NCBI RefSeq assembly: GCF_014646055.1
Contig: NZ_BMMS01000005.1
Span: 186,001 to 250,000 of the forward strand
Length of the DNA: 64,000 nucleotides
From: Wenjunlia tyrosinilytica
GTDB taxonomy: Bacteria; Actinomycetota; Actinomycetes; Streptomycetales; Streptomycetaceae
Reading direction: 5' to 3'
A program made the position numbers and the translations under genes. The notes beneath the pieces were generated by a model. It ran no database searches and had not been told where the DNA came from. It saw only the letters and a list, made by a program, of their open reading frames with translations. Of the stretch, positions 1-64,000 are shown piece by piece (within the stretch, counting starts at the first letter, position 1; each line of letters opens with the position of its first letter).

Positions 1-793
1 GGCGGCCGACCCCGGGCTGCTGGGGCGCGCCCGCGGGGACGTGGAGTTCGACGCCGTCTCGTTCAGCTATCCGCAGACCGCGCAACCGGCGCTGCGGGGC
101 GTCTCGTTCCGGGCGGCACCCGGTGAGACGCTCGCCGTGGTCGGGCCGAGCGGCGCCGGGAAGTCCACCGCCGCCAAGCTGCTCCTGCGCTTCTACGACC
201 CGGACGCGGGTGCCGTACGGATCGACGGGATCGACCTGCGCGATCTGCGGCTCCGCGAACTGCGTGACAACGTCGCCGTGGTCCTCCAGGAGACCCTGGT
301 CTTCCACGGCACGGTGCGGGACAACATCGCCTACGGCCGCCCGGACGCGAGTGAGGCGCAGATCCTCGCGGCGGCCCGCGCCGCGGACGCGGACGAGTTC
401 ATCGGCGAACTGCCGGAGGGCTACGACACGCTGGTGGGCCAGCGCGGGCGGCTGCTGTCCGGGGGGCAGCGTCAACGCCTGGCGATAGCCCGCGCCATGA
501 TCCGTGACGCGCCCGTCCTCATCCTGGACGAGCCGACGACCGGGCTCGACGCCGAGTCGGGGCGGCGGATCCTGGAGCCGCTGCGACGGTTGATGCACGG
601 TCGGACGACGATCGTCATCTCGCACAACCTGCTGACCGTCCGCGACGCCACCCGGATCGTGGTGCTGGACCACGGCCGGGTGGCCGAGGACGGAACCCAC
701 GACGAACTGCTCGCCCACCGCGCGGCGTACGCGCGGCTGTACCGGCTGCACGGACCCGCGGACGGCGCGCCCACCCTCACGGTGCTGTCATGA
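1..793 (+). CDS. ABC exporter, C-terminal ATPase domain (partial)
   Basis: The frame is open from the left edge, so the 5' end, probably including a fused membrane domain, lies outside the window. The visible part is a full nucleotide-binding domain. Counting from the GTG at 41, it has Walker A GPSGAGKS (residues 35-42), Q-loop Gln83, signature LSGGQ (139-143), Walker B VLILDEP (159-165) and switch His195. The upstream in-frame residues (AADPGLLGRARGD) look like the linker between a type-I exporter membrane domain and its ATPase, so a fused half-transporter is likely. It would hydrolyse ATP to drive export across the cytoplasmic membrane; the substrate cannot be read. The stop overlaps the kinase start in ATGA, implying co-translation. 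A link to the lasso operon 5 kb away is not supported by orientation or spacing. Confidence 0.9.
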   Translation, partial: AADPGLLGRARGDVEFDAVSFSYPQTAQPALRGVSFRAAPGETLAVVGPSGAGKSTAAKLLLRFYDPDAGAVRIDGIDLRDLRLRELRDNVAVVLQETLVFHGTVRDNIAYGRPDASEAQILAAARAADADEFIGELPEGYDTLVGQRGRLLSGGQRQRLAIARAMIRDAPVLILDEPTTGLDAESGRRILEPLRRLMHGRTTIVISHNLLTVRDATRIVVLDHGRVAEDGTHDELLAHRAAYARLYRLHGPADGAPTLTVLS

Positions 794-1758
794 CCGAGAC
801 CAAGACCGGGACAAGGGCGGTTCAGCTGCCTCCTCTGCCCCCCGGGACGGCAGTGGCCCCCGGGTACGAGGTCCTGGCCCATCTGTCCAGGACCGGCTGG
901 CTGGACCTGTACGACACCTGGAGCGAGGAGCGGATGTGCCGCTGCGTGGTGAAGGTGCTGCGCCCGGATCGCAGGGACGAGCCGAGGCTGCGCCGGCGCC
1001 TGGTGCGGGAGGGACGATGGCTCGAGGCGTTCGCGCACCCCCATCTGGTGCGGGCGTACGAGACGGTGGAGTCGCCGGAGCCGTTCGTCGTCCTGGAGAC
1101 GCTCACCGGGGAGACCCTCTCGCATCTCGTCCACCGCCTGCGGCACCGGATGGCCGCCCGGGACGTGGCGTTCCTCGGCCTGCATCTGTGCTCCGCGACG
1201 CACTACCTGCACAGCCGGGGGCTGCTGCACCTGGACATCAAGCCGTCGAACGTCGTGGTGGACCGCCGCCTGGCGAAGGTGCTCGACCTGAGCGTCGCGC
1301 GGGCGCCGGGGCCGGCGCCTCCCGGGGTCGGCACCTTCTGCTATCTGGCTCCCGAGCAGGCACGCGGGGGGACGCTCTCCTGCGCGGCGGACGTCTGGGG
1401 AATCGGCGTGACGATGTACGAGGTCGCCACCGGTGAGGTCCCCTTCGACGAGGGCGAGACCTACGAGGTCGGCGGCGACGTGAGCGACGGGACGTCCCTC
1501 GGATCCGCGGCCGGGGTGCCTGCCGGCCGGTCGTGGCAGTCCGCGGTCGGCGGGGACGGCTGGTATCCGCAGCTCGAGGACCGCGCCCCGCCGGTCGGGT
1601 CCCGGCGCAACCTTCCGCGCGGACTCGCCGAGGCGATCGACCGCTGCCTCGAGCCCGGCCCCGGGGACCGGCCGACGGTCGGCGAACTGGCGCAGACCCT
1701 GGACGGGCTGCTGCCGTACGGCCGGCGCGATGTTCCCCAGGAGCCGGAGGCCGACTGA
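790..1758 (+). CDS. Divergent serine/threonine protein kinase
   Basis: This 322-aa soluble protein has a eukaryotic-type kinase fold at about residues 26-310. The ATP-anchoring Lys55 lies in VVKVL. The catalytic loop HLDIKPSN (147-154) supplies Asp149 and Asn154, the DFG motif is DLS (166-168), and APE is at 187-189. The glycine-rich loop is degenerate: the region after GYEV lacks GxGxxG. Catalytic Asp, Lys and Asn are present, so activity is possible though nucleotide binding may be atypical. There is no transmembrane segment or PASTA repeat, unlike PknB-type sensors. It starts at an ATGA overlap with the ABC exporter gene, which suggests that the kinase modulates, or is made together with, the transporter. 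That link is inference. Confidence 0.85.
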   Translation: MTETKTGTRAVQLPPLPPGTAVAPGYEVLAHLSRTGWLDLYDTWSEERMCRCVVKVLRPDRRDEPRLRRRLVREGRWLEAFAHPHLVRAYETVESPEPFVVLETLTGETLSHLVHRLRHRMAARDVAFLGLHLCSATHYLHSRGLLHLDIKPSNVVVDRRLAKVLDLSVARAPGPAPPGVGTFCYLAPEQARGGTLSCAADVWGIGVTMYEVATGEVPFDEGETYEVGGDVSDGTSLGSAAGVPAGRSWQSAVGGDGWYPQLEDRAPPVGSRRNLPRGLAEAIDRCLEPGPGDRPTVGELAQTLDGLLPYGRRDVPQEPEAD

Positions 1759-1845
1759 GGCGGGCAACCGTCGCGGTCACCGCTGACGTCTCCGGTGCGG
1801 GTCGTCCACGTCATCCGCGGCGGCCGGACGTCGCCGACGTGGTCA

Positions 1846-1890
1846 CCGCGCCGGGCGGGGCTCCCCTCGTCAGGGCCCAGCCCGGCGCGG
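1846..1890. terminator. Bidirectional hairpin between convergent genes
   Basis: An 11-bp perfect inverted repeat, CCGCGCCGGGC (1846-1856) and GCCCGGCGCGG (1880-1890), with a 23-nt loop sits between the convergent kinase and acyl-CoA dehydrogenase genes. There is no T-tract, as is common for high-GC terminators. Confidence 0.5.
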
Positions 1891-1895
1891 CGGGT

Positions 1896-3050
1896 TCACA
1901 GGCCCATCGATTTGGCGATGACGCTCTTCATGACCTCGCTGGTGCCTCCGTAGATCCGGAAGACCCGGTTGTCGGTGTAGAGGCGGGCGATGGGGTACTC
2001 CAGCATGTAGCCGTATCCGCCGTGCAGTTGCAGGCACTTGTCGATGACGCGACCGGCGGTCTCGGTGCAGAACAGCTTGACCTTGGCGGCGTCGGCCACG
2101 GTGAGCTCATCGGCCTCGGCCAGATCGAGCGCGCGGTCCACCATCGCCTCCGCGGCCTCGACCTCGGTGGCGCAGTCGGCGAGGACGAACTTGGTGTTCT
2201 GGAACTCCGCGACGGCCCTGCCGAAGACCTTGCGGTCCCTGACGTACGCCAGCGCGAACTCGACCGCCGCGGCCGCCGCGGCGTAGGCGCTGACGGCGAT
2301 GCCGAGGCGCTCCTGGACGAGATTGCTGGTGAGGTACTCGAATGCCCGCCCCTCCTGGCCGAGCAGGTTCTCCACCGGCACCCGCACGTCGGAGAACGAC
2401 AGTTCGGCGGTGTCGGAGCTGCGCAGGCCGATCTTGTCGAGCTTGCGGCCGACCGTGTAGCCGTCGCTCCTGGTGTCGACGCAGAGGATGGACAGCCCTT
2501 CGCGGCGGTTCTGTCCGGCGGGGCTGGTGCGGGCCACGACCAGGACGAGGTCGGCGAGCATACCGCCGGTGATGAAGGTCTTGGCCCCGTTGAGGACGTA
2601 GTGGGTGCCGTCCTCGGACAACGTGGCGCTGGTGCGGATCCCGGCGAGGTCGGAGCCGGTGCCGGGCTCGGTCATGGCTATCGCGGTCATCAGTTCTCCG
2701 CTGACGAAGCCGGGAAGCCAGCGCCGCTTCTGCTCCTCGGTCGCGTAGGAGAGGAGGTAGGGCAGGACGAGCCCGGTGTGCACCCCGGAACCGCCGAACG
2801 AGACTCCGGCGCGCATCAGTTCCTCGGTGATGACGGCCTGGTACTTGAAGCCGCCGATGCCGGCGCCGCCGTACTCCTCCGGGACCTCGATACCGAAGAC
2901 GCCGAGCTCGCCGAGCTTGAGGTAGAACTCGCGCGGCGCGTGCCCGGCCTCTTCCCACTCGGGGTGGACGGGCACGACCTCCTTGGCGATGAAGTCCCGG
3001 ACGGTCTCCCGGAACGCCTGGTGGTCCTCGTTGTAGACGCTGCGGCGCAT
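1896..3050 (-). CDS. Acyl-CoA dehydrogenase
   Basis: This 384-aa flavoprotein would catalyse alpha,beta-dehydrogenation of an acyl-CoA, passing electrons to ETF. Family marks are the FAD/substrate-binding stretch AMTEPGTGSDLAGI, the mid-domain block GAKTFITGG, the C-terminal helical domain with QLHGGYGYM, and a terminal RIYGGTSEVMK. In short-chain enzymes the last motif reads YEGT with the catalytic Glu; here it is Gly, so the base must lie elsewhere, as in several actinobacterial FadE proteins. The ATG at 3050 is preceded by an AGAGGAA ribosome site. An in-frame extension upstream to 3278 crosses the regulator gene and is not believed. It is divergent from the TetR gene with an operator between them. 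The acyl-CoA ligase downstream of that regulator points to fatty-acid or related acid degradation. Confidence 0.92.
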   Translation of the reverse strand: MRRSVYNEDHQAFRETVRDFIAKEVVPVHPEWEEAGHAPREFYLKLGELGVFGIEVPEEYGGAGIGGFKYQAVITEELMRAGVSFGGSGVHTGLVLPYLLSYATEEQKRRWLPGFVSGELMTAIAMTEPGTGSDLAGIRTSATLSEDGTHYVLNGAKTFITGGMLADLVLVVARTSPAGQNRREGLSILCVDTRSDGYTVGRKLDKIGLRSSDTAELSFSDVRVPVENLLGQEGRAFEYLTSNLVQERLGIAVSAYAAAAAAVEFALAYVRDRKVFGRAVAEFQNTKFVLADCATEVEAAEAMVDRALDLAEADELTVADAAKVKLFCTETAGRVIDKCLQLHGGYGYMLEYPIARLYTDNRVFRIYGGTSEVMKSVIAKSMGL

Positions 3051-3116
3051 GCCTGTTCCTCTTGTCGGAAAAGCCGCGCCTCCACCGGCGAAGCTCCCAC
3101 AACTCAACCATCCGAT

Positions 3117-3139
3117 GAGACAATTCAGCAATATGTCTC
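3117..3139. promoter_or_regulatory. Operator copy 1 (GAGAC-N13-GTCTC)
   Basis: The 23-bp inverted repeat GAGAC (3117-3121)-N13-GTCTC (3135-3139) lies between the divergent acyl-CoA dehydrogenase and TetR genes. Its architecture recurs twice downstream of the TetR gene. It is probably the TetR binding site; that assignment is inferred from the repetition and position. Confidence 0.7.
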
Positions 3140-3193
3140 GCGTCACGTACCGCCCGCGGAGCCGGGCCATGGGAGACTTGGCCAGGAGTCTGG

Positions 3194-3850
3194 ATGGCCA
3201 GAAAGGACGGGGTGGGGGACGCGATGAACACGCTCGCCCGGCATCTGTCACGCGGCGAGCCGGAGCGCCGCAGTACACCGCACGACCTGCTGAGACTCTC
3301 GCGCAGGCGGTTCCTCGACGGCGTCCCCCTCGACATGGGCGGGCTCGCGGAGGAGCTGGGCGTCGGCAGGGCCACGGTCTACCGGTGGGCAGGCAACAAG
3401 GAACAGCTCCTGGGCGAGGTGATCTGGTCGCTCACCGAGCCCAGCATCCAGTTGGCCCGCGACGAGGCGCAGGGCAAGGGAGTGCCCTACCTGGTGGACT
3501 TCTTCCAGCGGTTCCTCAAGGTCGTCGACGGATTCACACCGCTGCGCACCCTGCTCACCGCCGACCCCGAGGGCGCGCTGCGGATCCTCACCTCGCGGCA
3601 CAGCGGGGTCCAGTCCCGGGTCGTGGCGGCCGTCCGGGACCTCCTGCGCGAGCAGGTCGACGCGGGCGAGCTCGACCCGCCGGTCGACCTCGACACACTC
3701 GCCTACACGACCGTCCGCATCTGCGAGTCGTTCCTCTACAGCGACACCATCACGGGCACCGAGCGGGAGGTCGGGCAGGCGGTCGAGATCCTGCGGCTGC
3801 TCTTCACCGCCTCGTCGACCGCCGGCGGCAGGGCCGACCGGGACCGATAG
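3194..3850 (+). CDS. TetR-family transcriptional regulator
   Basis: This 218-aa protein carries an N-terminal helix-turn-helix at about residues 35-80 (GGLAEELGVGRATVYRWAGNKEQLL), the recognisable TetR signature, followed by a helical ligand-binding domain. An AGGAG ribosome site 5 nt upstream supports the ATG at 3194; the ATG at 3224 is an alternative. The gene sits between an acyl-CoA dehydrogenase (divergent) and an acyl-CoA ligase (downstream, same strand). Matching inverted repeats lie before both neighbours, so it most likely represses the three genes and is released by an acyl-CoA or the free acid. The ligand is inference. Confidence 0.88.
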   Translation: MARKDGVGDAMNTLARHLSRGEPERRSTPHDLLRLSRRRFLDGVPLDMGGLAEELGVGRATVYRWAGNKEQLLGEVIWSLTEPSIQLARDEAQGKGVPYLVDFFQRFLKVVDGFTPLRTLLTADPEGALRILTSRHSGVQSRVVAAVRDLLREQVDAGELDPPVDLDTLAYTTVRICESFLYSDTITGTEREVGQAVEILRLLFTASSTAGGRADRDR

Positions 3851-3853
3851 TAC

Positions 3854-3876
3854 GAGACTCTACGCAAAAATATCTC
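3854..3876. promoter_or_regulatory. Operator copy 2 (GAGAC-N13-ATCTC)
   Basis: GAGAC (3854-3858)-N13-ATCTC (3872-3876) has the same spacing as the site at 3117 with one mismatch in the right arm. It begins 3 bp after the TetR stop codon, upstream of the acyl-CoA ligase gene. Confidence 0.6.
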
Positions 3877-3881
3877 GCAAC

Positions 3882-3904
3882 GAGACTGTTGCAGAGAATG
3901 TCTC
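3882..3904. promoter_or_regulatory. Operator copy 3 (GAGAC-N13-GTCTC)
   Basis: A perfect-arm copy, GAGAC (3882-3886)-N13-GTCTC (3900-3904), lies 5 bp from copy 2. The two tandem sites are in the 154-bp gap before the ligase and suggest that this gene has its own TetR-controlled promoter. Confidence 0.68.
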
Positions 3905-4004
3905 ACGCGTGTCAGCCTGCTAGGGCCACGGAGCCCTCCGGCGCCCGGGCGTCGTACCTCGATGACATGATCACTCCATGACTTGATCAGCGGAGGAACA
4001 ACCG

Positions 4005-5579
4005 ATGACCCTGTCGCTCGCCTGTGTCCTGGCCGAGTCCGCGCGGCGCCGCCCCCACCACGTCGCCGTCGTCCAAGGTGAACAGTGGGTGACCTACCAG
4101 CAGTTGTGGCGCGATGCCCTGGCACACGCGGCCGCCCTGCGCGAACTCGGTGTCCGCCCCGGCGACCGGGTGGCGCTGATGGCACCCAACACGGTGGCGT
4201 TCCCCCGCGAGTACTTCGCCATCCTGGCCGCGGGCGCCGTCGTGGTCCCGGTGCATCTCCTGCTCACCCCCCGGGAGATCGCCTTCATGCTCAAGGACAG
4301 CGGCAGCACCGTCCTGGTCTGCGCCCAGGACTTCGCCGAGCCCGCCGCGCGGGCGGCGGGCCCGGCCGGGGTCACCGTCGCGGTCACCGGGATGTCCCCC
4401 ACCGCTCCCGTGGACGGCGCCGTGGACCTCGACGCGTCGGCGGCCCAGGTCGAGCCGCTGGGCAGCTATGTGACACGGGACGCGGCCGACCCCGCCGTCG
4501 TGCTCTACACCAGCGGTACGACGGGCAGGCCCAAGGGCGCCGTCCTCACGCAGTTGAACCTGGTGATGAACGCGACCACCAACGCGTTCGACGTCGTCGA
4601 CATGCACGCCGACGACGTCGCTCTCGGATGCCTGCCGCTGTTCCACTCCTTCGGCCAGTCCTCGGCGATGAACTCCGCGTTCAGGGCGGGCATCACCCTC
4701 GTCCTCCAGCCGCGCTTCGACGCCGCCGAGGCTTTGGAACTGATGGTCCTGCACCATGTCACGATCTTCCTCGGCGTGCCCACGATGTACTTCGCACTGC
4801 TGGAGGAGGAGCCGCACGTGACCAGCCTGCCCAGGCTGCGCATGTGCATCTCCGGCGGCGCCTCTCTTCCCGTGCCGGTCCTCGAGGGCTTCCAGAACGC
4901 GTTCTCCACAACGATCTACGAGGGCTACGGCCTCTCGGAGACCTCCCCCACCTCCGCGGTGAACCAGCCTCGGCTGGGCACCCGGGCGGGCACCGTCGGG
5001 CACGCGGTCTGGGGCGTCGAGGTCGAGATAGCCCACCCCGAACCCGGTCGCCGCATCGAACTCCTCCCGCCCGGATCGCTCGGGGAGGTCGTCGTCCGCG
5101 GACACAACGTCTTCAGCGGCTACCTGGGGATGTCCGAGCAGACGGCGGAGGTCCTGGTCGACGGATGGCTGCGCACCGGCGACCTGGGGACGAAGGACGC
5201 CGACGGCTTCATCACCATCGTGGACCGAGTCAAGGACATGATCATCCGCGGCGGGTTCAATGTCTACCCCACCGAGGTGGAGGAGGTCCTGATCCAGCAC
5301 CCGGACATCGGCCAGGTCGCGGTGATCGGCCTTCCGGACCCCCGCCAGGGCGAGGAGGTGTGCGCCGTCGTCGTGCCCGGCGCGGCGGGCGGCGCGAGCG
5401 GCGCCGAAGGGGCCCTGGACGAGGGCGAGATCATCTCCTGGGCCAAGGAGCGGCTGGGCAAGCACAAGTACCCCCGGCGAGTCGAGTTCGTCGACTCCCT
5501 CCCGCTCGGGCCCAGCCACAAGGTGCTCAAGCGCGAACTGCGCAAGCGCTTCGCCACGCAGGGCGCCTCGGCCGGCTGA
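4005..5579 (+). CDS. Long-chain-fatty-acid--CoA ligase (AMP-forming)
   Basis: This 524-aa member of the ANL adenylate-forming family would activate a carboxylic acid as acyl-AMP and then form the CoA thioester. The P-loop-like core motif YTSGTTGRPKGA is at about residues 168-179. The later motifs YEGYGLSETSP, the hinge GWLRTGDLG and a C-terminal GGFNVYPTEVEE are intact, as is the region of the catalytic Lys near the end (GPSHKVLKR). A strong GGAGGA site precedes the ATG. It probably feeds the acyl-CoA dehydrogenase at 1896 in one beta-oxidation-type pathway under the intervening TetR regulator. Chain-length specificity cannot be read from the sequence. Confidence 0.9.
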   Translation: MTLSLACVLAESARRRPHHVAVVQGEQWVTYQQLWRDALAHAAALRELGVRPGDRVALMAPNTVAFPREYFAILAAGAVVVPVHLLLTPREIAFMLKDSGSTVLVCAQDFAEPAARAAGPAGVTVAVTGMSPTAPVDGAVDLDASAAQVEPLGSYVTRDAADPAVVLYTSGTTGRPKGAVLTQLNLVMNATTNAFDVVDMHADDVALGCLPLFHSFGQSSAMNSAFRAGITLVLQPRFDAAEALELMVLHHVTIFLGVPTMYFALLEEEPHVTSLPRLRMCISGGASLPVPVLEGFQNAFSTTIYEGYGLSETSPTSAVNQPRLGTRAGTVGHAVWGVEVEIAHPEPGRRIELLPPGSLGEVVVRGHNVFSGYLGMSEQTAEVLVDGWLRTGDLGTKDADGFITIVDRVKDMIIRGGFNVYPTEVEEVLIQHPDIGQVAVIGLPDPRQGEEVCAVVVPGAAGGASGAEGALDEGEIISWAKERLGKHKYPRRVEFVDSLPLGPSHKVLKRELRKRFATQGASAG

Positions 5580-5590
5580 GCGCGCGCCGC

Positions 5591-5613
5591 ACGGCGGCCT
5601 GCCGGGCCGCCGT
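5591..5613. terminator. Terminator after the acyl-CoA ligase
   Basis: A 9-bp perfect hairpin, ACGGCGGCC (5591-5599) and GGCCGCCGT (5605-5613), with a 5-nt loop lies 11 bp after the ligase stop codon. No T-run follows. Confidence 0.6.
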
Positions 5614-6100
5614 CTCGCACACGACTCTTCGATTCGGCCCAAGATTCTTGGGTGCTGGGCCTTTCACGCCCGGCATCGGCAATCTGATGCCTCGTGGGCC
5701 TCCCTGGCCGGAACCGGCCATGCGATTCGGCCTTCGTGGTGCGGTGGGCTCGCCTCGCACCATCAGATCGGGCGTCGGCCGCCCCGCCCTCGCCGAGGTG
5801 GGCGTCGGCGGGGCCGGCTGGGCTACGGCGGACCCGCCGGCCCTCCCTCATCATCAATTTGAGCCGTGGAAAGCCCTTCGGAAGCACCTGGCGGCTCATT
5901 TTTCGATAAACGGCGTCACGAGCTCGGGCAATTCACCGAAAACGGCCGCCCGAACGAAGATCATATGCACCGAAAGCCGCTTGCGATCTCATTCACATAG
6001 GAACAAACTAATGGCAGGCGCCAGCTGGAACCCCATGGACGGACGTCTTGGGAATCGGTTCACAAGCCGTCCGCCCCCAACCCCCCGAGGGGAGATTTTC
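5614..6100. other. Intergenic stretch without a clear gene
   Basis: About 490 bp follow the ligase with no convincing coding sequence. The part from about 5850 to 6020 is visibly poorer in GC than its surroundings and holds a hairpin with a T-tract (5860-5903). An ATG at 6011, in frame with the small gene at 6101, has a modest AGGA site and is an alternative start for it. Confidence 0.5.
5860..5903 (+). terminator. Terminator-like hairpin with T-tract
   Basis: TGAGCCG (5860-5866) pairs with CGGCTCA (5892-5898), followed at once by five T residues. The long 25-nt loop weakens the case. It could be a second stop for transcripts from the ligase gene. Confidence 0.4.
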
Positions 6101-6247
6101 GTGAATTGCAACTTCCGAGTGGATGTCCGTGGCAGCCTGCCGCTGCGCCGGCTCCACATTCGGACGATCGCCATCGTGCTCATCGTGCTCGTACTGATCG
6201 TGCAGGGACGTCCGGACACGACCCTGCTCGAGGAACTGACCAGGTAG
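6101..6247 (+). CDS. Small single-pass membrane protein
   Basis: This 48-aa open frame starts at GTG 6101 behind a strong GAGGGGAG ribosome site. It has a basic N-terminal part (LPLRRLHIR), one very hydrophobic helix rich in Ile, Val and Leu at about residues 23-35, and a polar tail ending EELTR. The predicted topology is N-in with a short outside tail. A strong hairpin follows 14 bp after the stop, which fits a short transcription unit, although the same hairpin could serve the convergent lasso operon. No family was recognised. An in-frame ATG at 6011 would give a 79-aa form with a less ordered, Pro-rich N-terminus. Confidence 0.5.
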   Translation: MNCNFRVDVRGSLPLRRLHIRTIAIVLIVLVLIVQGRPDTTLLEELTR

Positions 6248-6261
6248 TCCGCGCTGCTCCG

Positions 6262-6292
6262 AGGGGCGCCCGGGAGTCTTCCGGGCGCCCCT
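6262..6292. terminator. Strong hairpin between convergent units
   Basis: GGGGCGCCCGG (6263-6273) pairs perfectly with CCGGGCGCCCC (6281-6291). A flanking A-T pair extends the stem to 12 bp, with a 7-nt loop. It can stop transcripts from the small gene at 6101 and from the lasso operon on the other strand. Confidence 0.75.
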
Positions 6293-6601
6293 TCGGGCTG
6301 CCCGCAACCGCCCGCGAATCCTCGGGAATGCGTTCCGTGGCTCAGCGTACCGCAAATGCGCATCCAGGAGAATGCCCGACATGCAATTCCTCATGAAACC
6401 GGCCGGTAGCGATCCCGATCACCGCGTGGGGTCCATGAATTTGAAGCAATCGAGGTCCATCCCGATCCGGCGTGACCGGTGTGATCCGCCTCGACGCAGG
6501 GACGGCACGGCGAAATATTCGGCGGCGGAATTGAAGACGGAGAGACCGCGAACGGGCGCCGCGACCATCGAATTGAATCCCGAGGGGGCTTCGTACTCCG
6601 C
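6293..6601. other. 3' flank of the lasso operon, no supported gene
   Basis: About 310 bp follow the lasso B gene. The stretch is less GC-rich than the coding neighbours. A 49-codon minus-strand frame (6419-6568) exists but has a poor ribosome site and no recognisable features. No second precursor or transporter gene is visible. Confidence 0.5.
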
Positions 6602-7321
6602 TCACATGGCGAAAACCTTGTGGAACGGTCCCCGTTCCAGATCGTCGGGGTGTACCGCCGGGCACCCGTCGACCTCGACCCAGGCATGGAAGCGGTAGGG
6701 GTCCTCGGCGCTGCCGAGGCACCAGTCCAGGCTGAGGCGGTCCAGGGCGAGCGCGAGGACCGTCCCGAGGGACAGTTCGAGGCAGGCGGCGCGCCCCGGA
6801 TAGCGGTGCGCCGCCCGGTGAACGGCCACGATCGCCGACGCCGCCTGCTCCGGAGCGGCCGAGTGCCGGCACCACCGCCGCTTCAGCAGGGTGACGGCGC
6901 CGGTCGTGAGGCGGAAGGGAAGCCGCAGGAGGCACAGCGCGGCGACCAGTCCCACCAGGCCCGCCGCCCGGTGCCGCCACCGCGGCCGGGTGCCGCCGAC
7001 GGCTTCGGGCCCCCGCTCGTGCGGCGCCCTCCGCTCGCGCGGCGCACTCGACCCGTGGAGGAGCAGCAGGCCCCGCTCGACGAGTGCTTCGGCCAGTTCC
7101 TCGGCGTCGGCGCGCACATGCTCGCTCCGCACATGGGGGAAGCGACGGGTCATCGCGTCCACCGCCGTGTCGAAGTCGCCGGTGCGGTTCCATTCGTGCC
7201 AGAGTTCACCGGCCGTCCGGTTCATGGCGTACCACTGCCCGGACCGGGCGTTGAGGAGCACCGTTCCGCCGTGCGGGGCGTCGCTGGCGTGGACGTGCTC
7301 GGGGATGCGGAAATCGCTCAT
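6602..7321 (-). CDS. Lasso peptide RRE-leader peptidase fusion (B1-B2)
   Basis: This 239-aa protein fuses two functions usually split in actinobacterial lasso operons. Residues about 1-88 form a PqqD-like RiPP recognition element that would grip the precursor leader (AMNRTAGELW is typical). Residues about 120-239 match the McjB-type transglutaminase-like protease that cuts off the leader. Its probable catalytic triad is Cys180 (RAACLELSLG), His212 (RFHAWVEV) and Asp218 (EVDG). A basic Arg-rich linker joins the domains. The ATG at 7321 is 22 bp after the cyclase stop, with a GGAGAGGA site in the gap. It would act in the cytoplasm with the cyclase at 7344 on the precursor at 9264. Confidence 0.9.
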   Translation of the reverse strand: MSDFRIPEHVHASDAPHGGTVLLNARSGQWYAMNRTAGELWHEWNRTGDFDTAVDAMTRRFPHVRSEHVRADAEELAEALVERGLLLLHGSSAPRERRAPHERGPEAVGGTRPRWRHRAAGLVGLVAALCLLRLPFRLTTGAVTLLKRRWCRHSAAPEQAASAIVAVHRAAHRYPGRAACLELSLGTVLALALDRLSLDWCLGSAEDPYRFHAWVEVDGCPAVHPDDLERGPFHKVFAM

Positions 7322-7343
7322 GGAGCGTGGGTCCTCTCCGGCG

Positions 7344-9254
7344 TCAGTGCCATGCCGTGCTCCGAAGCCACACTTCGGCGCCCAGCAGCCGGTTCAACGC
7401 CGGGAAAGGGGTCCTCAGCCCCATCCGGGCCCGCTCCAGCGAAGCGGCCACGGCACCTGGCTCGACGACCCCCAGCTCGGCCAGGCGCGAGCCCTCCAGC
7501 AGTGCCCGCAGCGCACCCGATGCCGCACGGGCGCCCAGGTGGTCCTCGTCGCTGTAGTCGCCCTTGGTCCGGCGGGTGAGCACCTGCGCGGGAACCCTGC
7601 CCGACAGCGCCGGGACGAGCAGCGGCTTGAAGGCGGGCGGTGCGGCCCGGCGGTGCGGCGGCAGCGTGAGGCAGGCGCGAATGACATCGCCGTCCAGGAA
7701 CGGCGCCTGCGGCCATACGCCGAACTCGCGGGCGGCATCGGACAGCTGCCGCTGCACGGTGCCGGAGGTGCGCAGTTCGCCCAGCGCGGCGTGGTGTCCG
7801 GGAGAAGTACGCGGCAGATCCTTCCGGGCATCGGCCAGGGAGCGGGCCAGCTCCGCCAACTCCCCCCGCATGGAAGGGGTCAGCCAGGTGACCTCGGGGC
7901 CGGGGCCGGGACACCACGAGACGGCGTCCAGCCAGTGGAGGTCGCGTGGCCGAGGGGACTCCAGCCGGTCGGCCAGGCGTCGCAGCGCCGTGGCCATGGT
8001 CGTCCGGGACAGCCCCGCCGCCCGCAGGGCGACGGCGAGCGGGGACTCATGGCGTGAGCGGGCCAGCGCCCGGCTGTCATGGCCCAGTCTGCGCAACCTC
8101 CCGGGCCGCGCCAGGTCGGCCAGGTACGCGGGAGGAGGTACGAGGAGCGCGTCCCCGCCCTCGCCCCCGAGATGGATCTCGCCGCCCAGTCCCGCGATGC
8201 CCCGCAGACGCAGCCGGGTACGCGCCGCCGATGCCGCTCCGGGGTCGGGTTCGGCGGTGGGGGCGGCCCGTTCCAGGCCCTGGAAGCTCAATGTCTCCCG
8301 CGTGCCCGTGATGACTTCCCGTCGCAGGCGCTCGTCCAGCCGGGCGTATCTCTCGGCGTACTCGAGGTCGTCGCACGTGGTCCCGCAGCGGTGATAGGTG
8401 AGGACGTCGAGGGGACCCGCCAGGTGACGCAGTGCCAGAAAGGCCAGGGAGGTCGAGTCCAGTCCGCCGCTGAAATCAGCGGTCAGCGCTCGCCCGGCGG
8501 TGGCGCGCAGCCGGACGGCCGTCTCCAGCGCTTCGCCCAGGGCCTCGGCGGCCTCGCCCACAGGCACCCGCTCGTCGGGAAGGAGCGGTTCATACGTCCA
8601 GCGGCTGAGGCTGCCGTCGGCCGTGACCCGCAGGGCGTCGCCGCCGCCGAGTCGTCGCACGCCTTCCACGCCGGACCCGTCCTGGATCAGTTCCGGCGCC
8701 GCGGGGCAGAAGATCCTGGCCGCGAGCACCCGTACGTCCGGTCGGCGCGCGACACCCGCCGCGTCCGCGACCGCGGTCGGCCGTGTGCCGAACCGCAGAC
8801 ACCCCTGGCCGTGCCGGTAGTAGAGGGGGTACTGACCAGCCAGGTCCACGTAAGCCGTCAGGTCGTTCTCGCGCAGGACCAGGCACAGATGGCTTCCGGG
8901 CCATCGCGTCAGCTCCTGCGTCCGGCCGGTCTCCAGTGCCCGGTGCACGTCCTGCCGCATCCGCTGATCACTGATCAGGCACTGGCCGATCGTGACGACC
9001 GTTCCCCCGCCACCGCTGACGCTGCGCAGCTCGCCCTCCCGCCACTGGCCGAGCGACCAGATGTCATGGCCGCCCGTGCCGAGACGAGCGGCCGACGGTG
9101 GTACGGATCCGCCCCTTCGAGGGAAGGAGCCGATGAGTTCGGGTACCTGGCTGTGCCCGGCGGAATCGAGTGGCACGGAATCCGGCGCGGCATGCCGTGG
9201 CACGGCGGTGTCCCGCGCCGCCGTCTCCCCTCCGTGGTGCACCCCGTGCCGCAC
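7344..9254 (-). CDS. Lasso peptide macrolactam synthetase (C, asparagine synthase-like)
   Basis: This homologue of asparagine synthetase B would adenylate the side chain of the ring Asp and join it to the core N-terminus, forming the lasso ring. An N-terminal glutaminase-like domain lacks a nucleophilic Cys2, as expected for this family. The synthetase domain has the PP-loop SGGLDS at residues 262-267, and a C-terminal substrate region includes TRRTKGDYSDE. The total of 636 aa is slightly long for the family. The GTG at 9254, just 9 bp after the precursor stop, is used, but the first 35 residues before PELIGSFP look unconserved, and a later GTG could be the true start. It is second in the A-C-B operon. 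Confidence 0.92.
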   Translation of the reverse strand: MRHGVHHGGETAARDTAVPRHAAPDSVPLDSAGHSQVPELIGSFPRRGGSVPPSAARLGTGGHDIWSLGQWREGELRSVSGGGGTVVTIGQCLISDQRMRQDVHRALETGRTQELTRWPGSHLCLVLRENDLTAYVDLAGQYPLYYRHGQGCLRFGTRPTAVADAAGVARRPDVRVLAARIFCPAAPELIQDGSGVEGVRRLGGGDALRVTADGSLSRWTYEPLLPDERVPVGEAAEALGEALETAVRLRATAGRALTADFSGGLDSTSLAFLALRHLAGPLDVLTYHRCGTTCDDLEYAERYARLDERLRREVITGTRETLSFQGLERAAPTAEPDPGAASAARTRLRLRGIAGLGGEIHLGGEGGDALLVPPPAYLADLARPGRLRRLGHDSRALARSRHESPLAVALRAAGLSRTTMATALRRLADRLESPRPRDLHWLDAVSWCPGPGPEVTWLTPSMRGELAELARSLADARKDLPRTSPGHHAALGELRTSGTVQRQLSDAAREFGVWPQAPFLDGDVIRACLTLPPHRRAAPPAFKPLLVPALSGRVPAQVLTRRTKGDYSDEDHLGARAASGALRALLEGSRLAELGVVEPGAVAASLERARMGLRTPFPALNRLLGAEVWLRSTAWH

Positions 9255-9263
9255 CGGCCCGCC

Positions 9264-9461
9264 CTACCAGTAGTACTGGGAGTTGGCGTCGGCGCTGCCG
9301 CTGCTGGAGCTGCCGAGCGTCACTTCCCGCACATGGCCGAGGTCGACCACGACGGGCCGTTCGTACTCCGGCTCCTCGATGCCATCCGCCGCGGTGGTAA
9401 CCGATGCGGGAGATCCTGAGGATCCGGCCGATGACGCCTCGGAATTTCGCGACAAGACCAT
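9264..9461 (-). CDS. Lasso peptide precursor (A)
   Basis: This 65-aa precursor starts at ATG 9461 behind an AAGGTGGA site. The leader (1-49) carries the conserved Tyr33-x2-Pro36 and Gly42 pattern recognised by RRE domains, and Thr48 at position -2 relative to the cut. The predicted core is residues 50-65, GSSSSGSADANSQYYW. Gly1 and Asp9 would form a 9-membered ring rich in Ser, leaving a 7-residue tail. The C-terminal Tyr-Tyr-Trp could serve as plugs. With no Cys in the core it would be a class II lasso peptide. The leader N-terminus is Ser/Ala/Gly-rich and probably not recognised. It is first gene of the operon, 9 bp from the cyclase. Core boundaries are inferred from the Thr-2 rule and ring geometry. 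Confidence 0.9.
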   Translation of the reverse strand: MVLSRNSEASSAGSSGSPASVTTAADGIEEPEYERPVVVDLGHVREVTLGSSSSGSADANSQYYW

Positions 9462-9918
9462 GCTTCCACCTTGAGTCGGCGCCTTCGCGGGGCGCCCACG
9501 GTTTCCCGGCCGCACACTCCGCGACGGTGTCAAGTGGCACTCGACTCTGCCTGGAGCCGTACGGTCCCACGTGTCCAATACGGCCACGTGCGTGGCACAC
9601 GATGGCAGGTCCCGACGAGGCTTGTCCAAGCAGACTTCAGGACATGACCGTATGCACGTCGGGGCTGGGCCGTCCGTTCATGGACGCTTTCGGCAGAACC
9701 CGCGATGGATTTGCCGGAACGTGCCCATCAACCTGAATTCCTGTGGCCGGTTGCCCCGGGGCGGGAGTTCAAGTCGAAGGCCGAAGTGCGGAGAACCACG
9801 GCATCTCCTTCACACGGCACCTCCTTCACACCGCGCTTCTTTCACACCGCGCTTCTTTCCCAGCGGGCAGCCTTCAGATCGGGCGGCCTTCACATCAGCG
9901 GTTCACACCGGGCGGCCT
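9462..9918. other. Upstream region of the lasso operon
   Basis: About 455 bp lie between the lasso precursor start and the 3' end of the ROK gene, which is transcribed in the same direction. It should hold the lasso promoter, though no clear -10/-35 pair could be fixed. The distal part carries the tandem repeat at 9825-9856 and looser copies of the TTCACACC and GGGCGGCCTTCAC words out to about 9925. Confidence 0.5.
9825..9856. repeat. Tandem repeat, 2 x 16 bp
   Basis: Two exact head-to-tail copies of TTCACACCGCGCTTCT lie at 9825-9840 and 9841-9856. Degenerate relatives flank them on both sides. Confidence 0.85.
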
Positions 9919-11142
9919 TCACGCCGCGGCGCCCTGCGCCTCGTCGTTGCGCTCATGCGCTCTGAGCCCGAGCACCAGCGCTCCCTGTGCCTCCGTCAAC
10001 TGCCGCAGCGAACTGAGCTTCAGCTCGAACCCGCTGGAGGGATCCACCGCGCCGCGCAGCGCACAGCGTTCGAGGGACTCCCGGCAGGGGCGCAGGACGA
10101 GGTCCCTGGCCGCGGCGAGTTGGCCGCCCAGCACGATCAGATCCGGGTTCAGCAGGTTGCACAGCTGGGAGAGCGCCAGCCCCAGGGTCCGCCCCGCGTC
10201 CTGGACCACGCGCAGGCACACCGCGTCCCCGGCATGGGCCCGGTCGATCAGTGAGGCGAGGGAGTTGGGCACATCCACGGCGTTCCCGGTGAGGGCCTGG
10301 CGCACCTGGCGGACGAGGAAGTCCGCGCCGATGACCGTCTCCAGGCAGCCCCGTCCACCGCAGCGGCACACCGTTCCGTCCGGCTCCAGGGTGAGGTGCC
10401 CGATCTCCCCGGCGATCCCCCGGTGGCCGCGGATCAGGTTGTTCCCGATGATCAGACCGGCCCCGATGCCCGTGGATGCCTTGATGTACACCACGGTCTC
10501 GAAGTCGGAGTCGGTCGCGTACGTCTGCTCGGCCAGCGCACCGAGGTTGGCGTCGTTGTCCTGCACCGCGCGCACGCCGAGCCACCGTCCGAGCTCCTGC
10601 GCGGGGGCGTCCCCCTCGGTCCACGGGGGCAGGACCGGGCTGGTGAAGGTGCCCGACCGGGGGTCCACCATGCGGGGAACGGCCAGCCCCAGGGAGACCA
10701 CGTCGTCCCGGCCGAGCCCGGTGTCGGCCACCGCGGCCTCGATCATCTGACGGACGACGGGCATCACTTCCGGCAGGCCCCTATTGGCACCGCCCTCCTC
10801 GCGCTGGACGGATATGTCCCCGTGGTCCCGGTCCACCCGCCGGGCCACCACCGTCGCGTGGTTGAAGCCGAGGTGGACACCGACCGCGACCCCCTTCGCC
10901 GGGAGCAGGCGGACCCTCGTTCCGCGCCCGCTCCCTCTGGACGGGGCGCCCTTCTCGCCCTGGACCAGGCCCTCGAGCTCCAGTTCCCGCACCGTGTTCG
11001 AAACGGTCCCCTGGGAAAGCAGTGTGCGCCGCGCCAATCCGGCCTGGGTATCCGCCTTGATCATGATGGCGAGCAGGATGCGTTTGCGGTTGAACTCGCG
11101 CGTTCCCGTCGCAGGGCCGAGATGGTCACGTAACTGAAGCAT
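9919..11142 (-). CDS. ROK-family transcriptional regulator
   Basis: This 407-aa protein has an N-terminal winged helix (about residues 15-70, with a TLLSQGTVSNTVRELELEGLV-like recognition region) joined to a ROK sugar-kinase-like domain. The ROK part shows the DNDAN motif, GIGAG, and the zinc-binding signature CRCGGRGCLE after GHLTLEPDGTV. Such proteins (NagC/XylR type) usually repress sugar uptake or glycoside-hydrolase genes and respond to a sugar or sugar phosphate. The ATG at 11142 has a GTGGGGGA ribosome site and is preferred over a GTG at 11166. It is divergent from the GH15 gene at 11366, a plausible target. Confidence 0.9.
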   Translation of the reverse strand: MLQLRDHLGPATGTREFNRKRILLAIMIKADTQAGLARRTLLSQGTVSNTVRELELEGLVQGEKGAPSRGSGRGTRVRLLPAKGVAVGVHLGFNHATVVARRVDRDHGDISVQREEGGANRGLPEVMPVVRQMIEAAVADTGLGRDDVVSLGLAVPRMVDPRSGTFTSPVLPPWTEGDAPAQELGRWLGVRAVQDNDANLGALAEQTYATDSDFETVVYIKASTGIGAGLIIGNNLIRGHRGIAGEIGHLTLEPDGTVCRCGGRGCLETVIGADFLVRQVRQALTGNAVDVPNSLASLIDRAHAGDAVCLRVVQDAGRTLGLALSQLCNLLNPDLIVLGGQLAAARDLVLRPCRESLERCALRGAVDPSSGFELKLSSLRQLTEAQGALVLGLRAHERNDEAQGAAA

Positions 11143-11207
11143 CGGTCCCCCACCGTATGGCGGCACGCTTCACCTTGCCGCCCAGAGCCCTCAGATTATC
11201 ATGTTGA

Positions 11208-11237
11208 TCTTCAATTTAAATGCGGCTTCTCTTCAAT
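11208..11237. promoter_or_regulatory. Candidate operator in the ROK/GH15 divergent gap
   Basis: The 8-bp word TCTTCAAT occurs at 11208-11215 and again at 11230-11237, 22 bp apart and thus on the same helical face. A palindrome ATTTAAAT (11214-11221) lies between. This is the only AT-rich part of the gap and probably holds promoter elements. Confidence 0.35.
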
Positions 11238-11365
11238 CGGGCAATCGAAAGCCCGGACGGCAACGGCCGAGAATTCTCGCCACACGGGGTGTAACGATCG
11301 TCGGCGCGCGAAGGACCGCACGATGAAGGACTGCACGATGTACGACTCCGTCGTCAGGAGCAGCC

Positions 11366-13192
11366 ATGAGTACGATCCCGATCGCCGACTACGCGCTGGT
11401 CTCGGACCGCCACAGCGCCGCCCTGGTCAGCCGGGACGGCTCGGTCGACTGGCTGTGCTTCCCGCGGTTCGACAGCCCCTCGGTCTTCGCGCGGCTGCTC
11501 GACGACGAGGCGGGCCACTGGTCGATCCACCCCGCGGTCCCCCATCAGGCGTCGCGCCGCTATCTGGACCGGACGATGGTCCTGGAGACCACGTTCAGCA
11601 CCGCGTCCGGGACCTTGGTGCTCACCGACGCGCTGCTCGTCGGGGCGGACAACGGCGGGCACCGCCTCGGTGTCGGGGTTCCTCGGCTGCTGGCCCGCCG
11701 GCTCGCCTGCACCGACGGGGAGGTGCCGGTGGAGACCGTGTACCGGCCGCGGCCCGAGTACGGGCTCATCGCCCCGATCCTGTCCGAGGTGCCGTCGGGG
11801 GTGACCTCGCGAGGGGGCGCCGAGTGGCTGGTGCTGACCACGCCGGTCCGCCTGTCTCTCGGTGAGGCCATCGGCCGGGGCACCTTCACGCTCCGGGCCG
11901 GGGAGACCGTGTACTTCGGGCTGCACCGCTCGACTCTCGAGGAGACCCCGGCGCGCGTCTGGGCGCAGGAGGAGCTGGCCTCCCGGCTGGAATCCACGAT
12001 CGGCGCCTGGCGCTCGTGGTCGGATCTGCACCAGGCGTACAACGGGCCCTGGCGCGACCTGGTCCACCACTGCGGCCGTGTCCTCCAGGCCCTGTCGTTC
12101 CAGCCGAGCGGCGCCATCGTCGCCGCCGCGACCACCTCACTGCCCGAGGGGGTGGGAGGCGAGCGGAACTGGGACTACCGCTACACCTGGGTGCGCGACG
12201 CCAGCCTCACGATGGAGGCGCTGTGGGTGGCCGCCTGCCCGGACGAGGCGAACGACTTCTTCTCCTTCCTGACCACGGCCGCACCCTCACTGGACCGGAA
12301 GAAGTCGCTGCAGATCATGTTCGGCGTCGGCGGCGAGCACGACCTGTCCGAGCGCATCCTCCCGCACCTGCGCGGCTGGCGCGGAAGCCGGCCCGTGCGG
12401 GTGGGCAACGGGGCGTGGAACCAACAGCAGATCGACGTCTACGGCGAACTCCTCGACGCGGCCCACCGCCTCGCCGACCAGCTCGACGGGATCGACGACG
12501 ACACCCGGCACTTCCTGGCGGCCTGCGCGGACACCGCGGCCGAGCGGTGGACGGAGAAGGACCAGGGAATCTGGGAGGTGCGCGGCGAGCCCCGCCACTT
12601 CCTCTACTCCAAGGTCATGTGCTGGACGGCGCTGGACCGGGCCATCGAACTCGCCGGCCTGCTGCGGGCCGAGGACCGCGTCAAGCAGTGGGCGCGGATC
12701 CGTGACGACATCCACCGCACGGTCCTGCGGGAAGGGTGGAACAGGGACGTGGGCGCGTTCACCCAGTACTTCGGCTCCTCCGCCCTGGACGCCTCCAATC
12801 TGATGATGCCGATCGTCGGCTTCCTGCCCGCCGACGACCCGCGCATGCTCGCCACGATCGACGCCGTCGAGGAGCGGCTGACCGACGAGGCCGGACTCGT
12901 CTACCGGTACCGCGCCGAGGGCGAGGTCGACGGGCTCGAGGGAGAGGAGGGCACCTTCCTGCTCTGCACGTTCTGGCTCGCCCATGCTCTGGCGCTCGCC
13001 GGTCAGGGCGTCCGCGCCCGGGCGGTGTTCGAACGGGCCGCGGGCTACGTCAACGACGTCGGCCTGCTCGCCGAGGAGGTCGATCCGGCGGGCGGCGAGC
13101 TGCTGGGGAACTTCCCCCAGGCCTTCAGCCACATCGGCCTGGTCAATGCCGCGTGGGCCATCAGCGAGGTCCGGCAGACCGTCGCGGCGTGA
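11366..13192 (+). CDS. GH15 glucoamylase/trehalase-like hydrolase (copy 1)
   Basis: This 608-aa cytosolic protein has no signal peptide. It has the GH15 layout: an N-terminal beta-sandwich (ADYALVSDRHSAALVSRDG onward) and an (alpha/alpha)6 barrel from about residue 235. Hallmarks are GGERNWDYRYTWVRDAS, the general-acid region QGIWEVRG, and the C-terminal EEVDPAGGELLGNFPQAFSH with the catalytic base. Actinobacterial members of this type include trehalases and glucoamylases acting on alpha-glucosides; which applies here is unknown. An AGGAG site 6 nt upstream fixes the ATG. It is divergent from the ROK regulator at 9919. Two further paralogues lie at 20260 and 31068. Confidence 0.9.
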   Translation: MSTIPIADYALVSDRHSAALVSRDGSVDWLCFPRFDSPSVFARLLDDEAGHWSIHPAVPHQASRRYLDRTMVLETTFSTASGTLVLTDALLVGADNGGHRLGVGVPRLLARRLACTDGEVPVETVYRPRPEYGLIAPILSEVPSGVTSRGGAEWLVLTTPVRLSLGEAIGRGTFTLRAGETVYFGLHRSTLEETPARVWAQEELASRLESTIGAWRSWSDLHQAYNGPWRDLVHHCGRVLQALSFQPSGAIVAAATTSLPEGVGGERNWDYRYTWVRDASLTMEALWVAACPDEANDFFSFLTTAAPSLDRKKSLQIMFGVGGEHDLSERILPHLRGWRGSRPVRVGNGAWNQQQIDVYGELLDAAHRLADQLDGIDDDTRHFLAACADTAAERWTEKDQGIWEVRGEPRHFLYSKVMCWTALDRAIELAGLLRAEDRVKQWARIRDDIHRTVLREGWNRDVGAFTQYFGSSALDASNLMMPIVGFLPADDPRMLATIDAVEERLTDEAGLVYRYRAEGEVDGLEGEEGTFLLCTFWLAHALALAGQGVRARAVFERAAGYVNDVGLLAEEVDPAGGELLGNFPQAFSHIGLVNAAWAISEVRQTVAA

Positions 13193-13230
13193 GCGCTCCG
13201 GCGGGCGGGCGCGGCCCTTCCCCGGAGCAC

Positions 13231-13366
13231 CGGGCTCCGTACGCCAGGTCCCCATGAGCCCGTCCCCGTACACCGGGCCTCCGTACGCCGGGTCCCCGTA
13301 CGCCGGGTCCCCGTACGCCAGGTCCCCGTACGCCAGGTCCCAAGCACGCCCGGTCCCCGCACGCCG
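13231..13366. repeat. Tandem 15-bp repeats between convergent genes
   Basis: Units of GGTCCCCGTACGCC(G/A) run head to tail, with three near-identical copies at 13291-13335 and degenerate copies on either side (from about 13237 to 13366). The array fills the gap between the GH15 stop and the sigma-factor stop. There are no unique spacers, so it is not a CRISPR. Confidence 0.85.
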
Positions 13367-13375
13367 GTGCTCCGG

Positions 13376-14035
13376 TCACCCCACTTCCATGGCGAGAGCA
13401 CCGAAGTACCCCTCGACACGGCTTCGCAGCCCCGCCCGTGCCCGGTGCAGGAGCACCCGCTGATTGGCCTTCGAGACCCTGAGCATCCGGCAGGTCTCCT
13501 CCGCGGAGTAGCCGTAGAGGTCCCGCAGCTCGATCACCGCCCGCTGGCGGGGCGGCAGTCGCCCCAGCTCGGCCGCCAGCACTCGACGTGCCTCCGCGGC
13601 GAGCAGCTCACCCTCCGGGGTCGTCGGCCAGGGCAGCGGAAGGACCGCCCAGGGCTCGGGCCATGGGTCCTCACGACCGCCACCGCTTCGCCGAAGGCGG
13701 CGAGGATCGGGCACCGGTCCGCCGCCTTGGCCGTCGAGCGCCGCGGTGGGTACGGTCCTGTGCTCGCGAACACCGCAGCTCTTGGCCTTGTTGAGCAGGA
13801 TGCGGAAGACCCAGGTGCGCAGGGACGACCGCCGCTCGAAGCGTTCCAGTCCGTGCAGCACCGCCAGCCACGTCTCCTGCACCGTGTCCTCGGCCGACTG
13901 CACGGTGTTCACGTGCATCCTCGCCAGGCGCAGCATCACCGGTGACCAGGAGTCCATCAGCGAGGTGAGCGCGTCCTCGTCCCCGTCCATCAACCGCCTG
14001 ACGACCAGCGCCTCCCCGGCCGCGTCGATGCCCAC
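13376..14035 (-). CDS. ECF RNA polymerase sigma factor
   Basis: This 219-aa sigma-70 family protein has region 2 at about residues 12-85 (QSAEDTVQETWLAVLHGL, then RTWVFRILLNKAK) and region 4 at about 148-202 (LPPRQRAVIELRDLYGYSAEETCRMLRVS). Between them is a long Pro/Trp/Arg-rich linker (about 100-145). The start chosen is the GTG at 14035, with GGAGG 7 nt upstream; an in-frame extension to 14245 encodes only Arg/Gly-rich sequence. No anti-sigma gene is adjacent. It is divergent from the DUF2252 gene, a possible target. The signal it responds to is unknown. Confidence 0.88.
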   Translation of the reverse strand: MGIDAAGEALVVRRLMDGDEDALTSLMDSWSPVMLRLARMHVNTVQSAEDTVQETWLAVLHGLERFERRSSLRTWVFRILLNKAKSCGVREHRTVPTAALDGQGGGPVPDPRRLRRSGGGREDPWPEPWAVLPLPWPTTPEGELLAAEARRVLAAELGRLPPRQRAVIELRDLYGYSAEETCRMLRVSKANQRVLLHRARAGLRSRVEGYFGALAMEVG

Positions 14036-14314
14036 TCGACCGCCTCCGCTCCATGCCCCGTCCGTGGCTCCCGTTCCGTGCCCCCGTCGGCGGCTGCCCC
14101 TCGACCGGCCACGGCACCTCCCCCGGGCTCCCGCAGAAACCACGCTACGCCCGGCAGGACACCCCCGCTCAGCCGCCGCGGAGCCCGCCCGGCAGCGAGC
14201 TGCGGCCAGAACGCGCTGGTGGGAGACTGGGCTCATCGGTCCCACCAGCGGATCTCCGGGCGGGCCGGACCGGGGGCGGCAGCCCGGCGGTTCCCACCCG
14301 CCAGGAGGCGCCCC

Positions 14315-15787
14315 ATGGATCGCACCACGGCTGACCGCGCCGGATCAGGCGGGGCGGCGGAGGGCGGCACCGTCACGACCGTCTCGCCCCAGCAGGATGT
14401 CCGCCAGTGGACACCCCAGGAGAGAGCCGAGCGGGGAAAGGCCGCCCGGGCGCACAGCCCGCGGTCCGCGCACGGCGAGTTCGAGCCCTCGGCCCAGCGG
14501 CGGGATCCCGTGGACGTCATCGAGCGGCAGTCGGCGACGCGGGTCCCCGAGCTGGTACCGATCCGCTACGCGCGGATGACCGAGTCGCCGTTCCGCTTCT
14601 ACCGGGGCGCCGCCGCCATCATGGCCGCCGACCTGGCGGGCACTCCCGACTCCGGGTTCAGGGCGCAGCTGTGCGGTGACGCCCACATGCTGAACTTCCG
14701 GCTGCTGGGCTCTCCGGAGCGGCGGCTGATGTTCGACATCAACGACTTCGACGAGACGCTTCCGGGGCCGTGGGAGTGGGACGTCAAACGGCTGTCCGCG
14801 AGCCTGGTCATCGCGGCGCGCGCCAACGGCTTCACCGATCAGGAGCGCGCGGACATCGTGCGGGCGGCCGTGCGGTCCTACCGCGAGCGGATGCGCATGC
14901 TCGCCGGGATGGACAACCTCTCGGTCTGGTACACCCGGATCGAAGCGGACCAGCTCCAGTTGTCGGCCGCTCCCCGGCTGGCGAAACGGGGCCGCAAGCG
15001 CCTGTCGCGGGCCATGGAGAAGGCCCGCTCCCGCGACAACCTCCAGGCGTTCGACAAGCTCACGGACCTGGTGGACGGGGAGCGTCGCATCGCCGCCGAC
15101 CCGCCGCTGATCGTGCCGCTGACCGATCTGCTGCCGGGGGTGGAGCGCACCCTGCTCGAGGACAACATCCGAGCGCTGATCGAGCAGTACAGCCGCAGCC
15201 TGCAGTCCGACCGGGCGGCCCTGCTCAAGCAGTACCGGGTGGTGGATGTGGCGCGGAAGGTCGTGGGGGTGGGCAGCGTCGGCACGCGCTGCTGGATCGT
15301 CCTCCTCCTCGGCCGCGACGACCACGACCCGCTGCTCCTCCAGGCCAAGGAGGCGGACACCTCCGTGCTCGCCGAGTACGCCGGGGCGAGCGAGTACGAC
15401 AACCAGGGCAGGCGTGTGGTGTCCGGGCAGCGGCTGATGCAGGCGGCCTCCGACATCTTCCTGGGCTGGCACAGGGGCCTGGGCATCGACGGCAGGCAGC
15501 GCGACTTCTATGTGCGCCAGCTGCACGACTGGAAGGGCATCGCCGTGCCGGAGGAGATGATCCCGAGCGGTATGCGGATGTTCGGCGAGGTGTGCGGAGC
15601 GACGCTGGCGCGCGCCCATGCCAGGTCGGGCGACCGCATCGCCATCGCGGCCTACCTGGGGGGCAGCGACAGCTTCGACCGTGCCCTGGCGCGGTTCGCC
15701 GAGAGCTACGCGGACCAGAACGAACGCGACCACCAGGCCCTGGTCGACGCCGTCGGCGCGGGCCGGGTCAAGGCCGAGGCGGCCTGA
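14315..15787 (+). CDS. DUF2252 family protein
   Basis: This 490-aa protein matches the DUF2252 family, whose fold resembles aminoglycoside phosphotransferase-like kinases. Characteristic pieces are PFRFYRGAAAIMAADL, the CGDAHMLNF motif resembling a kinase catalytic loop, and FDINDFDETLPGPWEWD with paired acidic residues. No substrate is known for the family. AGGAGG 6 nt upstream supports the ATG at 14315; in-frame sequence before it is low-complexity. It is divergent from the ECF sigma factor and 110 bp before a small membrane protein gene. Confidence 0.85.
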   Translation: MDRTTADRAGSGGAAEGGTVTTVSPQQDVRQWTPQERAERGKAARAHSPRSAHGEFEPSAQRRDPVDVIERQSATRVPELVPIRYARMTESPFRFYRGAAAIMAADLAGTPDSGFRAQLCGDAHMLNFRLLGSPERRLMFDINDFDETLPGPWEWDVKRLSASLVIAARANGFTDQERADIVRAAVRSYRERMRMLAGMDNLSVWYTRIEADQLQLSAAPRLAKRGRKRLSRAMEKARSRDNLQAFDKLTDLVDGERRIAADPPLIVPLTDLLPGVERTLLEDNIRALIEQYSRSLQSDRAALLKQYRVVDVARKVVGVGSVGTRCWIVLLLGRDDHDPLLLQAKEADTSVLAEYAGASEYDNQGRRVVSGQRLMQAASDIFLGWHRGLGIDGRQRDFYVRQLHDWKGIAVPEEMIPSGMRMFGEVCGATLARAHARSGDRIAIAAYLGGSDSFDRALARFAESYADQNERDHQALVDAVGAGRVKAEAA

Positions 15788-15896
15788 ACACGTCCGCCCG
15801 AGATGCCAGAACCGCACAGGGGTGCCAGCCTGGAATCGGAGACCACCGTTCCGGCCGCCGGCCGGGGCGTGGCGCACTCTCACGAAGGAGCCAGAC

Positions 15897-16325
15897 ATGG
15901 CCAGTCATGTAGGCCACAGGCACGGCACCCAGAGCTGGAGCTCCGCCCACCCCATGGTGACCGGGTGGACGGTGGCCGCGGCGGTGCTGATGATCTTCGG
16001 TGGATTGATGGCGGTCTTCGAGGGGATCGCCGCGATCTCGAAGGACAGCGTGTTCGTCGCCACCCGTAACTACACGTACCAGTTCAGCCTGAACGGCTGG
16101 GGCTGGACCCATCTCATCCTGGGCATCGTCATCACTCTCGCCGGGTTCGCGCTGTTCAGCGGGGCGCTGTGGGCACGTGCCGTCGGTGTGGTCCTCGCGG
16201 GGCTGAGCATGCTCGCGAACTTCATGTGGCTGCCGTACAACCCGGTGTGGGCCATCGCGCTGATCGCTGTGGACGCGTTCATCATCTGGGCGCTGTGCGC
16301 TCCCCGCCGCGACAGGGCGGCGTGA
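15897..16325 (+). CDS. Four-helix membrane protein (DUF7144-like)
   Basis: This 142-aa protein has four predicted membrane helices at about residues 22-43, 66-86, 90-108 and 113-132, and a basic C-terminal end (CAPRRDRAA). The motif GWGWTHLILGI between helices 1 and 2 is typical of a small actinobacterial membrane family annotated as DUF7144, of unknown function. A GAAGGAG site lies 6 nt before the ATG. The gene follows the DUF2252 gene and may be co-transcribed with it. Confidence 0.8.
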   Translation: MASHVGHRHGTQSWSSAHPMVTGWTVAAAVLMIFGGLMAVFEGIAAISKDSVFVATRNYTYQFSLNGWGWTHLILGIVITLAGFALFSGALWARAVGVVLAGLSMLANFMWLPYNPVWAIALIAVDAFIIWALCAPRRDRAA

Positions 16326-16332
16326 GGGGCCG

Positions 16333-16495
16333 AGGGTTCGTCTGTGAGCCAGGGTTCCTCTGTGAGTCGCGGGTCGTCGGGGATGGCTGGGGCCGAGAAG
16401 GCGGGCAGGGCTGAGGCGCCGAATGCGACGTCCATGCGGTTGGCCCATCGGTGCGGTTGGCCCATCGGTGTGGAATAGCTGCCTCCGATGGGCCA
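16333..16495. repeat. Two tandem duplications and an inverted copy
   Basis: An imperfect 18-bp tandem pair (AGGGTTCGTCTGTGAGCC and AGGGTTCCTCTGTGAGTC) begins at 16333. An exact 17-bp tandem pair, GCGGTTGGCCCATCGGT, lies at 16436-16452 and 16453-16469. CCGATGGGCCA at 16485-16495 is the reverse complement of part of that unit, so it could pair with either copy. Confidence 0.85.
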
Positions 16496-16544
16496 GGGGC
16501 GCGCGCCCTTGCGGGCGGTCGCGCATCCGCGGTGCTTCGTTGAT

Positions 16545-16577
16545 CCACGGGCCGGGGTACGACGCCCCGGCCCGTGG
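16545..16577. terminator. Perfect 13-bp hairpin
   Basis: CCACGGGCCGGGG (16545-16557) pairs with CCCCGGCCCGTGG (16565-16577) around a 7-nt loop. It probably ends the upstream transcript before the SDR gene. Confidence 0.7.
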
Positions 16578-16649
16578 CGCGCTGACCGGGCTGCCTCGCC
16601 GCCGACGGATTCAGACCGCCTCCGCCGCGGCACCGAGAGGAAGTCATCA

Positions 16650-17486
16650 GTGGTCTCCAGCAGTGACGGGACCGCCCCCTTCGACTACCCGATCCTGAAG
16701 GGGCAGAAGGCCCTGGTGACCGGAGCCAACTCCGGCATCGGGAGGGCCACCGCGGTCGGGCTGGGGCGGGTGGGCGCCGACGTCGTGGTCAACTACGTCG
16801 CCGGCAAGGAGGACGCGGAAGCGGTCGTGCGGGAGATCCAGGGCCTCGGGGTGAACGCCTACGCGCACGAGGCGGATGTCTCCTCGCAGGACCAGGTCGC
16901 CGACATGGTCTCCCGCATGGTCCAGGAGTTCGGGACGATCGACATCATGGTCGCCAACGCCGGCCTGCAGCGGGACGCCGCCCTCACCGACATGACCCTC
17001 GACCAGTGGCGCAAGGTGCTGGACGTCAACCTCACGGGCCAGTTCCTGTGCGCCAGGGAGGCGACCAAGGAGTTCCTGCGCCGGGGTGTGGTGCCGAAGG
17101 TCTCCCGCTCCGCGGGAAAGATCATCTGTATGAGCTCGGTGCACCAGGTCATCCCCTGGGCCGGGCATGTGAACTACGCCGCCTCCAAGGGCGGGGTGCA
17201 GATGATGATGGAGACTCTGGCGCAGGAGCTGGCTCCTCACCGGATCCGGGTCAACGCGGTCGCGCCCGGCGCGATCCGCACCCCCATCAACCGCGACGCG
17301 TGGGCCACCCCGCAGGCCGAGGCCGAGCTGCTGAAGCTGATCCCCTACGACAGGGTCGGCGATCCGGAGGACATCGCCAACGCGGTGGCGGTCCTCGCCT
17401 CCGACTACTGCGACTACGTCGTGGGGACCACGCTCTACGTCGACGGCGGTATGACGCTCTTCCCGGGATTCGCCACAGGGGGCTGA
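16650..17486 (+). CDS. Short-chain dehydrogenase/reductase (glucose 1-dehydrogenase-like)
   Basis: This 278-aa classical SDR oxidoreductase has the cofactor motif TGANSGIG near residue 25 and VANAG. The catalytic set is Ser in CMSSVHQ with YAASK (Tyr and Lys), and the C-terminus YVDGGMTLFPGF is close to bacterial glucose 1-dehydrogenases. The substrate is uncertain. The Asn after the first beta-alpha unit (VNYVAG) rather than Asp suggests NADP(H). The GTG at 16650 is preceded by AGAGGAAG; longer in-frame starts run through the upstream hairpin and are rejected. A truncated cytochrome bd fragment follows 23 bp later. Confidence 0.88.
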   Translation: MVSSSDGTAPFDYPILKGQKALVTGANSGIGRATAVGLGRVGADVVVNYVAGKEDAEAVVREIQGLGVNAYAHEADVSSQDQVADMVSRMVQEFGTIDIMVANAGLQRDAALTDMTLDQWRKVLDVNLTGQFLCAREATKEFLRRGVVPKVSRSAGKIICMSSVHQVIPWAGHVNYAASKGGVQMMMETLAQELAPHRIRVNAVAPGAIRTPINRDAWATPQAEAELLKLIPYDRVGDPEDIANAVAVLASDYCDYVVGTTLYVDGGMTLFPGFATGG

Positions 17487-17509
17487 CGCGGTCCCGAGAC
17501 GAGGCGCAC

Positions 17510-17761
17510 ATGATCAGCGGTATCGCCCTGCTGGGCGCCGCTCCCCCGCAACTGCTGCCCGCGCGGGAGCTCATGGCCTTCACCCTGGCCTCGCACATCC
17601 TTCTCGTCCCCTTCGGCGCGGCGCTTCCGTTCCTCACGCCCCTGATGCGCTACCGGGGCCTGCGGTTCATCGGCCCGGCGCTCGTCCTGCTGTACCGGCT
17701 GGACACCCGGGGGGATCTGGAACCGCTCACCGACACCGATCTGAGAGGGAGGGCGCGATGA
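17510..17761 (+). pseudogene. N-terminal fragment of cytochrome bd-type oxidase subunit I (CydA-like)
   Basis: The 83-codon frame begins with a stretch (LPARELMAFTLASHILLVPFG, then ALPFLTPLMRYRGL) that resembles the start of actinobacterial CydA-like ubiquinol oxidase subunit I. Full proteins are about 450 aa with nine helices. Here the similarity ends after about 50 residues, and an unrelated tail rich in Leu, Asp and Arg (RLDTRGDLEPLTDTDLRG) follows to a stop. The frame is open and overlaps the next gene by ATGA, so it may still be translated and couple to it. It is best seen as a decayed or fused remnant; a new small membrane protein is the alternative. Confidence 0.6.
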
Positions 17762-19128
17762 GCGAATCAGGCGCAGGGGGCGACGGGGAGGAGCTCTCGG
17801 AGGGTGAGCGGGAGGAACTCGTCGAGCTGCGGCGCCGGGTGACGGCGCTGGAATCGGCCGTGCCGCACCGCGCGGGCCCCCGCCACTGGCCGCGGACGCT
17901 GGGTTCGACCGTCCTGGTCCTCATCGCTTCGGTGCTGGCCATGCTGTCGGTCCTGTCGGTGTGGATGTACGGCATCGTGGGCGACACGGACCGCTATGTC
18001 GAAACCGTCGCACCGCTGGCGAGCAACCACGACATCCAGGAAGCGGTCACCAACCGGGTCACCGGCGCGGTGCTGGCGCAGATCGATGTGAAGTCCCTGG
18101 TGAAGCAGCTGTCGGACGCGGCGAGCCAGCAGGGCGTCCCACCGCGGGCCTCCGCGCTGATCAACGATCTGAGCGGCCCCATCACCAGCGGCCTGACGGA
18201 GCTGGTCAAGAGCACCGTCACGAAGGTGGTCTCCAGCAGCGCCTTCGAGACCGTCTGGGTGGACGCCAACCGCCGGGTCCACACGGCGCTGGTCAAGGCC
18301 CTGACGGGCAAGGGCGGAAGCACGGTGTCGCTGAAGAACAACCAGGTCACCATCGACCTCGGACCCATCGTCGAGCAGGTCAAGGACGCTCTGGTCAAGG
18401 CCGGCTTCGCCCCGGCGGCGAAGATCCCGACCGTCCACACCGACTTCGTGGTCTTCGCCTCCAAGGACATCGGCAAGATCAAGACCTACTTCCGTCTGCT
18501 ACAGGTCCTCGGCGTCTGGCTGCCCGTGGTCACCCTGCTGGTCGCCGCGGCGGGGGTGTTCCTGGCCGTCGACCGGCGCCGGGGGCTGATCGGGGCGGCA
18601 CTGGGGATCGCGGCCGCCATGCTTCTGCTCGCCGTCGCCCTGACGGCCTTCCGGGCCGTCTACCTCGACCGGCTGCCCCCGGGAGCCTCGGAGGACGCCG
18701 CGGCCGCGGTGTACGACACGCTGGTCAGATTCCTGCGCGCCGGTGTCCTCGCGCTCGGCACACTGGCCCTGGTGACCGCGATCGGCGCCTTCCTCGTCGG
18801 TCCGTCCCGCGTCGCGGTCGCCACCCGCAAGGTCTTCCGCACCGGCATCGGCGCCCTGCGCGACACGGCCGTGTCGGCGGGCATGAAGCTGGGCCCGGTG
18901 GGCCCCTTCGTCCACCGCTACAAGCGCTGGATCGGCGGTGCCGTCCTGCTGGGCGCCGTGATCGTGCTGTTCACCTGGAGCTACCCGACCGCGCCGGTCG
19001 TGGTGTGGACCCTGGCGGTGGTACTGGCCTGCCTCGCCGTACGCGAGTTCCTCGACATCCCTCGGGACAACGGCGGCCGTCGACCGCCACCGAGCGGGGC
19101 CGACGGGGCCGCGGCGGGCGGCGGCTGA
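17758..19128 (+). CDS. Integral membrane protein of unknown function
   Basis: This 456-aa protein starts in a 4-bp overlap with the CydA fragment. A short acidic N-terminus with possible coiled coil (about 12-35) precedes one membrane helix (about 47-70). A large extracytoplasmic domain (about 75-245) rich in Val, Ser and Thr follows, then a cluster of five or so helices between about 253 and 440. The C-terminus is Gly/Ala/Pro-rich. Proteins of this shape are widespread in Streptomyces without an assigned role. The potassium-channel gene follows 11 bp later, so the two are likely co-expressed. Confidence 0.75.
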   Translation: MSESGAGGDGEELSEGEREELVELRRRVTALESAVPHRAGPRHWPRTLGSTVLVLIASVLAMLSVLSVWMYGIVGDTDRYVETVAPLASNHDIQEAVTNRVTGAVLAQIDVKSLVKQLSDAASQQGVPPRASALINDLSGPITSGLTELVKSTVTKVVSSSAFETVWVDANRRVHTALVKALTGKGGSTVSLKNNQVTIDLGPIVEQVKDALVKAGFAPAAKIPTVHTDFVVFASKDIGKIKTYFRLLQVLGVWLPVVTLLVAAAGVFLAVDRRRGLIGAALGIAAAMLLLAVALTAFRAVYLDRLPPGASEDAAAAVYDTLVRFLRAGVLALGTLALVTAIGAFLVGPSRVAVATRKVFRTGIGALRDTAVSAGMKLGPVGPFVHRYKRWIGGAVLLGAVIVLFTWSYPTAPVVVWTLAVVLACLAVREFLDIPRDNGGRRPPPSGADGAAAGGG

Positions 19129-19139
19129 GGCCCGGCGCG

Positions 19140-19724
19140 ATGAGAGTGCCGCACCGCGACTCCCCCCGGCGGCAGGGCCGGCGCCTGCTGCTGCGCTCGC
19201 TCCTGCGCTCGACCCTCATCGTGGTCCTGCTGGTCGTGATCTACTACGTGGCTCCCCTGGACCGGGAGCTCGACGCCCTCACGGCCGTCATCCTGGTGGT
19301 GGGGCTGCTGCTGTTCACGCTCCTGGTCGCCCGGCAGGTCAGGGCCATCACCCGGGCGGAGCATCCGCGGCTGCGCGCGGTCGAGGCCCTGGCGACCTCC
19401 GTGCCGCTTCTTCTGATCCTGTTCGCCGGCGCGTACTTCATCATCGAGAGGAACCGGCCGGGAGCGTTCTCCCAACGGCTGGACCGAACGGACTCCCTGT
19501 ACTTCACGGTCACCGTGTTCGCCACCGTGGGCTTCGGCGACATCGTGCCCGTGACCTCGGGCGCGCGGATCGTGACCATGCTGCAGATGCTCTTCGACCT
19601 GGTGGCCGTCGGTCTGACCGCGAGGGTCATCCTGAGCGCGGTCCAGGTCGGTTTGCAGCGGCGGCCTGGGGGATCGGGGCCGAAAGATCCCGCCCCGCCC
19701 GGCGGAGACGGCGGACCGCCCTGA
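19140..19724 (+). CDS. Two-pore-helix type potassium channel family protein
   Basis: This 194-aa membrane protein has the ion-channel pore motif: the selectivity filter TVGFGD follows a pore helix beginning SLYFTVTVFA, and a final inner helix comes after it (about 140-165). Two additional helices lie near residues 25-60 and another near 80-100, giving about four in all. There is no cytosolic RCK domain; the C-terminus is a short Gly/Pro-rich tail. It probably conducts K+ as a tetramer. The ATG at 19140 is 11 bp after the preceding membrane protein stop. Its own ribosome site is weak, consistent with coupling. Confidence 0.85.
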   Translation: MRVPHRDSPRRQGRRLLLRSLLRSTLIVVLLVVIYYVAPLDRELDALTAVILVVGLLLFTLLVARQVRAITRAEHPRLRAVEALATSVPLLLILFAGAYFIIERNRPGAFSQRLDRTDSLYFTVTVFATVGFGDIVPVTSGARIVTMLQMLFDLVAVGLTARVILSAVQVGLQRRPGGSGPKDPAPPGGDGGPP

Positions 19725-19842
19725 CGGCGGGCATGCCGGGCGGCGGCCGGCCGTCCGGGCCGGGGCAGGGGGCGGTTGCGGCGCGTCGCACCGCAACCGC
19801 CCCTGCCGCCCTTCGTCGCCCCGCCGGCCGTTCAGCGGCCGA

Positions 19843-20073
19843 TCAGGTGGCGCCGTTGCCCGCCGCGTGCCAGGCCTCCATGCCCGCCATGGAGGCGTGC
19901 TTGGCCTGCCGCAGCTTGGCGGCCGCGCGCTCGCTCGGATGCAGTTGCATCTCGCGGGTCCACCGCCGTCCGGCGCAGACCAGGGCGTAGCCGGCCATCG
20001 CCATGCCGGAGAACGCCAGCATCGCCCCGCCCGCCATCAGTACGGCTCCCGTGGTGACGAGCCGGGTGTTCAT
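19843..20073 (-). CDS. Small membrane-anchored protein
   Basis: This 76-aa protein has one hydrophobic, Gly/Ala/Met-rich helix at about residues 6-33 followed by a charged cytosolic part (RRWTREMQLHPSERAAAKLRQAKHA). No catalytic motif or known family was recognised. The ATG at 20073 with GGAG 9 nt upstream is preferred. An in-frame ATG at 20106 has its GGAGG only 1 nt away, too close for normal initiation. It is convergent with the potassium-channel gene and divergent from the GH15 gene at 20260. Confidence 0.65.
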   Translation of the reverse strand: MNTRLVTTGAVLMAGGAMLAFSGMAMAGYALVCAGRRWTREMQLHPSERAAAKLRQAKHASMAGMEAWHAAGNGAT

Positions 20074-20200
20074 CTCGAACGCTCCAGAGGTCTTGTGGTG
20101 GTTCATACCTCCACCATGGAGCCGCTGCGCGGCCCCCGCATCCCGGGGAGGGCCGACCGTGGACGCGGTTGCCGTGCGGCGGCCCGGCACCTGTCGGATA

Positions 20201-20230
20201 GTGAGGACCAGTGAGGATCAGTGAGGACGT
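20201..20230. repeat. Tandem 10-bp repeat, 3 copies
   Basis: GTGAGGACCA, GTGAGGATCA and GTGAGGACGT follow one another directly at 20201-20230, just upstream of the GH15 copy 2 start. Each unit contains a GTG and a GAGGA ribosome-site-like core, so it may affect start choice. Confidence 0.85.
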
Positions 20231-20259
20231 GGGGGCCCGACGACCCGGATGGGATGCTC

Positions 20260-22113
20260 ATGGACCGCTACCCGCCCGTCGCCGACCATGGTCTCGTCGG
20301 CGACCTCCAGACCGCCGCCCTGGTCTCCTCCCAGGGAGTCGTCGACTGGTTCGCGGCGCCGCGCTTCGACTCACCGAGCATCTTCGCCGCCCTCCTCGAC
20401 CACGACCGCGGAGGCTACTTCCTGCTCGGTCCGGAGAACGACGAGGCCACCTGCCGGCAGCTCTACTACCCGGACAGCGCCGTCCTGGTGACCCGGTTCA
20501 TGTCTCCCGACGGCGTCGGTGAGGTGATCGACTGCATGCCGCCGGACCGCAAGCAGACGCCCACCGACCGGCACACCCTGATACGGATCGTGAGGGCCGT
20601 GCGCGGCGCCGTCCGGTTCAATCTGGAGTGCAGGCCGCGCTTCGACTACGGCCGCGCCCGCCATGAGCTCCATCTGCACCAGCACCAGCCTCAGCACCCC
20701 CGCCTCCAGGGCGCCACCTTCACCGGCCCCGGCATCACCGCGCACCTGCAGAGCACCTTCCCCCTGGAACGCGACGACCAGGACGTGCGGGGCACGGTGA
20801 CGTTGAACGCCGGGGAACAGGCGGCAGCGGTGTTCACCGTCTGCGAGCCCGACGGCCCCATGCCCGAGCCCCTCACGGCCGACGGCATCACCCTCCAGCT
20901 GTGGGACATCGTGGAGTACTGGCAGCGCTGGGTGCGTACCTCCAACTACCGCGGCCGGTGGCCGGGGATGGTGCACCGCTCAGCCATCACCCTCAAGCTC
21001 CTCACCTACGCCCCGACGGGTGCTCCGATCGCGGCGGCGACCATGGGCCTGCCCGAGCAGGTCGGCGGCGAGCGCAACTGGGACTACCGGTACACCTGGG
21101 TCCGCGACGGCTCGCTGTCGGTACGGGCGCTGCTCGACCTGGGCTTCATCGAGGAGGCAACCCGGTTCACCCGCTGGCTGGGGGAACGGCTGCGCGACAG
21201 GATGGGGATGGACGGGGAGCGCCTGCAGATCATGTACCGGGTCGACGGAGACCCGCTTCTGACCGAGGAGATCCTCGACCACTTCGAGGGCTACCGCGGC
21301 TCGTCCCCGGTGCGTGCGGGCAACGCCGCCGCCGACCAGCTCCAGCTCGACATCTACGGCGAGGTCATGTACGCCCTGGCCGAGGGGCATGAGGTGGGAG
21401 TGCAGACGGGCTACCACGGCTGGAAGGGACTCGCCCGCACCCTGGACTGGCTGGCGGACTCCTGGGACCGGCCGGACGAGGGCATCTGGGAGACCCGCGG
21501 CGGCCGCAATGACTTCACCTACAGCCGGGTGATGTGCTGGGTCGCCTTCGACCGCGGCCTGCGCCTGGCCGCCGAGTTCAGCCGCCCGGCCGACACCGTC
21601 CGCTGGACGGCGGCCCGCGACGCCATCCTCGAGCAGGTCATGGACAAAGCCTGGAGCCAGAAGGAGCAGGCGCTCGTGCAGCACTACGGCGGTGACGTGC
21701 TCGACGCCTCGCTTCTCCTGCTCCCCCGGCTGCGGTTCCTGGCTCCCAAGAGCCCCGGGTGGCTGTCCACGCTGGACGCGATCGACCGCAAGCTCGTCTC
21801 CGACAGCCTCGTCTACCGCTACGACCCCGAGGCCTCCCCCGACGGCCTGCGAGGCTCCGAAGGCACCTTCAGCCTGTGCACGTTCCTCTACGTCGACGCC
21901 CTCGCCAAAGCGGGTCGGCTCCCCCAGGCGCGGTACACCTTCGAGAAGATGCACACCTACGCCAACCATGTCGGCCTGTTCGCCGAGGAGATCGGTCCCA
22001 GCGGCGAGCAACTGGGCAACTTCCCGCAGGCGTTCACCCATCTGTCGCTCATCATGGCCGCGGGTTCCCTCGACAACGCCCTGGACGCCGCCCTCGCCCG
22101 GGGGCGGGACTAG
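20260..22113 (+). CDS. GH15 glucoamylase/trehalase-like hydrolase (copy 2)
   Basis: This protein of about 617 aa has the same architecture as the copy at 11366. The N-terminal block YPPVADHGLVGDLQTAALVS leads into the beta-sandwich, and the (alpha/alpha)6 barrel carries GGERNWDYRYTWVRDGS. The general-acid segment is EGIWETRGG and the late segment is EEIGPSGEQLGNFPQAFTH. Its N-terminus matches copy 3 (31068) much better than copy 1. The ATG at 20260 was chosen because the family begins there; an ATG at 20254 and a GTG at 20221 inside a tandem repeat are alternatives. There is no signal peptide, so action is cytosolic. The cyclase gene follows 31 bp later. Confidence 0.88.
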   Translation: MDRYPPVADHGLVGDLQTAALVSSQGVVDWFAAPRFDSPSIFAALLDHDRGGYFLLGPENDEATCRQLYYPDSAVLVTRFMSPDGVGEVIDCMPPDRKQTPTDRHTLIRIVRAVRGAVRFNLECRPRFDYGRARHELHLHQHQPQHPRLQGATFTGPGITAHLQSTFPLERDDQDVRGTVTLNAGEQAAAVFTVCEPDGPMPEPLTADGITLQLWDIVEYWQRWVRTSNYRGRWPGMVHRSAITLKLLTYAPTGAPIAAATMGLPEQVGGERNWDYRYTWVRDGSLSVRALLDLGFIEEATRFTRWLGERLRDRMGMDGERLQIMYRVDGDPLLTEEILDHFEGYRGSSPVRAGNAAADQLQLDIYGEVMYALAEGHEVGVQTGYHGWKGLARTLDWLADSWDRPDEGIWETRGGRNDFTYSRVMCWVAFDRGLRLAAEFSRPADTVRWTAARDAILEQVMDKAWSQKEQALVQHYGGDVLDASLLLLPRLRFLAPKSPGWLSTLDAIDRKLVSDSLVYRYDPEASPDGLRGSEGTFSLCTFLYVDALAKAGRLPQARYTFEKMHTYANHVGLFAEEIGPSGEQLGNFPQAFTHLSLIMAAGSLDNALDAALARGRD

Positions 22114-22144
22114 GGCCTACTCCCACCGGACGGAGGGCGGCTCC

Positions 22145-23167
22145 ATGGCGCAGAACACGGGCACCCCGGGCAAGGGCACGGGTTCCTCGGGCACGGATTC
22201 CTCGCGCAATTCCTCGGGCACGGGCACGTCGCGGACGGGTACCGGCGCGGGGCCGCTGACCCTCGCCGAATTCCGCGCGCTCTACCGGCACTTGCGGAGC
22301 ACCTGCGCCACCGCCACCGCGGACCGGGGCGCCCTCGAGACGATCACCGAGGATGTGGTGCGCGCGGCCGCCGGGCAGGTGCGCTCGGGGCGGACGGTCA
22401 CCCTCGCCGCCCCCGTGGAGACCCGGCAGACGGCCGACAATCCCGAACCCGCCGGGCACCGGCTCGTCGCCCCCGCGAAGGACGAGGCGACGGCGAGAGG
22501 ACTGCACTTCGCCCGGGACCGCTTCACGATGAATGTGCACGGTGACGCGGACAGCCACATCGACGCGCTGTGCCATGTCATCTACGACGGGACGATGCAC
22601 AACGGCGTCCCCGTCGGCTCGCTGTCGGCGGACGGGGCCCACGCGCTGAACATCGACATGGCCCGCGACGGCATCGTGGGGCGCGGTGTCCTCCTCGACA
22701 TCCCCGGACTGCGGGGGACGCGCTGGCTCGAACCCGGCGACCACGTGACGGCCGACGACCTCGCCGCCGCCGAGCGTCGGCAGGGGCTGCGCGTGGGCAA
22801 GGGCGATCTGCTCTTCGTACGGGTGGGGCACCGCCGGCGCCGCGATGAGCTCGGGCCCTGGGACGCTGCCGGCGCCCGCGCGGGACTGCACCCCACCGCG
22901 CTGGAGTTCCTGGCCGGACGCGAAGTGGCGGTGCTGGGCAGCGACGGCAACAATGACACCGCGCCGAGCACCACGGAGGGCGTCGCATTTCCGGTGCACG
23001 TGCTCGCCCTTCACGCGCTGGGCATCCACCTGCTGGACTATCTGCAGTTCGAGGACCTGCTGCCCCTGTGCGAGCAGGAGGGACGCTGGTCGTTCCTGTG
23101 CGTGATCGCCCCGCTGCGCCTGCCCGCGGCGACCGGCTCCCCGGTCAACCCCGTCGCCGTCCTCTGA
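22145..23167 (+). CDS. Cyclase family protein (kynurenine formamidase-like fold)
   Basis: This 340-aa member of the metal-dependent cyclase/formamidase family has the metal motif HxDxxxH at His138-Asp140-His144 (DSHIDALCH). Supporting blocks include GVLLDIPGLRG, GDLLFVRVGH and a late VLGSDGNNDTAP followed by FPVHVLALHALG. It probably hydrolyses an amide, ester or lactone-type bond; homologues include isatin hydrolase and kynurenine formamidase, but the substrate is unknown. Residues 1-37 are a Gly/Ser/Thr-rich low-complexity leader unlike the family. GGAGG 8 nt upstream supports the ATG. It is downstream of GH15 copy 2, with no evident functional link. Confidence 0.85.
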   Translation: MAQNTGTPGKGTGSSGTDSSRNSSGTGTSRTGTGAGPLTLAEFRALYRHLRSTCATATADRGALETITEDVVRAAAGQVRSGRTVTLAAPVETRQTADNPEPAGHRLVAPAKDEATARGLHFARDRFTMNVHGDADSHIDALCHVIYDGTMHNGVPVGSLSADGAHALNIDMARDGIVGRGVLLDIPGLRGTRWLEPGDHVTADDLAAAERRQGLRVGKGDLLFVRVGHRRRRDELGPWDAAGARAGLHPTALEFLAGREVAVLGSDGNNDTAPSTTEGVAFPVHVLALHALGIHLLDYLQFEDLLPLCEQEGRWSFLCVIAPLRLPAATGSPVNPVAVL

Positions 23168-23214
23168 CGGCCGGCCCGCCATCGCGAGAGGGGCCGCGGG
23201 CGGACCGGATGGCG

Positions 23215-24795
23215 TCAGCCGAGCCGTTCGGTGATGTGGTCACCGACCCGCAGGGCATTGGCGATGGCGGTCAGGGACGGGTTGACCGCGCCGATGCTCG
23301 GGAAGAAGCTCGTGTCCACGACGTACAGGTTGTCCACGTCGTGGGCCCTGCAGTGCACATCGAGGGCCGAGCTCCGCGGATCGTCGCCGAAGCGCACGGT
23401 GCCCGCCTGGTGGGCGGTGGCACCGATGGGCATGTCCTTGTGCAGGTAGAGGGTGTGGGGCAGCAGATGGTGCTCATGCATCCCCAAGTGGCCGAGCATG
23501 CCCTCGAGTTTGCGCCGCAGGCGGGACAGCCCGGCGGTGTTGTTCTTCTCGTCGAGTGCGAGGTGCACCCTGCCGTCCCCGTCCAGGGTGACCCGGCTGT
23601 CGGCAAGCGGCAGGTCCTCCGAGCACAGCCAGAAGTCGACGCCGTGGTGGGCGAGGACTTCGAAGGGCATGTCGGGTGAGGCGAGACCGGCCCAGTGCGG
23701 CGCCTCGCCGTGGACCTGCTCGGCGTCGGACTTGCCGAGCATCTGGATCCCGCCCAGCGGGTAGTCCCAGTCGTCCGAGCCCAGGTACCAGTCGTGGAGC
23801 GCCAGGGTCTTCTGGAACTGCGTGTCGTTCGGCTCCTTGGACACGGCCATCAGCGCCGTGTTGTTGTGCCGCATGTAGTGCCGGCCCACGACGTCGGAGC
23901 TGTTGGCCAGCCCGCGCGGATGGTGCTCATTGGCCGAACTCAGCAGGAGAACGGCGGAGTTGACCGCACCGCAGGCCACCACCACGATGTCCGCGCTGAA
24001 ACCGGCAGTGGAGCCGTCCCCGAGCTCGGTGACCACCTTGCTGACGGTACGTCCGGTGGGATCGGTCTCCAGGCGCCGCACATGGGCGTTGGTGAGGAGC
24101 TCCACGTTGGGGTGCCCTAGTGCGGGTTCGACGCAGATCACCTGCGCGTCGGACTTGCCGCGGACCAGGCAGGGGAAGCCGTCCACGCGGTTGCAGCGGA
24201 TGCAGACGCTGGAGTGCGTGGCGCGTCCGTGCTCGTCCTGGGTGAGGTTGACCCCGATGGGCAGGTGGAAGGGGCGCAGTCCGCGTTTCTCCAGGTCGTC
24301 GTTGAGCTGCTGGATGCGCGGTTCGTGCTCCACCGGAGGGTAGGCGTACTGCCCGCTGACCGGGCCCTCGGTGAGGTCCTCACCGTGCCGACCGTGCACC
24401 AGGTAGAGGTGCTCGGCCTGCGTGTAGTAGGGCTCCAGGTCCTCGTAACGCAGCGGCCAGGCGGGCGAGATGCCGCCATGGTGCCTCAACTCGCCGAAGT
24501 CCTCGGGGCGCAGACGGAACAGCGCCGCGCCGTAGAACTTCGTGTTGCCGCCCACGTAGTAGTTGACCTCGGGCGGGAACTCCTTGCCGTTCTTGTCGTA
24601 CCAGAACTCGGGGGCACGGTACTTGCCCTTGACGAACACGGCGGTGGACTCCCAGTTGTCGCGCTCGCGCGGGAGGTAGTCGCCGCGTTCGAGGATGAGC
24701 ACCCGTTTTCCGGAGGGTGCCAGTCGGTGGGCGAGCGTGCCGCCGCCCGCACCGGTTCCAATGACGATGACGTCGTAGTGCTGTGTGTCGCCCAC
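23215..24795 (-). CDS. GMC family oxidoreductase
   Basis: This 526-aa FAD-dependent oxidoreductase has the dinucleotide-binding motif GTGAGGGTLAHRL near the N-terminus and ILERGDYLPRE after it. The GMC blocks include NYYVGGNTKFYGAALFR and a C-terminal SIGAVNPSLTAIANALR. A Cys-containing segment (CIRCNRVDGFPC) matches the subgroup of bacterial sugar or alcohol dehydrogenases. The usual active-site pair appears as His in TAHQAGTVRFG and Asn in the NPSLT block. No Tat signal is seen, so it is probably cytosolic. The GTG at 24795 with AAAGGTGG upstream is preferred; a GTG at 24843 is possible. It is convergent with the cyclase gene. The substrate is unknown. Confidence 0.88.
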   Translation of the reverse strand: MGDTQHYDVIVIGTGAGGGTLAHRLAPSGKRVLILERGDYLPRERDNWESTAVFVKGKYRAPEFWYDKNGKEFPPEVNYYVGGNTKFYGAALFRLRPEDFGELRHHGGISPAWPLRYEDLEPYYTQAEHLYLVHGRHGEDLTEGPVSGQYAYPPVEHEPRIQQLNDDLEKRGLRPFHLPIGVNLTQDEHGRATHSSVCIRCNRVDGFPCLVRGKSDAQVICVEPALGHPNVELLTNAHVRRLETDPTGRTVSKVVTELGDGSTAGFSADIVVVACGAVNSAVLLLSSANEHHPRGLANSSDVVGRHYMRHNNTALMAVSKEPNDTQFQKTLALHDWYLGSDDWDYPLGGIQMLGKSDAEQVHGEAPHWAGLASPDMPFEVLAHHGVDFWLCSEDLPLADSRVTLDGDGRVHLALDEKNNTAGLSRLRRKLEGMLGHLGMHEHHLLPHTLYLHKDMPIGATAHQAGTVRFGDDPRSSALDVHCRAHDVDNLYVVDTSFFPSIGAVNPSLTAIANALRVGDHITERLG

Positions 24796-25285
24796 GCCCG
24801 GCCACCTTTCGTCCGGTCGTCGGGGTCGATTACCGTGATTCACCCCCTTTTCTCACGTTAACGGCAGTGTGTGGTCGCCGCGAGCGCTCGGACTCCGGAG
24901 TGGGCCGCGGCGGCGGCCACGGCGGCGCGGATGAGCCCGGGACGCGGCGCCACGACCACGCCCTCGACGACGGGTACCCACGGTCCGGGGAAAAACCGGG
25001 AGGACCCGGGGGAACGGGGTCGACCGCCCGCCGAGGGGAACCGCGGTGGGCCATGGGTGCCCGTTGCCCGGCGGCTCGACGCGGCACGGGTTCCCCGCTC
25101 GAGTGCGCCTGCCCGGCCGTTTGGCCGACTCCGGCCCGGGGAGGCTATCGGTGCTTCGTACCGCAGACGTGTCCGCAGGGGAGGTCCCGCGGGACCTGAC
25201 GGCCTGTCCAGCGGGTCGGATGCCTTCACTGTCCCGGCGTCCTCACCTGTCCTGCTTCCGCGACCGCAGATGTGACGGGGGACGC
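24796..25285. other. Divergent intergenic region, no gene seen
   Basis: About 490 bp separate the divergent GMC oxidoreductase and Ppx/GppA genes. The open frames present are low-complexity Arg/Gly/Pro translations typical of chance frames in GC-rich DNA. The AT-richest spot (24842-24865, with an ACGTTAACG palindromic core) is the best place for promoter elements. Confidence 0.45.
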
Positions 25286-26338
25286 ATGGGAAGCACGGCA
25301 GGGATACCGGTCCGGCGGCAGCTCGCCTCCCGGCTCGGCGTTCTCGACGTGGGCTCGAACACCGTGCATCTGCTGATCTGCGACTCGGTCGGCGGGGTGC
25401 CGCTGCCGGTGCACCGGACCAAGGCACGGCTGCGGCTGTCCGAGCGGTTGGACGTCAGCGGGCGCCTCGACGAGGCATCGGTGCTCCGCCTGGTGAAAGC
25501 GGTGGCCAAGGCCCGGGCCACCGCCCGCAAGTGGGGAGTGGGCGAGCTCCTCCCCTATGCCACCGCGGTGGTGCGCGACGCCCCCAACCGCGAGGAGGTC
25601 CTCCGGGCGGTGCTCGAGGGCTCCGGGGTGGAGCTGGCGGTGCTGCCCGGCGTGCTGGAGGCGGAGCTGACGTTCCTGGCCGCGCGCCGCTGGATGGGGT
25701 GGCGCATCGGGTCCATGGTGGTGATCGACATCGGGGGCGGCTCGCTGGAGGTGGCCTTCGGCCGGGGCAGCCGCCCCGACTTCAGGGCATGCCTGCCGCT
25801 CGGCGCGGGCCGCCTGACGCGTGAGCACCTGGCCGCGCACGACCCGCCCCTGCCGCGTGAGGTGCGGGCGCTGCGCCGGCATGTGCGTGCCGAGCTCCAG
25901 GAGACGGCCGCGCGCATCCGCTGGGAGGGACCGTGCTCCGCCGTCGCCACCTCGCGCACCCTCCAGCAGCTCGCCCGGCTGTGCGGGGCGGCTCCGGCCC
26001 GCCATGGCCCCTTCGTCCCCCGCAGTCTGGCGCGCTCCGACCTGCGTCAGGCGCTGGAGCGGCTGAGCGCGCTGCCCGCCGCGGAGCGCTCCGCGCTGCC
26101 GGGCATCTCGTCGGCACGCGCACGGCAGGCGCCGGCGGGTGCGGTGGTCGCGGCCACGGCGATGAAGTCGATGGGCATCGAGGAGATGACCGTGTGCCCC
26201 TGGGCGTTGAGGGAGGGCGTCCTGCTGCGCCACATCGAGGGCGGCGGCCCGGCCTGGTGGGACGGCCTGCGGCGACTGCCCACCCGGTCGGCGGCGCAGG
26301 CGGATCCGGTGTCCGCCTGCTTCGGTGCGGGGCCCTGA
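25286..26338 (+). CDS. Ppx/GppA family exopolyphosphatase
   Basis: This 350-aa protein of the ASKHA phosphotransferase fold would hydrolyse terminal phosphate from polyphosphate or pppGpp. Recognisable motifs are LDVGSNTVHLLI (phosphate 1), the central VVIDIGGGSLEVAFG (phosphate 2) and AVATSRTLQQLA with PGISSARARQAPAGAV late in the protein. The length fits the short actinobacterial Ppx1-type proteins that lack the C-terminal HD domain. The ATG at 25286 is preceded by a GGGGGA site. In-frame sequence upstream of it is not conserved in character. Confidence 0.88.
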   Translation: MGSTAGIPVRRQLASRLGVLDVGSNTVHLLICDSVGGVPLPVHRTKARLRLSERLDVSGRLDEASVLRLVKAVAKARATARKWGVGELLPYATAVVRDAPNREEVLRAVLEGSGVELAVLPGVLEAELTFLAARRWMGWRIGSMVVIDIGGGSLEVAFGRGSRPDFRACLPLGAGRLTREHLAAHDPPLPREVRALRRHVRAELQETAARIRWEGPCSAVATSRTLQQLARLCGAAPARHGPFVPRSLARSDLRQALERLSALPAAERSALPGISSARARQAPAGAVVAATAMKSMGIEEMTVCPWALREGVLLRHIEGGGPAWWDGLRRLPTRSAAQADPVSACFGAGP

Positions 26339-26354
26339 CCAGCGCCGTACCGGG

Positions 26355-26651
26355 CTATCGGGCGCTGCCGGGCAGGGCGGGGAGAAGGCTGCCGAGGGTG
26401 CCGGTGCCCGAGGTGGTGGCATGGGCATGGGCGCCGCCATTGTCAATGCGGGAGTCGATACGGGAGTCGGCGCGGGAGCCGGCGCTTGCGTCGATACGGG
26501 AGTCGGCGCGTGCGTCGCCGCGTGGATCGGCGCCGGAGTCGCTGTGGCCGCCGGGGCTGGTGGCGGCCGACGCGGGGGCGGCGGGGAGCGCGACGGCCAC
26601 GGCGGCGACCGCGAGGCCCGCCGCGAAGCCGAGGGTGGTCCTGCGGATCAT
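26355..26651 (-). CDS. Small secreted repeat protein
   Basis: This 98-aa protein begins with a clear Sec signal peptide (MIRRTTLGFAAGLAVAAVA, cleavage after about residue 29 at ASA). The mature part of about 69 residues is low-complexity, built on repeats of DSRID and RADSRID, and ends in a Gly/Ser/Leu-rich tail. GGAGG lies 8 nt before the ATG. The repeats are direct at the DNA level (GTCGATACGGGAGTCGGCGC recurs around 26455-26505), so length is likely to vary between strains. No family was recognised. It is convergent with the Ppx/GppA gene (17 bp apart). Confidence 0.65.
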   Translation of the reverse strand: MIRRTTLGFAAGLAVAAVAVALPAAPASAATSPGGHSDSGADPRGDARADSRIDASAGSRADSRIDSRIDNGGAHAHATTSGTGTLGSLLPALPGSAR

Positions 26652-26762
26652 GGGCGGTGCCTCCGTGGTGCGCGCTCGACAGGGGTGTGCGTCTGCCCTT
26701 GCCAACGAGGCCGCGGCGCCGCAGTCACTCGCCCCACGTCACTCGGCCGCTCCCCCTTCGCG

Positions 26763-28016
26763 TCACTCGTGCAGTGGCGTCAGCCGGGCGGCGCGGCCCT
26801 CGAGATAGCGCCGCTCGGGCAGGCTTGTGGTGCGGCGCGCGGCCGTCCGGTAGGCGGACCGGGCGCCTTCGCGGTCCCCGGCCATCTCGAGCAGGTGTGC
26901 CCTGACCGCGTCGAGGCGGTGGTGCCGTGCCATCCGGGTGTCGGAGTCCAAGGTGGCCAGCAGGTCGAGTCCGGCCTTGGGCCCGGCGACCATCGCGAGG
27001 GCCACGGCGTGGTTGAGGGTGACCATCGGTCCCGGCGCGACGCGTTCGAGCAGCCGGTACAGGGCGAGGATCTGCGGCCAGTCGGTGTCCTCCGCCCGGG
27101 GTGCCTCGTCGTGGACCGCGGCTATCGCCGCCTGCAGCTGGTAGGGACCGATCGCTGCCCTGGGAAGGGTCCGGCTGATGATCGCCACGCCCTCCTCGAC
27201 GGCCTCGCGGTCCCACAGTGCCCGATCCTGCTCGGCGAGCGGAACGAGCGCGCCGTCGGGCCGGGTGCGCGCGCGGCGGCGCGCGTCGGTGAGCAGCATC
27301 AGGGCGAGCAGCCCCGCGGCCTCGCCGTCCTCGGGCAGCAGGCGGTGGATCTCCCGCGCGAGCCGGATCGCCTCGGTGGCCAGCTCCACTCGTTGCAGGG
27401 CGGGGCCCGATGTCGCGGTGTAGCCCTCGTTGAAGATCAGGTACAGCACCTGGAGGACGGCACGCAGCCGGTCGGGGCGCTCGTTCTCGTCGGGCATGCG
27501 GAAAGGAACACCGGTCGACTTGACGCGTTGTTTGGCCCGGCTGATGCGCTGGGCCATGGTCGCCTCCGGGACCAGGAATGCGGAGGCGATCTGAGCCGTG
27601 GTCAGGCCCCCGACGGCCCGGAGCGTGAGCGCGACCTGGGAGGCGGCGGACAGCGCCGGGTGGCAGCACAGGAACAGCAGGGTCAGCGTGTCGTCCCGGT
27701 CCGCCGGGTGCTCGTCGCCGGGGCCGGGCGCGAGCAGCGTGCCGGGCGGTTCCTGCGCCGCGGCGGCGGTTTCCCTTTCCTGGCGCGCCCGGTCGCTGCG
27801 GAGCCGGTCGATCAGCCGCCGTGAGGCCACCGTGATCAGCCAGCCCCGGGGGCTCGCCGGTACGCCGTCGCGCGGCCACTGGACGGCAGCGGCCAGCAGG
27901 GCCTCCTGGACGGCGTCCTCGCACGCGTCGAAGTGGCCGTAGCGCCGCACGAGCGCGCCCAGGACCTGCGGCGCCGACTCACGCAGCAGGTCCTCCTCAC
28001 GGGGCTCGCGGGTCAC
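26763..28016 (-). CDS. ECF42-type sigma factor with C-terminal extension
   Basis: This 417-aa protein has sigma region 2 (about residues 8-75, DACEDAVQEALLAA then PRGWLITVASRRLIDRLR) and region 4 (about 105-170, LTTAQIASAFLVPEATMAQRISRAKQRV). A long helical C-terminal extension (about 185-415) is specific to the ECF42 group; it includes EGYTATSGPALQRVELATEA and tetratricopeptide-like helices. In this group the extension is thought to control activity in place of an anti-sigma factor. Its GTG start overlaps the DGPF gene stop by 4 bp (28013-28016), so the two are coupled. That pairing is the standard genomic signature of ECF42. Confidence 0.92.
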   Translation of the reverse strand: MTREPREEDLLRESAPQVLGALVRRYGHFDACEDAVQEALLAAAVQWPRDGVPASPRGWLITVASRRLIDRLRSDRARQERETAAAAQEPPGTLLAPGPGDEHPADRDDTLTLLFLCCHPALSAASQVALTLRAVGGLTTAQIASAFLVPEATMAQRISRAKQRVKSTGVPFRMPDENERPDRLRAVLQVLYLIFNEGYTATSGPALQRVELATEAIRLAREIHRLLPEDGEAAGLLALMLLTDARRRARTRPDGALVPLAEQDRALWDREAVEEGVAIISRTLPRAAIGPYQLQAAIAAVHDEAPRAEDTDWPQILALYRLLERVAPGPMVTLNHAVALAMVAGPKAGLDLLATLDSDTRMARHHRLDAVRAHLLEMAGDREGARSAYRTAARRTTSLPERRYLEGRAARLTPLHE

Positions 28017-28375
28017 ATCTCCAGCCCGGACTCGTCCATGACGGGCCGTACCTCGATCGCCGTGTAGCGGGCGTCCGGGATAAGGGCGGCCAGCTCCCGC
28101 GCGCGCTCGGGGGTCTCGGCGTCGATCGTGTAGAACCCCGCCAGGAACTCCTTGGCCTCCACGTAGGGACCGTCCGTCGAGGACGCGACGCCGTCCCGCA
28201 CCCGCACCGTACTGGTGTTCGACGGGTCGGCCAGGGCGGCGAACCCGACCAGCTCTCCGGACTCCTTCAGCGCGGCCTGGAAGTCGTCGTGGGCCCGGAA
28301 GACCGCGTTGCGCTCCTCCTCGGAGAGGGTCTCCCAGACGGTGGGGTTCATATGGATCATCAGCAGGTACTTCAT
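28013..28375 (-). CDS. DGPF/YCII-related domain protein
   Basis: This 120-aa protein of the YCII-related fold carries the signature variant STDGPYVEAKEFLAGFYTID (DGPF-type motif). Such small proteins form dimeric ferredoxin-like barrels and are almost always encoded next to ECF42 sigma factors, whose targets they often are. GAGGAG 7 nt upstream fixes the ATG at 28375. The stop overlaps the sigma GTG. The function is unknown. Confidence 0.9.
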   Translation of the reverse strand: MKYLLMIHMNPTVWETLSEEERNAVFRAHDDFQAALKESGELVGFAALADPSNTSTVRVRDGVASSTDGPYVEAKEFLAGFYTIDAETPERARELAALIPDARYTAIEVRPVMDESGLEM

Positions 28376-28588
28376 GGCTTGGCTCCTCGCGGTCCGGCGC
28401 CCGGCACGGGCACCTCTCGGCAGAGACGTCGGAGCGGGCGACCGGATCTCGACATCCGGGAGGAGATTCTTGCCGAAGCGATCGGCGAAGCCCTCCCGGA
28501 CACCACGGCCGCCTCGGCACACCGCCGCCTGCCACCCCTTGGGCGCAGCGATGGTCGAGGTGGGGACCTACGGGGATAATCATGATGT

Positions 28589-30928
28589 GTGACGGACAGC
28601 GGTGGTTCCTCCCGGTCCGCCGGACGGACGCCCCGCCCCCCGGGCCGGGGCGACAACCCTCTCGACGGTGCCCCTCGCGGCAGTGCCTCCCGGGGCGGTA
28701 CCTCCCCGAGCGGCGCTCCCCCGCCGGGGCGGCGCCCGGCACCGGTCGTCCGCGGGGCGCTGCGGAGAAAGGCCGGACGGCCCGTCGCCGCTGTCCGCCG
28801 CAGGGACCCCGGTCTGGTCACCGTGCGGCACGCGCTCCGGGTGACCGCGGTCGCCTGCCTCGCCTTCTACATCTGCCGGTATGCGCTGGACGACGGCATC
28901 ATGGCGGTGTACGCGCTCTTCGCCGCCGTCGCCATGGGGGCGCTGTCCCGCATTCCCGCGCCGCCGCGACGGCAGGCCCGTATCTGCCTGACGGTTCTTC
29001 CCGTGGCCTGCCTGCTCGTCACGGTGGGCACGCTGCTCGCCGCCGTGCCCTGGGCGGCGGCCGTCGGGCTGGCGGTGGTGGGCTTCACGGTCGCCTACGC
29101 GGCCGTGCTGGGGCCCGCGCTGCGCGGCACCGCCAATGGGCTTCAGCTGTTCTACATCCTGCCGTGCTTCCCTCCGGAGGCCGTGGACACCCTCGACTCC
29201 CGGCTCATCGGCGTGGTCGCCGGCGTCTGCGGGCTCGCGGCGGCGGAGCTGTTCCTGTGGCCCGACCCACCACCGCCGCGGTACGAACAGCGGCTTGCGG
29301 ACGCCGCCGGCGCGCTCGGCGAGCGGATGGCCGAGCTGTCGGCCTCGGGACCCTTCCCCGGCCGTGGTACCCCAGCGGCCGTTCACCGCGCGCTGGAGGA
29401 TCTGCGCCTGTCGCGGCTGCCTGCCCTGGAACGCCCCGTCTCCCCCTGGCCCGGCGACAGCGCCCTGCGGCACGCGGCCGTGGCCCTGCGGCGCCTGGGC
29501 ACCAACCTGGGATGGCTCGGCCGGTGCGAGCCCGTCGAACCCACGGCGGCCGGGAGGGCGCTGCTCCATGAGGCGCGGCGGTCCCTGCGGCGGACGGCGG
29601 ACGCCCTCGCGGCGGGGGTGGAGCCGCCGGACTGCGGGGCGCTGCGCCAGGGCCTGGCCGCGTTCGCCCGGGAGCGGACCTTCGCCCTGGGTGCTTCCCC
29701 GGGCCTGTGGTCGCGCAGGGCTCCCTGGGACGTCTTCGTGCGCCACTGCGCCATTCACAGCCAGGTGTTCGTGGCCGCCGTGCGCAGCCGCACCCTCCCG
29801 CAGGGGGCCGAAGGCGTTCCGGCGGCGCTGTTTTTCTACACCCAGCAGTCCGTCGGCACCCTGCTGAGGCGGCGGCTGCGCGCGCACCTGTCACCGCGCT
29901 CGGTGTACTTCCAGGGCGCCGTCCGTACCGCCCTCGCGCTGTCGCTGGCCAGGCTCATCGTGGTGCCGCTGGACCTCTCGCACGGCTTCTGGGTGCTGCT
30001 GGCGACCCTGACGCTGATGCGCGGCACCGCGGCCGACACCCGTGTCTCGCTGCGCCAGGCCCTGACGGGGACGCTGTGCGGCGCCACCGTGGCCGCGGTG
30101 CTCCTCACCGTGGCGTCCGGGCACGACATCGTCTACGCGCTGGCGCTGCCGGTCGTCATGTCGGCCGCCTTCTGCGCGCCCCTGGTGGGGCTGGCGCTGA
30201 CACAGGGCCTGTTCACCCTGGTCGTGTCGATGATCTTCGCCCAGCTCGCCCGCTCCACCTGGCATCTGGCCGAGACCCGGTTCATCGACGTCCTGGTCGG
30301 CGCGGTGGTCGGCACGCTCATCGGCACCCTGGCCTGGCCCCGTGGCAGCGGCAGGCAACTGCTGCGGCTGGCGAGGGAGTTCGTGGAGCGCTCGGGGACG
30401 GCCGTGGCGGGCGCCGTCGGAGTGGCCAGGGGAACCGTCCGCCCGGACGAGGCCGCGGGTCAGGGCGAGGCCGTCCGGCGGACCATGGGGCTCACCCTCG
30501 CCGCGTATGAGCTGTACCAGTGCGAACGCGCCGATCCCGCGCTGGCCGGGATGGACTGGCAGTCGGTCATCGGGGTGGCGCAGGAGATGGCCCTGGGCTC
30601 GCAGACCGTGGCCGCGCGGTATTCGGCGCGGGGGCTCGGCGCCCCACCCGCGGTGGGCTCCAGCCTGGACAGCGCCGTCCTGCGGACGAGGGCGGCCTGC
30701 GGCGAACTGGCGGGGCACCTGGCCGAGGGCTCCCCGGTGACCGAGGCCCCCCTCGCGGACGGGCAGGTCGACGGGCAGGTGGGTGCTCCGGAGGGCTTCT
30801 ACGGCAACGGTGCCGTACCCCCGGCCCCTGCCGGGGCGCCGCCTCGCTCGGTGCTGGGTTCGACGGACATCGCGGTGTGGCTGCTCATGCTCACCGACGA
30901 CCTGCGGCTGCTGGCGACCCGGAGGTGA
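28589..30928 (+). CDS. FUSC family membrane protein (aromatic acid exporter-like)
   Basis: This 779-aa protein has two hydrophobic blocks. The first is at about residues 80-220 with five to six helices; the second (FUSC-like) is at about 445-585 with HGFWVLLATLTLMRGTAADT at its start. A cytosolic helical region lies between them and another follows. This is the layout of the YccS/AaeB-like FUSC family, linked to efflux of aromatic acids and related compounds. The N-terminal 55 residues are a disordered Gly/Pro/Arg-rich stretch. The GTG at 28589 has only a distant GGGGA, so the start is moderately certain. It is divergent from the DGPF-ECF42 pair and could be a target of it. Confidence 0.85.
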   Translation: MTDSGGSSRSAGRTPRPPGRGDNPLDGAPRGSASRGGTSPSGAPPPGRRPAPVVRGALRRKAGRPVAAVRRRDPGLVTVRHALRVTAVACLAFYICRYALDDGIMAVYALFAAVAMGALSRIPAPPRRQARICLTVLPVACLLVTVGTLLAAVPWAAAVGLAVVGFTVAYAAVLGPALRGTANGLQLFYILPCFPPEAVDTLDSRLIGVVAGVCGLAAAELFLWPDPPPPRYEQRLADAAGALGERMAELSASGPFPGRGTPAAVHRALEDLRLSRLPALERPVSPWPGDSALRHAAVALRRLGTNLGWLGRCEPVEPTAAGRALLHEARRSLRRTADALAAGVEPPDCGALRQGLAAFARERTFALGASPGLWSRRAPWDVFVRHCAIHSQVFVAAVRSRTLPQGAEGVPAALFFYTQQSVGTLLRRRLRAHLSPRSVYFQGAVRTALALSLARLIVVPLDLSHGFWVLLATLTLMRGTAADTRVSLRQALTGTLCGATVAAVLLTVASGHDIVYALALPVVMSAAFCAPLVGLALTQGLFTLVVSMIFAQLARSTWHLAETRFIDVLVGAVVGTLIGTLAWPRGSGRQLLRLAREFVERSGTAVAGAVGVARGTVRPDEAAGQGEAVRRTMGLTLAAYELYQCERADPALAGMDWQSVIGVAQEMALGSQTVAARYSARGLGAPPAVGSSLDSAVLRTRAACGELAGHLAEGSPVTEAPLADGQVDGQVGAPEGFYGNGAVPPAPAGAPPRSVLGSTDIAVWLLMLTDDLRLLATRR

Positions 30929-30970
30929 AGCGCCGCCCCGGTCGGCCGGGGGCGTGGCCGAGGCGACCAA

Positions 30971-31063
30971 CGCCGATCAGCGCCGATCAGCGCCGATCAA
31001 CGCCCCCGCCGATCGACTCGGCTCGACTCGACTCGACTCGGCTCGGCTCGACTCGGCTCGGCT
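30971..31063. repeat. Tandem 10-bp and 5-bp repeats
   Basis: Three copies of CGCCGATCA(G/A) occupy 30971-31000. Ten pentamer units of CGACT or CGGCT then run without interruption from 31014 to 31063, ending 4 bp from the stop codon of GH15 copy 3. The array lies between two convergent genes. Confidence 0.9.
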
Positions 31064-31067
31064 CGCA

Positions 31068-32933
31068 TCAACGCAGCATCAACCGCACCGCCTGGTCGAC
31101 CTCCGACTCCGACATCGACACCTCGCTGCGGTGGCCGTCGAGCGCGGCGTTCAGATCCACGGCGGTGTTGATCAGGGCGAGGTGGCTGAACGCCTGCGGG
31201 AAGTTGCCCAGTTGCTCGCCCGTCACCCCGATCTCCTCCGCGTACAGGCCCACATGGTTGGCGTAGGTGAACATCTTCTCCAACGTCAGCCGGGCGGCGT
31301 CCAGACGGTCCGTGCGCCGCAGCGCGTCCACGTACCAGAAGGTGCACATCGAGAAGGTGCCCTCGCTTCCGCGCAGGCCGTCCGGGGAGGCCGCCGGGTC
31401 GTAGCGGTGCACCAGGCTGTCCGTGACCAGGGACTCCTCGATGGCCCGCAAGGTGGTGAGCCAGCGGGGGTCGTGGGGGTCGACGAGGCCGATCGTCGGC
31501 ATGAGAAGGAGGGAGGCGTCGAGCACCCTGTCCCCCGCGTGCTGGACGAACGCGCCCAGGTCCTCGTTCCAGCCGCGTTCCATGATCTGCTGGTAGACGG
31601 CGTCCCGGTACCGGGTCCAGCGCGCGACGTCGGCGGGCCAGCCGCGCGCCTGCGACATCCGTACCGCCCGGTCGAGCGCGCACCAGCACATCAGGCGTCC
31701 GTAGGTGAAGTCCTCCCGCCCGCCACGGGTCTCCCAGATGCCCTCGTCGGGTTGGTTCCAGTTGTCGCAGACCCAGTCGAGCACCGCGGTCAGCCCCGCC
31801 CAGTCCCGGTTGCTCAGCACTCCCCCGGACTTCTCCGCGTGGTACAGGCAGTTGACCGCCTCGCCGTAGATGTCGAGTTGCAGCTGCCGCGCCGCGCCAT
31901 TGCCGATGCGCACCGGCCAGGAGCCGGCGTAGCCCTCCCAGTGCTCGAGGGTGGACTCCGCGAGGTCCCCCGAGCCGTCGATGCGGTACATCACCTGGAG
32001 GGGCCGGCCGTCGCCCGCCACGCCCTCGCGGACCCGGTCGCCCAGCCAGGAGGCGAAGCGCTGCGCCTCGTAGTGGAAGCCGAGCTTGAGCAGGGCCTGC
32101 ACCGAGAACGCCGCGTCGCGGATCCAGGTGTAGCGGTAGTCCCAGTTGCGCTCCCCGCCGAGCTGCTCGGGCAGTCCGGCGCTGGGCGCCGCCACCAGGC
32201 CGCCCGTGGGCGCGTAGGTCAGCAGTTTGAGCGTCAGCGCCGATCGGGTGACCTGCTCGCGCCAGCGTCCCTGGTACGTCGATCCGGCCAGCCACCTGCG
32301 CCAGAACCGCCGGGTGGAGAACAGCAGCCGAAGCGCCTCCTCGGCGCTGACGGCACGCGGTGCCGTGTCCGCCTGCGACTCGAGGATCATGCACCGGGCC
32401 TGCCCGGAGTGCAGGGTGACATCGGCTCGTACGTCGTCGCCCTCCCGGCGCAGGTGGATTCCGCTGTGCAGCGTCAGGGCGAGCCGGCCACCGCGGAAGA
32501 CCGCTCCGCCCTCGGTCAGTTCGAGGTCGTGCTCCACGCGGCCGTAGTCGAACCGCGGTGCGCACTCGAAGACGAAGCGCATCTGCCCCCGGACCACCCG
32601 CACCACCCGCACGACGCGGTGGTTGGCGGTGGGGACCTCCGGGTCCGGGACGGGCATGAAGTCCACGACCTCGCCGACGCCGTCGGGCGAGAGGAACCGG
32701 GTGAACAGGACCGCGGTCTCGGGCAGGTACAGCTGCCGGGTGACCGGGGCGTCGCCCTCCGGCGCGATACGGAAGCGGCCTCCTCGCTCTCGGTCGAGCA
32801 GGGACGCGAAGACGCTGGGCGAGTCGAACCTCGGACAGCAGAACCAGTCGATCTCTCCGCCGACGCTCACCAGCGCGGCCGTCTGCAGGTCGCCGATCAG
32901 TGCGTGGTCGGCGATCGCGGGATAGTCGCCCAC
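31068..32933 (-). CDS. GH15 glucoamylase/trehalase-like hydrolase (copy 3)
   Basis: This 621-aa protein has the same fold and order as copies 1 and 2. It starts YPAIADHALIGDLQTAALVS, has GGERNWDYRYTWIRDAA at the barrel entrance, EGIWETRGG at the general acid, and EEIGVTGEQLGNFPQAFSH near the C-terminus. It is closest to copy 2 at both ends, suggesting that those two share a more recent ancestor than either does with copy 1. No signal peptide is present. The GTG at 32933 follows GGAGGGAAGG. Upstream lies an amidohydrolase remnant on the same strand. Trehalase or alpha-glucosidase activity is inferred from the family only. Confidence 0.9.
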   Translation of the reverse strand: MGDYPAIADHALIGDLQTAALVSVGGEIDWFCCPRFDSPSVFASLLDRERGGRFRIAPEGDAPVTRQLYLPETAVLFTRFLSPDGVGEVVDFMPVPDPEVPTANHRVVRVVRVVRGQMRFVFECAPRFDYGRVEHDLELTEGGAVFRGGRLALTLHSGIHLRREGDDVRADVTLHSGQARCMILESQADTAPRAVSAEEALRLLFSTRRFWRRWLAGSTYQGRWREQVTRSALTLKLLTYAPTGGLVAAPSAGLPEQLGGERNWDYRYTWIRDAAFSVQALLKLGFHYEAQRFASWLGDRVREGVAGDGRPLQVMYRIDGSGDLAESTLEHWEGYAGSWPVRIGNGAARQLQLDIYGEAVNCLYHAEKSGGVLSNRDWAGLTAVLDWVCDNWNQPDEGIWETRGGREDFTYGRLMCWCALDRAVRMSQARGWPADVARWTRYRDAVYQQIMERGWNEDLGAFVQHAGDRVLDASLLLMPTIGLVDPHDPRWLTTLRAIEESLVTDSLVHRYDPAASPDGLRGSEGTFSMCTFWYVDALRRTDRLDAARLTLEKMFTYANHVGLYAEEIGVTGEQLGNFPQAFSHLALINTAVDLNAALDGHRSEVSMSESEVDQAVRLMLR

Positions 32934-32996
32934 GGCCTTCCCTCCGCGTTCCTTGACGCAGGAACGGGCGCAGGCGCAGCACCCGCACCTACAAAT

Positions 32997-33271
32997 CTAG
33001 TTCGCCGGGAGGTGATCCGCTCGTCGGCCCGTCGGAGCGGGCCGAGCAGCCGGGCCGCGTTGTCGTGGCAGACGCCCCTGAGCCACTCGCTCCCGAGCTC
33101 CAGCCGGGCCAGGCCTCGAGCCGGCGCGGACAGGGTGGGGAATGCCGGGGAAGTCGCTGCCCAGCAGAATCCGGACGCCGAGCACGGCCGGGCGGGGCGG
33201 CTCGGCGGCCGGGAAGGGCGCGTTCCGCTCGATGGAGGCGGTGAGCGCCGTCGTGGCGTTCCACGGCCCGT
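32997..33271 (-). pseudogene. Frameshifted C-terminal remnant of an amidohydrolase
   Basis: The minus strand reads in one frame from about 33271 as WNATTALTASIERNAPFPAA and then VLGVRILLGSDFPGIPHP. After about 33130 the reading continues only in another frame as LARLELGSEWLRGVCHDNAA and RLLGPLRRADERI. Together these give the last 90 or so residues of an amidohydrolase-2 (metal-dependent TIM-barrel) protein: LLGSDFP carries the late metal-binding Asp and CHDNAARLLG is the family's usual end. Catalytic residues from the N-terminal two thirds are absent. A frameshift plus 5' truncation makes it a pseudogene. Confidence 0.7.
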
Positions 33272-33402
33272 CCGACCCCGGAAGGGGGGTGGGCGAAGCG
33301 GCTGTCGGTGACTGCCTCTAGCGTTCCGCTCATCGTCACGGCGAGAGCGGGATTCCCCGCTCGTCCGTGCTGAGTTCGTGCTGGTCGAGAGGCGGGGAGC
33401 CG

Positions 33403-34269
33403 GTGGGTTGGTTGACGGCGGGCGAGGGGTACGAAGTCGCCCTGGTGGAAGGGCGGGTGGCCGCGCGGGCCACCGTGGGACGTGCTGCGGGGCGGCAGTT
33501 GAAGTCGCTGCCGAAGGGGCTCAAGGACCACCCCGAGGTGGACCGGCTGCGCCGCCTGGCGCAGTGGCTGGACCGCCACGCGACGGCATGTGTGGCGCAG
33601 GTGGACTCCTGGATGGTGTCGTCCCTGCCCGTCCCGACGGAGCTGGTGGCGCGGGTCTGGCCGGACGAGGCCTGGCAGGCGGCGCTGCGCGACCTGGTGG
33701 TCGTCGGCGACGATCCCGACGAGGTGGGCTTCCTGCGCGACGCCACCGACGCCGGCGAACTGCGGGTGGTCAACCTCGACGGTGAGACGGTCCGGCTGTC
33801 CCCGTCCACGGTCACCCTCCCCCACCCGGTGCTCCTGCCGGACCTGGAGGACCTGCGGGAGTTCGCGGCCGAGCTGGGTGTGGTCCAGCGTGTCGAGCAG
33901 ATCCACCGGGCCACCTGGACCAGGCCCACCGAGCAGGCGCCGAACGCCACGCAGGTGTCGGACTTCTCCGGGGGCAGGTTCGCCTCGCGGTTCGGCCTGG
34001 CGGCCAGGGCCACCGCGCTGGGCTACCGCGTGTCGGGGGGCTACGCCACCTGCCAGGTGCGCGACGGGGGGCTGATCACCGAGGCGTCGGTGTGGATCGG
34101 CGAGCCGTACTGGGACGGCGACACCGAGACGGGGGCGCTGAGCTTCAGCGGCCAGGACGGGCGGTCGCTGAGGCTGAGCGAGGTCGGCCCGGTGGCGTGG
34201 TCGGAGGGGATGCGGATGGCCGCGGCGCTGTACGCCGGTCGGCAGGTCGAGGAAGGCAGGAGCGCATGA
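33403..34269 (+). CDS. DUF4132 domain protein
   Basis: This protein of about 288 aa has a C-terminal part (SGGRFASRFGLAARATALGY to VGPVAWSEGMRMAAALYAG) that fits the DUF4132 domain, whose families end in a Pro-Val-x-x-Ser-Glu element. The N-terminal half carries WPDEAWQAALRDLVV and a Leu/Glu-rich stretch without recognised motifs. No membrane segment is present. The GTG at 33403 is preferred over a GTG at 33367 that lacks any ribosome site. Its stop overlaps the next start (ATGA). E. coli YehI, also a DUF4132 protein, sits in the same type of locus, and that comparison guides the assignment. Its biochemical role is unknown. Confidence 0.7.
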   Translation: MGWLTAGEGYEVALVEGRVAARATVGRAAGRQLKSLPKGLKDHPEVDRLRRLAQWLDRHATACVAQVDSWMVSSLPVPTELVARVWPDEAWQAALRDLVVVGDDPDEVGFLRDATDAGELRVVNLDGETVRLSPSTVTLPHPVLLPDLEDLREFAAELGVVQRVEQIHRATWTRPTEQAPNATQVSDFSGGRFASRFGLAARATALGYRVSGGYATCQVRDGGLITEASVWIGEPYWDGDTETGALSFSGQDGRSLRLSEVGPVAWSEGMRMAAALYAGRQVEEGRSA

Positions 34270-37200
34270 GCGAGACCGTCGGCGAGGCCGAGCAGCTGCT
34301 GAAGGCGGGGGCGGTACTGCCGGTCGGGACGCAGGGCGCCGCAGACCGGGCGGTGCCGTTGACCGCCCGCGCCTACCGCCACCCCGGTGTCGAGGGACGG
34401 ACCGTGGTGCGGCTCGTCGCCGAGGAGTTGGGTGCGGCCGAGGACCTGGCCGCGGGCTTCCTCGGCCTGGAGCCCGCCGCGGAGCCCGCCGTGGTGGGCC
34501 TCGGCCGGCGCCAGGCGCTGGGCTTCCCGGAGTGGGTGCTGGTGCACCACCCCGAGGACGGCCACCACGCGCTGGCCGTGGTGCCGGAGCTGGAGCGCAC
34601 GGTCCGGCAGGCCAAGTCCAAGCCCAAGGCGGCCCTGGACGCCTACCAGGAGATCGCCGGCCGCCTGGCCGCCGCCGTACCGCACTTCCTGCCCACCTTC
34701 TACGAGCAGGCCGGGCGGACCTTCCTGGCCGTCGAGAACGCGGCGTACGCCTCGCAGATGTTCACCAGGGCCCGCAGGGCCGAGGCGGAGCACGGGCTGG
34801 CCATCGACGAGGAGCGGCTCGACGCGGTGTTCCTGGAGTTCGCCCTCGCCGGCGCGCTGCCGGTGAAGGTGCTGTCGGGGTACGCCAAGGAGCTGTCGGC
34901 ACGGGTCGCGGCGCCGGAGGCGTTCCGCCGGTTCCGCAGGCTGTGCGTGCGGCGCACGGCGGGCGGTCTGCAGCCGTCCGCGCAGATGGCCGCGGACCTG
35001 CGCCGCCTGGCCAAGGCCGCGGGGGCGGACGTGGAGGCGGAGGAGCGGGCGTACGTCGCGGAGCTGCTGGCCCTGCCCGCCACTCTTCGCGTGGCGACGG
35101 GCTGGTGGAAGGCCCACCGCCCGGCGCTGGTGGCCCTGGCCCGGCGGGAGCCCGCGAAGCGCGGCATGCTGCTGAACCTGATGCCCGGCGGCGGCGAGGA
35201 GGACATGCCGCGGCTGTGGCTGGAGCTGCTGGAGGAGTCGGGCGCAACCGCCGGGCTCTGCGACGGCGCGCTGCCCGCCGAGGAGCGCCCCGAGGACGGC
35301 ACCACGGGCTGGTTCGAGCGGTTCCTGGCGTTCCGGACCCCCGGGTGGCGGGGAATCACGAGGCTGCCCACGCTGTACCCGCTCGTCGAGCGGATGGCGG
35401 ACCGGCTGCGCGCCGAACTCGCCGAGTCCGGCCGCGCGCTGCCGATCGTGACCTACGACGTGGACCTGCTGGACCTGCTGCTGTCCCTGGACGTGCCGGT
35501 CGCCGATCCCGACAAGAACACCGGGCTGCGCCTGGAGCAATGGGCGCAGGGCGAGCAACAACGCGACCTGTGCGCGCTCGAGGCCGACCCCCGTTTCCGG
35601 CCCGCCTTCGAACGCGGAGCGGACGGGCTGTCGAACGACCGGGACGGGCTGCGGGCCATCCGGATGCTGGCCGCCTCCCCCGGTGGACGCCCGATGCTCG
35701 CCGAGTGGATGCGCGAGGTCGCGCGGCGCTCCCTCGATGTGGGCCTGCCGCAGCTGCCCGACGCCCTGCGGAAGCTGTCCTGGCTGCCGGGCGAGGCCCT
35801 GGTCCTGGCCGAGGACGAGGCCCGCGCCGCCGCCGGGACCGATCTGGCCCCGCTGCTCGCCCGCACGCTCAAGGCCGGCCTCTTCGACGAGCTGAGCTGG
35901 CCCGCCTGGGAGGACGCGGCCGCGGACCTCGTGCAGAAGAAGGACGTCGACGAGCTCATCGTCGCGGAGGCCTGGCCCCATCTGATCGTCGGCCGCCCCG
36001 CGCAGGCCCGGGTGATCGGCGCCGAGGGCACCGTGCTCACCCACGACCTGCGGATACCCGCCGGTGACAGCTGGGGCGACCCCGGCTTCCACTACGTGGA
36101 CGGAGAACTGCACGTCCACTGGAACTCCCGGGCGCACGACAACCGGCTGGTCGGGTACTGGCACACCCGTGCCGACCGCGTGCAGCCGGTCGAGGGCACC
36201 GGCAACACCCGCGGTACCCGCATGAACTGGTACCGCAACACGGGCCCGATCAGCCTTCCGCTGCCCGGCGGCGGCCGGACCACCGGCACCGCGGTGCTGC
36301 ACGCCGGGGACACGGCGCTGCCCGAGGAGCGGTCGGTGATCACCGACGGAACGTCGTACTGGGTGTGGACGTGGGACGGTTCCGACCACGAGAGCACCGG
36401 ATGGTACGAGTACGTCCCGGCCACCGGGGAGGTCGGGCGCAAGGGCATGCCGGGCTTCCTGGCCGACGCGCTGCGCGACGCCCCCGCGGGAAGCACGTTC
36501 CACGCGGGCTGGATGCTGCCCGCCCCGACGGCCGAGGCCTCCCCCGGTGGCTCTCCGCTGAACGGTCTGCTCGGCTGGAGGGCCGTGCAACTGCCCGACG
36601 GTTCACTGCGCGGCGAGGACCTGGCCGGACACACCGTCACCCTGCCGTCCGGGGCGGGACGGCCGTCGCGTGTCCTGCTCTTCCCCGGGGACGACCGGCC
36701 CCGGGCGGTGGTCCAGGGCAGTTACGACGTCAGCCTCGTCGACCCGGACGGTGTCGTCACCGCGGTTGCCAAGACGGACGACCCTCCGGGGACGTTCGGC
36801 GAGGGCACCTTGATCCTGCCGCCGCTGCGCTACTGGCACTGCCTCGAACCCCGGGACGTCCAGGGCTCCCTGGCCCTGCGCGCCATCAGCCACGACACCG
36901 CGGCGGGGCTGCTCAAGGCCGCCCATGCCCAGAGCGGGGAGGAACTGCCCGCCCTGGTCCGCGAGCTCCTGCCCGAGGTGGGCCATGACGCGCTGGTGGC
37001 GGGGATCGCCGCAGTGGTCCGGTTCGCCGCCGGGCAGCAGGCCACCCTGGACGCGGTGGCGGACCGGATCGACCAGGCGCTCGCGGGCGGGCACCACGAG
37101 GAGGGGCCGACCGGCCCCAGCGACAAGCTGCTCGCCACCGCCCTGAGCGGCCTCACCGGCTCCCGGCGCTACTGGTGGGGTGAGTCCCCCTCGGGGGTCT

Positions 37201-39170
37201 TCCGCCAGATCCGCTCGCTCGGCCAGGCGCTGGGCCACACCGACGAGCCCGCCACGGACACCCCAGCCGTCGCCCTCCACCTCGACGGGCCCGAGCTGGC
37301 CCACACCGAGCTGGAGTGGCAGCCGATGCTCGACCGGTGCGCGGCGGTGGCCTTTAGGGCCGCGGCGCCGACGACGGAGCAGGAGGACCGGGACGCCCTG
37401 CACGAACTCCTGCGGGAGATGGACGTGCTGGGCGCCGACGGTGTCCGCGAGCCCGCTCGCTGGCGGCGGTTCACCCTGCACGTCGACAAGAGCCGTCTGA
37501 CCGGGGCCGACGGGCAGTGGCGGGCCGGAAGCTGGTGCGGGCTGCTGCCGCTGGGCGGCGGGGCGTTCCTCGCCTGCGTGGACAGGGAGGGAGCCGAGGA
37601 CTCGGGCTGTGTGTTCACCGCGCTCTTCCACGACCCGGCCGGACGCTTCGAGGTGCCCGAGCCGTACACCGTCCGCGCCTCCTCGACGGTCGGGGAGAGC
37701 CGGGAGACGGGCTGGCTGGGGGCGTTCCTGACCGAGTTCGCCGCGCGCGGACCGGCGCCCTGGTTCCCGCAGGCCGCCGCGGAGTTCGCCCGGCTCACCG
37801 GGGTCACGGGGACTACGGCCCGGCTGGTGGTGGCCGGGATGCCGCGGGCCGACGCCTACGAGCGGAACTTCCTTCCCGCGCGGGCGCGCACCCTGCTGGG
37901 GGTGAAGGTCGCCGAGGCCGCCGTGGCCAGGGACGAGCTGCGCACGCTGAGCCATGAGGTCCGCCTCGCCGTCGTCGCCGCCCTCATGCCCGCGCAGCCC
38001 GCGCGGCTGTGGACGGAGGGTCCGGACGTGGCCGCTGCCGCGGAGGTCTGGACCAGAGCCGTGGGCAGGCGGGCCGCCGTACCCGAGGCGCTGCTCGCCG
38101 AGGCGGTCCGCGCCGTGAGGCCCGTCTTCTGGGCGCCGGCGCGTGCGCTGCCCGCCCTGCTCGACCCGGCCGCCGAGCCGCAGTTGAGCAAGGACCTCGC
38201 CTGGGCGGTCAAGGGCGACCGGGTGCACCCCGTCGACTCGGACGCCGAGGGGTTCACCGCGAGCACGCTGGTCGGCTCCGTCGCGACGACCGCGTGGCTC
38301 GCGCACCGGCTGCCCGCGGGCGACCCCCTGCGAGCCGCCCTGCCCGTGGCCCTGACCGCCGTGAGAGACCGGCTGGCCAACCCCGAGCTGATGCTCGACC
38401 TCGGCCGGTACGTCGGCCTTCCCGCGTTCCGGAAGGTGGCGGGTCCCCCGACCGAGGTCGGCGAGGGCTACGAGCGCTACGGTGCCGTCGTCATGGCCAC
38501 CCATGACGACCAGCCGGCGCCGGGAATCCGTACGGCGCTGCTGGACGAGGCCGGACAGGACCCCTATCTGCCCGCGCTGCGGGGAGTCGACCAGCAGCCG
38601 TTCCCGGCCGAGGTCGCCCTGCGCCTCGCCCGCGATCCCCGCTTCGAGGCGCTCCTCGCCGACCCGGGCGACCCGGTGGCGGGTGAGCGGGGCAAGGACG
38701 GCACCTGGTGGCCGCAGGACCCCACCCGGTCCGTGCCCGGCCTGGTCACCGCGGCGGCCAAGGAGTACGGCATCGGCGAGGACGCCGCCGCGCTCTACCT
38801 GGCGCTGCTCGCCATGCCGGACCCCAGCGACCGCAACACCGCGCGCTGGACGGGCTGGAAGCCCGCCCGGCTGAAGGCGGCGCGTGCCGAACTGGCCGGC
38901 ACCGAGCTGGTGGTCGAGGCCACCCGCACCCGGGCCGGGCGCTCGCTCTTCCTTCCCGGCGGCTGGACGGTGCAGCGGTCCCCGCACCTGCCACTGGAGC
39001 AGTGGAAGCTCTCCCTGCTGGGACTGGACGCCGCCGACGCCGCGCCGTTGGGGGTGATCGTGCCCCTGGAGCCCGCCGCCGACCTGTACCGCGGGGCCTG
39101 GCAGCGGGTGCTGGACGGTGACGGCCCCCGGTTCGAGGAGCTCAAGGTGAAGGGCGGCAGGCGCCGCTGA
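34266..39170 (+). CDS. Giant protein of the MoxR-VWA locus, function unknown
   Basis: This 1634-aa soluble protein starts in an ATGA overlap with the DUF4132 gene, behind an AGGAG site. Residues about 1-480 are helical and Ala/Leu/Arg-rich (for example PHFLPTFYEQAGRTFLAVE). A central part, about 590-900, is rich in aromatic and beta-prone residues (DGELHVHWNS, HTRADRVQPVEG, WVWTWDGSD), suggesting a beta domain. The last 700 residues are again mostly helical. No nucleotide-binding motif, signal peptide or membrane helix was found. In the E. coli yeh locus the comparable large protein is YehI. This one may be an adaptor or substrate-recognition scaffold for the AAA+ ATPase encoded next; that is inference. 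Confidence 0.75.
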   Translation: MSETVGEAEQLLKAGAVLPVGTQGAADRAVPLTARAYRHPGVEGRTVVRLVAEELGAAEDLAAGFLGLEPAAEPAVVGLGRRQALGFPEWVLVHHPEDGHHALAVVPELERTVRQAKSKPKAALDAYQEIAGRLAAAVPHFLPTFYEQAGRTFLAVENAAYASQMFTRARRAEAEHGLAIDEERLDAVFLEFALAGALPVKVLSGYAKELSARVAAPEAFRRFRRLCVRRTAGGLQPSAQMAADLRRLAKAAGADVEAEERAYVAELLALPATLRVATGWWKAHRPALVALARREPAKRGMLLNLMPGGGEEDMPRLWLELLEESGATAGLCDGALPAEERPEDGTTGWFERFLAFRTPGWRGITRLPTLYPLVERMADRLRAELAESGRALPIVTYDVDLLDLLLSLDVPVADPDKNTGLRLEQWAQGEQQRDLCALEADPRFRPAFERGADGLSNDRDGLRAIRMLAASPGGRPMLAEWMREVARRSLDVGLPQLPDALRKLSWLPGEALVLAEDEARAAAGTDLAPLLARTLKAGLFDELSWPAWEDAAADLVQKKDVDELIVAEAWPHLIVGRPAQARVIGAEGTVLTHDLRIPAGDSWGDPGFHYVDGELHVHWNSRAHDNRLVGYWHTRADRVQPVEGTGNTRGTRMNWYRNTGPISLPLPGGGRTTGTAVLHAGDTALPEERSVITDGTSYWVWTWDGSDHESTGWYEYVPATGEVGRKGMPGFLADALRDAPAGSTFHAGWMLPAPTAEASPGGSPLNGLLGWRAVQLPDGSLRGEDLAGHTVTLPSGAGRPSRVLLFPGDDRPRAVVQGSYDVSLVDPDGVVTAVAKTDDPPGTFGEGTLILPPLRYWHCLEPRDVQGSLALRAISHDTAAGLLKAAHAQSGEELPALVRELLPEVGHDALVAGIAAVVRFAAGQQATLDAVADRIDQALAGGHHEEGPTGPSDKLLATALSGLTGSRRYWWGESPSGVFRQIRSLGQALGHTDEPATDTPAVALHLDGPELAHTELEWQPMLDRCAAVAFRAAAPTTEQEDRDALHELLREMDVLGADGVREPARWRRFTLHVDKSRLTGADGQWRAGSWCGLLPLGGGAFLACVDREGAEDSGCVFTALFHDPAGRFEVPEPYTVRASSTVGESRETGWLGAFLTEFAARGPAPWFPQAAAEFARLTGVTGTTARLVVAGMPRADAYERNFLPARARTLLGVKVAEAAVARDELRTLSHEVRLAVVAALMPAQPARLWTEGPDVAAAAEVWTRAVGRRAAVPEALLAEAVRAVRPVFWAPARALPALLDPAAEPQLSKDLAWAVKGDRVHPVDSDAEGFTASTLVGSVATTAWLAHRLPAGDPLRAALPVALTAVRDRLANPELMLDLGRYVGLPAFRKVAGPPTEVGEGYERYGAVVMATHDDQPAPGIRTALLDEAGQDPYLPALRGVDQQPFPAEVALRLARDPRFEALLADPGDPVAGERGKDGTWWPQDPTRSVPGLVTAAAKEYGIGEDAAALYLALLAMPDPSDRNTARWTGWKPARLKAARAELAGTELVVEATRTRAGRSLFLPGGWTVQRSPHLPLEQWKLSLLGLDAADAAPLGVIVPLEPAADLYRGAWQRVLDGDGPRFEELKVKGGRRR

Positions 39171-39178
39171 ACCCGCTC

Positions 39179-39208
39179 GGGGGCGGGCGCGGTACCGTGC
39201 CCGCCCCC
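39179..39208. terminator. Hairpin between the giant gene and the MoxR gene
   Basis: GGGGGCGGGC (39179-39188) pairs perfectly with GCCCGCCCCC (39199-39208). The inner bases G-T, C-G, G-C and G-C can continue the stem around a TA tip. It starts 9 bp after the stop codon and would separate or attenuate transcription of the downstream MoxR-VWA-SWIM genes. Confidence 0.65.
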
Positions 39209-39250
39209 GGCGTGCGCACCATCCACCAGCCAGAACCCTCAGCCGGCCGC

Positions 39251-39286
39251 ATCAGCCCCATCAGCCCCATCAGCCCCATCAGACCC
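39251..39286. repeat. Tandem 9-bp repeat, 4 copies
   Basis: ATCAGCCCC is repeated three times (39251-39277), followed by ATCAGACCC. The array lies in the leader between the hairpin at 39179 and the MoxR gene start. Confidence 0.88.
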
Positions 39287-39348
39287 ATCGGGCAGCTGTG
39301 CCGGACAGGCAGCTGCATCGGAATCAGACAGATACGAGGAACCACTCC

Positions 39349-40521
39349 ATGTCCCTGACCGACCAGGTGTCGGCCCCCGCGCCCCGGCAGATACTGCCCG
39401 CCGAAGAGCGGTACGCGACCGAACTCGCCTTCCTGGCCGCCCACGACGAGGGCCCCCGTCCGCCCGGGTGGGCGCTCACCCCGCGCGCCGTGGTCACCTT
39501 CGTCTGCGGCAGCGGCGGCGAGACCCTGGAGCTGCCCGAGGAACGACGTGCCGAGGCGGGCGACCGGCCCACGCGCCTCGCGGTGGCACCCAAGTTCGTG
39601 GGTGAACGCGCCCTGGTGGAACGGTGCGTGGTCACCCTCGCTGGAGAGCGCGGCCTTCTGCTCGTGGGTGAGCCCGGCACCGCGAAGTCGATGCTCTCCG
39701 AACTCCTCGCCGCCGCCGTCTGCGGCACCAGCGCCCTGACCGTCCAGGGCACCGCGGGCACCACCGAGGACGCCTTCCGCTACGGCTGGAACTACGCCCT
39801 CCTGCTGGCCCAGGGGCCGAGCAGCCAGGCGCTGGTGGACTCCCCCGTGCTCACCGCCATGCGCAGCGGACGGGTGGCCAGGATCGAGGAGATCACCCGC
39901 TGCCTGCCCGAGGTGCAGGACGCCCTGGTGTCGATCCTTTCCGACCGGCGCGTGAGCGTGCCCGAACTCAGCGGCACCGCCGACGCCCTGGTCTCGGCCG
40001 CTCCCGGTTTCACGGTCATCGCCACGGCCAACCTGCGCGACCGGGGTGTGTCGGAGATGTCGGCCGCCCTCAAGCGGCGGTTCAACTTCGAGACCGTCCA
40101 GCCCATCGCCGACGCCGACGCGGAGACCGCCCTGATCCGCCGTCAGGCGAGCGCCGCCGTCGAGCGGGCCGGGGCCTCGTTCGGTGTGGACGACGCCGTG
40201 CTGGACGCGCTGGTCACCGTCTTCCGTGATCTGCGCTCGGGACGCTCCGCCGAGGGCTGGGACGTCGAGCGGCCGGGCACGGTGCTGTCCACCGCGGAGG
40301 CGGTGCAGGTCGCCGCGTCGCTCGGCGTGGCCGCCGCCTACCTGCCGTCCGGGGATGTGCTGGACCTCGTTCCCGGCCATCTGCTGGGTGTGGTCCGCAA
40401 GGACGACCCGGCCGACCACGGGCGGCTGCTGGGCTACTGGGACGGGCCGGTACGCCGTCGCGCCGAGGACGGCTCGGCGATGTGGCGCCGCCTGTGGGAC
40501 CTGCGCGGGACGCTGAATTGA
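39349..40521 (+). CDS. MoxR-type AAA+ ATPase (YehL-like)
   Basis: This 390-aa cytosolic AAA+ ATPase has Walker A GEPGTAKS (residues 107-114), the MoxR style in which Ala replaces the second Gly. Walker B is VARIEE (176-181) with the catalytic Glu, sensor 1 is TANL (about Asn228) and the arginine-finger region is LKRRF (241-245). The N-terminal 75 residues are an extra domain. MoxR ATPases act as hexameric chaperones with a VWA-domain partner, and that partner is encoded immediately downstream with a TTGA overlap. GAGGA 8 nt before the ATG supports the start. The closest functional parallel is YehL in the E. coli yeh locus. Confidence 0.9.
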   Translation: MSLTDQVSAPAPRQILPAEERYATELAFLAAHDEGPRPPGWALTPRAVVTFVCGSGGETLELPEERRAEAGDRPTRLAVAPKFVGERALVERCVVTLAGERGLLLVGEPGTAKSMLSELLAAAVCGTSALTVQGTAGTTEDAFRYGWNYALLLAQGPSSQALVDSPVLTAMRSGRVARIEEITRCLPEVQDALVSILSDRRVSVPELSGTADALVSAAPGFTVIATANLRDRGVSEMSAALKRRFNFETVQPIADADAETALIRRQASAAVERAGASFGVDDAVLDALVTVFRDLRSGRSAEGWDVERPGTVLSTAEAVQVAASLGVAAAYLPSGDVLDLVPGHLLGVVRKDDPADHGRLLGYWDGPVRRRAEDGSAMWRRLWDLRGTLN

Positions 40522-43500
40522 CCGGGCGTCGGGCGGCCGCTGCCGCCGAACCCGACAGTGAGCGGTCGGAGGCGGCCGTGCCGCCGAGCGCCGATCCCGG
40601 GGGCACCGGCCCCCGGAGCACCGATCCCCGGGCCGCCGTGGCCGATCTGGCATCCTCGCAGGAGCCCTACCTGCTCGGGGTGCGCCATCACAGCCCGGCG
40701 CTGGCCTGTGTCGTCCCGGCCCTGCTGGACGCCGCGGATGTCTCGGTGGTCTGCGTGGAACTGCCCGCCGACTTCCAGCACTGGCTGGTCCACCTGGGCG
40801 ACCCGGCGACCGTCGCACCGGTGGCTCTCGCGGGGGCGGGCGCGGACGGCGGGCTGGGCTTCTACCCGTTCGCGGACTTCTCCCCCGAACTCGCCGCCAT
40901 CCGCTGGGCGAGGGAACGGGGAGTCGAGGTCGTCGCGTGCGACCTGCCGCTCGACGACCCCGGCTGGTCCCTGACCGGCGGCGAGCACCGGAGTGAGCGG
41001 GGCGAGGCCCCGGCCGGGCCGTCGTTCGCCGACGCGCTGACCGCCGCGGGCACCGGCCGGGAGGGCGAGGACCTGTGGGACCGCTCCGTCGAGGTGCTGG
41101 CCCCCGGATGCCCGCCCGAGGCGGTCCGCCGGGCCGCCCTCGGCGTGGGCTGGGCCCTGCGCAAGGACAGCGCCGAGCGGGGCGGGATACCGGCCACGGA
41201 CCTCGCCCGCGAGGCGCACATGCGCCGGGTCATCGCCGAAGCCGCCTGCGGCGGACGGCGGGTGGCGGCGGTGATCGGAGCCTTCCACGCCCCGGCGCTG
41301 GCCGGGCCGGACACCCCCGAGGCTGTCGGCGCGGTGCCGGGACAGGCGGTCCCACGTGCGGTCCGCTCCACCGCCACCGCCGAGCCGGCCGCGCGTGGCG
41401 AATCCCCGGTGACCACGTCGCTCGTCCCCTACGCCTTCGACCTGCTCGACTCCCGCTCCGGCTATCCCGCGGGAATCCGCGACCCGCGGTGGCAGCAGGC
41501 GGTCCATGCGGCGGGCGGTGACCCCGAGCGGGTCCGGCAGGCCGCTGCCCGGGCGGTGACGGACCTGTGCCGACGGATGCGGTCGGACGGGCACACCGCG
41601 GGCACGGGCGAAGCGGCGGAGACGCTGCGGCTCGCCTGCGATCTGGCGACCCTGCGCGCCCTGCCCGCGCCCGGGCGGGGCGAGCTGCTGGAGGCGGTGA
41701 CCACCGTCCTGGGCCAGGGCGAGCCGCTCGGACGCGGACGGGCACTGGCCCGCGCGCTCCAGGCGGTTCTGGTCGGTTCCGACCGCGGCAGGATCGCTCC
41801 CGGGACACCGCGCTCCGGCCTCGGCCCGTCCGTCGAGGCCGAACTGGCCTCGCTGCGGCTGCCCTGCCCCGACTCCCCCGACCGGCGCGAGGTCCGCCTG
41901 GACCCGCTGCGCTCAGACCTGGACAGGCGCCGGGAGGTGCTGTTGCAGCGTCTGGCGGTCTGCGGCGTGGGCTACGGCGAGCGGACGGAGGTCGCCGGTA
42001 CCGGCGACGGCACGGCGCTCAGCACCCGGTGGCAGCTCGCCTGGACGCCCGCCGTACCGGCCCTGCTGGACCTGGCGGGTGTGCGCGGGGTGACCGCGGC
42101 ACAGGCCGCGGCGGGAAAGCTGAACGAGGTCGTCCGCCGCGAGCGCGCGGAGGGCGGCCCCACATGCGCCCAGCTCCTGGCGGGACTGCGTTCGGCCGCC
42201 GCCTGCGATCTGCCCGGCCCGGTGGCCGAACGGCTCGAGGAGGCCGCCACCGCACTGCCGTCGGCGGCCACGCTGTCCGAAGTCCTCGAAGCGGCGGACC
42301 TGTTGGAGGCGCTGCGCCGCGAGCACCTGCCCGGCACCACGCCCGCGACACGGCAGAGTGCGGCGGCGCTCGCGGACACCCTGCTGGAGTCCGCGGTCCG
42401 TTCCATCCCCGGAATGGCCGGGAGCGATCAGCCGCAGGACGCCGTCGCCCTGGTGGCGCTGGCCACCCGGGCCGGGGAGCATCACCTGGGACTGCGGCTC
42501 GACGACGCGCTGGCCGAGCTGGTGCGGACGGGCTCGCCGCTGATCCAGGGAGCCGCCCTGGCCGCGCGGGTCCTGCTGGACCTGGACGACTGCGAGGCGC
42601 TGGGCGCCAGGACCGCGGGATGGGTCGACACGGCGACCGGCCCCGAGAGCCGTGGCCGTCTGGCCAGGCACCTCACGGGCCTGCTGACGGCGGCCGGCCC
42701 CCTGCTGCAATCGGCTCCGGCGGCGCTCGACCCGCTGCTGGACCGCGTCGACGCCCTCACCGACCCGGCCTTCCTGGACCGCCTCCCCGCCCTGCGCGGC
42801 GGATTCGACACCCTGGCCCCGGCCGGGCGGGAGCGCCTGCTCCGCACCGTCTCCGAACGTCTGGGCGACCGCCTGGACCTGTCCTTGACCGCCTCCCCGG
42901 AGCTACTGGCCCTCTGGACGGCAGCGGACACGGCGGCGCTGACGGCCGTCGAGGCACTGGGCCTGCCGGTGCCGGGGCCGGAGAAGGCGCCGGAGCCGGG
43001 AGCCGCGACCGGGCCCGCATCCGTTCCTCCGGAGGCCGGGCCCGCATCCGTTCTGCCGGAGGCCGGTCGGCCGCAGGCCGGGCCCGGGGAACGGCCGGAG
43101 GCCGGGCACCCGGAAGGTGACTCGCGGGGGCGGCGGCTGGCGCCCGCCGATCGGTGGCGGTTGCTGCTCGGGCGGGAGAGCGAGCGGCTGCCGTCCGGAG
43201 CCCGGCGATACGCGCATGCCCTGGACGAGCTCTACGGGGCCGGACGAGGCGAGGGCGCCGGGGACTTCGGACACGGCGCGGACAACGGCGGCGGCCAGGA
43301 GTCGTCGTTCCCCACCGCCCGCGAGTGGGCCGAGGAGCTCGACTCCCTCTTCGGCACCGAGGTCCGCGAGGAGGTCTTGGCCCGCGCGGCCGACGCCGGG
43401 CGCACCGATGTGCTGGCCGAGATCGACCCCGCGTCGGTCCGCCCGTCCGTCGAGCTGCTGAGCTCGGTCCTCTCCTTGGCCGGCGGACTGCCGGAACAGC

Positions 43501-44252
43501 GACTGGCCCGGCTCCGCCCCCTCGTGCGCCGCCTGGTGGACGAGCTCACCAAGGAGCTGGCGACCCGGCTGCGACCCGCCCTCACCGGGCTGGCGACCCC
43601 CCGCCCGACCAGGCGCCCGGGAGGCGCGCTGGACCTGCCCCGGACGCTGAGGGCCAACCTGGCGCACACCCGCAGGTTCGAGGACGGCCGGACGGTCGTC
43701 GTTCCGGAACGGCCGGTGTTCCACACCCGTGCCCGCCGTGAGGCGGACTGGCGGCTCGTCCTCGTGGTGGACGTCTCGGCCTCGATGGAGGCGTCGGTGA
43801 TCTGGTCGGCGCTGACCGCCGCGGTCCTGGGCGCAGTGCCCACGCTCTCCACCCACTTCCTCACCTTCTCGACCGAGGTGATCGACCTGTCCGACCGGGT
43901 CTGCGATCCGCTCTCGCTCCTGCTCGAGGTGAGGGTCGGCGGCGGCACCCACATCGCCGCCGGTCTCGCCCACGCCAGGTCCCTGGTGACCGTGCCGAGC
44001 CGCACGATCGTCGTGGTCGTCAGCGACTTCGAGGAGGGGTACCCGCTCGGCCGCCTGCTGGGCGAGGTCCGCTCGCTGGCCGGTTCGGGCGTGCACCTGC
44101 TCGGCTGCGCCGCGCTGGACGACAGCGGCACGCCGCGCTACTCGGTGCCCGTCGCCCAGCAGCTCGTGGCGGCCGGGATGCCGGTCGCCGCGCTCAGTCC
44201 CCTCGCCCTCGCCCGCTGGGTGGGCGAACGCCTTCGCGGAGACTCCCGTTGA
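40518..44252 (+). CDS. DUF5682-VWA fusion protein
   Basis: This 1244-aa soluble protein has three parts. Residues about 45-790 form a DUF5682 region beginning LLGVRHHSPALACVVPALL, with a conserved RHHSP element. Residues about 815-880 are a Pro/Ala/Gly/Glu linker with repeats of GPASV and PEAG. The C-terminal 200 residues are a von Willebrand A domain with a complete MIDAS: DVSAS starting at Asp1085, Thr1144 in GGGTHIAAG, and Asp1170 in VVSDFEEG. In E. coli the two units are separate proteins, YehM and YehP. The TTG start overlaps the MoxR stop (TTGA); a GTG at 40578 with a good GGAGG site is a serious alternative. It is probably the metal-dependent adaptor of the MoxR ATPase. Confidence 0.85.
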   Translation: MTGRRAAAAAEPDSERSEAAVPPSADPGGTGPRSTDPRAAVADLASSQEPYLLGVRHHSPALACVVPALLDAADVSVVCVELPADFQHWLVHLGDPATVAPVALAGAGADGGLGFYPFADFSPELAAIRWARERGVEVVACDLPLDDPGWSLTGGEHRSERGEAPAGPSFADALTAAGTGREGEDLWDRSVEVLAPGCPPEAVRRAALGVGWALRKDSAERGGIPATDLAREAHMRRVIAEAACGGRRVAAVIGAFHAPALAGPDTPEAVGAVPGQAVPRAVRSTATAEPAARGESPVTTSLVPYAFDLLDSRSGYPAGIRDPRWQQAVHAAGGDPERVRQAAARAVTDLCRRMRSDGHTAGTGEAAETLRLACDLATLRALPAPGRGELLEAVTTVLGQGEPLGRGRALARALQAVLVGSDRGRIAPGTPRSGLGPSVEAELASLRLPCPDSPDRREVRLDPLRSDLDRRREVLLQRLAVCGVGYGERTEVAGTGDGTALSTRWQLAWTPAVPALLDLAGVRGVTAAQAAAGKLNEVVRRERAEGGPTCAQLLAGLRSAAACDLPGPVAERLEEAATALPSAATLSEVLEAADLLEALRREHLPGTTPATRQSAAALADTLLESAVRSIPGMAGSDQPQDAVALVALATRAGEHHLGLRLDDALAELVRTGSPLIQGAALAARVLLDLDDCEALGARTAGWVDTATGPESRGRLARHLTGLLTAAGPLLQSAPAALDPLLDRVDALTDPAFLDRLPALRGGFDTLAPAGRERLLRTVSERLGDRLDLSLTASPELLALWTAADTAALTAVEALGLPVPGPEKAPEPGAATGPASVPPEAGPASVLPEAGRPQAGPGERPEAGHPEGDSRGRRLAPADRWRLLLGRESERLPSGARRYAHALDELYGAGRGEGAGDFGHGADNGGGQESSFPTAREWAEELDSLFGTEVREEVLARAADAGRTDVLAEIDPASVRPSVELLSSVLSLAGGLPEQRLARLRPLVRRLVDELTKELATRLRPALTGLATPRPTRRPGGALDLPRTLRANLAHTRRFEDGRTVVVPERPVFHTRARREADWRLVLVVDVSASMEASVIWSALTAAVLGAVPTLSTHFLTFSTEVIDLSDRVCDPLSLLLEVRVGGGTHIAAGLAHARSLVTVPSRTIVVVVSDFEEGYPLGRLLGEVRSLAGSGVHLLGCAALDDSGTPRYSVPVAQQLVAAGMPVAALSPLALARWVGERLRGDSR

Positions 44253-46414
44253 CCTCTTCCTCCTCTTCCTCGCAGCTGCCCCCGGTGGCACCGCAGGTGC
44301 TCGCGGCCGCCGTCGAGGAGCTCACCGCACGGCTGCGCAAGCGGCTCGACGCGGCGATCGAACGTGTTCCCGACCTGTCCATGACGACCGAGGGCGGTGC
44401 CCTGGCCATCGCGTTCGCCGAGGACGCGGTGGTCACCCTGGCGCCGGGGCCGAACGGCGCGGTCTCCTCGCCGGACGAGGCCCGGTGCGGTTGCCTTCTG
44501 GCGCCCCGCTGCCTGCACCGGGCCGCCGCCCTCGGCGCCTGCCCGATCGCCGACCCGGATCTCCTCGAGCCCCAAGGCGAAGACCCAGGAGCCGCCGGAT
44601 GGGACAGCCCCGCGCCACTCGTTTCCGAAGCGGCCGCCGCGTCCGGATCCCGTGGACCAGGAACGCCTGGACCAGGAACGCCTGAATCCGAGGCAGGACC
44701 CCGGGTCGCCCCACCCACCGCCCCGGAAGCGGCGACCACTGGATCGGCGGCTTCCGCTGGTTCGGCAGCCTGCGCTTCCCGGGCTCCCGGATCCCCGGCC
44801 CATGGCCCCACGGCCCCGGGATCCCAAGTCGCGCAGACGTCACCCGGACCGGGCTCCGCCGCCGACGCGTCGTCCGCTCCCGCCACGGCCACCGTCCCCT
44901 CCGCCGCCCGCAGGGCCGCGGCCTGCGGGCTGTGGGCGGCCGCCGCCGCCGTGCTGGTCGCGGGCGCCCCGGGCGCCGGGGCGGTGCTCCAGGCCGAACT
45001 CCTGCGCGCCGCCCACACGGCGCGGCTCGCGGGACTCCTGCGCGCCGAGGCCTCGGCACTCCGGGTCGTCCGCGGACTGCGTGCCGCACGGGACCGGCAT
45101 GACGGCCACCGGCTCGCCGACCTGGTGGCGGCGCTGCATGAGCTGCTGCTGACCACGGCCAGGCTCCGCGCCGCCGATCCCGACCCCTCGCTGATCGGCA
45201 CCGCCCGCCGCGCCTACCAGCCCGGCGGCGCCCTGAAGGTCTACGGCATCTGCCGGGAGCCGGTCATCAGTGCCACCGGCTACGGCGGCGTTGTCACGCA
45301 TCTCGTCACGGAGGACGGCCGCCGGTTCACGGTGTCCGACGTCAAGCCCGGGGGGCCCGCCCGCGCACGCGGGGCCGCCACGGCACCCGTCGCCCTCTGC
45401 ACGGCGCTCGACCATTCCCAGCTCGCCCGCGGGGGCATGCTCGTCTCGGGTTCCACGGTCTCGCCGGACGGCCGTCTCGGCGCGGGCCGCGCGGTCCGCG
45501 CCAATCCCGTGCCCGGCCTGCCGTGGTCGTCGGGGCCGCTCGCCTCGCTCTTCGGCCGTCCTCTGGCCGAAGCGGTCGGCGCCCGCCTGGCGGGAGCGGG
45601 CGGCGGTGACCCGGAGCGGGCCGAGACGGAGCGTCAGGAACCCCTCGGCTGCGACCTCGTGGTCGTCGGACCCGCAGGGGACCACGTCCTCGCCCATGAG
45701 CTGACGCCGGACGCGCCCCTGATCAGGCTCGTTCCCGCCTCCTCGCATCCCGACCTGGCGCACACCGGGAATCTGCGCCTGCTCGCCTCCCGGCCCGGGA
45801 TCCGGATCCGCGTGGTCGGACGCCCCGATCTCGACCGCACCGCGACCCTGCGCCCGCTGGCCGTGGGGCCGGTGCCCGGTGAGGAGGTGACGCTGCGCCT
45901 GCCCGAGGGCTGGCTGGGCCGCGCCGACCTCGGCTACGACCGGCTCCAGGGCTCGCATCTTCCGCCGCGTGACGCGGAGCCGGTGCACCAGCCACCCATC
46001 GGTCCGGGGCCGGACCCCCTGGCCGACTCACCGCTGTGGCGGGTGCGCCGGCTCGTGGAACTCGCCGTCACGGGCGGGCGTCGTGCGGTCGCGGAGGCCT
46101 CGAGGGGCGGGACCGCCTCCGGCGAGGGCACGGCGCTGCGCGGCGCCGGGTTCCGTTCCTCCGCGGTACTGGCGGGTGCCTTCACGGCCGAGGCCGACCG
46201 CCGCGGGCGCGATGCCTTCGGGCGGCTCACCGACCCCGATCCCGGCGACTACGCCAGGGCGTGGCTGGCCGTCACGACCCATCTCGCGGAGGCCGAACGA
46301 GCGCTCGTCCGCGCTTCCTGGACATCTTCCGCGACAGCTCTCGGGAGGGCTTCCGGAACACCCGGACCGGCCCTCGCCGCGACCTCCTGGGCCACGGAAG
46401 GAGTGGGCCGCTGA
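44249..46414 (+). CDS. SWIM zinc-finger protein (YehQ-like)
   Basis: This 721-aa protein has the SWIM zinc motif CxCx5CxH at Cys80-Cys82-Cys88-His90 (RCGCLLAPRCLH), which implies zinc-dependent DNA or protein binding. A Ser/Pro/Gly/Ala-rich disordered segment (about 110-215) follows, then a Leu/Ala-rich helical part and a beta-rich C-terminal half with no known motif. A TTG start overlapping the previous stop (TTGA) has GGAGA 7 nt upstream; no better start exists before the zinc motif. It is the last gene of the locus; the HdeD-like gene begins 137 bp later. YehQ in E. coli is the equivalent SWIM protein. Confidence 0.82.
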   Translation: MTSSSSSSQLPPVAPQVLAAAVEELTARLRKRLDAAIERVPDLSMTTEGGALAIAFAEDAVVTLAPGPNGAVSSPDEARCGCLLAPRCLHRAAALGACPIADPDLLEPQGEDPGAAGWDSPAPLVSEAAAASGSRGPGTPGPGTPESEAGPRVAPPTAPEAATTGSAASAGSAACASRAPGSPAHGPTAPGSQVAQTSPGPGSAADASSAPATATVPSAARRAAACGLWAAAAAVLVAGAPGAGAVLQAELLRAAHTARLAGLLRAEASALRVVRGLRAARDRHDGHRLADLVAALHELLLTTARLRAADPDPSLIGTARRAYQPGGALKVYGICREPVISATGYGGVVTHLVTEDGRRFTVSDVKPGGPARARGAATAPVALCTALDHSQLARGGMLVSGSTVSPDGRLGAGRAVRANPVPGLPWSSGPLASLFGRPLAEAVGARLAGAGGGDPERAETERQEPLGCDLVVVGPAGDHVLAHELTPDAPLIRLVPASSHPDLAHTGNLRLLASRPGIRIRVVGRPDLDRTATLRPLAVGPVPGEEVTLRLPEGWLGRADLGYDRLQGSHLPPRDAEPVHQPPIGPGPDPLADSPLWRVRRLVELAVTGGRRAVAEASRGGTASGEGTALRGAGFRSSAVLAGAFTAEADRRGRDAFGRLTDPDPGDYARAWLAVTTHLAEAERALVRASWTSSATALGRASGTPGPALAATSWATEGVGR

Positions 46415-46551
46415 AACGAGCGCATAGGAGAAGGTGACGCCGGACGTACGCGGGTTCGGGACAACTTCCGTCCTCAACGGGCGGCGGCCGTCGCGGCGGC
46501 GGAGGATGGAGCTGTCGGTTCCGACTCCGTCTTCCTTGGGAGGCAGGTGTT

Positions 46552-47211
46552 ATGAGCTTCTCCTCCGGCGAAACGTACACCGGCTCGCTGGGCGCCCTCG
46601 CGAACGCCGCTTGGCAGATGCTGCTGACGGCGGGCATCGCGGCGATCGCCCTGGGTGTCTGCGTCCTGGCCTGGCCCGGCGAGACCCTGCGGGTCGTCGG
46701 CATCCTGTTCGGTATCTATCTGCTGATCAGCGGTGTCTTCCAGTTGGTGGGCGCGTTCGGCCACCATGTGCCGACGGGTATGCGAGTGCTCCACTTCATC
46801 ACCGGCGCGCTGTCGGTGCTGCTGGGGCTGATCTGCTTCCGCGGGGCCGCGGAGTCGCTGCTGCTGCTGGCGCTGTGGATCGGATTCGGCTGGCTGCTCC
46901 GAGGAATCGCCATGATCACCGTAGTGGTGTCCTCCGATGACGTTCCGGCCAGGGGATGGCAGGCGTTCTTCGGCGTCATCACCCTGATGGCGGGCATCGT
47001 GCTGATCGTCTCCCCGTTCACCTCGCTCGCGGCGCTCACCCTTGTGGCGGGCATCTGGCTGGTCGTCCTCGGCGTGGTGGAGGTGGTCCACGCCTTCCAG
47101 TTGCGCAAGCTCGGGACGAGCGCCGTGCCACCGGTCGGCACGGCGCGGGGCACAGGACGCACGCCCGGCACCGGACCGGCAACGGGCACCGGCCCCGCTT
47201 CGGCGCACTGA
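46552..47211 (+). CDS. HdeD-like membrane protein (DUF308)
   Basis: This 219-aa protein has six predicted membrane helices between about residues 20 and 185, arranged as paired helices with the repeated Gly/Leu/Ile-rich pattern of DUF308 (for example GVCVLAWPGETLRVVGILFG and GIVLIVSPFTSLAALTLVAG). The C-terminal 30 residues are a Thr/Gly/Pro tail. The family name comes from E. coli HdeD, tied to acid resistance at high density, but the mechanism is unknown. A GGGAGG site precedes the ATG. A strong hairpin follows 6 bp after the stop, so it ends a transcript. An adjacent HSP20 gene hints at a stress context. Confidence 0.85.
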   Translation: MSFSSGETYTGSLGALANAAWQMLLTAGIAAIALGVCVLAWPGETLRVVGILFGIYLLISGVFQLVGAFGHHVPTGMRVLHFITGALSVLLGLICFRGAAESLLLLALWIGFGWLLRGIAMITVVVSSDDVPARGWQAFFGVITLMAGIVLIVSPFTSLAALTLVAGIWLVVLGVVEVVHAFQLRKLGTSAVPPVGTARGTGRTPGTGPATGTGPASAH

Positions 47212-47217
47212 CGGGAT

Positions 47218-47251
47218 GGCACGGCGCTCCGCCGTCGCGGAGCGCCGTGCC
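47218..47251. terminator. Perfect 14-bp terminator hairpin
   Basis: GGCACGGCGCTCCG (47218-47231) pairs fully with CGGAGCGCCGTGCC (47238-47251) around a 6-nt loop, directly after the HdeD-like gene. The right arm merges with the pentamer array. Confidence 0.8.
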
Positions 47252-47279
47252 GTGCCGTGCCGTGCCGTGCCGTGCCGTG
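47245..47279. repeat. Pentamer array (CCGTG) x 7
   Basis: Seven uninterrupted CCGTG units lie between the convergent HdeD-like and HSP20 genes, starting inside the right arm of the hairpin. The array probably grew by slippage from the hairpin sequence. Confidence 0.92.
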
Positions 47280-47326
47280 CGGGTTGCATCGCGCACGTTG
47301 CACAAGGTGCGCCGGATTCAGCGGCT

Positions 47327-47818
47327 CTACCCGTCCCCCCGGTCGGTGATCTCGACGTGACGGGACTTCGCCTTCTCCACCTTGGGGACGGTGATGGTCA
47401 GCACGCCCTCGGACATGTCGGCCCTCACGTCCTCGGCGCGAACCTCTCCCGGAAGCACCACCCGGTACTCGAAGCGTCCGGTGCGGCGCGTACCGCGGCG
47501 CAGCACCCCCCTGCCCTCGCGCTCCTTGATCTCACCGGTCACGACGACCTCCTGGCCATTGACCTCGACGTCGACGTCCCTGCTCCCGACTCCGGCGAGT
47601 TCGACCTCGACCCGGTAGGCGTCATCCGTCTCGGTCACATCGGCCATCGGCGTCCAGGCGACGGCCGCGGCGCCGCTTTCGACCGTGGACTCGAGCAGTC
47701 CGCCGATCTGACCGAGCAGTTCATCGAATTCCGCGAGCGGATTGCGCGTCCAGACGACGCCGCTGGGCCTGCGCTGCATCGTTCCGGCCGACCGGACCCG
47801 TCTCACAGGAGTCCCCAT
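47327..47818 (-). CDS. HSP20 family small heat-shock protein
   Basis: This 163-aa small heat-shock protein has an alpha-crystallin domain at about residues 50-145 (WTPMADVTETDDAYRVEVEL, then VEVNGQEVVVTGE and YRVVLPGEVRAEDVRADM) and the C-terminal VLTITVPKVEK strand. A short Arg-rich N-terminal arm and a PLAEFDELLGQ segment precede it. It would hold unfolding proteins in ATP-independent oligomers. The ATG at 47818 has GGGGTGG 5 nt upstream; an ATG at 47779 would drop 13 residues. No HspR or CIRCE-type operator was identified in the 200-bp divergent gap to the LPMO gene. Confidence 0.9.
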   Translation of the reverse strand: MGTPVRRVRSAGTMQRRPSGVVWTRNPLAEFDELLGQIGGLLESTVESGAAAVAWTPMADVTETDDAYRVEVELAGVGSRDVDVEVNGQEVVVTGEIKEREGRGVLRRGTRRTGRFEYRVVLPGEVRAEDVRADMSEGVLTITVPKVEKAKSRHVEITDRGDG

Positions 47819-48020
47819 CGCGACCACCCCAATCACTTCAAACATCCAGGTACATACAGGGCCATTTCCGGTTACCCGGCACTGGTGTCGCCACACCCAC
47901 GCGGCGCGTTTTCCTTGGCCCGTGGAGTCGCACGCTCCCCGGTGAACACGCGGCCCGGCAGCCCCGTAACTACTGGGCAGGCGGACGCTCCGCCGCACGG
48001 GCCAGGGAGGTCTTCCACGG

Positions 48021-49025
48021 ATGACTGTGCACCGCCACACCGCCGCCGCCACCGTCACCGCGATCACGCCGCTGCTGCTGACCGCCGTGGCGGCGGGCCC
48101 TGCCCTGGCCCATGGGGCTCCGACGGATCCGATGAGCCGGGCGGCGGCCTGCGGGCCGGTCGGGGGTGCGAAGGCCGGGTCGGCGGCCTGCCGGGCGTCC
48201 GTCGCGGCCAACGGCGGACGGACGTTTGCCGACTGGGACAATCTCAGGGTCGCCGGTGTCGCCGGCAGGGACCGCCAGGTGATCCCGGACGGCAAGCTGT
48301 GCAGCGCGGGCCTCGACGCCTACAAGGGGCTGGACATCGCGCGGGCGGACTGGCCCGCGACGACGCTGGGGGCGGGGCGCGCGTTCACTCTCTCGTATCG
48401 CACGACCATCCCGCACAAGGGAAGCTTCAGCCTCTACCTGACCAGGGACACCTATGACCCCACGAAGCCCCTCACATGGGCCGATCTGGAGTCACGGCCG
48501 TTCCTGACGGTGGCCGACCCGCCGCTCACCGGGGGCGCGTACCGCATCAAGGCGCGCATGCCGCAGGCGCGGGCGGGCCGCCATGTGCTGTACACGGTGT
48601 GGCACAACACCGAGACCCCGGACACCTATTACTCGTGCTCCGACATCGTGCTGTCCGGCGGCGCGGACGAGAACCCGGGCAGCACCGGTGCGGGCACCGA
48701 CGGCAACGGCGGCTCCGACCGGAGCGGTTCGAGCAAGGACAGCACGGCCACGGGCGGCGCGGACACCGGCGGCGCGGGCGATGACGCGGCCGGAAAGGGC
48801 GCGTCCGACAACGGTGGCGCGCAGCCCGGCGACGCCGCTCCCCAACCGCCCTCCTCCCCTTCCGCATCGGACGGCTCAGCGGCCTCCCCCGCCGATCCCG
48901 TGCCACCCGCCGCCGCCCCGGCCGGCTCGGAGCGCGACTCCATGCCGATGGTCGCGGGGATCGCCGGAGCGCTCGCCCTCGCCGCGTTCGGCGTCTTCGC
49001 CGTCGTCCGGCGCCGGCGTTCCTGA
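48021..49025 (+). CDS. Membrane-anchored AA10 lytic polysaccharide monooxygenase
   Basis: This 334-aa protein is a secreted copper enzyme of the chitin/cellulose-oxidising LPMO10 type. The signal peptide ends at ALA30, leaving His31 as the mature N-terminus, the first ligand of the histidine brace. The second is probably His132 (TTIPHKGSF). WHNTETPDTYYSCSDIVL closes the catalytic domain near residue 215. A Ser/Gly/Asp/Ala/Pro linker of about 80 residues leads to a hydrophobic helix (about 308-328) and RRRRS, so the enzyme would be tethered to the cell membrane rather than released. Most Streptomyces LPMO10s are free or carry a carbohydrate-binding module. The ribosome site GGGAGG is about 10 nt from the ATG. 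Confidence 0.9.
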   Translation: MTVHRHTAAATVTAITPLLLTAVAAGPALAHGAPTDPMSRAAACGPVGGAKAGSAACRASVAANGGRTFADWDNLRVAGVAGRDRQVIPDGKLCSAGLDAYKGLDIARADWPATTLGAGRAFTLSYRTTIPHKGSFSLYLTRDTYDPTKPLTWADLESRPFLTVADPPLTGGAYRIKARMPQARAGRHVLYTVWHNTETPDTYYSCSDIVLSGGADENPGSTGAGTDGNGGSDRSGSSKDSTATGGADTGGAGDDAAGKGASDNGGAQPGDAAPQPPSSPSASDGSAASPADPVPPAAAPAGSERDSMPMVAGIAGALALAAFGVFAVVRRRRS

Positions 49026-49110
49026 GCGGTCCCGCTCACCCAAGTCAGGCCCTTGAACGGCAGTTTGGAGCGCGACCGGCGACTGCCGCGCCCCCGGAAG
49101 GAGTCCCGCC

Positions 49111-50331
49111 GTGTCCCACTCCATCGATACGGCCATGCTGCGCAGTGACGCGCACAGCCCGTCCTGGGCCGCGCTCAACCGCATGGCCCAGGGCGGTTCA
49201 GGGGAGGTGTACTCGCGTGTGGAGCCGCTGGAACGGCTGGACTTCTGCATCCCGTGCAACCCCTACTTCCCCACTCCCGAGATGTTCGAGCAGCTACGGG
49301 GATCGCTGGAGGGGATCCTCAAGTACTACCCGAGCGACGCCGACACGATCACCGCCGAGCTGTGCGCGCTCGTGGGGCTGAATCCGCAGACGGTCACGAT
49401 GGGCAACGGCTCGACGGAGCTGATCACGTGGATCGACCGCCTGCTCGTGCACGAGAGTCTCGCGGTGCCGATCCCGACGTTCGGCCGGTGGACCGACCAG
49501 CCGCTGGAGACCGGCAAGCGCGTCGACATGTACCAGCTGCGTGAGGACCAGGACTTCGCACTGGACCCCCAGGCGTATGTGCGCTTCATCCGCCGCCGCG
49601 GCTCGAAGGTCGCCGTCGTGTGCAACCCCAACAACCCCGACGGCGGCTATCTCCAACGCCAGAAGGTGCTCTGGCTCCTGGACGAACTCTCCGACCTCGA
49701 CCTGGTGGTGGTCGACGAGTCGTTCATCGACTTCGTCGACGAGGAGCCGGTCACCTCGGTCGCCGACCAGGCCGCCATCCGCCCCAATGTGATCGTGCTC
49801 AAGAGCCTGGGCAAGAACTTCGGCCTGCACGGCATCCGATTCGGCTACATGGTCGCCAATCCCGCTCTGGCGGGCACCGTCCGCCGGGCGCTGCCGAAAT
49901 GGAATCTCAACTCGTTCGCCGAGACCGTGGTGTTCATGCTGAAGGAATACGCGGCGCAGTACCGGCAGAGTCTGACGCTGCTCGCGCGCGACCGCGCGAA
50001 CATGTCGCTGGCCCTGACCGGGCTGCCGGGGCTGACCGTTTTCCTCTCCCAGGGCAATTTCATCCTGGTGAAGCTCCCCGATGGGGCGGACGGCGTCCGT
50101 CTGCGCGACTATCTGCTCGCCGAGCACGGGGTGTTCGTGCGCGAATGCGGCAACAAGCTAGGCAGCAGTAGCCAGTTCATGCGCCTGGTGGTCCGACCGT
50201 ACGGCGATGTGGAACGCCTTCTGACCGGACTTCAGTACTACTTCTACGGAGCTCCGGCGCCCTCGCCCTACCAGCCGGTAGGCGCCTATCCTCCGCAGCA
50301 GGCGGCCCCCCAGGCCGCGGGGTGGATCTGA
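49111..50331 (+). CDS. PLP-dependent aminotransferase (class I/II, HisC-like)
   Basis: This 406-aa fold-type I PLP enzyme binds PLP at Lys235 (LKSLGKNFGLHGIRFGY). Other marks are MGNGSTELI near residue 95, CNPNNPDGGYL (substrate/PLP contact) and VVVDESFIDF with the Asp that contacts the pyridine N. It is closest in style to histidinol-phosphate or threonine-phosphate type enzymes, but a biosynthetic role is not indicated: no his or cob genes are nearby. The last 25 residues are a Pro/Ala/Gln tail (SPYQPVGAYPPQQAAPQ). The GTG at 49111 has AAGGAG 8 nt upstream. Confidence 0.88.
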   Translation: MSHSIDTAMLRSDAHSPSWAALNRMAQGGSGEVYSRVEPLERLDFCIPCNPYFPTPEMFEQLRGSLEGILKYYPSDADTITAELCALVGLNPQTVTMGNGSTELITWIDRLLVHESLAVPIPTFGRWTDQPLETGKRVDMYQLREDQDFALDPQAYVRFIRRRGSKVAVVCNPNNPDGGYLQRQKVLWLLDELSDLDLVVVDESFIDFVDEEPVTSVADQAAIRPNVIVLKSLGKNFGLHGIRFGYMVANPALAGTVRRALPKWNLNSFAETVVFMLKEYAAQYRQSLTLLARDRANMSLALTGLPGLTVFLSQGNFILVKLPDGADGVRLRDYLLAEHGVFVRECGNKLGSSSQFMRLVVRPYGDVERLLTGLQYYFYGAPAPSPYQPVGAYPPQQAAPQAAGWI

Positions 50332-50488
50332 AGCACGGACGGGGCGGAGGACCGCCGGATCACGAAAAGGGAATTCCACCGGTCCCTTCCGGCGAAACCC
50401 ATGCGAGAATGTATTGCCGGGCGACCGTCGGACGTTTGCCCGGAGCCGCCGATCCACTCACACACATCCCCGCACATACATCCACGAC

Positions 50489-52495
50489 ATGACCAGCACC
50501 GGTCCGTACGGGAACGCCGAGGGACCGCCGACGGATTCCGCCGCCCAGAGCGACTCCGCCGCCGCGGTGCTCTCTCTCGACGGCCGTGTCCGAGCTCTCA
50601 ACGAGCGCATGGCCGCGGCACTGGGAGTCCGCGTCCACGAGAGCGAAGGACGGCTCTTCGGTGACCTGATGGCGTCGGACTTCCAGCGGACGACCGCGGA
50701 GTTCCTCGTCCACGCGGCCAGGGAGAGCAGCGACCCGTCCACGATGCGGGTGCTGGAGTTCCCGGGCGCGCACGGCACACCGCTCGCCTGCCTGGTCGAG
50801 GCCACCCGGATCACCCCTCCCGGCCAGGAGGCGTTCGTCCAGGTCAGAGAGGTCGACCTGCACGGGAGACTGGGCATGATGCTCGTCGCCTTCCGGCTCG
50901 TGGCCAAGCTCGCCGATGTGGCCCTGTGGGTGTACGCCGACAAGGAGCGGCGGCTGGAGTGGCTGGGAGGCTCCTTCACGCTCACCGCACTGGCCCCGGC
51001 GGCCGAGTTCTCCCTCAAGGAGATCCTGCGGCGGATCCACCCGGAGGACATCGCCGCGGTACGCGCAGTCATCCGCAGCTCGGAGGGGCAGTCGGACTGG
51101 ACCCCGTTCCGCTTCCTCACCGACCGGGACGCCTGGCATCAGCTGGCCGTCCAGACCCACCGCGCGCGTCTGGGCCTGGACGGCCCGGAGCGGCTGGTCG
51201 GGGTCGTCCGCGACGACACCGAGCGGATCGCGCGCCAGAAGTCGCTCATGGACCAGCTGCGCATCGAACGCGAACGCGGTGAGCAGATCGCCGAGATCTC
51301 CTCCGCGCTGATCGGCGCCACCACCGAGGGCGAGCTGCGGCAGGTCGTGCTGGACCGGGTGGCGGCGGCTTTCGGCGGAACGGGCACCCTGCTGGCGTTC
51401 ACCGACCACGACCGGCTGCGCGTCTCCTCCGGACCCGGCATCGACCCCCGGCTCGCCGCCGCCATGGACGGGATGCCGCTCAACGCGGAACGGCCTCTGA
51501 CGTACGCCATCCGGACGGGAGAGCCGCAGTTCATCGCCGACCGGGCCGAGTACGCCGTCCGCTGGCCGCGGGCGCAGGAGATCCTGACGCTGACCGACGC
51601 CGCGGCCTACTCGATGATCCCGTTCGGCATCGGAGGGCGGCCGCTCGGCGGCTGGGTCGTGGCCTACAAGAACGAGCACCGCCCCTCGTCCGACGAGCGC
51701 GCGCTCATCCGGACCCTGGGCCAGCTGACCGGGCAGGCGCTGGAGCGTCTGAAGCTGCAGCAGGCCCGGATCGAGCTCGCCGCGGCGCTGCAGCGCAATA
51801 TGCTGCCGCCCCCGCTGGACGTGATCCCCGGACTCCAGGTGGCCGCCCGCTACCAGCCCGCCCGCCACGGCCTGGACATCGGCGGCGACTGGTACGACGC
51901 GTTCCCCCTGCCCGACGGCACCGTGGCCCTGGTGATCGGCGACGCCGAGGGCCACGACGTGGACGCCGCCGCCTTCATGGGCCAGGTGCGCAGCGCCATC
52001 CGCGCCTTCGCCTCCCACGAGCCGGCGCCCGGAACGGTCCTCAGCAGGACCAATGAGTTGCTGCTCGCGATGGGCGCCCCGACGTTCGCCAGCTGCACCA
52101 TCCTGCGCTTCGACCCCCGGGACGCCACCGTCACGGGAGCCTGCGCGGGCCATGTGCCCCTGCTGTGGACGCGGGCAGACGGCTCGCACGGGGACTTCGA
52201 GATCCATGGAGGGCCCGTCCTCGGAGTGCTGCACGGCGCCCACTACCCGGACGAGACCTTCTCGCTCGAGAGGGACACCACTTTGCTCCTGGTCACGGAC
52301 GGGGTGCTGGAGGGCCCGGACCGCAGCCTCGACGACGGGCTCGAGATGGCCGCCGCACTGGCGGCGCAGGCCCAGCGGGAGGGGCTGGACCCCGAACGGA
52401 CCGCGGACCGCGTGCTCGGTGCCGCCATCAGCATCGGCCATGTCGACGATGCCGCGGTGCTGGTGGCACGCAGGAGCCCGGCGGCCGTCTCCTAG
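50489..52495 (+). CDS. PAS-GAF-SpoIIE (PP2C-type) serine phosphatase
   Basis: This 668-aa cytosolic regulator has a first PAS-like domain at about 20-105, a second at about 130-250 (ending VRDDTERIARQK), a GAF domain at about 270-415, and a PPM/SpoIIE phosphatase domain at about 440-660. The metal-binding motifs are GGDWYDAFPL and IGDAEGHDVDAA. Such proteins dephosphorylate anti-anti-sigma factors and so release sigma factors under stress; the partner is not encoded nearby. No anti-sigma kinase domain is attached, unlike its neighbour. No clear ribosome site precedes the ATG at 50489. Its stop codon overlaps that of the convergent phosphatase gene in the 4-bp CTAG (52492-52495). Confidence 0.88.
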   Translation: MTSTGPYGNAEGPPTDSAAQSDSAAAVLSLDGRVRALNERMAAALGVRVHESEGRLFGDLMASDFQRTTAEFLVHAARESSDPSTMRVLEFPGAHGTPLACLVEATRITPPGQEAFVQVREVDLHGRLGMMLVAFRLVAKLADVALWVYADKERRLEWLGGSFTLTALAPAAEFSLKEILRRIHPEDIAAVRAVIRSSEGQSDWTPFRFLTDRDAWHQLAVQTHRARLGLDGPERLVGVVRDDTERIARQKSLMDQLRIERERGEQIAEISSALIGATTEGELRQVVLDRVAAAFGGTGTLLAFTDHDRLRVSSGPGIDPRLAAAMDGMPLNAERPLTYAIRTGEPQFIADRAEYAVRWPRAQEILTLTDAAAYSMIPFGIGGRPLGGWVVAYKNEHRPSSDERALIRTLGQLTGQALERLKLQQARIELAAALQRNMLPPPLDVIPGLQVAARYQPARHGLDIGGDWYDAFPLPDGTVALVIGDAEGHDVDAAAFMGQVRSAIRAFASHEPAPGTVLSRTNELLLAMGAPTFASCTILRFDPRDATVTGACAGHVPLLWTRADGSHGDFEIHGGPVLGVLHGAHYPDETFSLERDTTLLLVTDGVLEGPDRSLDDGLEMAAALAAQAQREGLDPERTADRVLGAAISIGHVDDAAVLVARRSPAAVS

Positions 52496-55281
52496 TCCCG
52501 CGCGGGACAGGGACCGGGGACGCCCGGTCGGCCCTGTGCGGGCTCGTTCGTCCCGCGCAGTGGCTGTTCGGTCCAGATGACCTTGCCCTCGGCCGTGTAC
52601 CTGGTGCCCCACCGCTCGGCGAACTGGGCGACGAGGAACAGCCCCCGTCCTCCCTCGTCCGTGCTGGTGGCCCGGCGCATGTGCGGGGAGGTGTTGCTGC
52701 TGTCGCAGACCTCGCAGATCAGCTTGTCGTCCCGCAGCAGGCGCACCCGGATCGGGCCGTCGGCGTAGCGGATGGCGTTGGTGATGAGCTCGCTCAGGAT
52801 CAGCTCGGTGCTGAAGGCGGTCTCCTCGTCCACCTGCCACTCCTCCAGCCTGCCGGTGACGTCGGCGCGGACACGGCCGACGGCCGCCGGGTCGGAGGGC
52901 ACCTCCCACTCGGCGATCCGGGACTCGTCCAGCACCCGGGTGCGGGCGACGAGCAGCACCACGTCGTCGCTGGAGCGGGCGGGCTCGAGTGCGTCGAGCA
53001 CCGACCGGCAGGTCTCCTCCGGAGTGCGGCCGGGGTGGGCGAGCGCCTTGCGCAGGAGTTCGAGACCGGTGTCGATGTCCCGCTCGCGGTGTTCGAGCAG
53101 TCCATTCGTGTACAGGACCAGCCGGCTTCCCTCGGGCAGCCGCAGCTCGGCCGTCTCGAAGGGGAGACCGCCCAGCCCCAGGGGTGTGCCGACCGGCAGG
53201 TCGGGGAAGTCCACCGACCCGTCGGGGCGCACGAGCGCGGGCAGGGGATGGCCCGCCCTGGCGAAGGTGCAGATCCTCGAGACGGGATCGTAGATCGCGT
53301 ACACGCAGGTGGCACCGGTGACCTCCACGCCGGTGTGGCCGGGGGCCTCCTCCTGGTCGATACCGGTGACGAGCTCATCGAGGTGGGCCAGGATCTCGTC
53401 GGGCGGCAGGTCGAGGGAGGAGAAGTTCTGCACGGCGGTGCGCAGACGCCCCATCGTGGCGGCGGCGTGCAGGCCGTGGCCGACGACATCGCCCACGACC
53501 AGGGCGACCCGGCGGCCGGAGAGCGGGATGACGTCGAACCAGTCCCCGCCCACGCCGGAGTGCGCGGGCAGATAGCGGTGGGCGACGTCGAGGGCGCTCT
53601 GCTCGGGCGTACCGCGGGGCAGCAGGCTGCGTTGCAGTGTCACCGCCATGCTGTGCTCGCGTGTGTAGCGGCGGGCGTTGTCGATGCACAGGGCCGCGCG
53701 GGCGACCAGTTCCTCGGCGAGCGAGAGATCGGCCTCGTCGAAGGGGCGGGGCTCCTGCGAGCGCCAGAAATTGGCCATGCCCAGCACGACGCCGCGGGCG
53801 GACAGCGGCACCGTGATCAGTGAGTGCAACCCGAATTCGACGATGCGCTTGGCCCGGTCGGGGTCCTGCTCCTGCCAGCCGGAGAACAGCGTCAGATCGG
53901 GCTCGAGCACGGCGCGCCCGCTGCCGAACCCGAACGCCTGAGGCGTGGAGGGCACAAACTTGATCAGCTCGCCCAGCGGGTACAGCGGCTGGTCCTGCCG
54001 GATGCCGCTGACCGCCGTGCGGCGCATCGAGGTGCCCGTCGCCGCGGTCGGCTCCCCGCCCTTGAGGACGGTGTCCACCAGGTCCACGGTGACGTAGTCG
54101 GCCAGGCGCGGGACGGCGACCGCCGTCAGTTCCTCGGCGGTCCGGACGACATCGAGGGTGCTGCCGATCCGCCCGCCCGCGTCGTACAGCAGCTTCAGCC
54201 GTCTGCGGGCCGCCTCCGCCCTGTCGGACAGGGCGCGCAGCTCGGTGGAGTCCCTGATCGTGGCCACGCTGCCCGGCGGGCCGCCGTTGCCGCTGGTCGG
54301 CCGGTGGTTCACGGCCAGCAGCCGGTCGCCCGAGGGCTGCACCTCGTCCGTGGCCTCGCGCCCCGAGGCCAGGAGACCGGCCAGGGATGGGGCGAGGCCG
54401 AGGTCGGTGACGCTGCGGCCCTCCGCATCCGGCGGCAGGTCGAGGAGCCTGCGCGCCTCGTCGTTGGCCAGCAGGAGGCGGCGCTCGTCCCCGACGATGA
54501 GCACGCCCTCGCGCACCGCGTGCAGGACGGCGTCGTGGTGCTCGTACATGCTGGTCATCTCGGCGGGGTCGAGGCCGTGCGTCTGGCGGCGCAGCCGCCG
54601 GGTGACCAGGGCCGCGCCTCCGGTGGCCAGGGCGAGGGCGGCCGCCGCGGCGCCGAGGACGACCGGCAGCTGCCGGACGACGACACCGCTCACCTTGTCG
54701 ACCGTGATCCCGGCGGAGACCAGCCCGGCGACGGACCCATCGGGCCTGGTGACGGGGACCACCGCGCGCACGGACTTGCCGAGGGTCCCGGTGTAGGTCT
54801 CCGTGAACGAGCGCCCGGCGGCGGCCGGGGCGGTGGTGCCGAGGAAGTGCTTGCCGATCAGGGCGGGGTTGGGGTGGGTGTAGCGGATGCCGTCGGTGGT
54901 CATCGCGACGATGAAGTCGACGTCGGAGTGCCTGCGCGCCTCCTCGGCGCGCGGTTGCAGCACGACGGACGGCTCGGGGCGGTCCAAGGCGGCCACGATG
55001 CCCGGGGAGTGCGCGAATGTCTCCGCGACGGCGAGCGAGCGGTTGCGGGCCTCCTGCGTACTGTCGTGGCGGGACTCCAGGACGAGGGCCGCCACGGCGG
55101 CCACGACGAGCAGGACAACCACCACCGCCTGCAGGACGAACACCTGCCCGGCAACGCTCCGCACCCCCAGCCGCGCCCGCAGACCCTCCGGCCCACGCGG
55201 CACGGACGGCTCACGTCCCTGATGCCGGCCGCGGAGCGAGGGGGTTGGCACAGCCCGGAATCGGCCCACGGATCGGACCAT
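52492..55281 (-). CDS. Membrane sensor SpoIIE phosphatase with anti-sigma kinase domain
   Basis: This 929-aa protein contains, in order, a membrane helix (about 44-67), a single-Cache extracytoplasmic sensor (about 68-195), a second helix (about 205-227), a PAS domain (about 240-345), and a GAF domain (about 355-545). These are followed by a PPM/SpoIIE phosphatase domain (about 570-780, GGDWFDVIPL and VGDVVGHGLHAA) and a C-terminal HATPase of the RsbW type (about 800-905, SELITNAIRYADG and GGRGLFLVAQFAERWG). It thus joins signal input, phosphatase and anti-sigma kinase in one chain, a Streptomyces hallmark. The Cache domain suggests a small-molecule ligand outside the cell. It is convergent with the cytosolic paralogue, and the stop codons overlap. 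Confidence 0.9.
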   Translation of the reverse strand: MVRSVGRFRAVPTPSLRGRHQGREPSVPRGPEGLRARLGVRSVAGQVFVLQAVVVVLLVVAAVAALVLESRHDSTQEARNRSLAVAETFAHSPGIVAALDRPEPSVVLQPRAEEARRHSDVDFIVAMTTDGIRYTHPNPALIGKHFLGTTAPAAAGRSFTETYTGTLGKSVRAVVPVTRPDGSVAGLVSAGITVDKVSGVVVRQLPVVLGAAAAALALATGGAALVTRRLRRQTHGLDPAEMTSMYEHHDAVLHAVREGVLIVGDERRLLLANDEARRLLDLPPDAEGRSVTDLGLAPSLAGLLASGREATDEVQPSGDRLLAVNHRPTSGNGGPPGSVATIRDSTELRALSDRAEAARRRLKLLYDAGGRIGSTLDVVRTAEELTAVAVPRLADYVTVDLVDTVLKGGEPTAATGTSMRRTAVSGIRQDQPLYPLGELIKFVPSTPQAFGFGSGRAVLEPDLTLFSGWQEQDPDRAKRIVEFGLHSLITVPLSARGVVLGMANFWRSQEPRPFDEADLSLAEELVARAALCIDNARRYTREHSMAVTLQRSLLPRGTPEQSALDVAHRYLPAHSGVGGDWFDVIPLSGRRVALVVGDVVGHGLHAAATMGRLRTAVQNFSSLDLPPDEILAHLDELVTGIDQEEAPGHTGVEVTGATCVYAIYDPVSRICTFARAGHPLPALVRPDGSVDFPDLPVGTPLGLGGLPFETAELRLPEGSRLVLYTNGLLEHRERDIDTGLELLRKALAHPGRTPEETCRSVLDALEPARSSDDVVLLVARTRVLDESRIAEWEVPSDPAAVGRVRADVTGRLEEWQVDEETAFSTELILSELITNAIRYADGPIRVRLLRDDKLICEVCDSSNTSPHMRRATSTDEGGRGLFLVAQFAERWGTRYTAEGKVIWTEQPLRGTNEPAQGRPGVPGPCPARD

Positions 55282-55455
55282 AGGCCATGTCTAACACCGG
55301 GGGCCACCCCGAGTCGACCGCGACTGCGAGCCCCGAGCCTCGGTGCCCGGCGGGCGCGCCGGAGATCCCAAGCCGACGCCTCCGGCCGGGGGCATGGCGC
55401 CGGCGCCGTGCCCCGTCGACGGCGCAGGTCCGTCGCCGCCTGCGTGCGGGCGTGG

Positions 55456-55500
55456 CGGTGCCCACTCCCGGGGCACTGGGTGCCCCGGGAGTGGGCACCG
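55456..55500. terminator. Perfect 20-bp inverted repeat
   Basis: GGTGCCCACTCCCGGGGCA (55457-55475) pairs without mismatch with its reverse complement at 55481-55499 around a 5-nt loop; a flanking C-G pair makes 20 bp. It lies about 140 bp beyond the protease stop codon and likely terminates that transcript. The remaining sequence of the 355-bp gap (55282-55637) shows no gene. Confidence 0.8.
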
Positions 55501-55637
55501 TCGGTCAACGAGGTGTTACGCGGCCCATGGCCGCCTCCGCGGTGCGGAGGGGGATCCGTCGGATCAGACCCTGCGAAGGCGCGGTACGTCGTTCCCCGCT
55601 CGCGGTTCGCTGCCCGCGGCGATTCGGGAACTCGGGC

Positions 55638-57140
55638 TCAGCCCTGGCCCGCGCCGTTGTGGTCGGCCGAGCCGCCCGAGGCAGCCGCACCCGCGGCGTC
55701 AGCGCCGCCGTAATCCGCACCACCGGCGTCAGCGCCACCGTCATCCGCGCCACCGGCATCGGCACCGCCGACAGCCGCGCCACCGGCATCGGCACCGCCG
55801 ACAGCCGCGCCACCCGCGTCAGCGCCACCGTCATCCGCACCACCAGCAGCCGCACCACCCACGTCAGCACCACCGGCAGCCGCACCACCGTCATCCGCGC
55901 CACCGGCAGCACCGCCAGCAGCCGCGCCACCGTCATCCGCACCACCGGCGTCGGCGCCACCGTCATCCGCACCACCGGCGTCGGCGCCACCGTCATCCGC
56001 GCCACCGGCGTCGGCGCCGCCGCCGTTGCCGTTGCCGATTTCGGCGCCCAGTGCCTGAAGCGCCGTGGTCACCGGCTGGAAGAACGTTACGCCGCCCTGC
56101 TTGCAGTCGCCGCTGCCGCCCGAGGTCAGGCCCACCGCCGACTTGCCGGAGAACATCGAGCCGCCGCTGTCGCCCGGCTCGGCGCACACATCGGTCTGGA
56201 TGAGGCCGTTGACGATGTCTCCGTTGCCGTAGTTCACCGTCGCGTTGAGCCCGGTCACCGTGCCGTCGCGCAGCCCGGTCGTGCTGCCGCTGCGCTGGAC
56301 CTTCATGCCCACGCTCGCCTCGGCGGCCTCGGTGATCTCCTGTGTGTTGCCGTCCTTGAGGTCGACCGTGCTGGACGCAGCGGTTTTGGCGTCGTCGTAC
56401 TTCACGAGCGAGAAGTCGCTCACGGGGAACTTCGAGTCCACGACGCTGCCCAGCGCGGTGTTGCCCGCTTGGTCGGCGGTCCAGGTCTTCGCGGCGTTGC
56501 CGCAGTGGCCCGCCGTCAGGAAGCCCGGGGCCCCGTCGACCGTGACATTGAAGCCGAGCGAGCAGCGCACACCGCCACCGAAGATGGCGTCACCGCCGTC
56601 GACACCCGCGGCGTCGCCCGCCGCGAAGGGCTTGAACGCCCCCGCGACCTTTCTGACGGACACCATGCCGCTGAGGGGGTCGGTCGCCCTGTTCAGCCTG
56701 GCCATCTTCGCGCCGGTGACCGTGCTGTCGGCGACGACGGCGACCTTGTTCGTCCTGGGGTCGATCGACCAGGCCGTGCCCGGCACCGACGCCTTCGTGC
56801 TCAGCGTCCGGGTGACGCTCTTGAGCTCCGCCGTGCTGTTCTCGACGATTCTCGCGACTCCGCCGCGTTCGCGCACTTCCTGCGCGGCCTGCTTGTCCAG
56901 CACATTCACGACCAGTCGGTCCTCGGAGCCGTCGAAGTACCAGCCTGCGGCGTCCTCGCCCAGGTCCGTCGCGAGGGTCGACCCGAGCCGAGCGGCCTGC
57001 TGGAGGGTCATCGACCGTGGGCTCGGCGTTCTGTCGGAGCTCGCGTTGGCGTTGGGCAGCAGGATCGCCGCCGCCCCGAGCACGGCCACACTCGCTCCGG
57101 CTATCGCACCCGTTCGCTTGTTTACCCGTCGGTGACTCAA
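55638..57140 (-). CDS. Streptogrisin-like S1 protease with Gly/Ala/Asp repeat tail
   Basis: This 500-aa secreted protease has a signal peptide (about residues 1-34), an alpha-lytic-type propeptide (about 45-175) and a mature chymotrypsin-fold domain (about 185-368). The triad is His212 (LTAGHC), Asp242 (SDFSLVKY) and Ser325 (EPGDSGGS). In place of the carbohydrate-binding modules sometimes found here, residues about 370-500 are a low-complexity tail of GGAD, GGAA and DDGGADA units encoded by tandem DNA repeats. A TTG start at 57140 with GGAGG 8 nt upstream is the only sensible one. It is divergent from the glpF gene. Function of the tail is unknown. Confidence 0.88.
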   Translation of the reverse strand: MSHRRVNKRTGAIAGASVAVLGAAAILLPNANASSDRTPSPRSMTLQQAARLGSTLATDLGEDAAGWYFDGSEDRLVVNVLDKQAAQEVRERGGVARIVENSTAELKSVTRTLSTKASVPGTAWSIDPRTNKVAVVADSTVTGAKMARLNRATDPLSGMVSVRKVAGAFKPFAAGDAAGVDGGDAIFGGGVRCSLGFNVTVDGAPGFLTAGHCGNAAKTWTADQAGNTALGSVVDSKFPVSDFSLVKYDDAKTAASSTVDLKDGNTQEITEAAEASVGMKVQRSGSTTGLRDGTVTGLNATVNYGNGDIVNGLIQTDVCAEPGDSGGSMFSGKSAVGLTSGGSGDCKQGGVTFFQPVTTALQALGAEIGNGNGGGADAGGADDGGADAGGADDGGADAGGADDGGAAAGGAAGGADDGGAAAGGADVGGAAAGGADDGGADAGGAAVGGADAGGAAVGGADAGGADDGGADAGGADYGGADAAGAAASGGSADHNGAGQG

Positions 57141-57453
57141 CTCACTGACCTCCAGAGGGGGAAGGTTCGGCGGACGGGACGCGGGACGCGGTCCTGGGGC
57201 TCCCGCGTCCCATCCACCGACTCATACGCACCGCGAGCCCCAAGTGCCTCAACGCGTAAGCGTTTTTGTTGGACCGACGGCCGCCCGGACACCCAAGCGA
57301 GCACGGTCGCGACCCGGGCAAACCCGGTCGCACCGTCACCCGATTGGCCGCACTCCGCAGGCGAACGGGCACCCCTCTCGCACACGATTGGGGCTGGATG
57401 TGGCCTACCCGGTCGTCCGCAGGACCCTCGGGGATTCCGGAGGCGGGAAGCAC
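57141..57453. other. Divergent control region of protease and glpFK
   Basis: This gap of about 310 bp should carry the promoters of the protease (minus strand) and the glycerol operon (plus strand). The AT-richest point is around 57255-57275 (AAGCGTTTTTGTTGG). No palindrome convincing enough to name as a GylR-type operator was found. Confidence 0.45.
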
Positions 57454-58311
57454 ATGGCTGAACAGACTCGAAAAGCACCTCGACGCTCAACGGGACTCAT
57501 CCTCGAACTCTCCTCCGAGTTCGCCGGAACGATGGTCCTGATCCTCTTCGGCTGCGGCGTGGTGGCGCAGGTGGTCACCGGCGCGATCGACATCGCCCCC
57601 GGTGCGCTGGGCAACCACGACAGCATCGCCTGGGCATGGGGTCTCGGTGTCACGCTGGGCGTCTACACGGCGGCGCGACTGAGCGGCGCGCACATCAACC
57701 CGGCGGTCACGCTGTCCCTCGCCATCTTCAAGGGCTTCCCTTGGAGCAAGGTGGCCCCGTACGCCGTGGCACAGACAGCCGGCGCGTTCGTCGCGGCCCT
57801 GCTGGTGCGCTGGAACTACACGGAGGCGCTGGCCAAGGCCGACCCCACGCACACCATCAAGACCCAGGGAGTGTTCTCGACCCTCCCCGGCAACGGTGTA
57901 CTGCCCGTCAGCCAGTGGGGCGCGCTGCGTGACCAGATCATCGGCACGGCGATCCTGGTCCTGCTGATCTTCGCCGTCACGGACCTGCTCAACACTCCGC
58001 CGGGTGCCAACCTCGCCCCGTTCATCATCGGTCTGATCGTCGTGGCGATCGGTATGGCGTGGGGCGCCGACGCGGGATACGCCATCAACCCGGCCCGTGA
58101 CTTCGGGCCCCGCCTCGCCAGCTACTTCACCGGATACGGCGGAGCATGGCGAGATCAGTACGGCGACATCTACTTCTGGGTGCCCATCGTCGGCCCCCTG
58201 ATCGGCGGCCCCGTCGGTGCGGCCTTCTACAAGATCTTCGTCGGCCGCCTGATCCCCATGGCCGGCGCGCCGGAGGTCGGACGCACCCCCGAGCCGGAGG
58301 CCGAGGCCTGA
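57454..58311 (+). CDS. glpF: Glycerol uptake facilitator, aquaporin family
   Basis: This 285-aa MIP-family channel has six membrane helices and two half-helices with the NPA motifs at 82-84 (SGAHINPAVTL) and 212-214 (GYAINPARDFGPR). The Asp after the second NPAR (Asp216) is characteristic of glycerol-conducting members rather than water-only aquaporins. It would let glycerol and similar polyols enter by facilitated diffusion, to be trapped by the kinase encoded 66 bp downstream. GGAGG and GGGAAG lie upstream of the ATG at 57454; longer in-frame starts cover divergent promoter DNA and are rejected. Confidence 0.93.
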   Translation: MAEQTRKAPRRSTGLILELSSEFAGTMVLILFGCGVVAQVVTGAIDIAPGALGNHDSIAWAWGLGVTLGVYTAARLSGAHINPAVTLSLAIFKGFPWSKVAPYAVAQTAGAFVAALLVRWNYTEALAKADPTHTIKTQGVFSTLPGNGVLPVSQWGALRDQIIGTAILVLLIFAVTDLLNTPPGANLAPFIIGLIVVAIGMAWGADAGYAINPARDFGPRLASYFTGYGGAWRDQYGDIYFWVPIVGPLIGGPVGAAFYKIFVGRLIPMAGAPEVGRTPEPEAEA

Positions 58312-58377
58312 TCCGGACCGCGGAGTCCGCAACCTCGAAGGCGCAAGCCCGCAGGCAACCCAGGAGAGGCGGCAGCG

Positions 58378-59895
58378 ATGCCGGAATTCGTCGGAGCGGT
58401 GGACCAGGGCACCACCAGCACTCGCTTCATGATCTTCGACCACGACGGCAACGAAGTGGCGAAGGCCCAGCTCGAACACGCCCAGATCCTGCCGCGCTCC
58501 GGATGGGTCGAGCACGACCCGGTGGAGATCTGGGAACGCACCAACACCGTGATGCAGAACGCCGTCCGGGAAGGGGGCCTGTCGGCCTCCGACCTGACCG
58601 CGGTCGGCATCACCAACCAGCGGGAGACGACCGTCGTCTGGGACCCGCGTACCGGCCGTCCCTACTACAACGCGATCGTCTGGCAGGACACGAGGACGGA
58701 CTCCATCGCGGCCGCCCTGGAACGCGAGGGCCATGGCGAGGTCATCCGCCGCAAGGCGGGCCTGCCTCCGGCCACGTACTTCTCCGGCGGCAAGATCAAG
58801 TGGATGCTGGAGAACGTCGACGGCCTGCGGGAGGCCGCCGAGCAGGGCCACGCGATCTTCGGCAACACCGACTGCTGGGTGCTGTGGAACCTCACCGGCG
58901 GCCCCGACGGCGGAATCCACGCCACCGACGTCACCAACGCCAGCCGCACGATGCTGATGAACCTCGAAACCCTCGACTGGGACGACGAGCTCCTCGGCAT
59001 CTTCGGCATCCCACGCGCGATGCTGCCGACCATCAACCCCTCCTCCCACGCGGAGGCGTACGGTCAGGCACGCACCTCCCGACCACTGCGGTCCGCCGTC
59101 CCCATCACCGGGGTGCTCGGCGACCAGCAGGCGGCCACCGTGGGCCAGGTCTGCTTCGCGACCGGTGAGGCCAAGAACACCTACGGCACCGGTAACTTCC
59201 TGGTCCTCAACACCGGCACCGACCTGGTCCGGTCCGAGCACGGTCTGCTGACCACCGTGGCCTACCAGTTCGGAGACAGCCCGGCGATCTACGCCCTCGA
59301 GGGCTCGATGGCCGTCACGGGCTCCGCGGTGCAGTGGCTGCGCGACCAGCTGAAGATCATCACCACGGCGGCCGAGAGCGAACGGCTCGCGAGCACGGTC
59401 GAGGACAACGGCGGCATGTACTTCGTGCCCGCGTTCTCCGGCCTGTTCGCGCCGTACTGGCGCTCGGACGCCCGAGGGGCGATCGTGGGCCTGTCCCGCT
59501 TCCACACCAACGGCCACTTGGCGCGGGCGGCTCTGGAGGCCATCTGCTACCAGAGCCGGGACGTGGTGGAGGCCATGGAGCAGGACTCGGGTGTCCATCT
59601 GGACGTGCTCAAGGTGGACGGCGGTGTGACCGCCAACGACCTGTGCATGCAGATCCAGGCGGACGTCCTCGGCGTACCGGTCAGCCGTCCGGTCGTGGCC
59701 GAGACCACGGCGCTCGGCGCCGCCTACGCGGCCGGGCTCGCCACCGGCTTCTGGCGGGACACCGATGAACTGCGCTCCCACTGGCAGGAGTCCAGGCGCT
59801 GGGCGCCGCAGTGGAACGACGAGCAGCGCGACGAGGGTTACGCCGGCTGGAAGAAGGCCGTCGAACGGACCTTGGACTGGGTCACGGTCACCTGA
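58378..59895 (+). CDS. glpK: Glycerol kinase
   Basis: This 505-aa FGGY-family kinase would phosphorylate glycerol to sn-glycerol 3-phosphate with ATP. Diagnostic segments are [15 protein letters not shown] at the N-terminus, [35 protein letters not shown] with the catalytic Asp region, and [15 protein letters not shown] near the C-terminus. Length and motif order are standard. AGGAGAGG precedes the ATG. It follows glpF; no glycerol-3-phosphate dehydrogenase (glpD) gene lies in the window, so the operon here covers uptake and trapping only. Confidence 0.95.
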
Positions 59896-59939
59896 CCACG
59901 GCCTGCCGGCACCGGGCTTCTTGGACAGGAGGTTAGGCC

Positions 59940-61298
59940 GTGATCTTCGCCGACCGTCGGGAAGCCGGGCGCCAACTGGCCGGCCGGCTGCGGCACCTGC
60001 GGGACGAGGACGTGGTCGTGGTCGGCCTCCCCCGGGGCGGTGTCCCGGTGGCCGAACAGGTCGCACGAGCCTTGCGGGCCCCGCTGGACGTCAGCGTGGT
60101 CCGCAAGCTCGGCGTTCCCGTCCAGCCCGAGTTGGGCATGGGAGCCGTCGGAGAGGACGGCGTACGGGTGATCAACGACGAGGTGGTGCGCCTCGCCCAT
60201 GTCTCCGATGCCGAGCTGGCCGAGGTCGAGGAGCGCGAACGCGCCGAACTCGACCGGCGGGCCGCCCGGTACCGGGGCGGGCGAGGCCCCACGCAGGTCC
60301 GGGGTCGGACCGTTGTCGTCGTCGACGACGGCATCGCCACGGGTTCGACGGCTCTGGCCGCCTGCCGGATCGCCCGGGAGCGGGGAGCGGCCCGGGTGGT
60401 GCTGGCGGTACCGGTGGCGCCGCCCAGATGGTCCGCCCGGCTCGGCCCGGCGGCGGACGAACTGGTGGTCCTGGAGACTCCGGCCGACTTCATCTCCGTC
60501 GGGCAGTTCTACGTCGACTTCGCGCAGACCACGGATCAGGACGTGCTCGCCTGCCTGGAACGGGCGGCGGCACGGGAGCGGGGATCCGGGCGCTCCGAGC
60601 CCACGTCGCGCGATCCCGGGGAGCCCCACCCGGCGGACGCCGGCACGGAGGATCCCACGCCGGAGGACATCGAGGTCGAGGTCCCGTTGGGCACCGTGCG
60701 CCTCGGCGGGCGCCTCACCGTGCCCCGAGAGGCAAGAGGCGTCGTGGTGTTCGCCCATGGCAGCGGCAGCAGCCGTCGCAGCACGCGCAACCGCTATGTC
60801 GCCGTCAAGCTGAACCGGGCCGGGCTGGCCACGCTGCTGTTCGACCTGCTCACCGAGGACGAGGCGCGTGAGCGGACCAATGTGTTCGACACCGAACTGC
60901 TGGCCGGCAGGCTGTCCGCGGCCACCGAGTGGGTCAGGGGGATGCCCGAATGCCTCGGCCTGCGCCTGGGCTGGTTCGGTGCCAGCACGGGGGCGGCGGC
61001 CGCTCTGTGGGCGGCCGCCGAGCCGAGCGCGGGTATCGTCGCGATCGTCTCCCGCGGCGGGCGCCCGGACCTGGCCGGTCCAAGGCTGCCCGAGGTGAGC
61101 ACCCCCACCCTGCTGATCGTGGGCAGCCAGGACCAGGTGGTGCTCGATCTCAACCGCGAGGCACAGGCCCGACTGCGCTGCGAGAACCGTCTCGTCGTCG
61201 TCCCCGGCGCCTCGCACCTGTTCCAGGAGCCGGGCACGCTCGGCGCCGTCGCCGACCTGGCCCGCGACTGGTTCCTCGACCATATGACCTCTGACTGA
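59940..61298 (+). CDS. Phosphoribosyltransferase-hydrolase fusion protein
   Basis: This 452-aa cytosolic protein joins two enzymes. Residues 1-205 are a type I phosphoribosyltransferase-like domain with the PRPP loop VVVVDDGIATGSTA (125-138) and LPRGGVPVAEQ near the N-terminus. Residues about 245-450 are an alpha/beta hydrolase of the dienelactone-hydrolase type with nucleophile Ser349 (GWFGASTGAA), an acid in VGSQDQVV and a late His in PGASHLF. A Pro/Asp/Glu-rich linker connects them. The substrate of either half is unknown; such fusions recur in Actinobacteria. AGGAGG 7 nt before the GTG is a strong ribosome site. It lies 44 bp after glpK and may be co-transcribed. Confidence 0.88.
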   Translation: MIFADRREAGRQLAGRLRHLRDEDVVVVGLPRGGVPVAEQVARALRAPLDVSVVRKLGVPVQPELGMGAVGEDGVRVINDEVVRLAHVSDAELAEVEERERAELDRRAARYRGGRGPTQVRGRTVVVVDDGIATGSTALAACRIARERGAARVVLAVPVAPPRWSARLGPAADELVVLETPADFISVGQFYVDFAQTTDQDVLACLERAAARERGSGRSEPTSRDPGEPHPADAGTEDPTPEDIEVEVPLGTVRLGGRLTVPREARGVVVFAHGSGSSRRSTRNRYVAVKLNRAGLATLLFDLLTEDEARERTNVFDTELLAGRLSAATEWVRGMPECLGLRLGWFGASTGAAAALWAAAEPSAGIVAIVSRGGRPDLAGPRLPEVSTPTLLIVGSQDQVVLDLNREAQARLRCENRLVVVPGASHLFQEPGTLGAVADLARDWFLDHMTSD

Positions 61299-61383
61299 AC
61301 GACCTCTGACTGACACGCCCCGGTCCGGCGGCGGGCCGCACGCCTGCGGTCCATCCGCTGTCCATCCGCTGGTCCATCCGCTG
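61286..61383. repeat. Duplicated gene end and 11-bp tandem repeats
   Basis: GACCTCTGACTGA at 61286-61298 includes the last codons and stop of the fusion gene and is repeated exactly at 61301-61313. TCCATCCGCTG then occurs three times at 61350-61360, 61361-61371 and 61373-61383. Confidence 0.88.
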
Positions 61384-61456
61384 CGCGACTTCGGCAACAC
61401 TGTTGCTCAAGTCCCGGGTGACCGCACCCCGGACCGCCCCCGCGGGCCTGCCGGAG

Positions 61457-61478
61457 CGGGGCCTCGAGGCAGGCCCCG
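61457..61478. terminator. Hairpin between convergent genes
   Basis: CGGGGCCT (61457-61464) pairs with AGGCCCCG (61471-61478) with a 6-nt loop, between the convergent fusion gene and DUF3048 gene. Confidence 0.5.
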
Positions 61479-61535
61479 ACAGCCGAGATCGACGACCAGG
61501 ACAGGCCGCTGCGCCTGCGCGGCCTCCACTGCCGG

Positions 61536-62522
61536 TCACCGTGCGGCGAACAGCACCCAGACCGGCCCCCGGGCGAACGCCATCCGGTCCCCCGAGGCCG
61601 TGGTGAACTCGGTGCCCTCCTGCGCGCTCCCCCGCTTCCAGCGCACGTCGTAGCCCTTGCCGTCGCGCAGGACGAACGCCGTGCCCGATCCGACCGACTC
61701 CGTGTAGGGGGAGACGGCGCCCCACCGGTCGTGGAACCGCGAGGGGCGGACCTTGACGTACTGGACCACGACCGTCGCGGCGCCGAGCCGCCCTCCGTCC
61801 GTCGTCCGCGCGGCCTGCCCGTCCATGGACACCAGCCATCGGTGCTCGTCCTGCGACCAGGTGAAGCCGTAGCGCCCCACGGGGAAGCGCACGGTGCGCT
61901 CGGCGACCGGATGCCCGCCCTTGGGCATGTCGCCGAAGCGGAAGCCGATGTCCGGGGCATCGCTCGCCGAGGGCGGGACGGCCAGGACACGCCCGGTGTC
62001 CACATAGAGGTTGTGCGGCGCCGGGCGGCTGTTGTCCCGCGAGTACGCCGAGGGCACCTTCTCCGGGGGACGCGCGTGGAGCGGGGCCGCCTCCAGCAGC
62101 GGTTGCAGCTTGCTCTGCACTCCCGAGTACGCCAGGTCCGGCTCGCCGAACTGCCGCAGCAGTTCCAGATCCGACTCCCGCGCACTGCGGACGGGCCCGG
62201 CCTTCGCCGGCGTGTGCGAGGAGAAGACAGCCAGGATGCGGGTCTGCCCTGCCTCGACCTGCTCGACGTAGACGATGTCCGCCTTCCCGAGCCCGGTCTG
62301 CGGACGGGCCGACGGAACATTGTCGATCTTCACCGCGAGCACCGGGGCCGGACGGCCGGGAAGCCCGGTGAACGTGGACACCGACGAGGCCCGGCCGCTC
62401 GAGTCCTGGTTGCCGGAGCCGTCGCAGGCACCGAGACCGAGGGACAGGAGCGCGGCCGACGCCACCGCGACGAGCGCCCCGCGCCTGCGCGAGCGGCGCC
62501 CGAACCCGTTCAAGTCGCTCAT
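61536..62522 (-). CDS. DUF3048 lipoprotein
   Basis: This 328-aa lipoprotein of the DUF3048 (YerB-like) family has a basic start (NGFGRRSRRRG), a hydrophobic segment and the lipobox LGAC with lipidated Cys33. Family blocks are APVLAVKIDNVPSARPQTGL, ADIVYVEQVEAGQTRILAVF, GPVRSARESDLELL and a late VRPSRFHDRWG. It would sit on the outer face of the membrane; the biochemical role of the family is unknown. The ATG at 62522 has GGGA upstream; the in-frame extension to 62729 lacks a signal-like sequence and is rejected. It is divergent from the DUF4230 gene. Confidence 0.88.
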   Translation of the reverse strand: MSDLNGFGRRSRRRGALVAVASAALLSLGLGACDGSGNQDSSGRASSVSTFTGLPGRPAPVLAVKIDNVPSARPQTGLGKADIVYVEQVEAGQTRILAVFSSHTPAKAGPVRSARESDLELLRQFGEPDLAYSGVQSKLQPLLEAAPLHARPPEKVPSAYSRDNSRPAPHNLYVDTGRVLAVPPSASDAPDIGFRFGDMPKGGHPVAERTVRFPVGRYGFTWSQDEHRWLVSMDGQAARTTDGGRLGAATVVVQYVKVRPSRFHDRWGAVSPYTESVGSGTAFVLRDGKGYDVRWKRGSAQEGTEFTTASGDRMAFARGPVWVLFAAR

Positions 62523-62768
62523 ACATCCCAGCTCACCACGGAAGCCGCCCCGGGAACAGGGGGCACGCCCCGCGCCGGACCCGGACGCCCGTCCCACGCC
62601 CGGCCCCTTCCCCGCCCTGTCCCGAATGGCACCGGCCAAGGCGGCACAAAAGGCGTCAATCCCCCTTCTCCGCAGCGCCATCCGGGCGACGGGGGCCATG
62701 GACGCGGCCGCCGGGGGAAGGCGCGCCATCGGGAAGGCCCCCCGTAGCTGACCGGAGGTGCAACCGCG

Positions 62769-63533
62769 ATGTCGCCCCTACACCGTTCCGGCACGGCGTC
62801 CACCGACGTCGAGGAGCCGGGCTCCGACACCGGCCTCAACGAGCCCAGGACCCCGCAGCGCCACCCGTCCCGCTCACGTGCGCGTCTGACCCGTGTGCCG
62901 TGGTGGATCGGGCTGCCGGGCGCCGTCGCCGTTCTGGTGGCGCTGCTCCTGCTGGCAGGCCGGCTGAGCCTGCTGCCCGGCCTCGGCGACATCTTCGGCG
63001 AGAGGACCCACGACCGTTCCGGCCCGGCGCTGCTGAAGTCCATTCAGGACATGAGCCGCTACGAGGCCGCGTCCGGCAGCTTCCAGGTCGTGGTGGATCT
63101 GGACAAGGACGCCAGGTTCCTGCCCGATTCGGTGCGCGGCAGCCGCACCCTGTATGTGGGCGTGGGCAGCGTCAGCGCCGGCGTGGACCTCGGGAGCGTC
63201 GGCAAGAGTGCCGTGACCGTGAACGACGACCGCACCCGTGCCACCCTGCGCCTGCCCCATGCCTCGCTCGGCAGGCCCGCCCTGGACGCGGACCACTCCT
63301 ACACGGTCTCCAAGCAGCGGGGACTCTTCGACCGGCTGGGCGACTTCTTCTCCGACAACCCCGCCGACGAGCACCAGGTGAACAAGCTGGCGGTCGAGCA
63401 CATCGCGAAGGCGGCCAAGGAGAGCGGGCTGACGGCGCAGGCCGAGAAGAACACCACCAGCATGCTGCGGGGCCTGCTCCGGTCGCTCGGCTTCACCGAT
63501 GTGACGGTTCACTACGGCGCGGCGGCGCGGTAG
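62769..63533 (+). CDS. DUF4230 family membrane-anchored protein
   Basis: This 254-aa protein has a disordered, charged N-terminus of about 42 residues, one membrane helix (about 44-66) and an extracytoplasmic DUF4230 domain (about 85-250; LLKSIQDMSRYEAASGSFQVVVD, then RTLYVGVGSVSAGVDLG). The function of the family is unknown. GGAGGTG lies 8 nt before the ATG. It is divergent from the DUF3048 lipoprotein gene with 246 bp between; both products face the cell exterior. Confidence 0.85.
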   Translation: MSPLHRSGTASTDVEEPGSDTGLNEPRTPQRHPSRSRARLTRVPWWIGLPGAVAVLVALLLLAGRLSLLPGLGDIFGERTHDRSGPALLKSIQDMSRYEAASGSFQVVVDLDKDARFLPDSVRGSRTLYVGVGSVSAGVDLGSVGKSAVTVNDDRTRATLRLPHASLGRPALDADHSYTVSKQRGLFDRLGDFFSDNPADEHQVNKLAVEHIAKAAKESGLTAQAEKNTTSMLRGLLRSLGFTDVTVHYGAAAR

Positions 63534-63631
63534 GCATCACCAACGCCGGGCACCGCACACGGCAGGCATTCCACACGGCAGGCCAGCGCGGCAGGGGCAC
63601 ACACGGCAGGGAGACGGCCCGGACGGGCCGG

Positions 63632-63754
63632 TCAGTCGGGCGGCCCGAGGAGCAGACCGATCCCGTAGTCCGCCCGCTCGGTGGCGACGGGCAGCGCCGC
63701 CAGGGAGTACTCGTACGGCAGGGCCAGCGCGATTCCGGGGTAGCGGCGGGCCAT
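63632..63754 (-). pseudogene. Short fragment resembling a GAF/SpoIIE sensor domain
   Basis: A 40-codon frame reads RYPGIALALPYEYSLAALPV, then ATERADYGIGLLLG, before a stop. The RYP-x-LP-Y and alternating Ala/Leu pattern is like the start of a GAF-type strand in Streptomyces SpoIIE phosphatases, where the chain normally continues for hundreds of residues. Nothing similar continues on either side, and the upstream DNA turns abruptly AT-rich. It is probably a truncated remnant; the resemblance is weak and chance is possible. Confidence 0.35.
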
Positions 63755-63852
63755 CGCACTTGAAAGTTACGGAATAGATAGCTAGATGAGTCAAAATCCA
63801 CTGGATGAGCGCCATAGTTGCCTGATCACAACGGATTCCATCGCCTGGAGGG

Positions 63853-63877
63853 CCTTGACGCCACGTTCACGTCAAGG
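63853..63877. promoter_or_regulatory. Operator-like inverted repeat
   Basis: CCTTGACG (63853-63860) and CGTCAAGG (63870-63877) form an 8-bp perfect inverted repeat with a 9-bp spacer. The TTGAC-N-GTCAA layout resembles MerR-family operators that overlap promoters. It lies about 108 bp before the ATG at 63985. A hairpin role is the alternative. Confidence 0.45.
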
Positions 63878-63984
63878 GTTTCATTCCGTCACCGGGATGC
63901 CGGTCTTCATTTGCCTGTGCCCCACACCTCAGAGGTGCTCCCACCAGAGGCGATACCCCTCCCGCAAGCCCGATCGGACCCTGC

Positions 63985-64000
63985 ATGACCGACACGCTCC
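63985..64000 (+). CDS. Possible start of a gene cut by the window end
   Basis: An ATG at 63985 opens MTDTL and runs off the edge. No obvious ribosome site precedes it. It is listed only because the preceding 200 bp have no other gene and contain an operator-like repeat. Confidence 0.25.

Follow-up and report, generated by a model that had tools for sequence, protein, structure and literature searches.

Five adjoining genes of Wenjunlia tyrosinilytica, g1 to g5 (33403-46414), are a variant of the Yeh-type (YehL-MoxR) systems. With moderate confidence, we read their products as a MoxR-VWA complex that is induced by DNA damage and acts in remodelling, its DUF5682 domain perhaps bearing a TIKI-like hydrolase site. 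The DNA analysed, hereafter the window, is a 64-kb stretch read on the forward strand (assembly GCF_014646055.1, contig NZ_BMMS01000005.1, positions 186,001-250,000), in which neither tRNA genes nor Rfam families were found. All five genes lie on its plus strand and are open at the coordinates of Table 1. Three of the junctions are 4-bp overlaps: ATGA between g1 and g2 (34266), TTGA between g3 and g4 (40518) and TTGA again between g4 and g5 (44249). Frames, coordinates and junctions agree with a first-pass annotation of the same DNA.

Table 1 Features of the g1-g5 block and its upstream region, in window coordinates.
Feature	Coordinates	Strand	Evidence or remark
Predicted PafBC-type (RecA-independent) promoter, TGTCGGTG-N8-TAGCGT	33303..33324	+	100 nt 5' of g1
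g1, 288 aa, DUF4132 domain protein	33403..34269	+	Pfam PF13569, 1.5e-29
g2, 1634 aa, variant-specific, without Pfam family	34266..39170	+	Pfam: no match at E 1
g2 aa 106-563, helical repeats	34581..35954	+	AlphaFold2 model, mean pLDDT 88
g2 aa 565-836, probable beta-propeller	35958..36773	+	Strand pattern of AlphaFold2 model
g2-g3 gap, 178 bp	39171..39348	+	Best damage-motif match 5' of g3 has 5 mismatches
g3, 390 aa, MoxR AAA+ ATPase, YehL type	39349..40521	+	AAA_5, 5.6e-38
g3 Walker A, GEPGTAKS	39667..39690	+	78/79 sequences (window included)
g3 Walker B region, VARIEE	39874..39891	+	Pattern in 79/79 sequences (window included)
g4, 1244 aa, DUF5682 + CoxE-type VWA, YehM-YehP fusion	40518..44252	+	Pfam, blastp
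g4 aa 50-262, alpha/beta domain, TIKI/TraB-like residue set	40665..41303	+	Alignments, model strand order
g4 VWA domain	43557..44222	+	VWA_CoxE, 1.1e-63
g4 MIDAS, D1085-x-S1087-x-S1089	43770-43784	+	
g4 MIDAS, T1144	43947-43949	+	
g4 MIDAS, D1170	44025-44027	+	
g5, SWIM-type, YehQ-like, 721 aa (705 aa with the alternative start at 44297)	44249..46414	+	hhalign
g5 SWIM ligands, C80-x-C82-x5-C88-x-H90	44486..44518	+	Pattern in 77/77 sequences (window included)

The kinship with E. coli yehI-yehL-yehM-yehP-yehQ, named in the first-pass annotation, is borne out by direct comparison. The order DUF4132, MoxR, DUF5682, VWA and SWIM is common to g1-g5 and to the K-12 locus yehI-yehK-yehL-yehM-yehP-yehQ. 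By blastp against MG1655, g3 matches YehL (46% identity, 1e-95), and g4 matches both YehP (37%, 1e-61) and YehM (26%, 1e-25) in a single chain. The same search yields no usable match for g1 or g5 (YehQ, E 0.17). YehI is reached by profile comparison only, g1 aligning with its DUF4132 part (hhalign, four-sequence YehI profile, 5e-7); likewise, g5 aligns with a three-sequence YehQ profile at 7e-6. Contrary to the E. coli locus, g4 fuses YehM and YehP, g1 is a short DUF4132 remnant of YehI, g2 is an addition, no YehK-like gene is seen at g1-g5, and the upstream motif is of PafBC type rather than a LexA box.

As annotated before, g3 is a MoxR AAA+ ATPase; its Walker A letters are also those of the P-loop of E. 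coli YehL. It displays two features of the YehL subfamily: intact Walker A and B motifs with a partner protein that has an intact MIDAS, and neighbours related to YehI, YehM, YehP and YehQ. In a midpoint-rooted MoxR tree restricted to Yeh-type sequences, E. coli YehL and the type A locus L042 join 14 sequences of type C, the layout of g1-g5, with support 1.0. PHROGs matches of g3 and g4 add no function beyond ATPase. We know of no function assigned to the YehL branch of MoxR ATPases, and found none.

The VWA protein, with its full MIDAS, and the DUF5682 protein named in the first-pass annotation are one fused gene, g4: Pfam places DUF5682 at aa 66-985 (5.7e-206) and VWA_CoxE at aa 1014-1235. 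The DxSxS of the MIDAS is kept in 80 of 81 g4 sequences, window included. The VWA domain matches a human VWA domain (VIA Z 17.5, 3.1 Å over 160 residues), and its Foldseek matches include NorQD and Rea1-MIDAS chains (E 0.002-0.03); 70 of 80 loci passed the identity and length filters of the g4 structure alignment. A MoxR ATPase with a VWA partner, as in g3-g4, also occurs in RavA-ViaA and NorQ-NorD, for which we know of no DUF5682, SWIM or DUF4132 partner. RavA and NorQ belong to MoxR subfamilies other than that of g3 (PMC3893208).

The N-terminal domain of DUF5682 may be a TIKI/TraB-like hydrolase, although this assignment is weak. It has a His after the first strand, a Glu at the second, and an Arg and a His near the last, as in the TIKI/TraB motif definition (PMC6254334); the set in g4 comprises R56-H57-H58, E81, D142, R231-E232 and H257. 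The motif (V/I/P)RHH(S/G/A)P is found in 99 of 101 DUF5682 sequences, aligned with type D set aside, and the other two lack their start. Among 71 aligned sequences, R231, E232 and H257 are invariant and E81 is kept in at least 90%. By hhalign, the domain matches a TraB profile weakly (E 0.0014, probability 17%), and the values for seven profiles of unrelated families are E 0.039 to 0.73. An erythromycin esterase profile gives no match to DUF5682 (E 0.18-0.39), and the control comparison of TraB with erythromycin esterases also goes undetected (E 0.26). The PDB matches listed for g4 are VWA and long helical chains, with no TIKI-type fold among them; this is no counter-evidence, because those chains filled the match lists. 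No mention of DUF5682 was found in the open-licence literature searched, where DUF4132 turns up in 3 papers and a combination of at least two yeh gene names in 3.

For g5, the reading as a SWIM protein holds in its CxCx5CxH ligands, kept in all 77 sequences, and in the YehQ profile, but the Pfam SWIM match (0.11) is under cut-off. Of the other families, DUF4132, AAA_5, DUF5682 and VWA_CoxE were all matched, leaving g2 without any. Neither g2 nor g4 has a sequence relative with a solved structure at E 1. As modelled, g2 is probably laid out as helical repeats followed by a beta-propeller. Residues 103-248 of the model find their best VIA match in a chain of the Get3-Get4-Get5 complex (Z 12.1, 3.3 Å, 141 residues); the propeller region matches several propeller chains in Foldseek (prob 0.8-0.99, E 0.011 or worse, no query ranges), and Vps18 is one match of g2 whose title says propeller. 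We take the matched Get4, LGI1, BBS1, Hsv2, WIPI3 and PLL2 chains to be helical-repeat or propeller folds. The g2 structure alignment kept 69 of 75 loci after identity and length filters. The possibility that g2 is a hidden half of YehI was rejected: hhalign gave no match to YehI, DUF5691, g1, g4, g5 or type D proteins. Among 198 genomes of actinobacteria, g2 and the fused g4 were found together in one identical set of 6.

Related loci were taken as the best 80 of 179, and sequences shorter than 75% of the window protein or at most 30% identical to it were dropped. The order g1-g5 is kept in 75 of these 80, the remaining five being broken by contig ends. One locus, L146, encodes a 1416-aa protein that fuses a g1-like stretch (2e-12) with g2-like parts (2.8e-131). 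Because of the constant order and of this natural fusion, the proposal that the five genes act as one functional unit is now supported by comparative sequence data. Their nearest neighbours fall into 55 families on each side (76 loci); the flanking genes being so varied, the block therefore moves as a unit. According to the gene maps, extra genes inside the block occur in few loci only.

The predicted promoter 5' of g1 has one mismatch to TTGTCRGTG-N8-TANNNT, which corresponds to the consensus of the actinobacterial PafBC damage promoter (tTGTCRgtg-8nt-TannnT; PMC5656591). It is the single match to the loose pattern on both strands of the window. Of the 77 loci, 71 have the loose motif in front of g1, the expected number being 0.07; these 71 sites have one common spacing and 52 different spacers. 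At two mismatches or fewer, the motif is found at g1 in 72 of the 77 type C loci (five lack it), 5' of g3 in none of the 77, and in 2 of 372 random windows. Distances from motif to start are approximate, since gene starts come from our own gene calls. Control of the type C operon by LexA was rejected, as GAAC-N4-GTTC stands 5' of g1 in just 2 of 77 loci. The promoter signature suggests that g1-g5 are switched on by DNA damage, and a DNA-damage role gains support from it. The stress or conflict role left possible by the first-pass annotation is narrowed on the side of stress, by the promoter and its repair-gene regulon; for conflict, the lack of a fitting PADLOC family and the mobility of the block point in opposite directions.

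A scan of the whole genome returned 28 exact motif matches, and none to the reversed pattern. Exact matches precede recA, uvrB, pcrA, polA, ruvC, radA, ung and ogt. Nine of the 20 downstream genes profiled encode repair proteins (UvrB, PolA, RuvC, PcrA, Ung, RadA, RecA, an O6-methylguanine methyltransferase and an AlkZ-like glycosylase); the other 11 are not clear repair proteins. As the motif also precedes cas3 (Cas3-HD), S6, NUDIX and YjbR genes, a damage promoter is no proof of a repair role. The genome encodes PafC (HTH_PafC 5.3e-31 plus WYL), and the adjoining WYL-WCX gene is a PafB candidate. Promoter consensus and spacing, PafC and recA are common to W. tyrosinilytica and the mycobacterial PafBC/RecA-NDp regulon (PMC5656591, PMC8223512, PMC11804915). 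In the text of a M. tuberculosis damage-response study (PMC8151990), MoxR, SWIM, VWA and DUF4132 are not mentioned. Whether Streptomyces has a RecA/LexA-independent damage response is a question in print (PMC9380542): a first search reported there did not find the M. smegmatis PafBC motif conserved in S. venezuelae, which counts against our reading, and many of the 28 exact matches reported here stand before repair genes.

In the mechanism that we propose, PafBC, once activated by single-stranded DNA, would direct RNA polymerase to the 33303-33324 site. The g3 MoxR protein would form an ATPase ring, and the metal site of the g4 VWA domain would grip a client. As scaffold and targeting proteins, g2, g1 and g5 would guide the complex onto damaged DNA or onto proteins attached to it, and the N-terminal DUF5682 domain, a possible TIKI/TraB-like hydrolase, could cut or process the client. 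Target recognition by the SWIM and DUF4132 proteins and remodelling by MoxR-VWA had been inferred in the first-pass annotation. A broader conjecture, which we hold to be improbable as a whole, is that Yeh-type operons clear proteins off damaged DNA, a task that eukaryotes give to Cdc48/p97 with its protease partners. The lesion would be found by the SWIM, DUF4132 and WGR parts, MoxR-VWA would pull the blocker and the TIKI-like DUF5682 domain would cut it, control by LexA, DdrO or PafBC having been acquired independently across phyla.

An anti-phage or conflict system, a mobile operon that senses infection or invading DNA, is primed by damage and uses DUF5682 as its effector, is a rival that we hold to be unlikely. 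MoxR-vWA pairs are the core of proposed conflict systems (Kaur et al. 2020, PMC7159879), and their beta-propeller and FtsH classes have in common with g3-g4 a vWA partner and a MoxR protein in which the P-loop GXXXTAKS is frequent (GEPGTAKS in g3). The third component of the beta-propeller class combines TPR helical repeats with a propeller (PMC7159879), a layout that g2 may have as well, judging by its model (Foldseek E 0.011 or worse). Contrary to that class, g4 has no propeller behind its VWA domain, the VWA match reaching aa 1235 of 1244, and the bpMoxR profile scores 20.7 bits against a cut-off of 27; the word SWIM is absent from the main text of PMC7159879. A conflict role would suit the mobile block with its varied neighbours, the Cas3-HD gene behind the same promoter motif and the occurrence of the block, by a short g2 probe, in 40 of 101 Streptomycetaceae genomes, orphan g2-like genes possibly counted in. 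It would sit less well with the scarcity of extra genes in the block and with PADLOC, which returns for g1-g5 one chance-level match (g3, 0.038) and for nine flanking window genes none at 1e-5. Moreover, 98 of 101 Streptomycetaceae genomes have some DUF5682 gene, all layout types pooled, a spread in keeping with a housekeeping function of the family.

Granting that the motif is real, we find it quite improbable that the operon serves general stress or quality control and takes no direct part in DNA repair. The NUDIX, YjbR and ribosomal S6 genes behind motif sites would agree with such a role, but the motif sits on several distinct Yeh-type layouts and papers on related loci of E. coli and Deinococcus report DNA-damage control (PMC8533742, PMC11002266, PMC3978071). 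Published lists of E. coli SOS genes include yehF, 5' of the yeh locus, and molR (PMC11002266, PMC3978071). The Deinococcus DUF4132 operon goes up on DdrO depletion and is not upregulated in irradiated irrE cells (PMC8533742), which fits DdrO control and shows no damage phenotype. With the damage promoter on several layouts and SOS and DdrO links in relatives, the question of function is now directly testable.

We give very little credence to a chaperone for metal-centre or cofactor insertion in the style of CoxD-CoxE, RavA-ViaA or NorQ-NorD, its enzyme encoded elsewhere: the CoxE family of the g4 VWA domain, the NorQD chains among its best Foldseek matches and a title cited in PMC8533742, which calls E. 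coli molR essential for molybdate use, are outweighed by differing flanks with no constant client metalloenzyme neighbour, by a DNA-damage promoter that would be unexpected, and by moeA and moeB, not differentially expressed on DdrO depletion (PMC8533742).

Beyond type C, the damage motif is present at type A L042, at all six Streptomycetaceae type B loci, at both type D loci and at the orphan L146; the type A-like L053 ends before its first gene. In other families, the six type B loci L050-L052 and L054-L056 have best first-gene matches with 2 to 5 mismatches and were counted as lacking it. Type B loci (L036, in the same genome, and 11 others) have the MoxR-DUF5682-VWA core in common with type C. 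Beside YehL, YehM and YehP they carry SWIM and DUF5691 genes; a Pfam match to SWIM or DUF5691 backs this in L036, L052 and L054, and clustering gave the assignment in the others. DUF5691 stands there instead of DUF4132 and g2. Contrary to type C, their YehM and YehP are unfused, their P-loop reads GVPGTAKT, and their MoxR proteins form a separate clade.

Genes g1 to g5 of the window follow one another on the plus strand, and three of their four junctions are 4-bp overlaps, as the first-pass annotation had described. The exception is g2-g3, separated by a 178-bp gap. Short direct repeats, CATCAGCCC-like units, were spotted by eye in this gap (window:39171-39348). The domain families proposed for the locus were found again by Pfam search in g1, g3 and g4 and, below threshold, in g5; g2 has none. 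The suggested kinship with E. coli also stands. The MG1655 locus has the order yehI, yehK, yehL, yehM, yehP, yehQ. The g3 protein is 46% identical to YehL. The initial two thirds of g4 align to YehM and its end aligns to YehP; by these alignments, g4 is a natural YehM-YehP fusion. The matches g1-YehI (E 5e-7) and g5-YehQ (E 7e-6) are reached by profile comparison only, and neither sequence nor profile comparison found a counterpart of g2 in the E. coli yeh locus. Altogether, the gene set is a new variant of the already known Yeh/YehL kind.

Features of the window block and the Yeh-type layouts. Positions refer to the window; L numbers are loci from other genomes or elsewhere in the window's genome; names A to D are labels of convenience for the loci analysed here.
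Feature	Position or loci	Strand	Description
Predicted damage promoter TGTCGGTGACTGCCTCTAGCGT	33303-33324	+	100 nt before g1
g1	33403-34269	+	Pfam DUF4132
g2	34266-39170	+	no Pfam family
g3	39349-40521	+	Pfam AAA_5
g4	40518-44252	+	Pfam DUF5682, then VWA_CoxE
g5	44249-46414	+	Pfam SWIM, sub-threshold
Type A	L042, partly L053		E. coli order
Type B	L036 (window's own genome), L045-L052, L054-L056		SWIM and DUF5691 genes beside YehL-YehM-YehP
Type C	window block and its relatives		g1-g5 layout
Type D	L043, L044		VWA-MoxR, then protein beyond Pfam reach (profile match to g4, E 1.2e-13)

A contig scan with g4 gave 179 related stretches, the best 80 of which were taken for gene-order counts; they come from Streptomyces, Kitasatospora, Nonomuraea, Streptosporangium, Micromonospora, Catellatospora, Dactylosporangium and others. 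By gene calls, the order g1-g2-g3-g4-g5 is kept in 75 of these 80 loci (with a partial end gene in L073 and L114 and a short g2 in L135), the other five (L069, L070, L088, L094, L107) being cut by contig ends. Within the same best 80, the 4-bp overlap recurs at g1/g2 in 58/76, g3/g4 in 36/78, g4/g5 in 48/78 and g2/g3 in 15/74. In Nonomuraea jabiensis, an IS605-type transposase (TnpB-like) gene lies between g4 and g5 (L066:13649-14869).

A Pfam search across 198 actinobacterial genomes found DUF5682 in 17; of the eight genomes from the window's family, seven have at least two matches. All types pooled, DUF5682 occurs in 98 of 101 sampled genomes of that family. g2 is present in six of the 198, exactly the six with a fused g4, which it adjoins every time, and a 36-residue g2 probe matches 40 of the 101. 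Across 76 loci (from the best 80 of 179), the genes adjoining g1 represent 55 families, as do those adjoining g5. Since the order is kept while the flanking families vary, we conclude from these comparisons that the block is a self-contained moving unit.

The region upstream of g1 was compared in 77 loci, namely the window and 76 others from the best 80 of 179. A word count found TGTCAGTG in 39 of these 77 type C loci and in 0 control segments. It resembles one of the two halves of the RecA-independent damage promoter of mycobacteria; the available text of PMC5656591 quotes the consensus as tTGTCRgtg-8nt-TannnT. PafBC works at this promoter (PMC8223512) and acts when single-stranded DNA is bound (PMC11804915). 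Within 350 nt of g1, 71/77 loci contain the pattern TGTC[AG]G-N9-11-TA-N3-T, versus 0.07 expected from the remainder of the same loci; stricter forms are present in 41. With up to two mismatches to the full consensus, a site is found at g1 in 72/77, versus 2/372 random windows and 0/77 upstream of g3. The 71 sites keep one spacing throughout yet have 52 different 8-nt spacers, which suggests that the match is kept by selection rather than recent common descent.

The window's genome contains 28 exact copies of the 22-base pattern (L181-L208) and 0 of the reversed one. Called genes start within 450 nt downstream of 25 sites (all except L185, L205 and L207), and four sites lie inside a called gene (L185, L188, L197, L207). 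Profile searches covered 20 of the 25 downstream genes. Nine are repair genes: UvrB, DNA polymerase I, RuvC, PcrA, uracil-DNA glycosylase, RadA, RecA, O6-methylguanine-DNA methyltransferase and an AlkZ-like glycosylase. Two are weak matches, AddB-like and RecD2-like. The rest include Cas3-HD, ribosomal S6, YjbR, NUDIX and a DEAD helicase; for four, the profile library used gave no family. Further putative genes at these sites are ssb (behind S6), DinG, TerD and ribonucleotide reductase. PafC is encoded in the same genome, with an adjacent WYL gene. The 28 exact matches, many of them in front of repair genes and one in front of a Cas3-HD gene, point to a PafBC-type regulon in this member of the Streptomycetaceae. 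Against this, the available text of PMC9380542 reports a negative first motif search in S. venezuelae and calls the motif not conserved there.

The damage motif also precedes the first gene of the type A locus L042 and of both type D loci. The latter (L043:4659-12021, L044:8253-15570) encode a no-family protein, then VWA, MoxR and a DUF5682-like protein. It is found, too, 52 nt upstream of an orphan gene for a 1416-aa protein (L146:6933-11183); none of the other genes in this 20-kb stretch matched g1-g5 or Yeh proteins. The orphan protein unites both ends of g2 with a stretch resembling g1, and on this basis g1 and g2 can be regarded as parts of a single, split protein. Among type B loci, the motif is at the SWIM gene in 6/6 from Streptomycetaceae, the L036 copy with 2 mismatches; in L047 the site falls inside the SWIM gene as called, whose start is probably wrongly called. 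In L036, L045, L048 and L049, SWIM-DUF5691 and MoxR-DUF5682-VWA operons diverge with motif copies on both sides, the copy at the MoxR operon having one mismatch in each of the four type B loci inspected. In six type B loci from other families, the best matches carry 2 to 5 mismatches, which counts against a common damage promoter. Searches of one open-licence library, in its available text, turned up no statement of a damage-promoter link common to Yeh layouts; this link is apparently the new element.

A midpoint-rooted MoxR tree, built from Yeh-type sequences only, joins E. coli YehL, L042 and the 14 type C sequences in one group (support 1.0); opposite them stand types B and D (support 0.98). 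The P-loops agree with this grouping: types A and C share GEPGTAKS, type B has GVPGTAKT and type D has GDPGTGKS. YehI of L042 combines WGR and DUF4132. A second DUF4132 protein (with DUF7737) is encoded beside this locus in divergent orientation (L042:2579-4867).

Published links to damage also exist for relatives in other phyla. The E. coli stretch is headed by yehF, annotated with the WGR family. In the parts available, the SOS gene table of PMC11002266 includes yehF (values up to 1.14, presumably log2), the SOS list of PMC3978071 includes molR, and PMC8533742 describes MolR as a LexA regulon member; these listings concern yehF and molR themselves, co-transcription of yehL-yehQ with yehF being only putative. 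The best LexA-like site of the stretch, 27 nt before yehF, proves little alone, since it agrees at only 13/20 positions and an equal-scoring site occurs elsewhere (L004:15902). No occurrence of yeh or molR names was found in the available text of the Salmonella SOS study PMC8072944. In Deinococcus radiodurans, DdrO depletion strongly raises expression of a DUF4132 operon and of a WGR gene, neither of which is up in irradiated irrE cells (PMC8533742, available text).

The AlphaFold2 model of g2 residues 1-1200 (mean pLDDT 88) is helical over residues 106-563, and successive strands follow over 565-836. For residues ~100-400, VIA returned helical-repeat proteins, the best a chain of the Get3-Get4-Get5 complex (Z 12.1, rmsd 3.3 Å, 141 residues); this likeness may be just a common arrangement. 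Foldseek lists about a dozen propeller chains (prob 0.8-0.99). As their E is never below 0.01 and they come without query range, a beta-propeller in g2 is probable rather than proven.

The model of g4 (aa 45-1244; mean pLDDT 75.5, pTM 0.54) has a clear VWA domain (Z 17.5), for which Foldseek lists NorQD and Rea1-MIDAS chains (E 0.002-0.03). The N-terminal 215 residues of the model make up an alpha/beta domain; RHH comes after its first strand, E81 close to where the second ends, and H257 after the last. Across types A, B and C, with E. coli YehM included, 99/101 DUF5682 sequences have the motif (V/I/P)RHH(S/G/A)P, the start being missing in the other two; R231, E232 and H257 show no variation among 71 type C sequences. 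The domain resembles the TIKI-family residue pattern in the available text of PMC6254334. Profile comparison with nine TraB proteins gave a weak match (E 0.0014, probability 17%) that aligns the last motif only; seven unrelated profiles scored poorer (E 0.039 to 0.73). Erythromycin esterases, a TIKI-type family, gave no profile match (E 0.18-0.39), in a test that is insensitive because the TraB control was also unmatched with them (E 0.26). On balance, we lean towards a TIKI-like N-terminal domain in g4.

Our reading is that the block encodes a damage-induced MoxR-VWA machine acting on proteins at damaged DNA. Its intact ATPase, MIDAS and SWIM ligands, its inheritance as a block and its promoter are read from the sequence. 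In such a machine, g3 would form a ring, the VWA of g4 would grip the client, g1, g2 and g5 would serve targeting, and DUF5682 would cut the client. The strongest rival, a defence system, would fit the mobility of the block, and the beta-propeller ternary systems of PMC7159879 (available text) have a GXXXTAKS P-loop and a TPR-plus-propeller third component that both fit it as well; the absence of PADLOC matches weakens this alternative.

In two Streptomyces loci, another MoxR-like gene, distantly related to g3 (25-27%), lies some 3-4 kb downstream of g5 (L118:19604-20851, L129:18372-19634).
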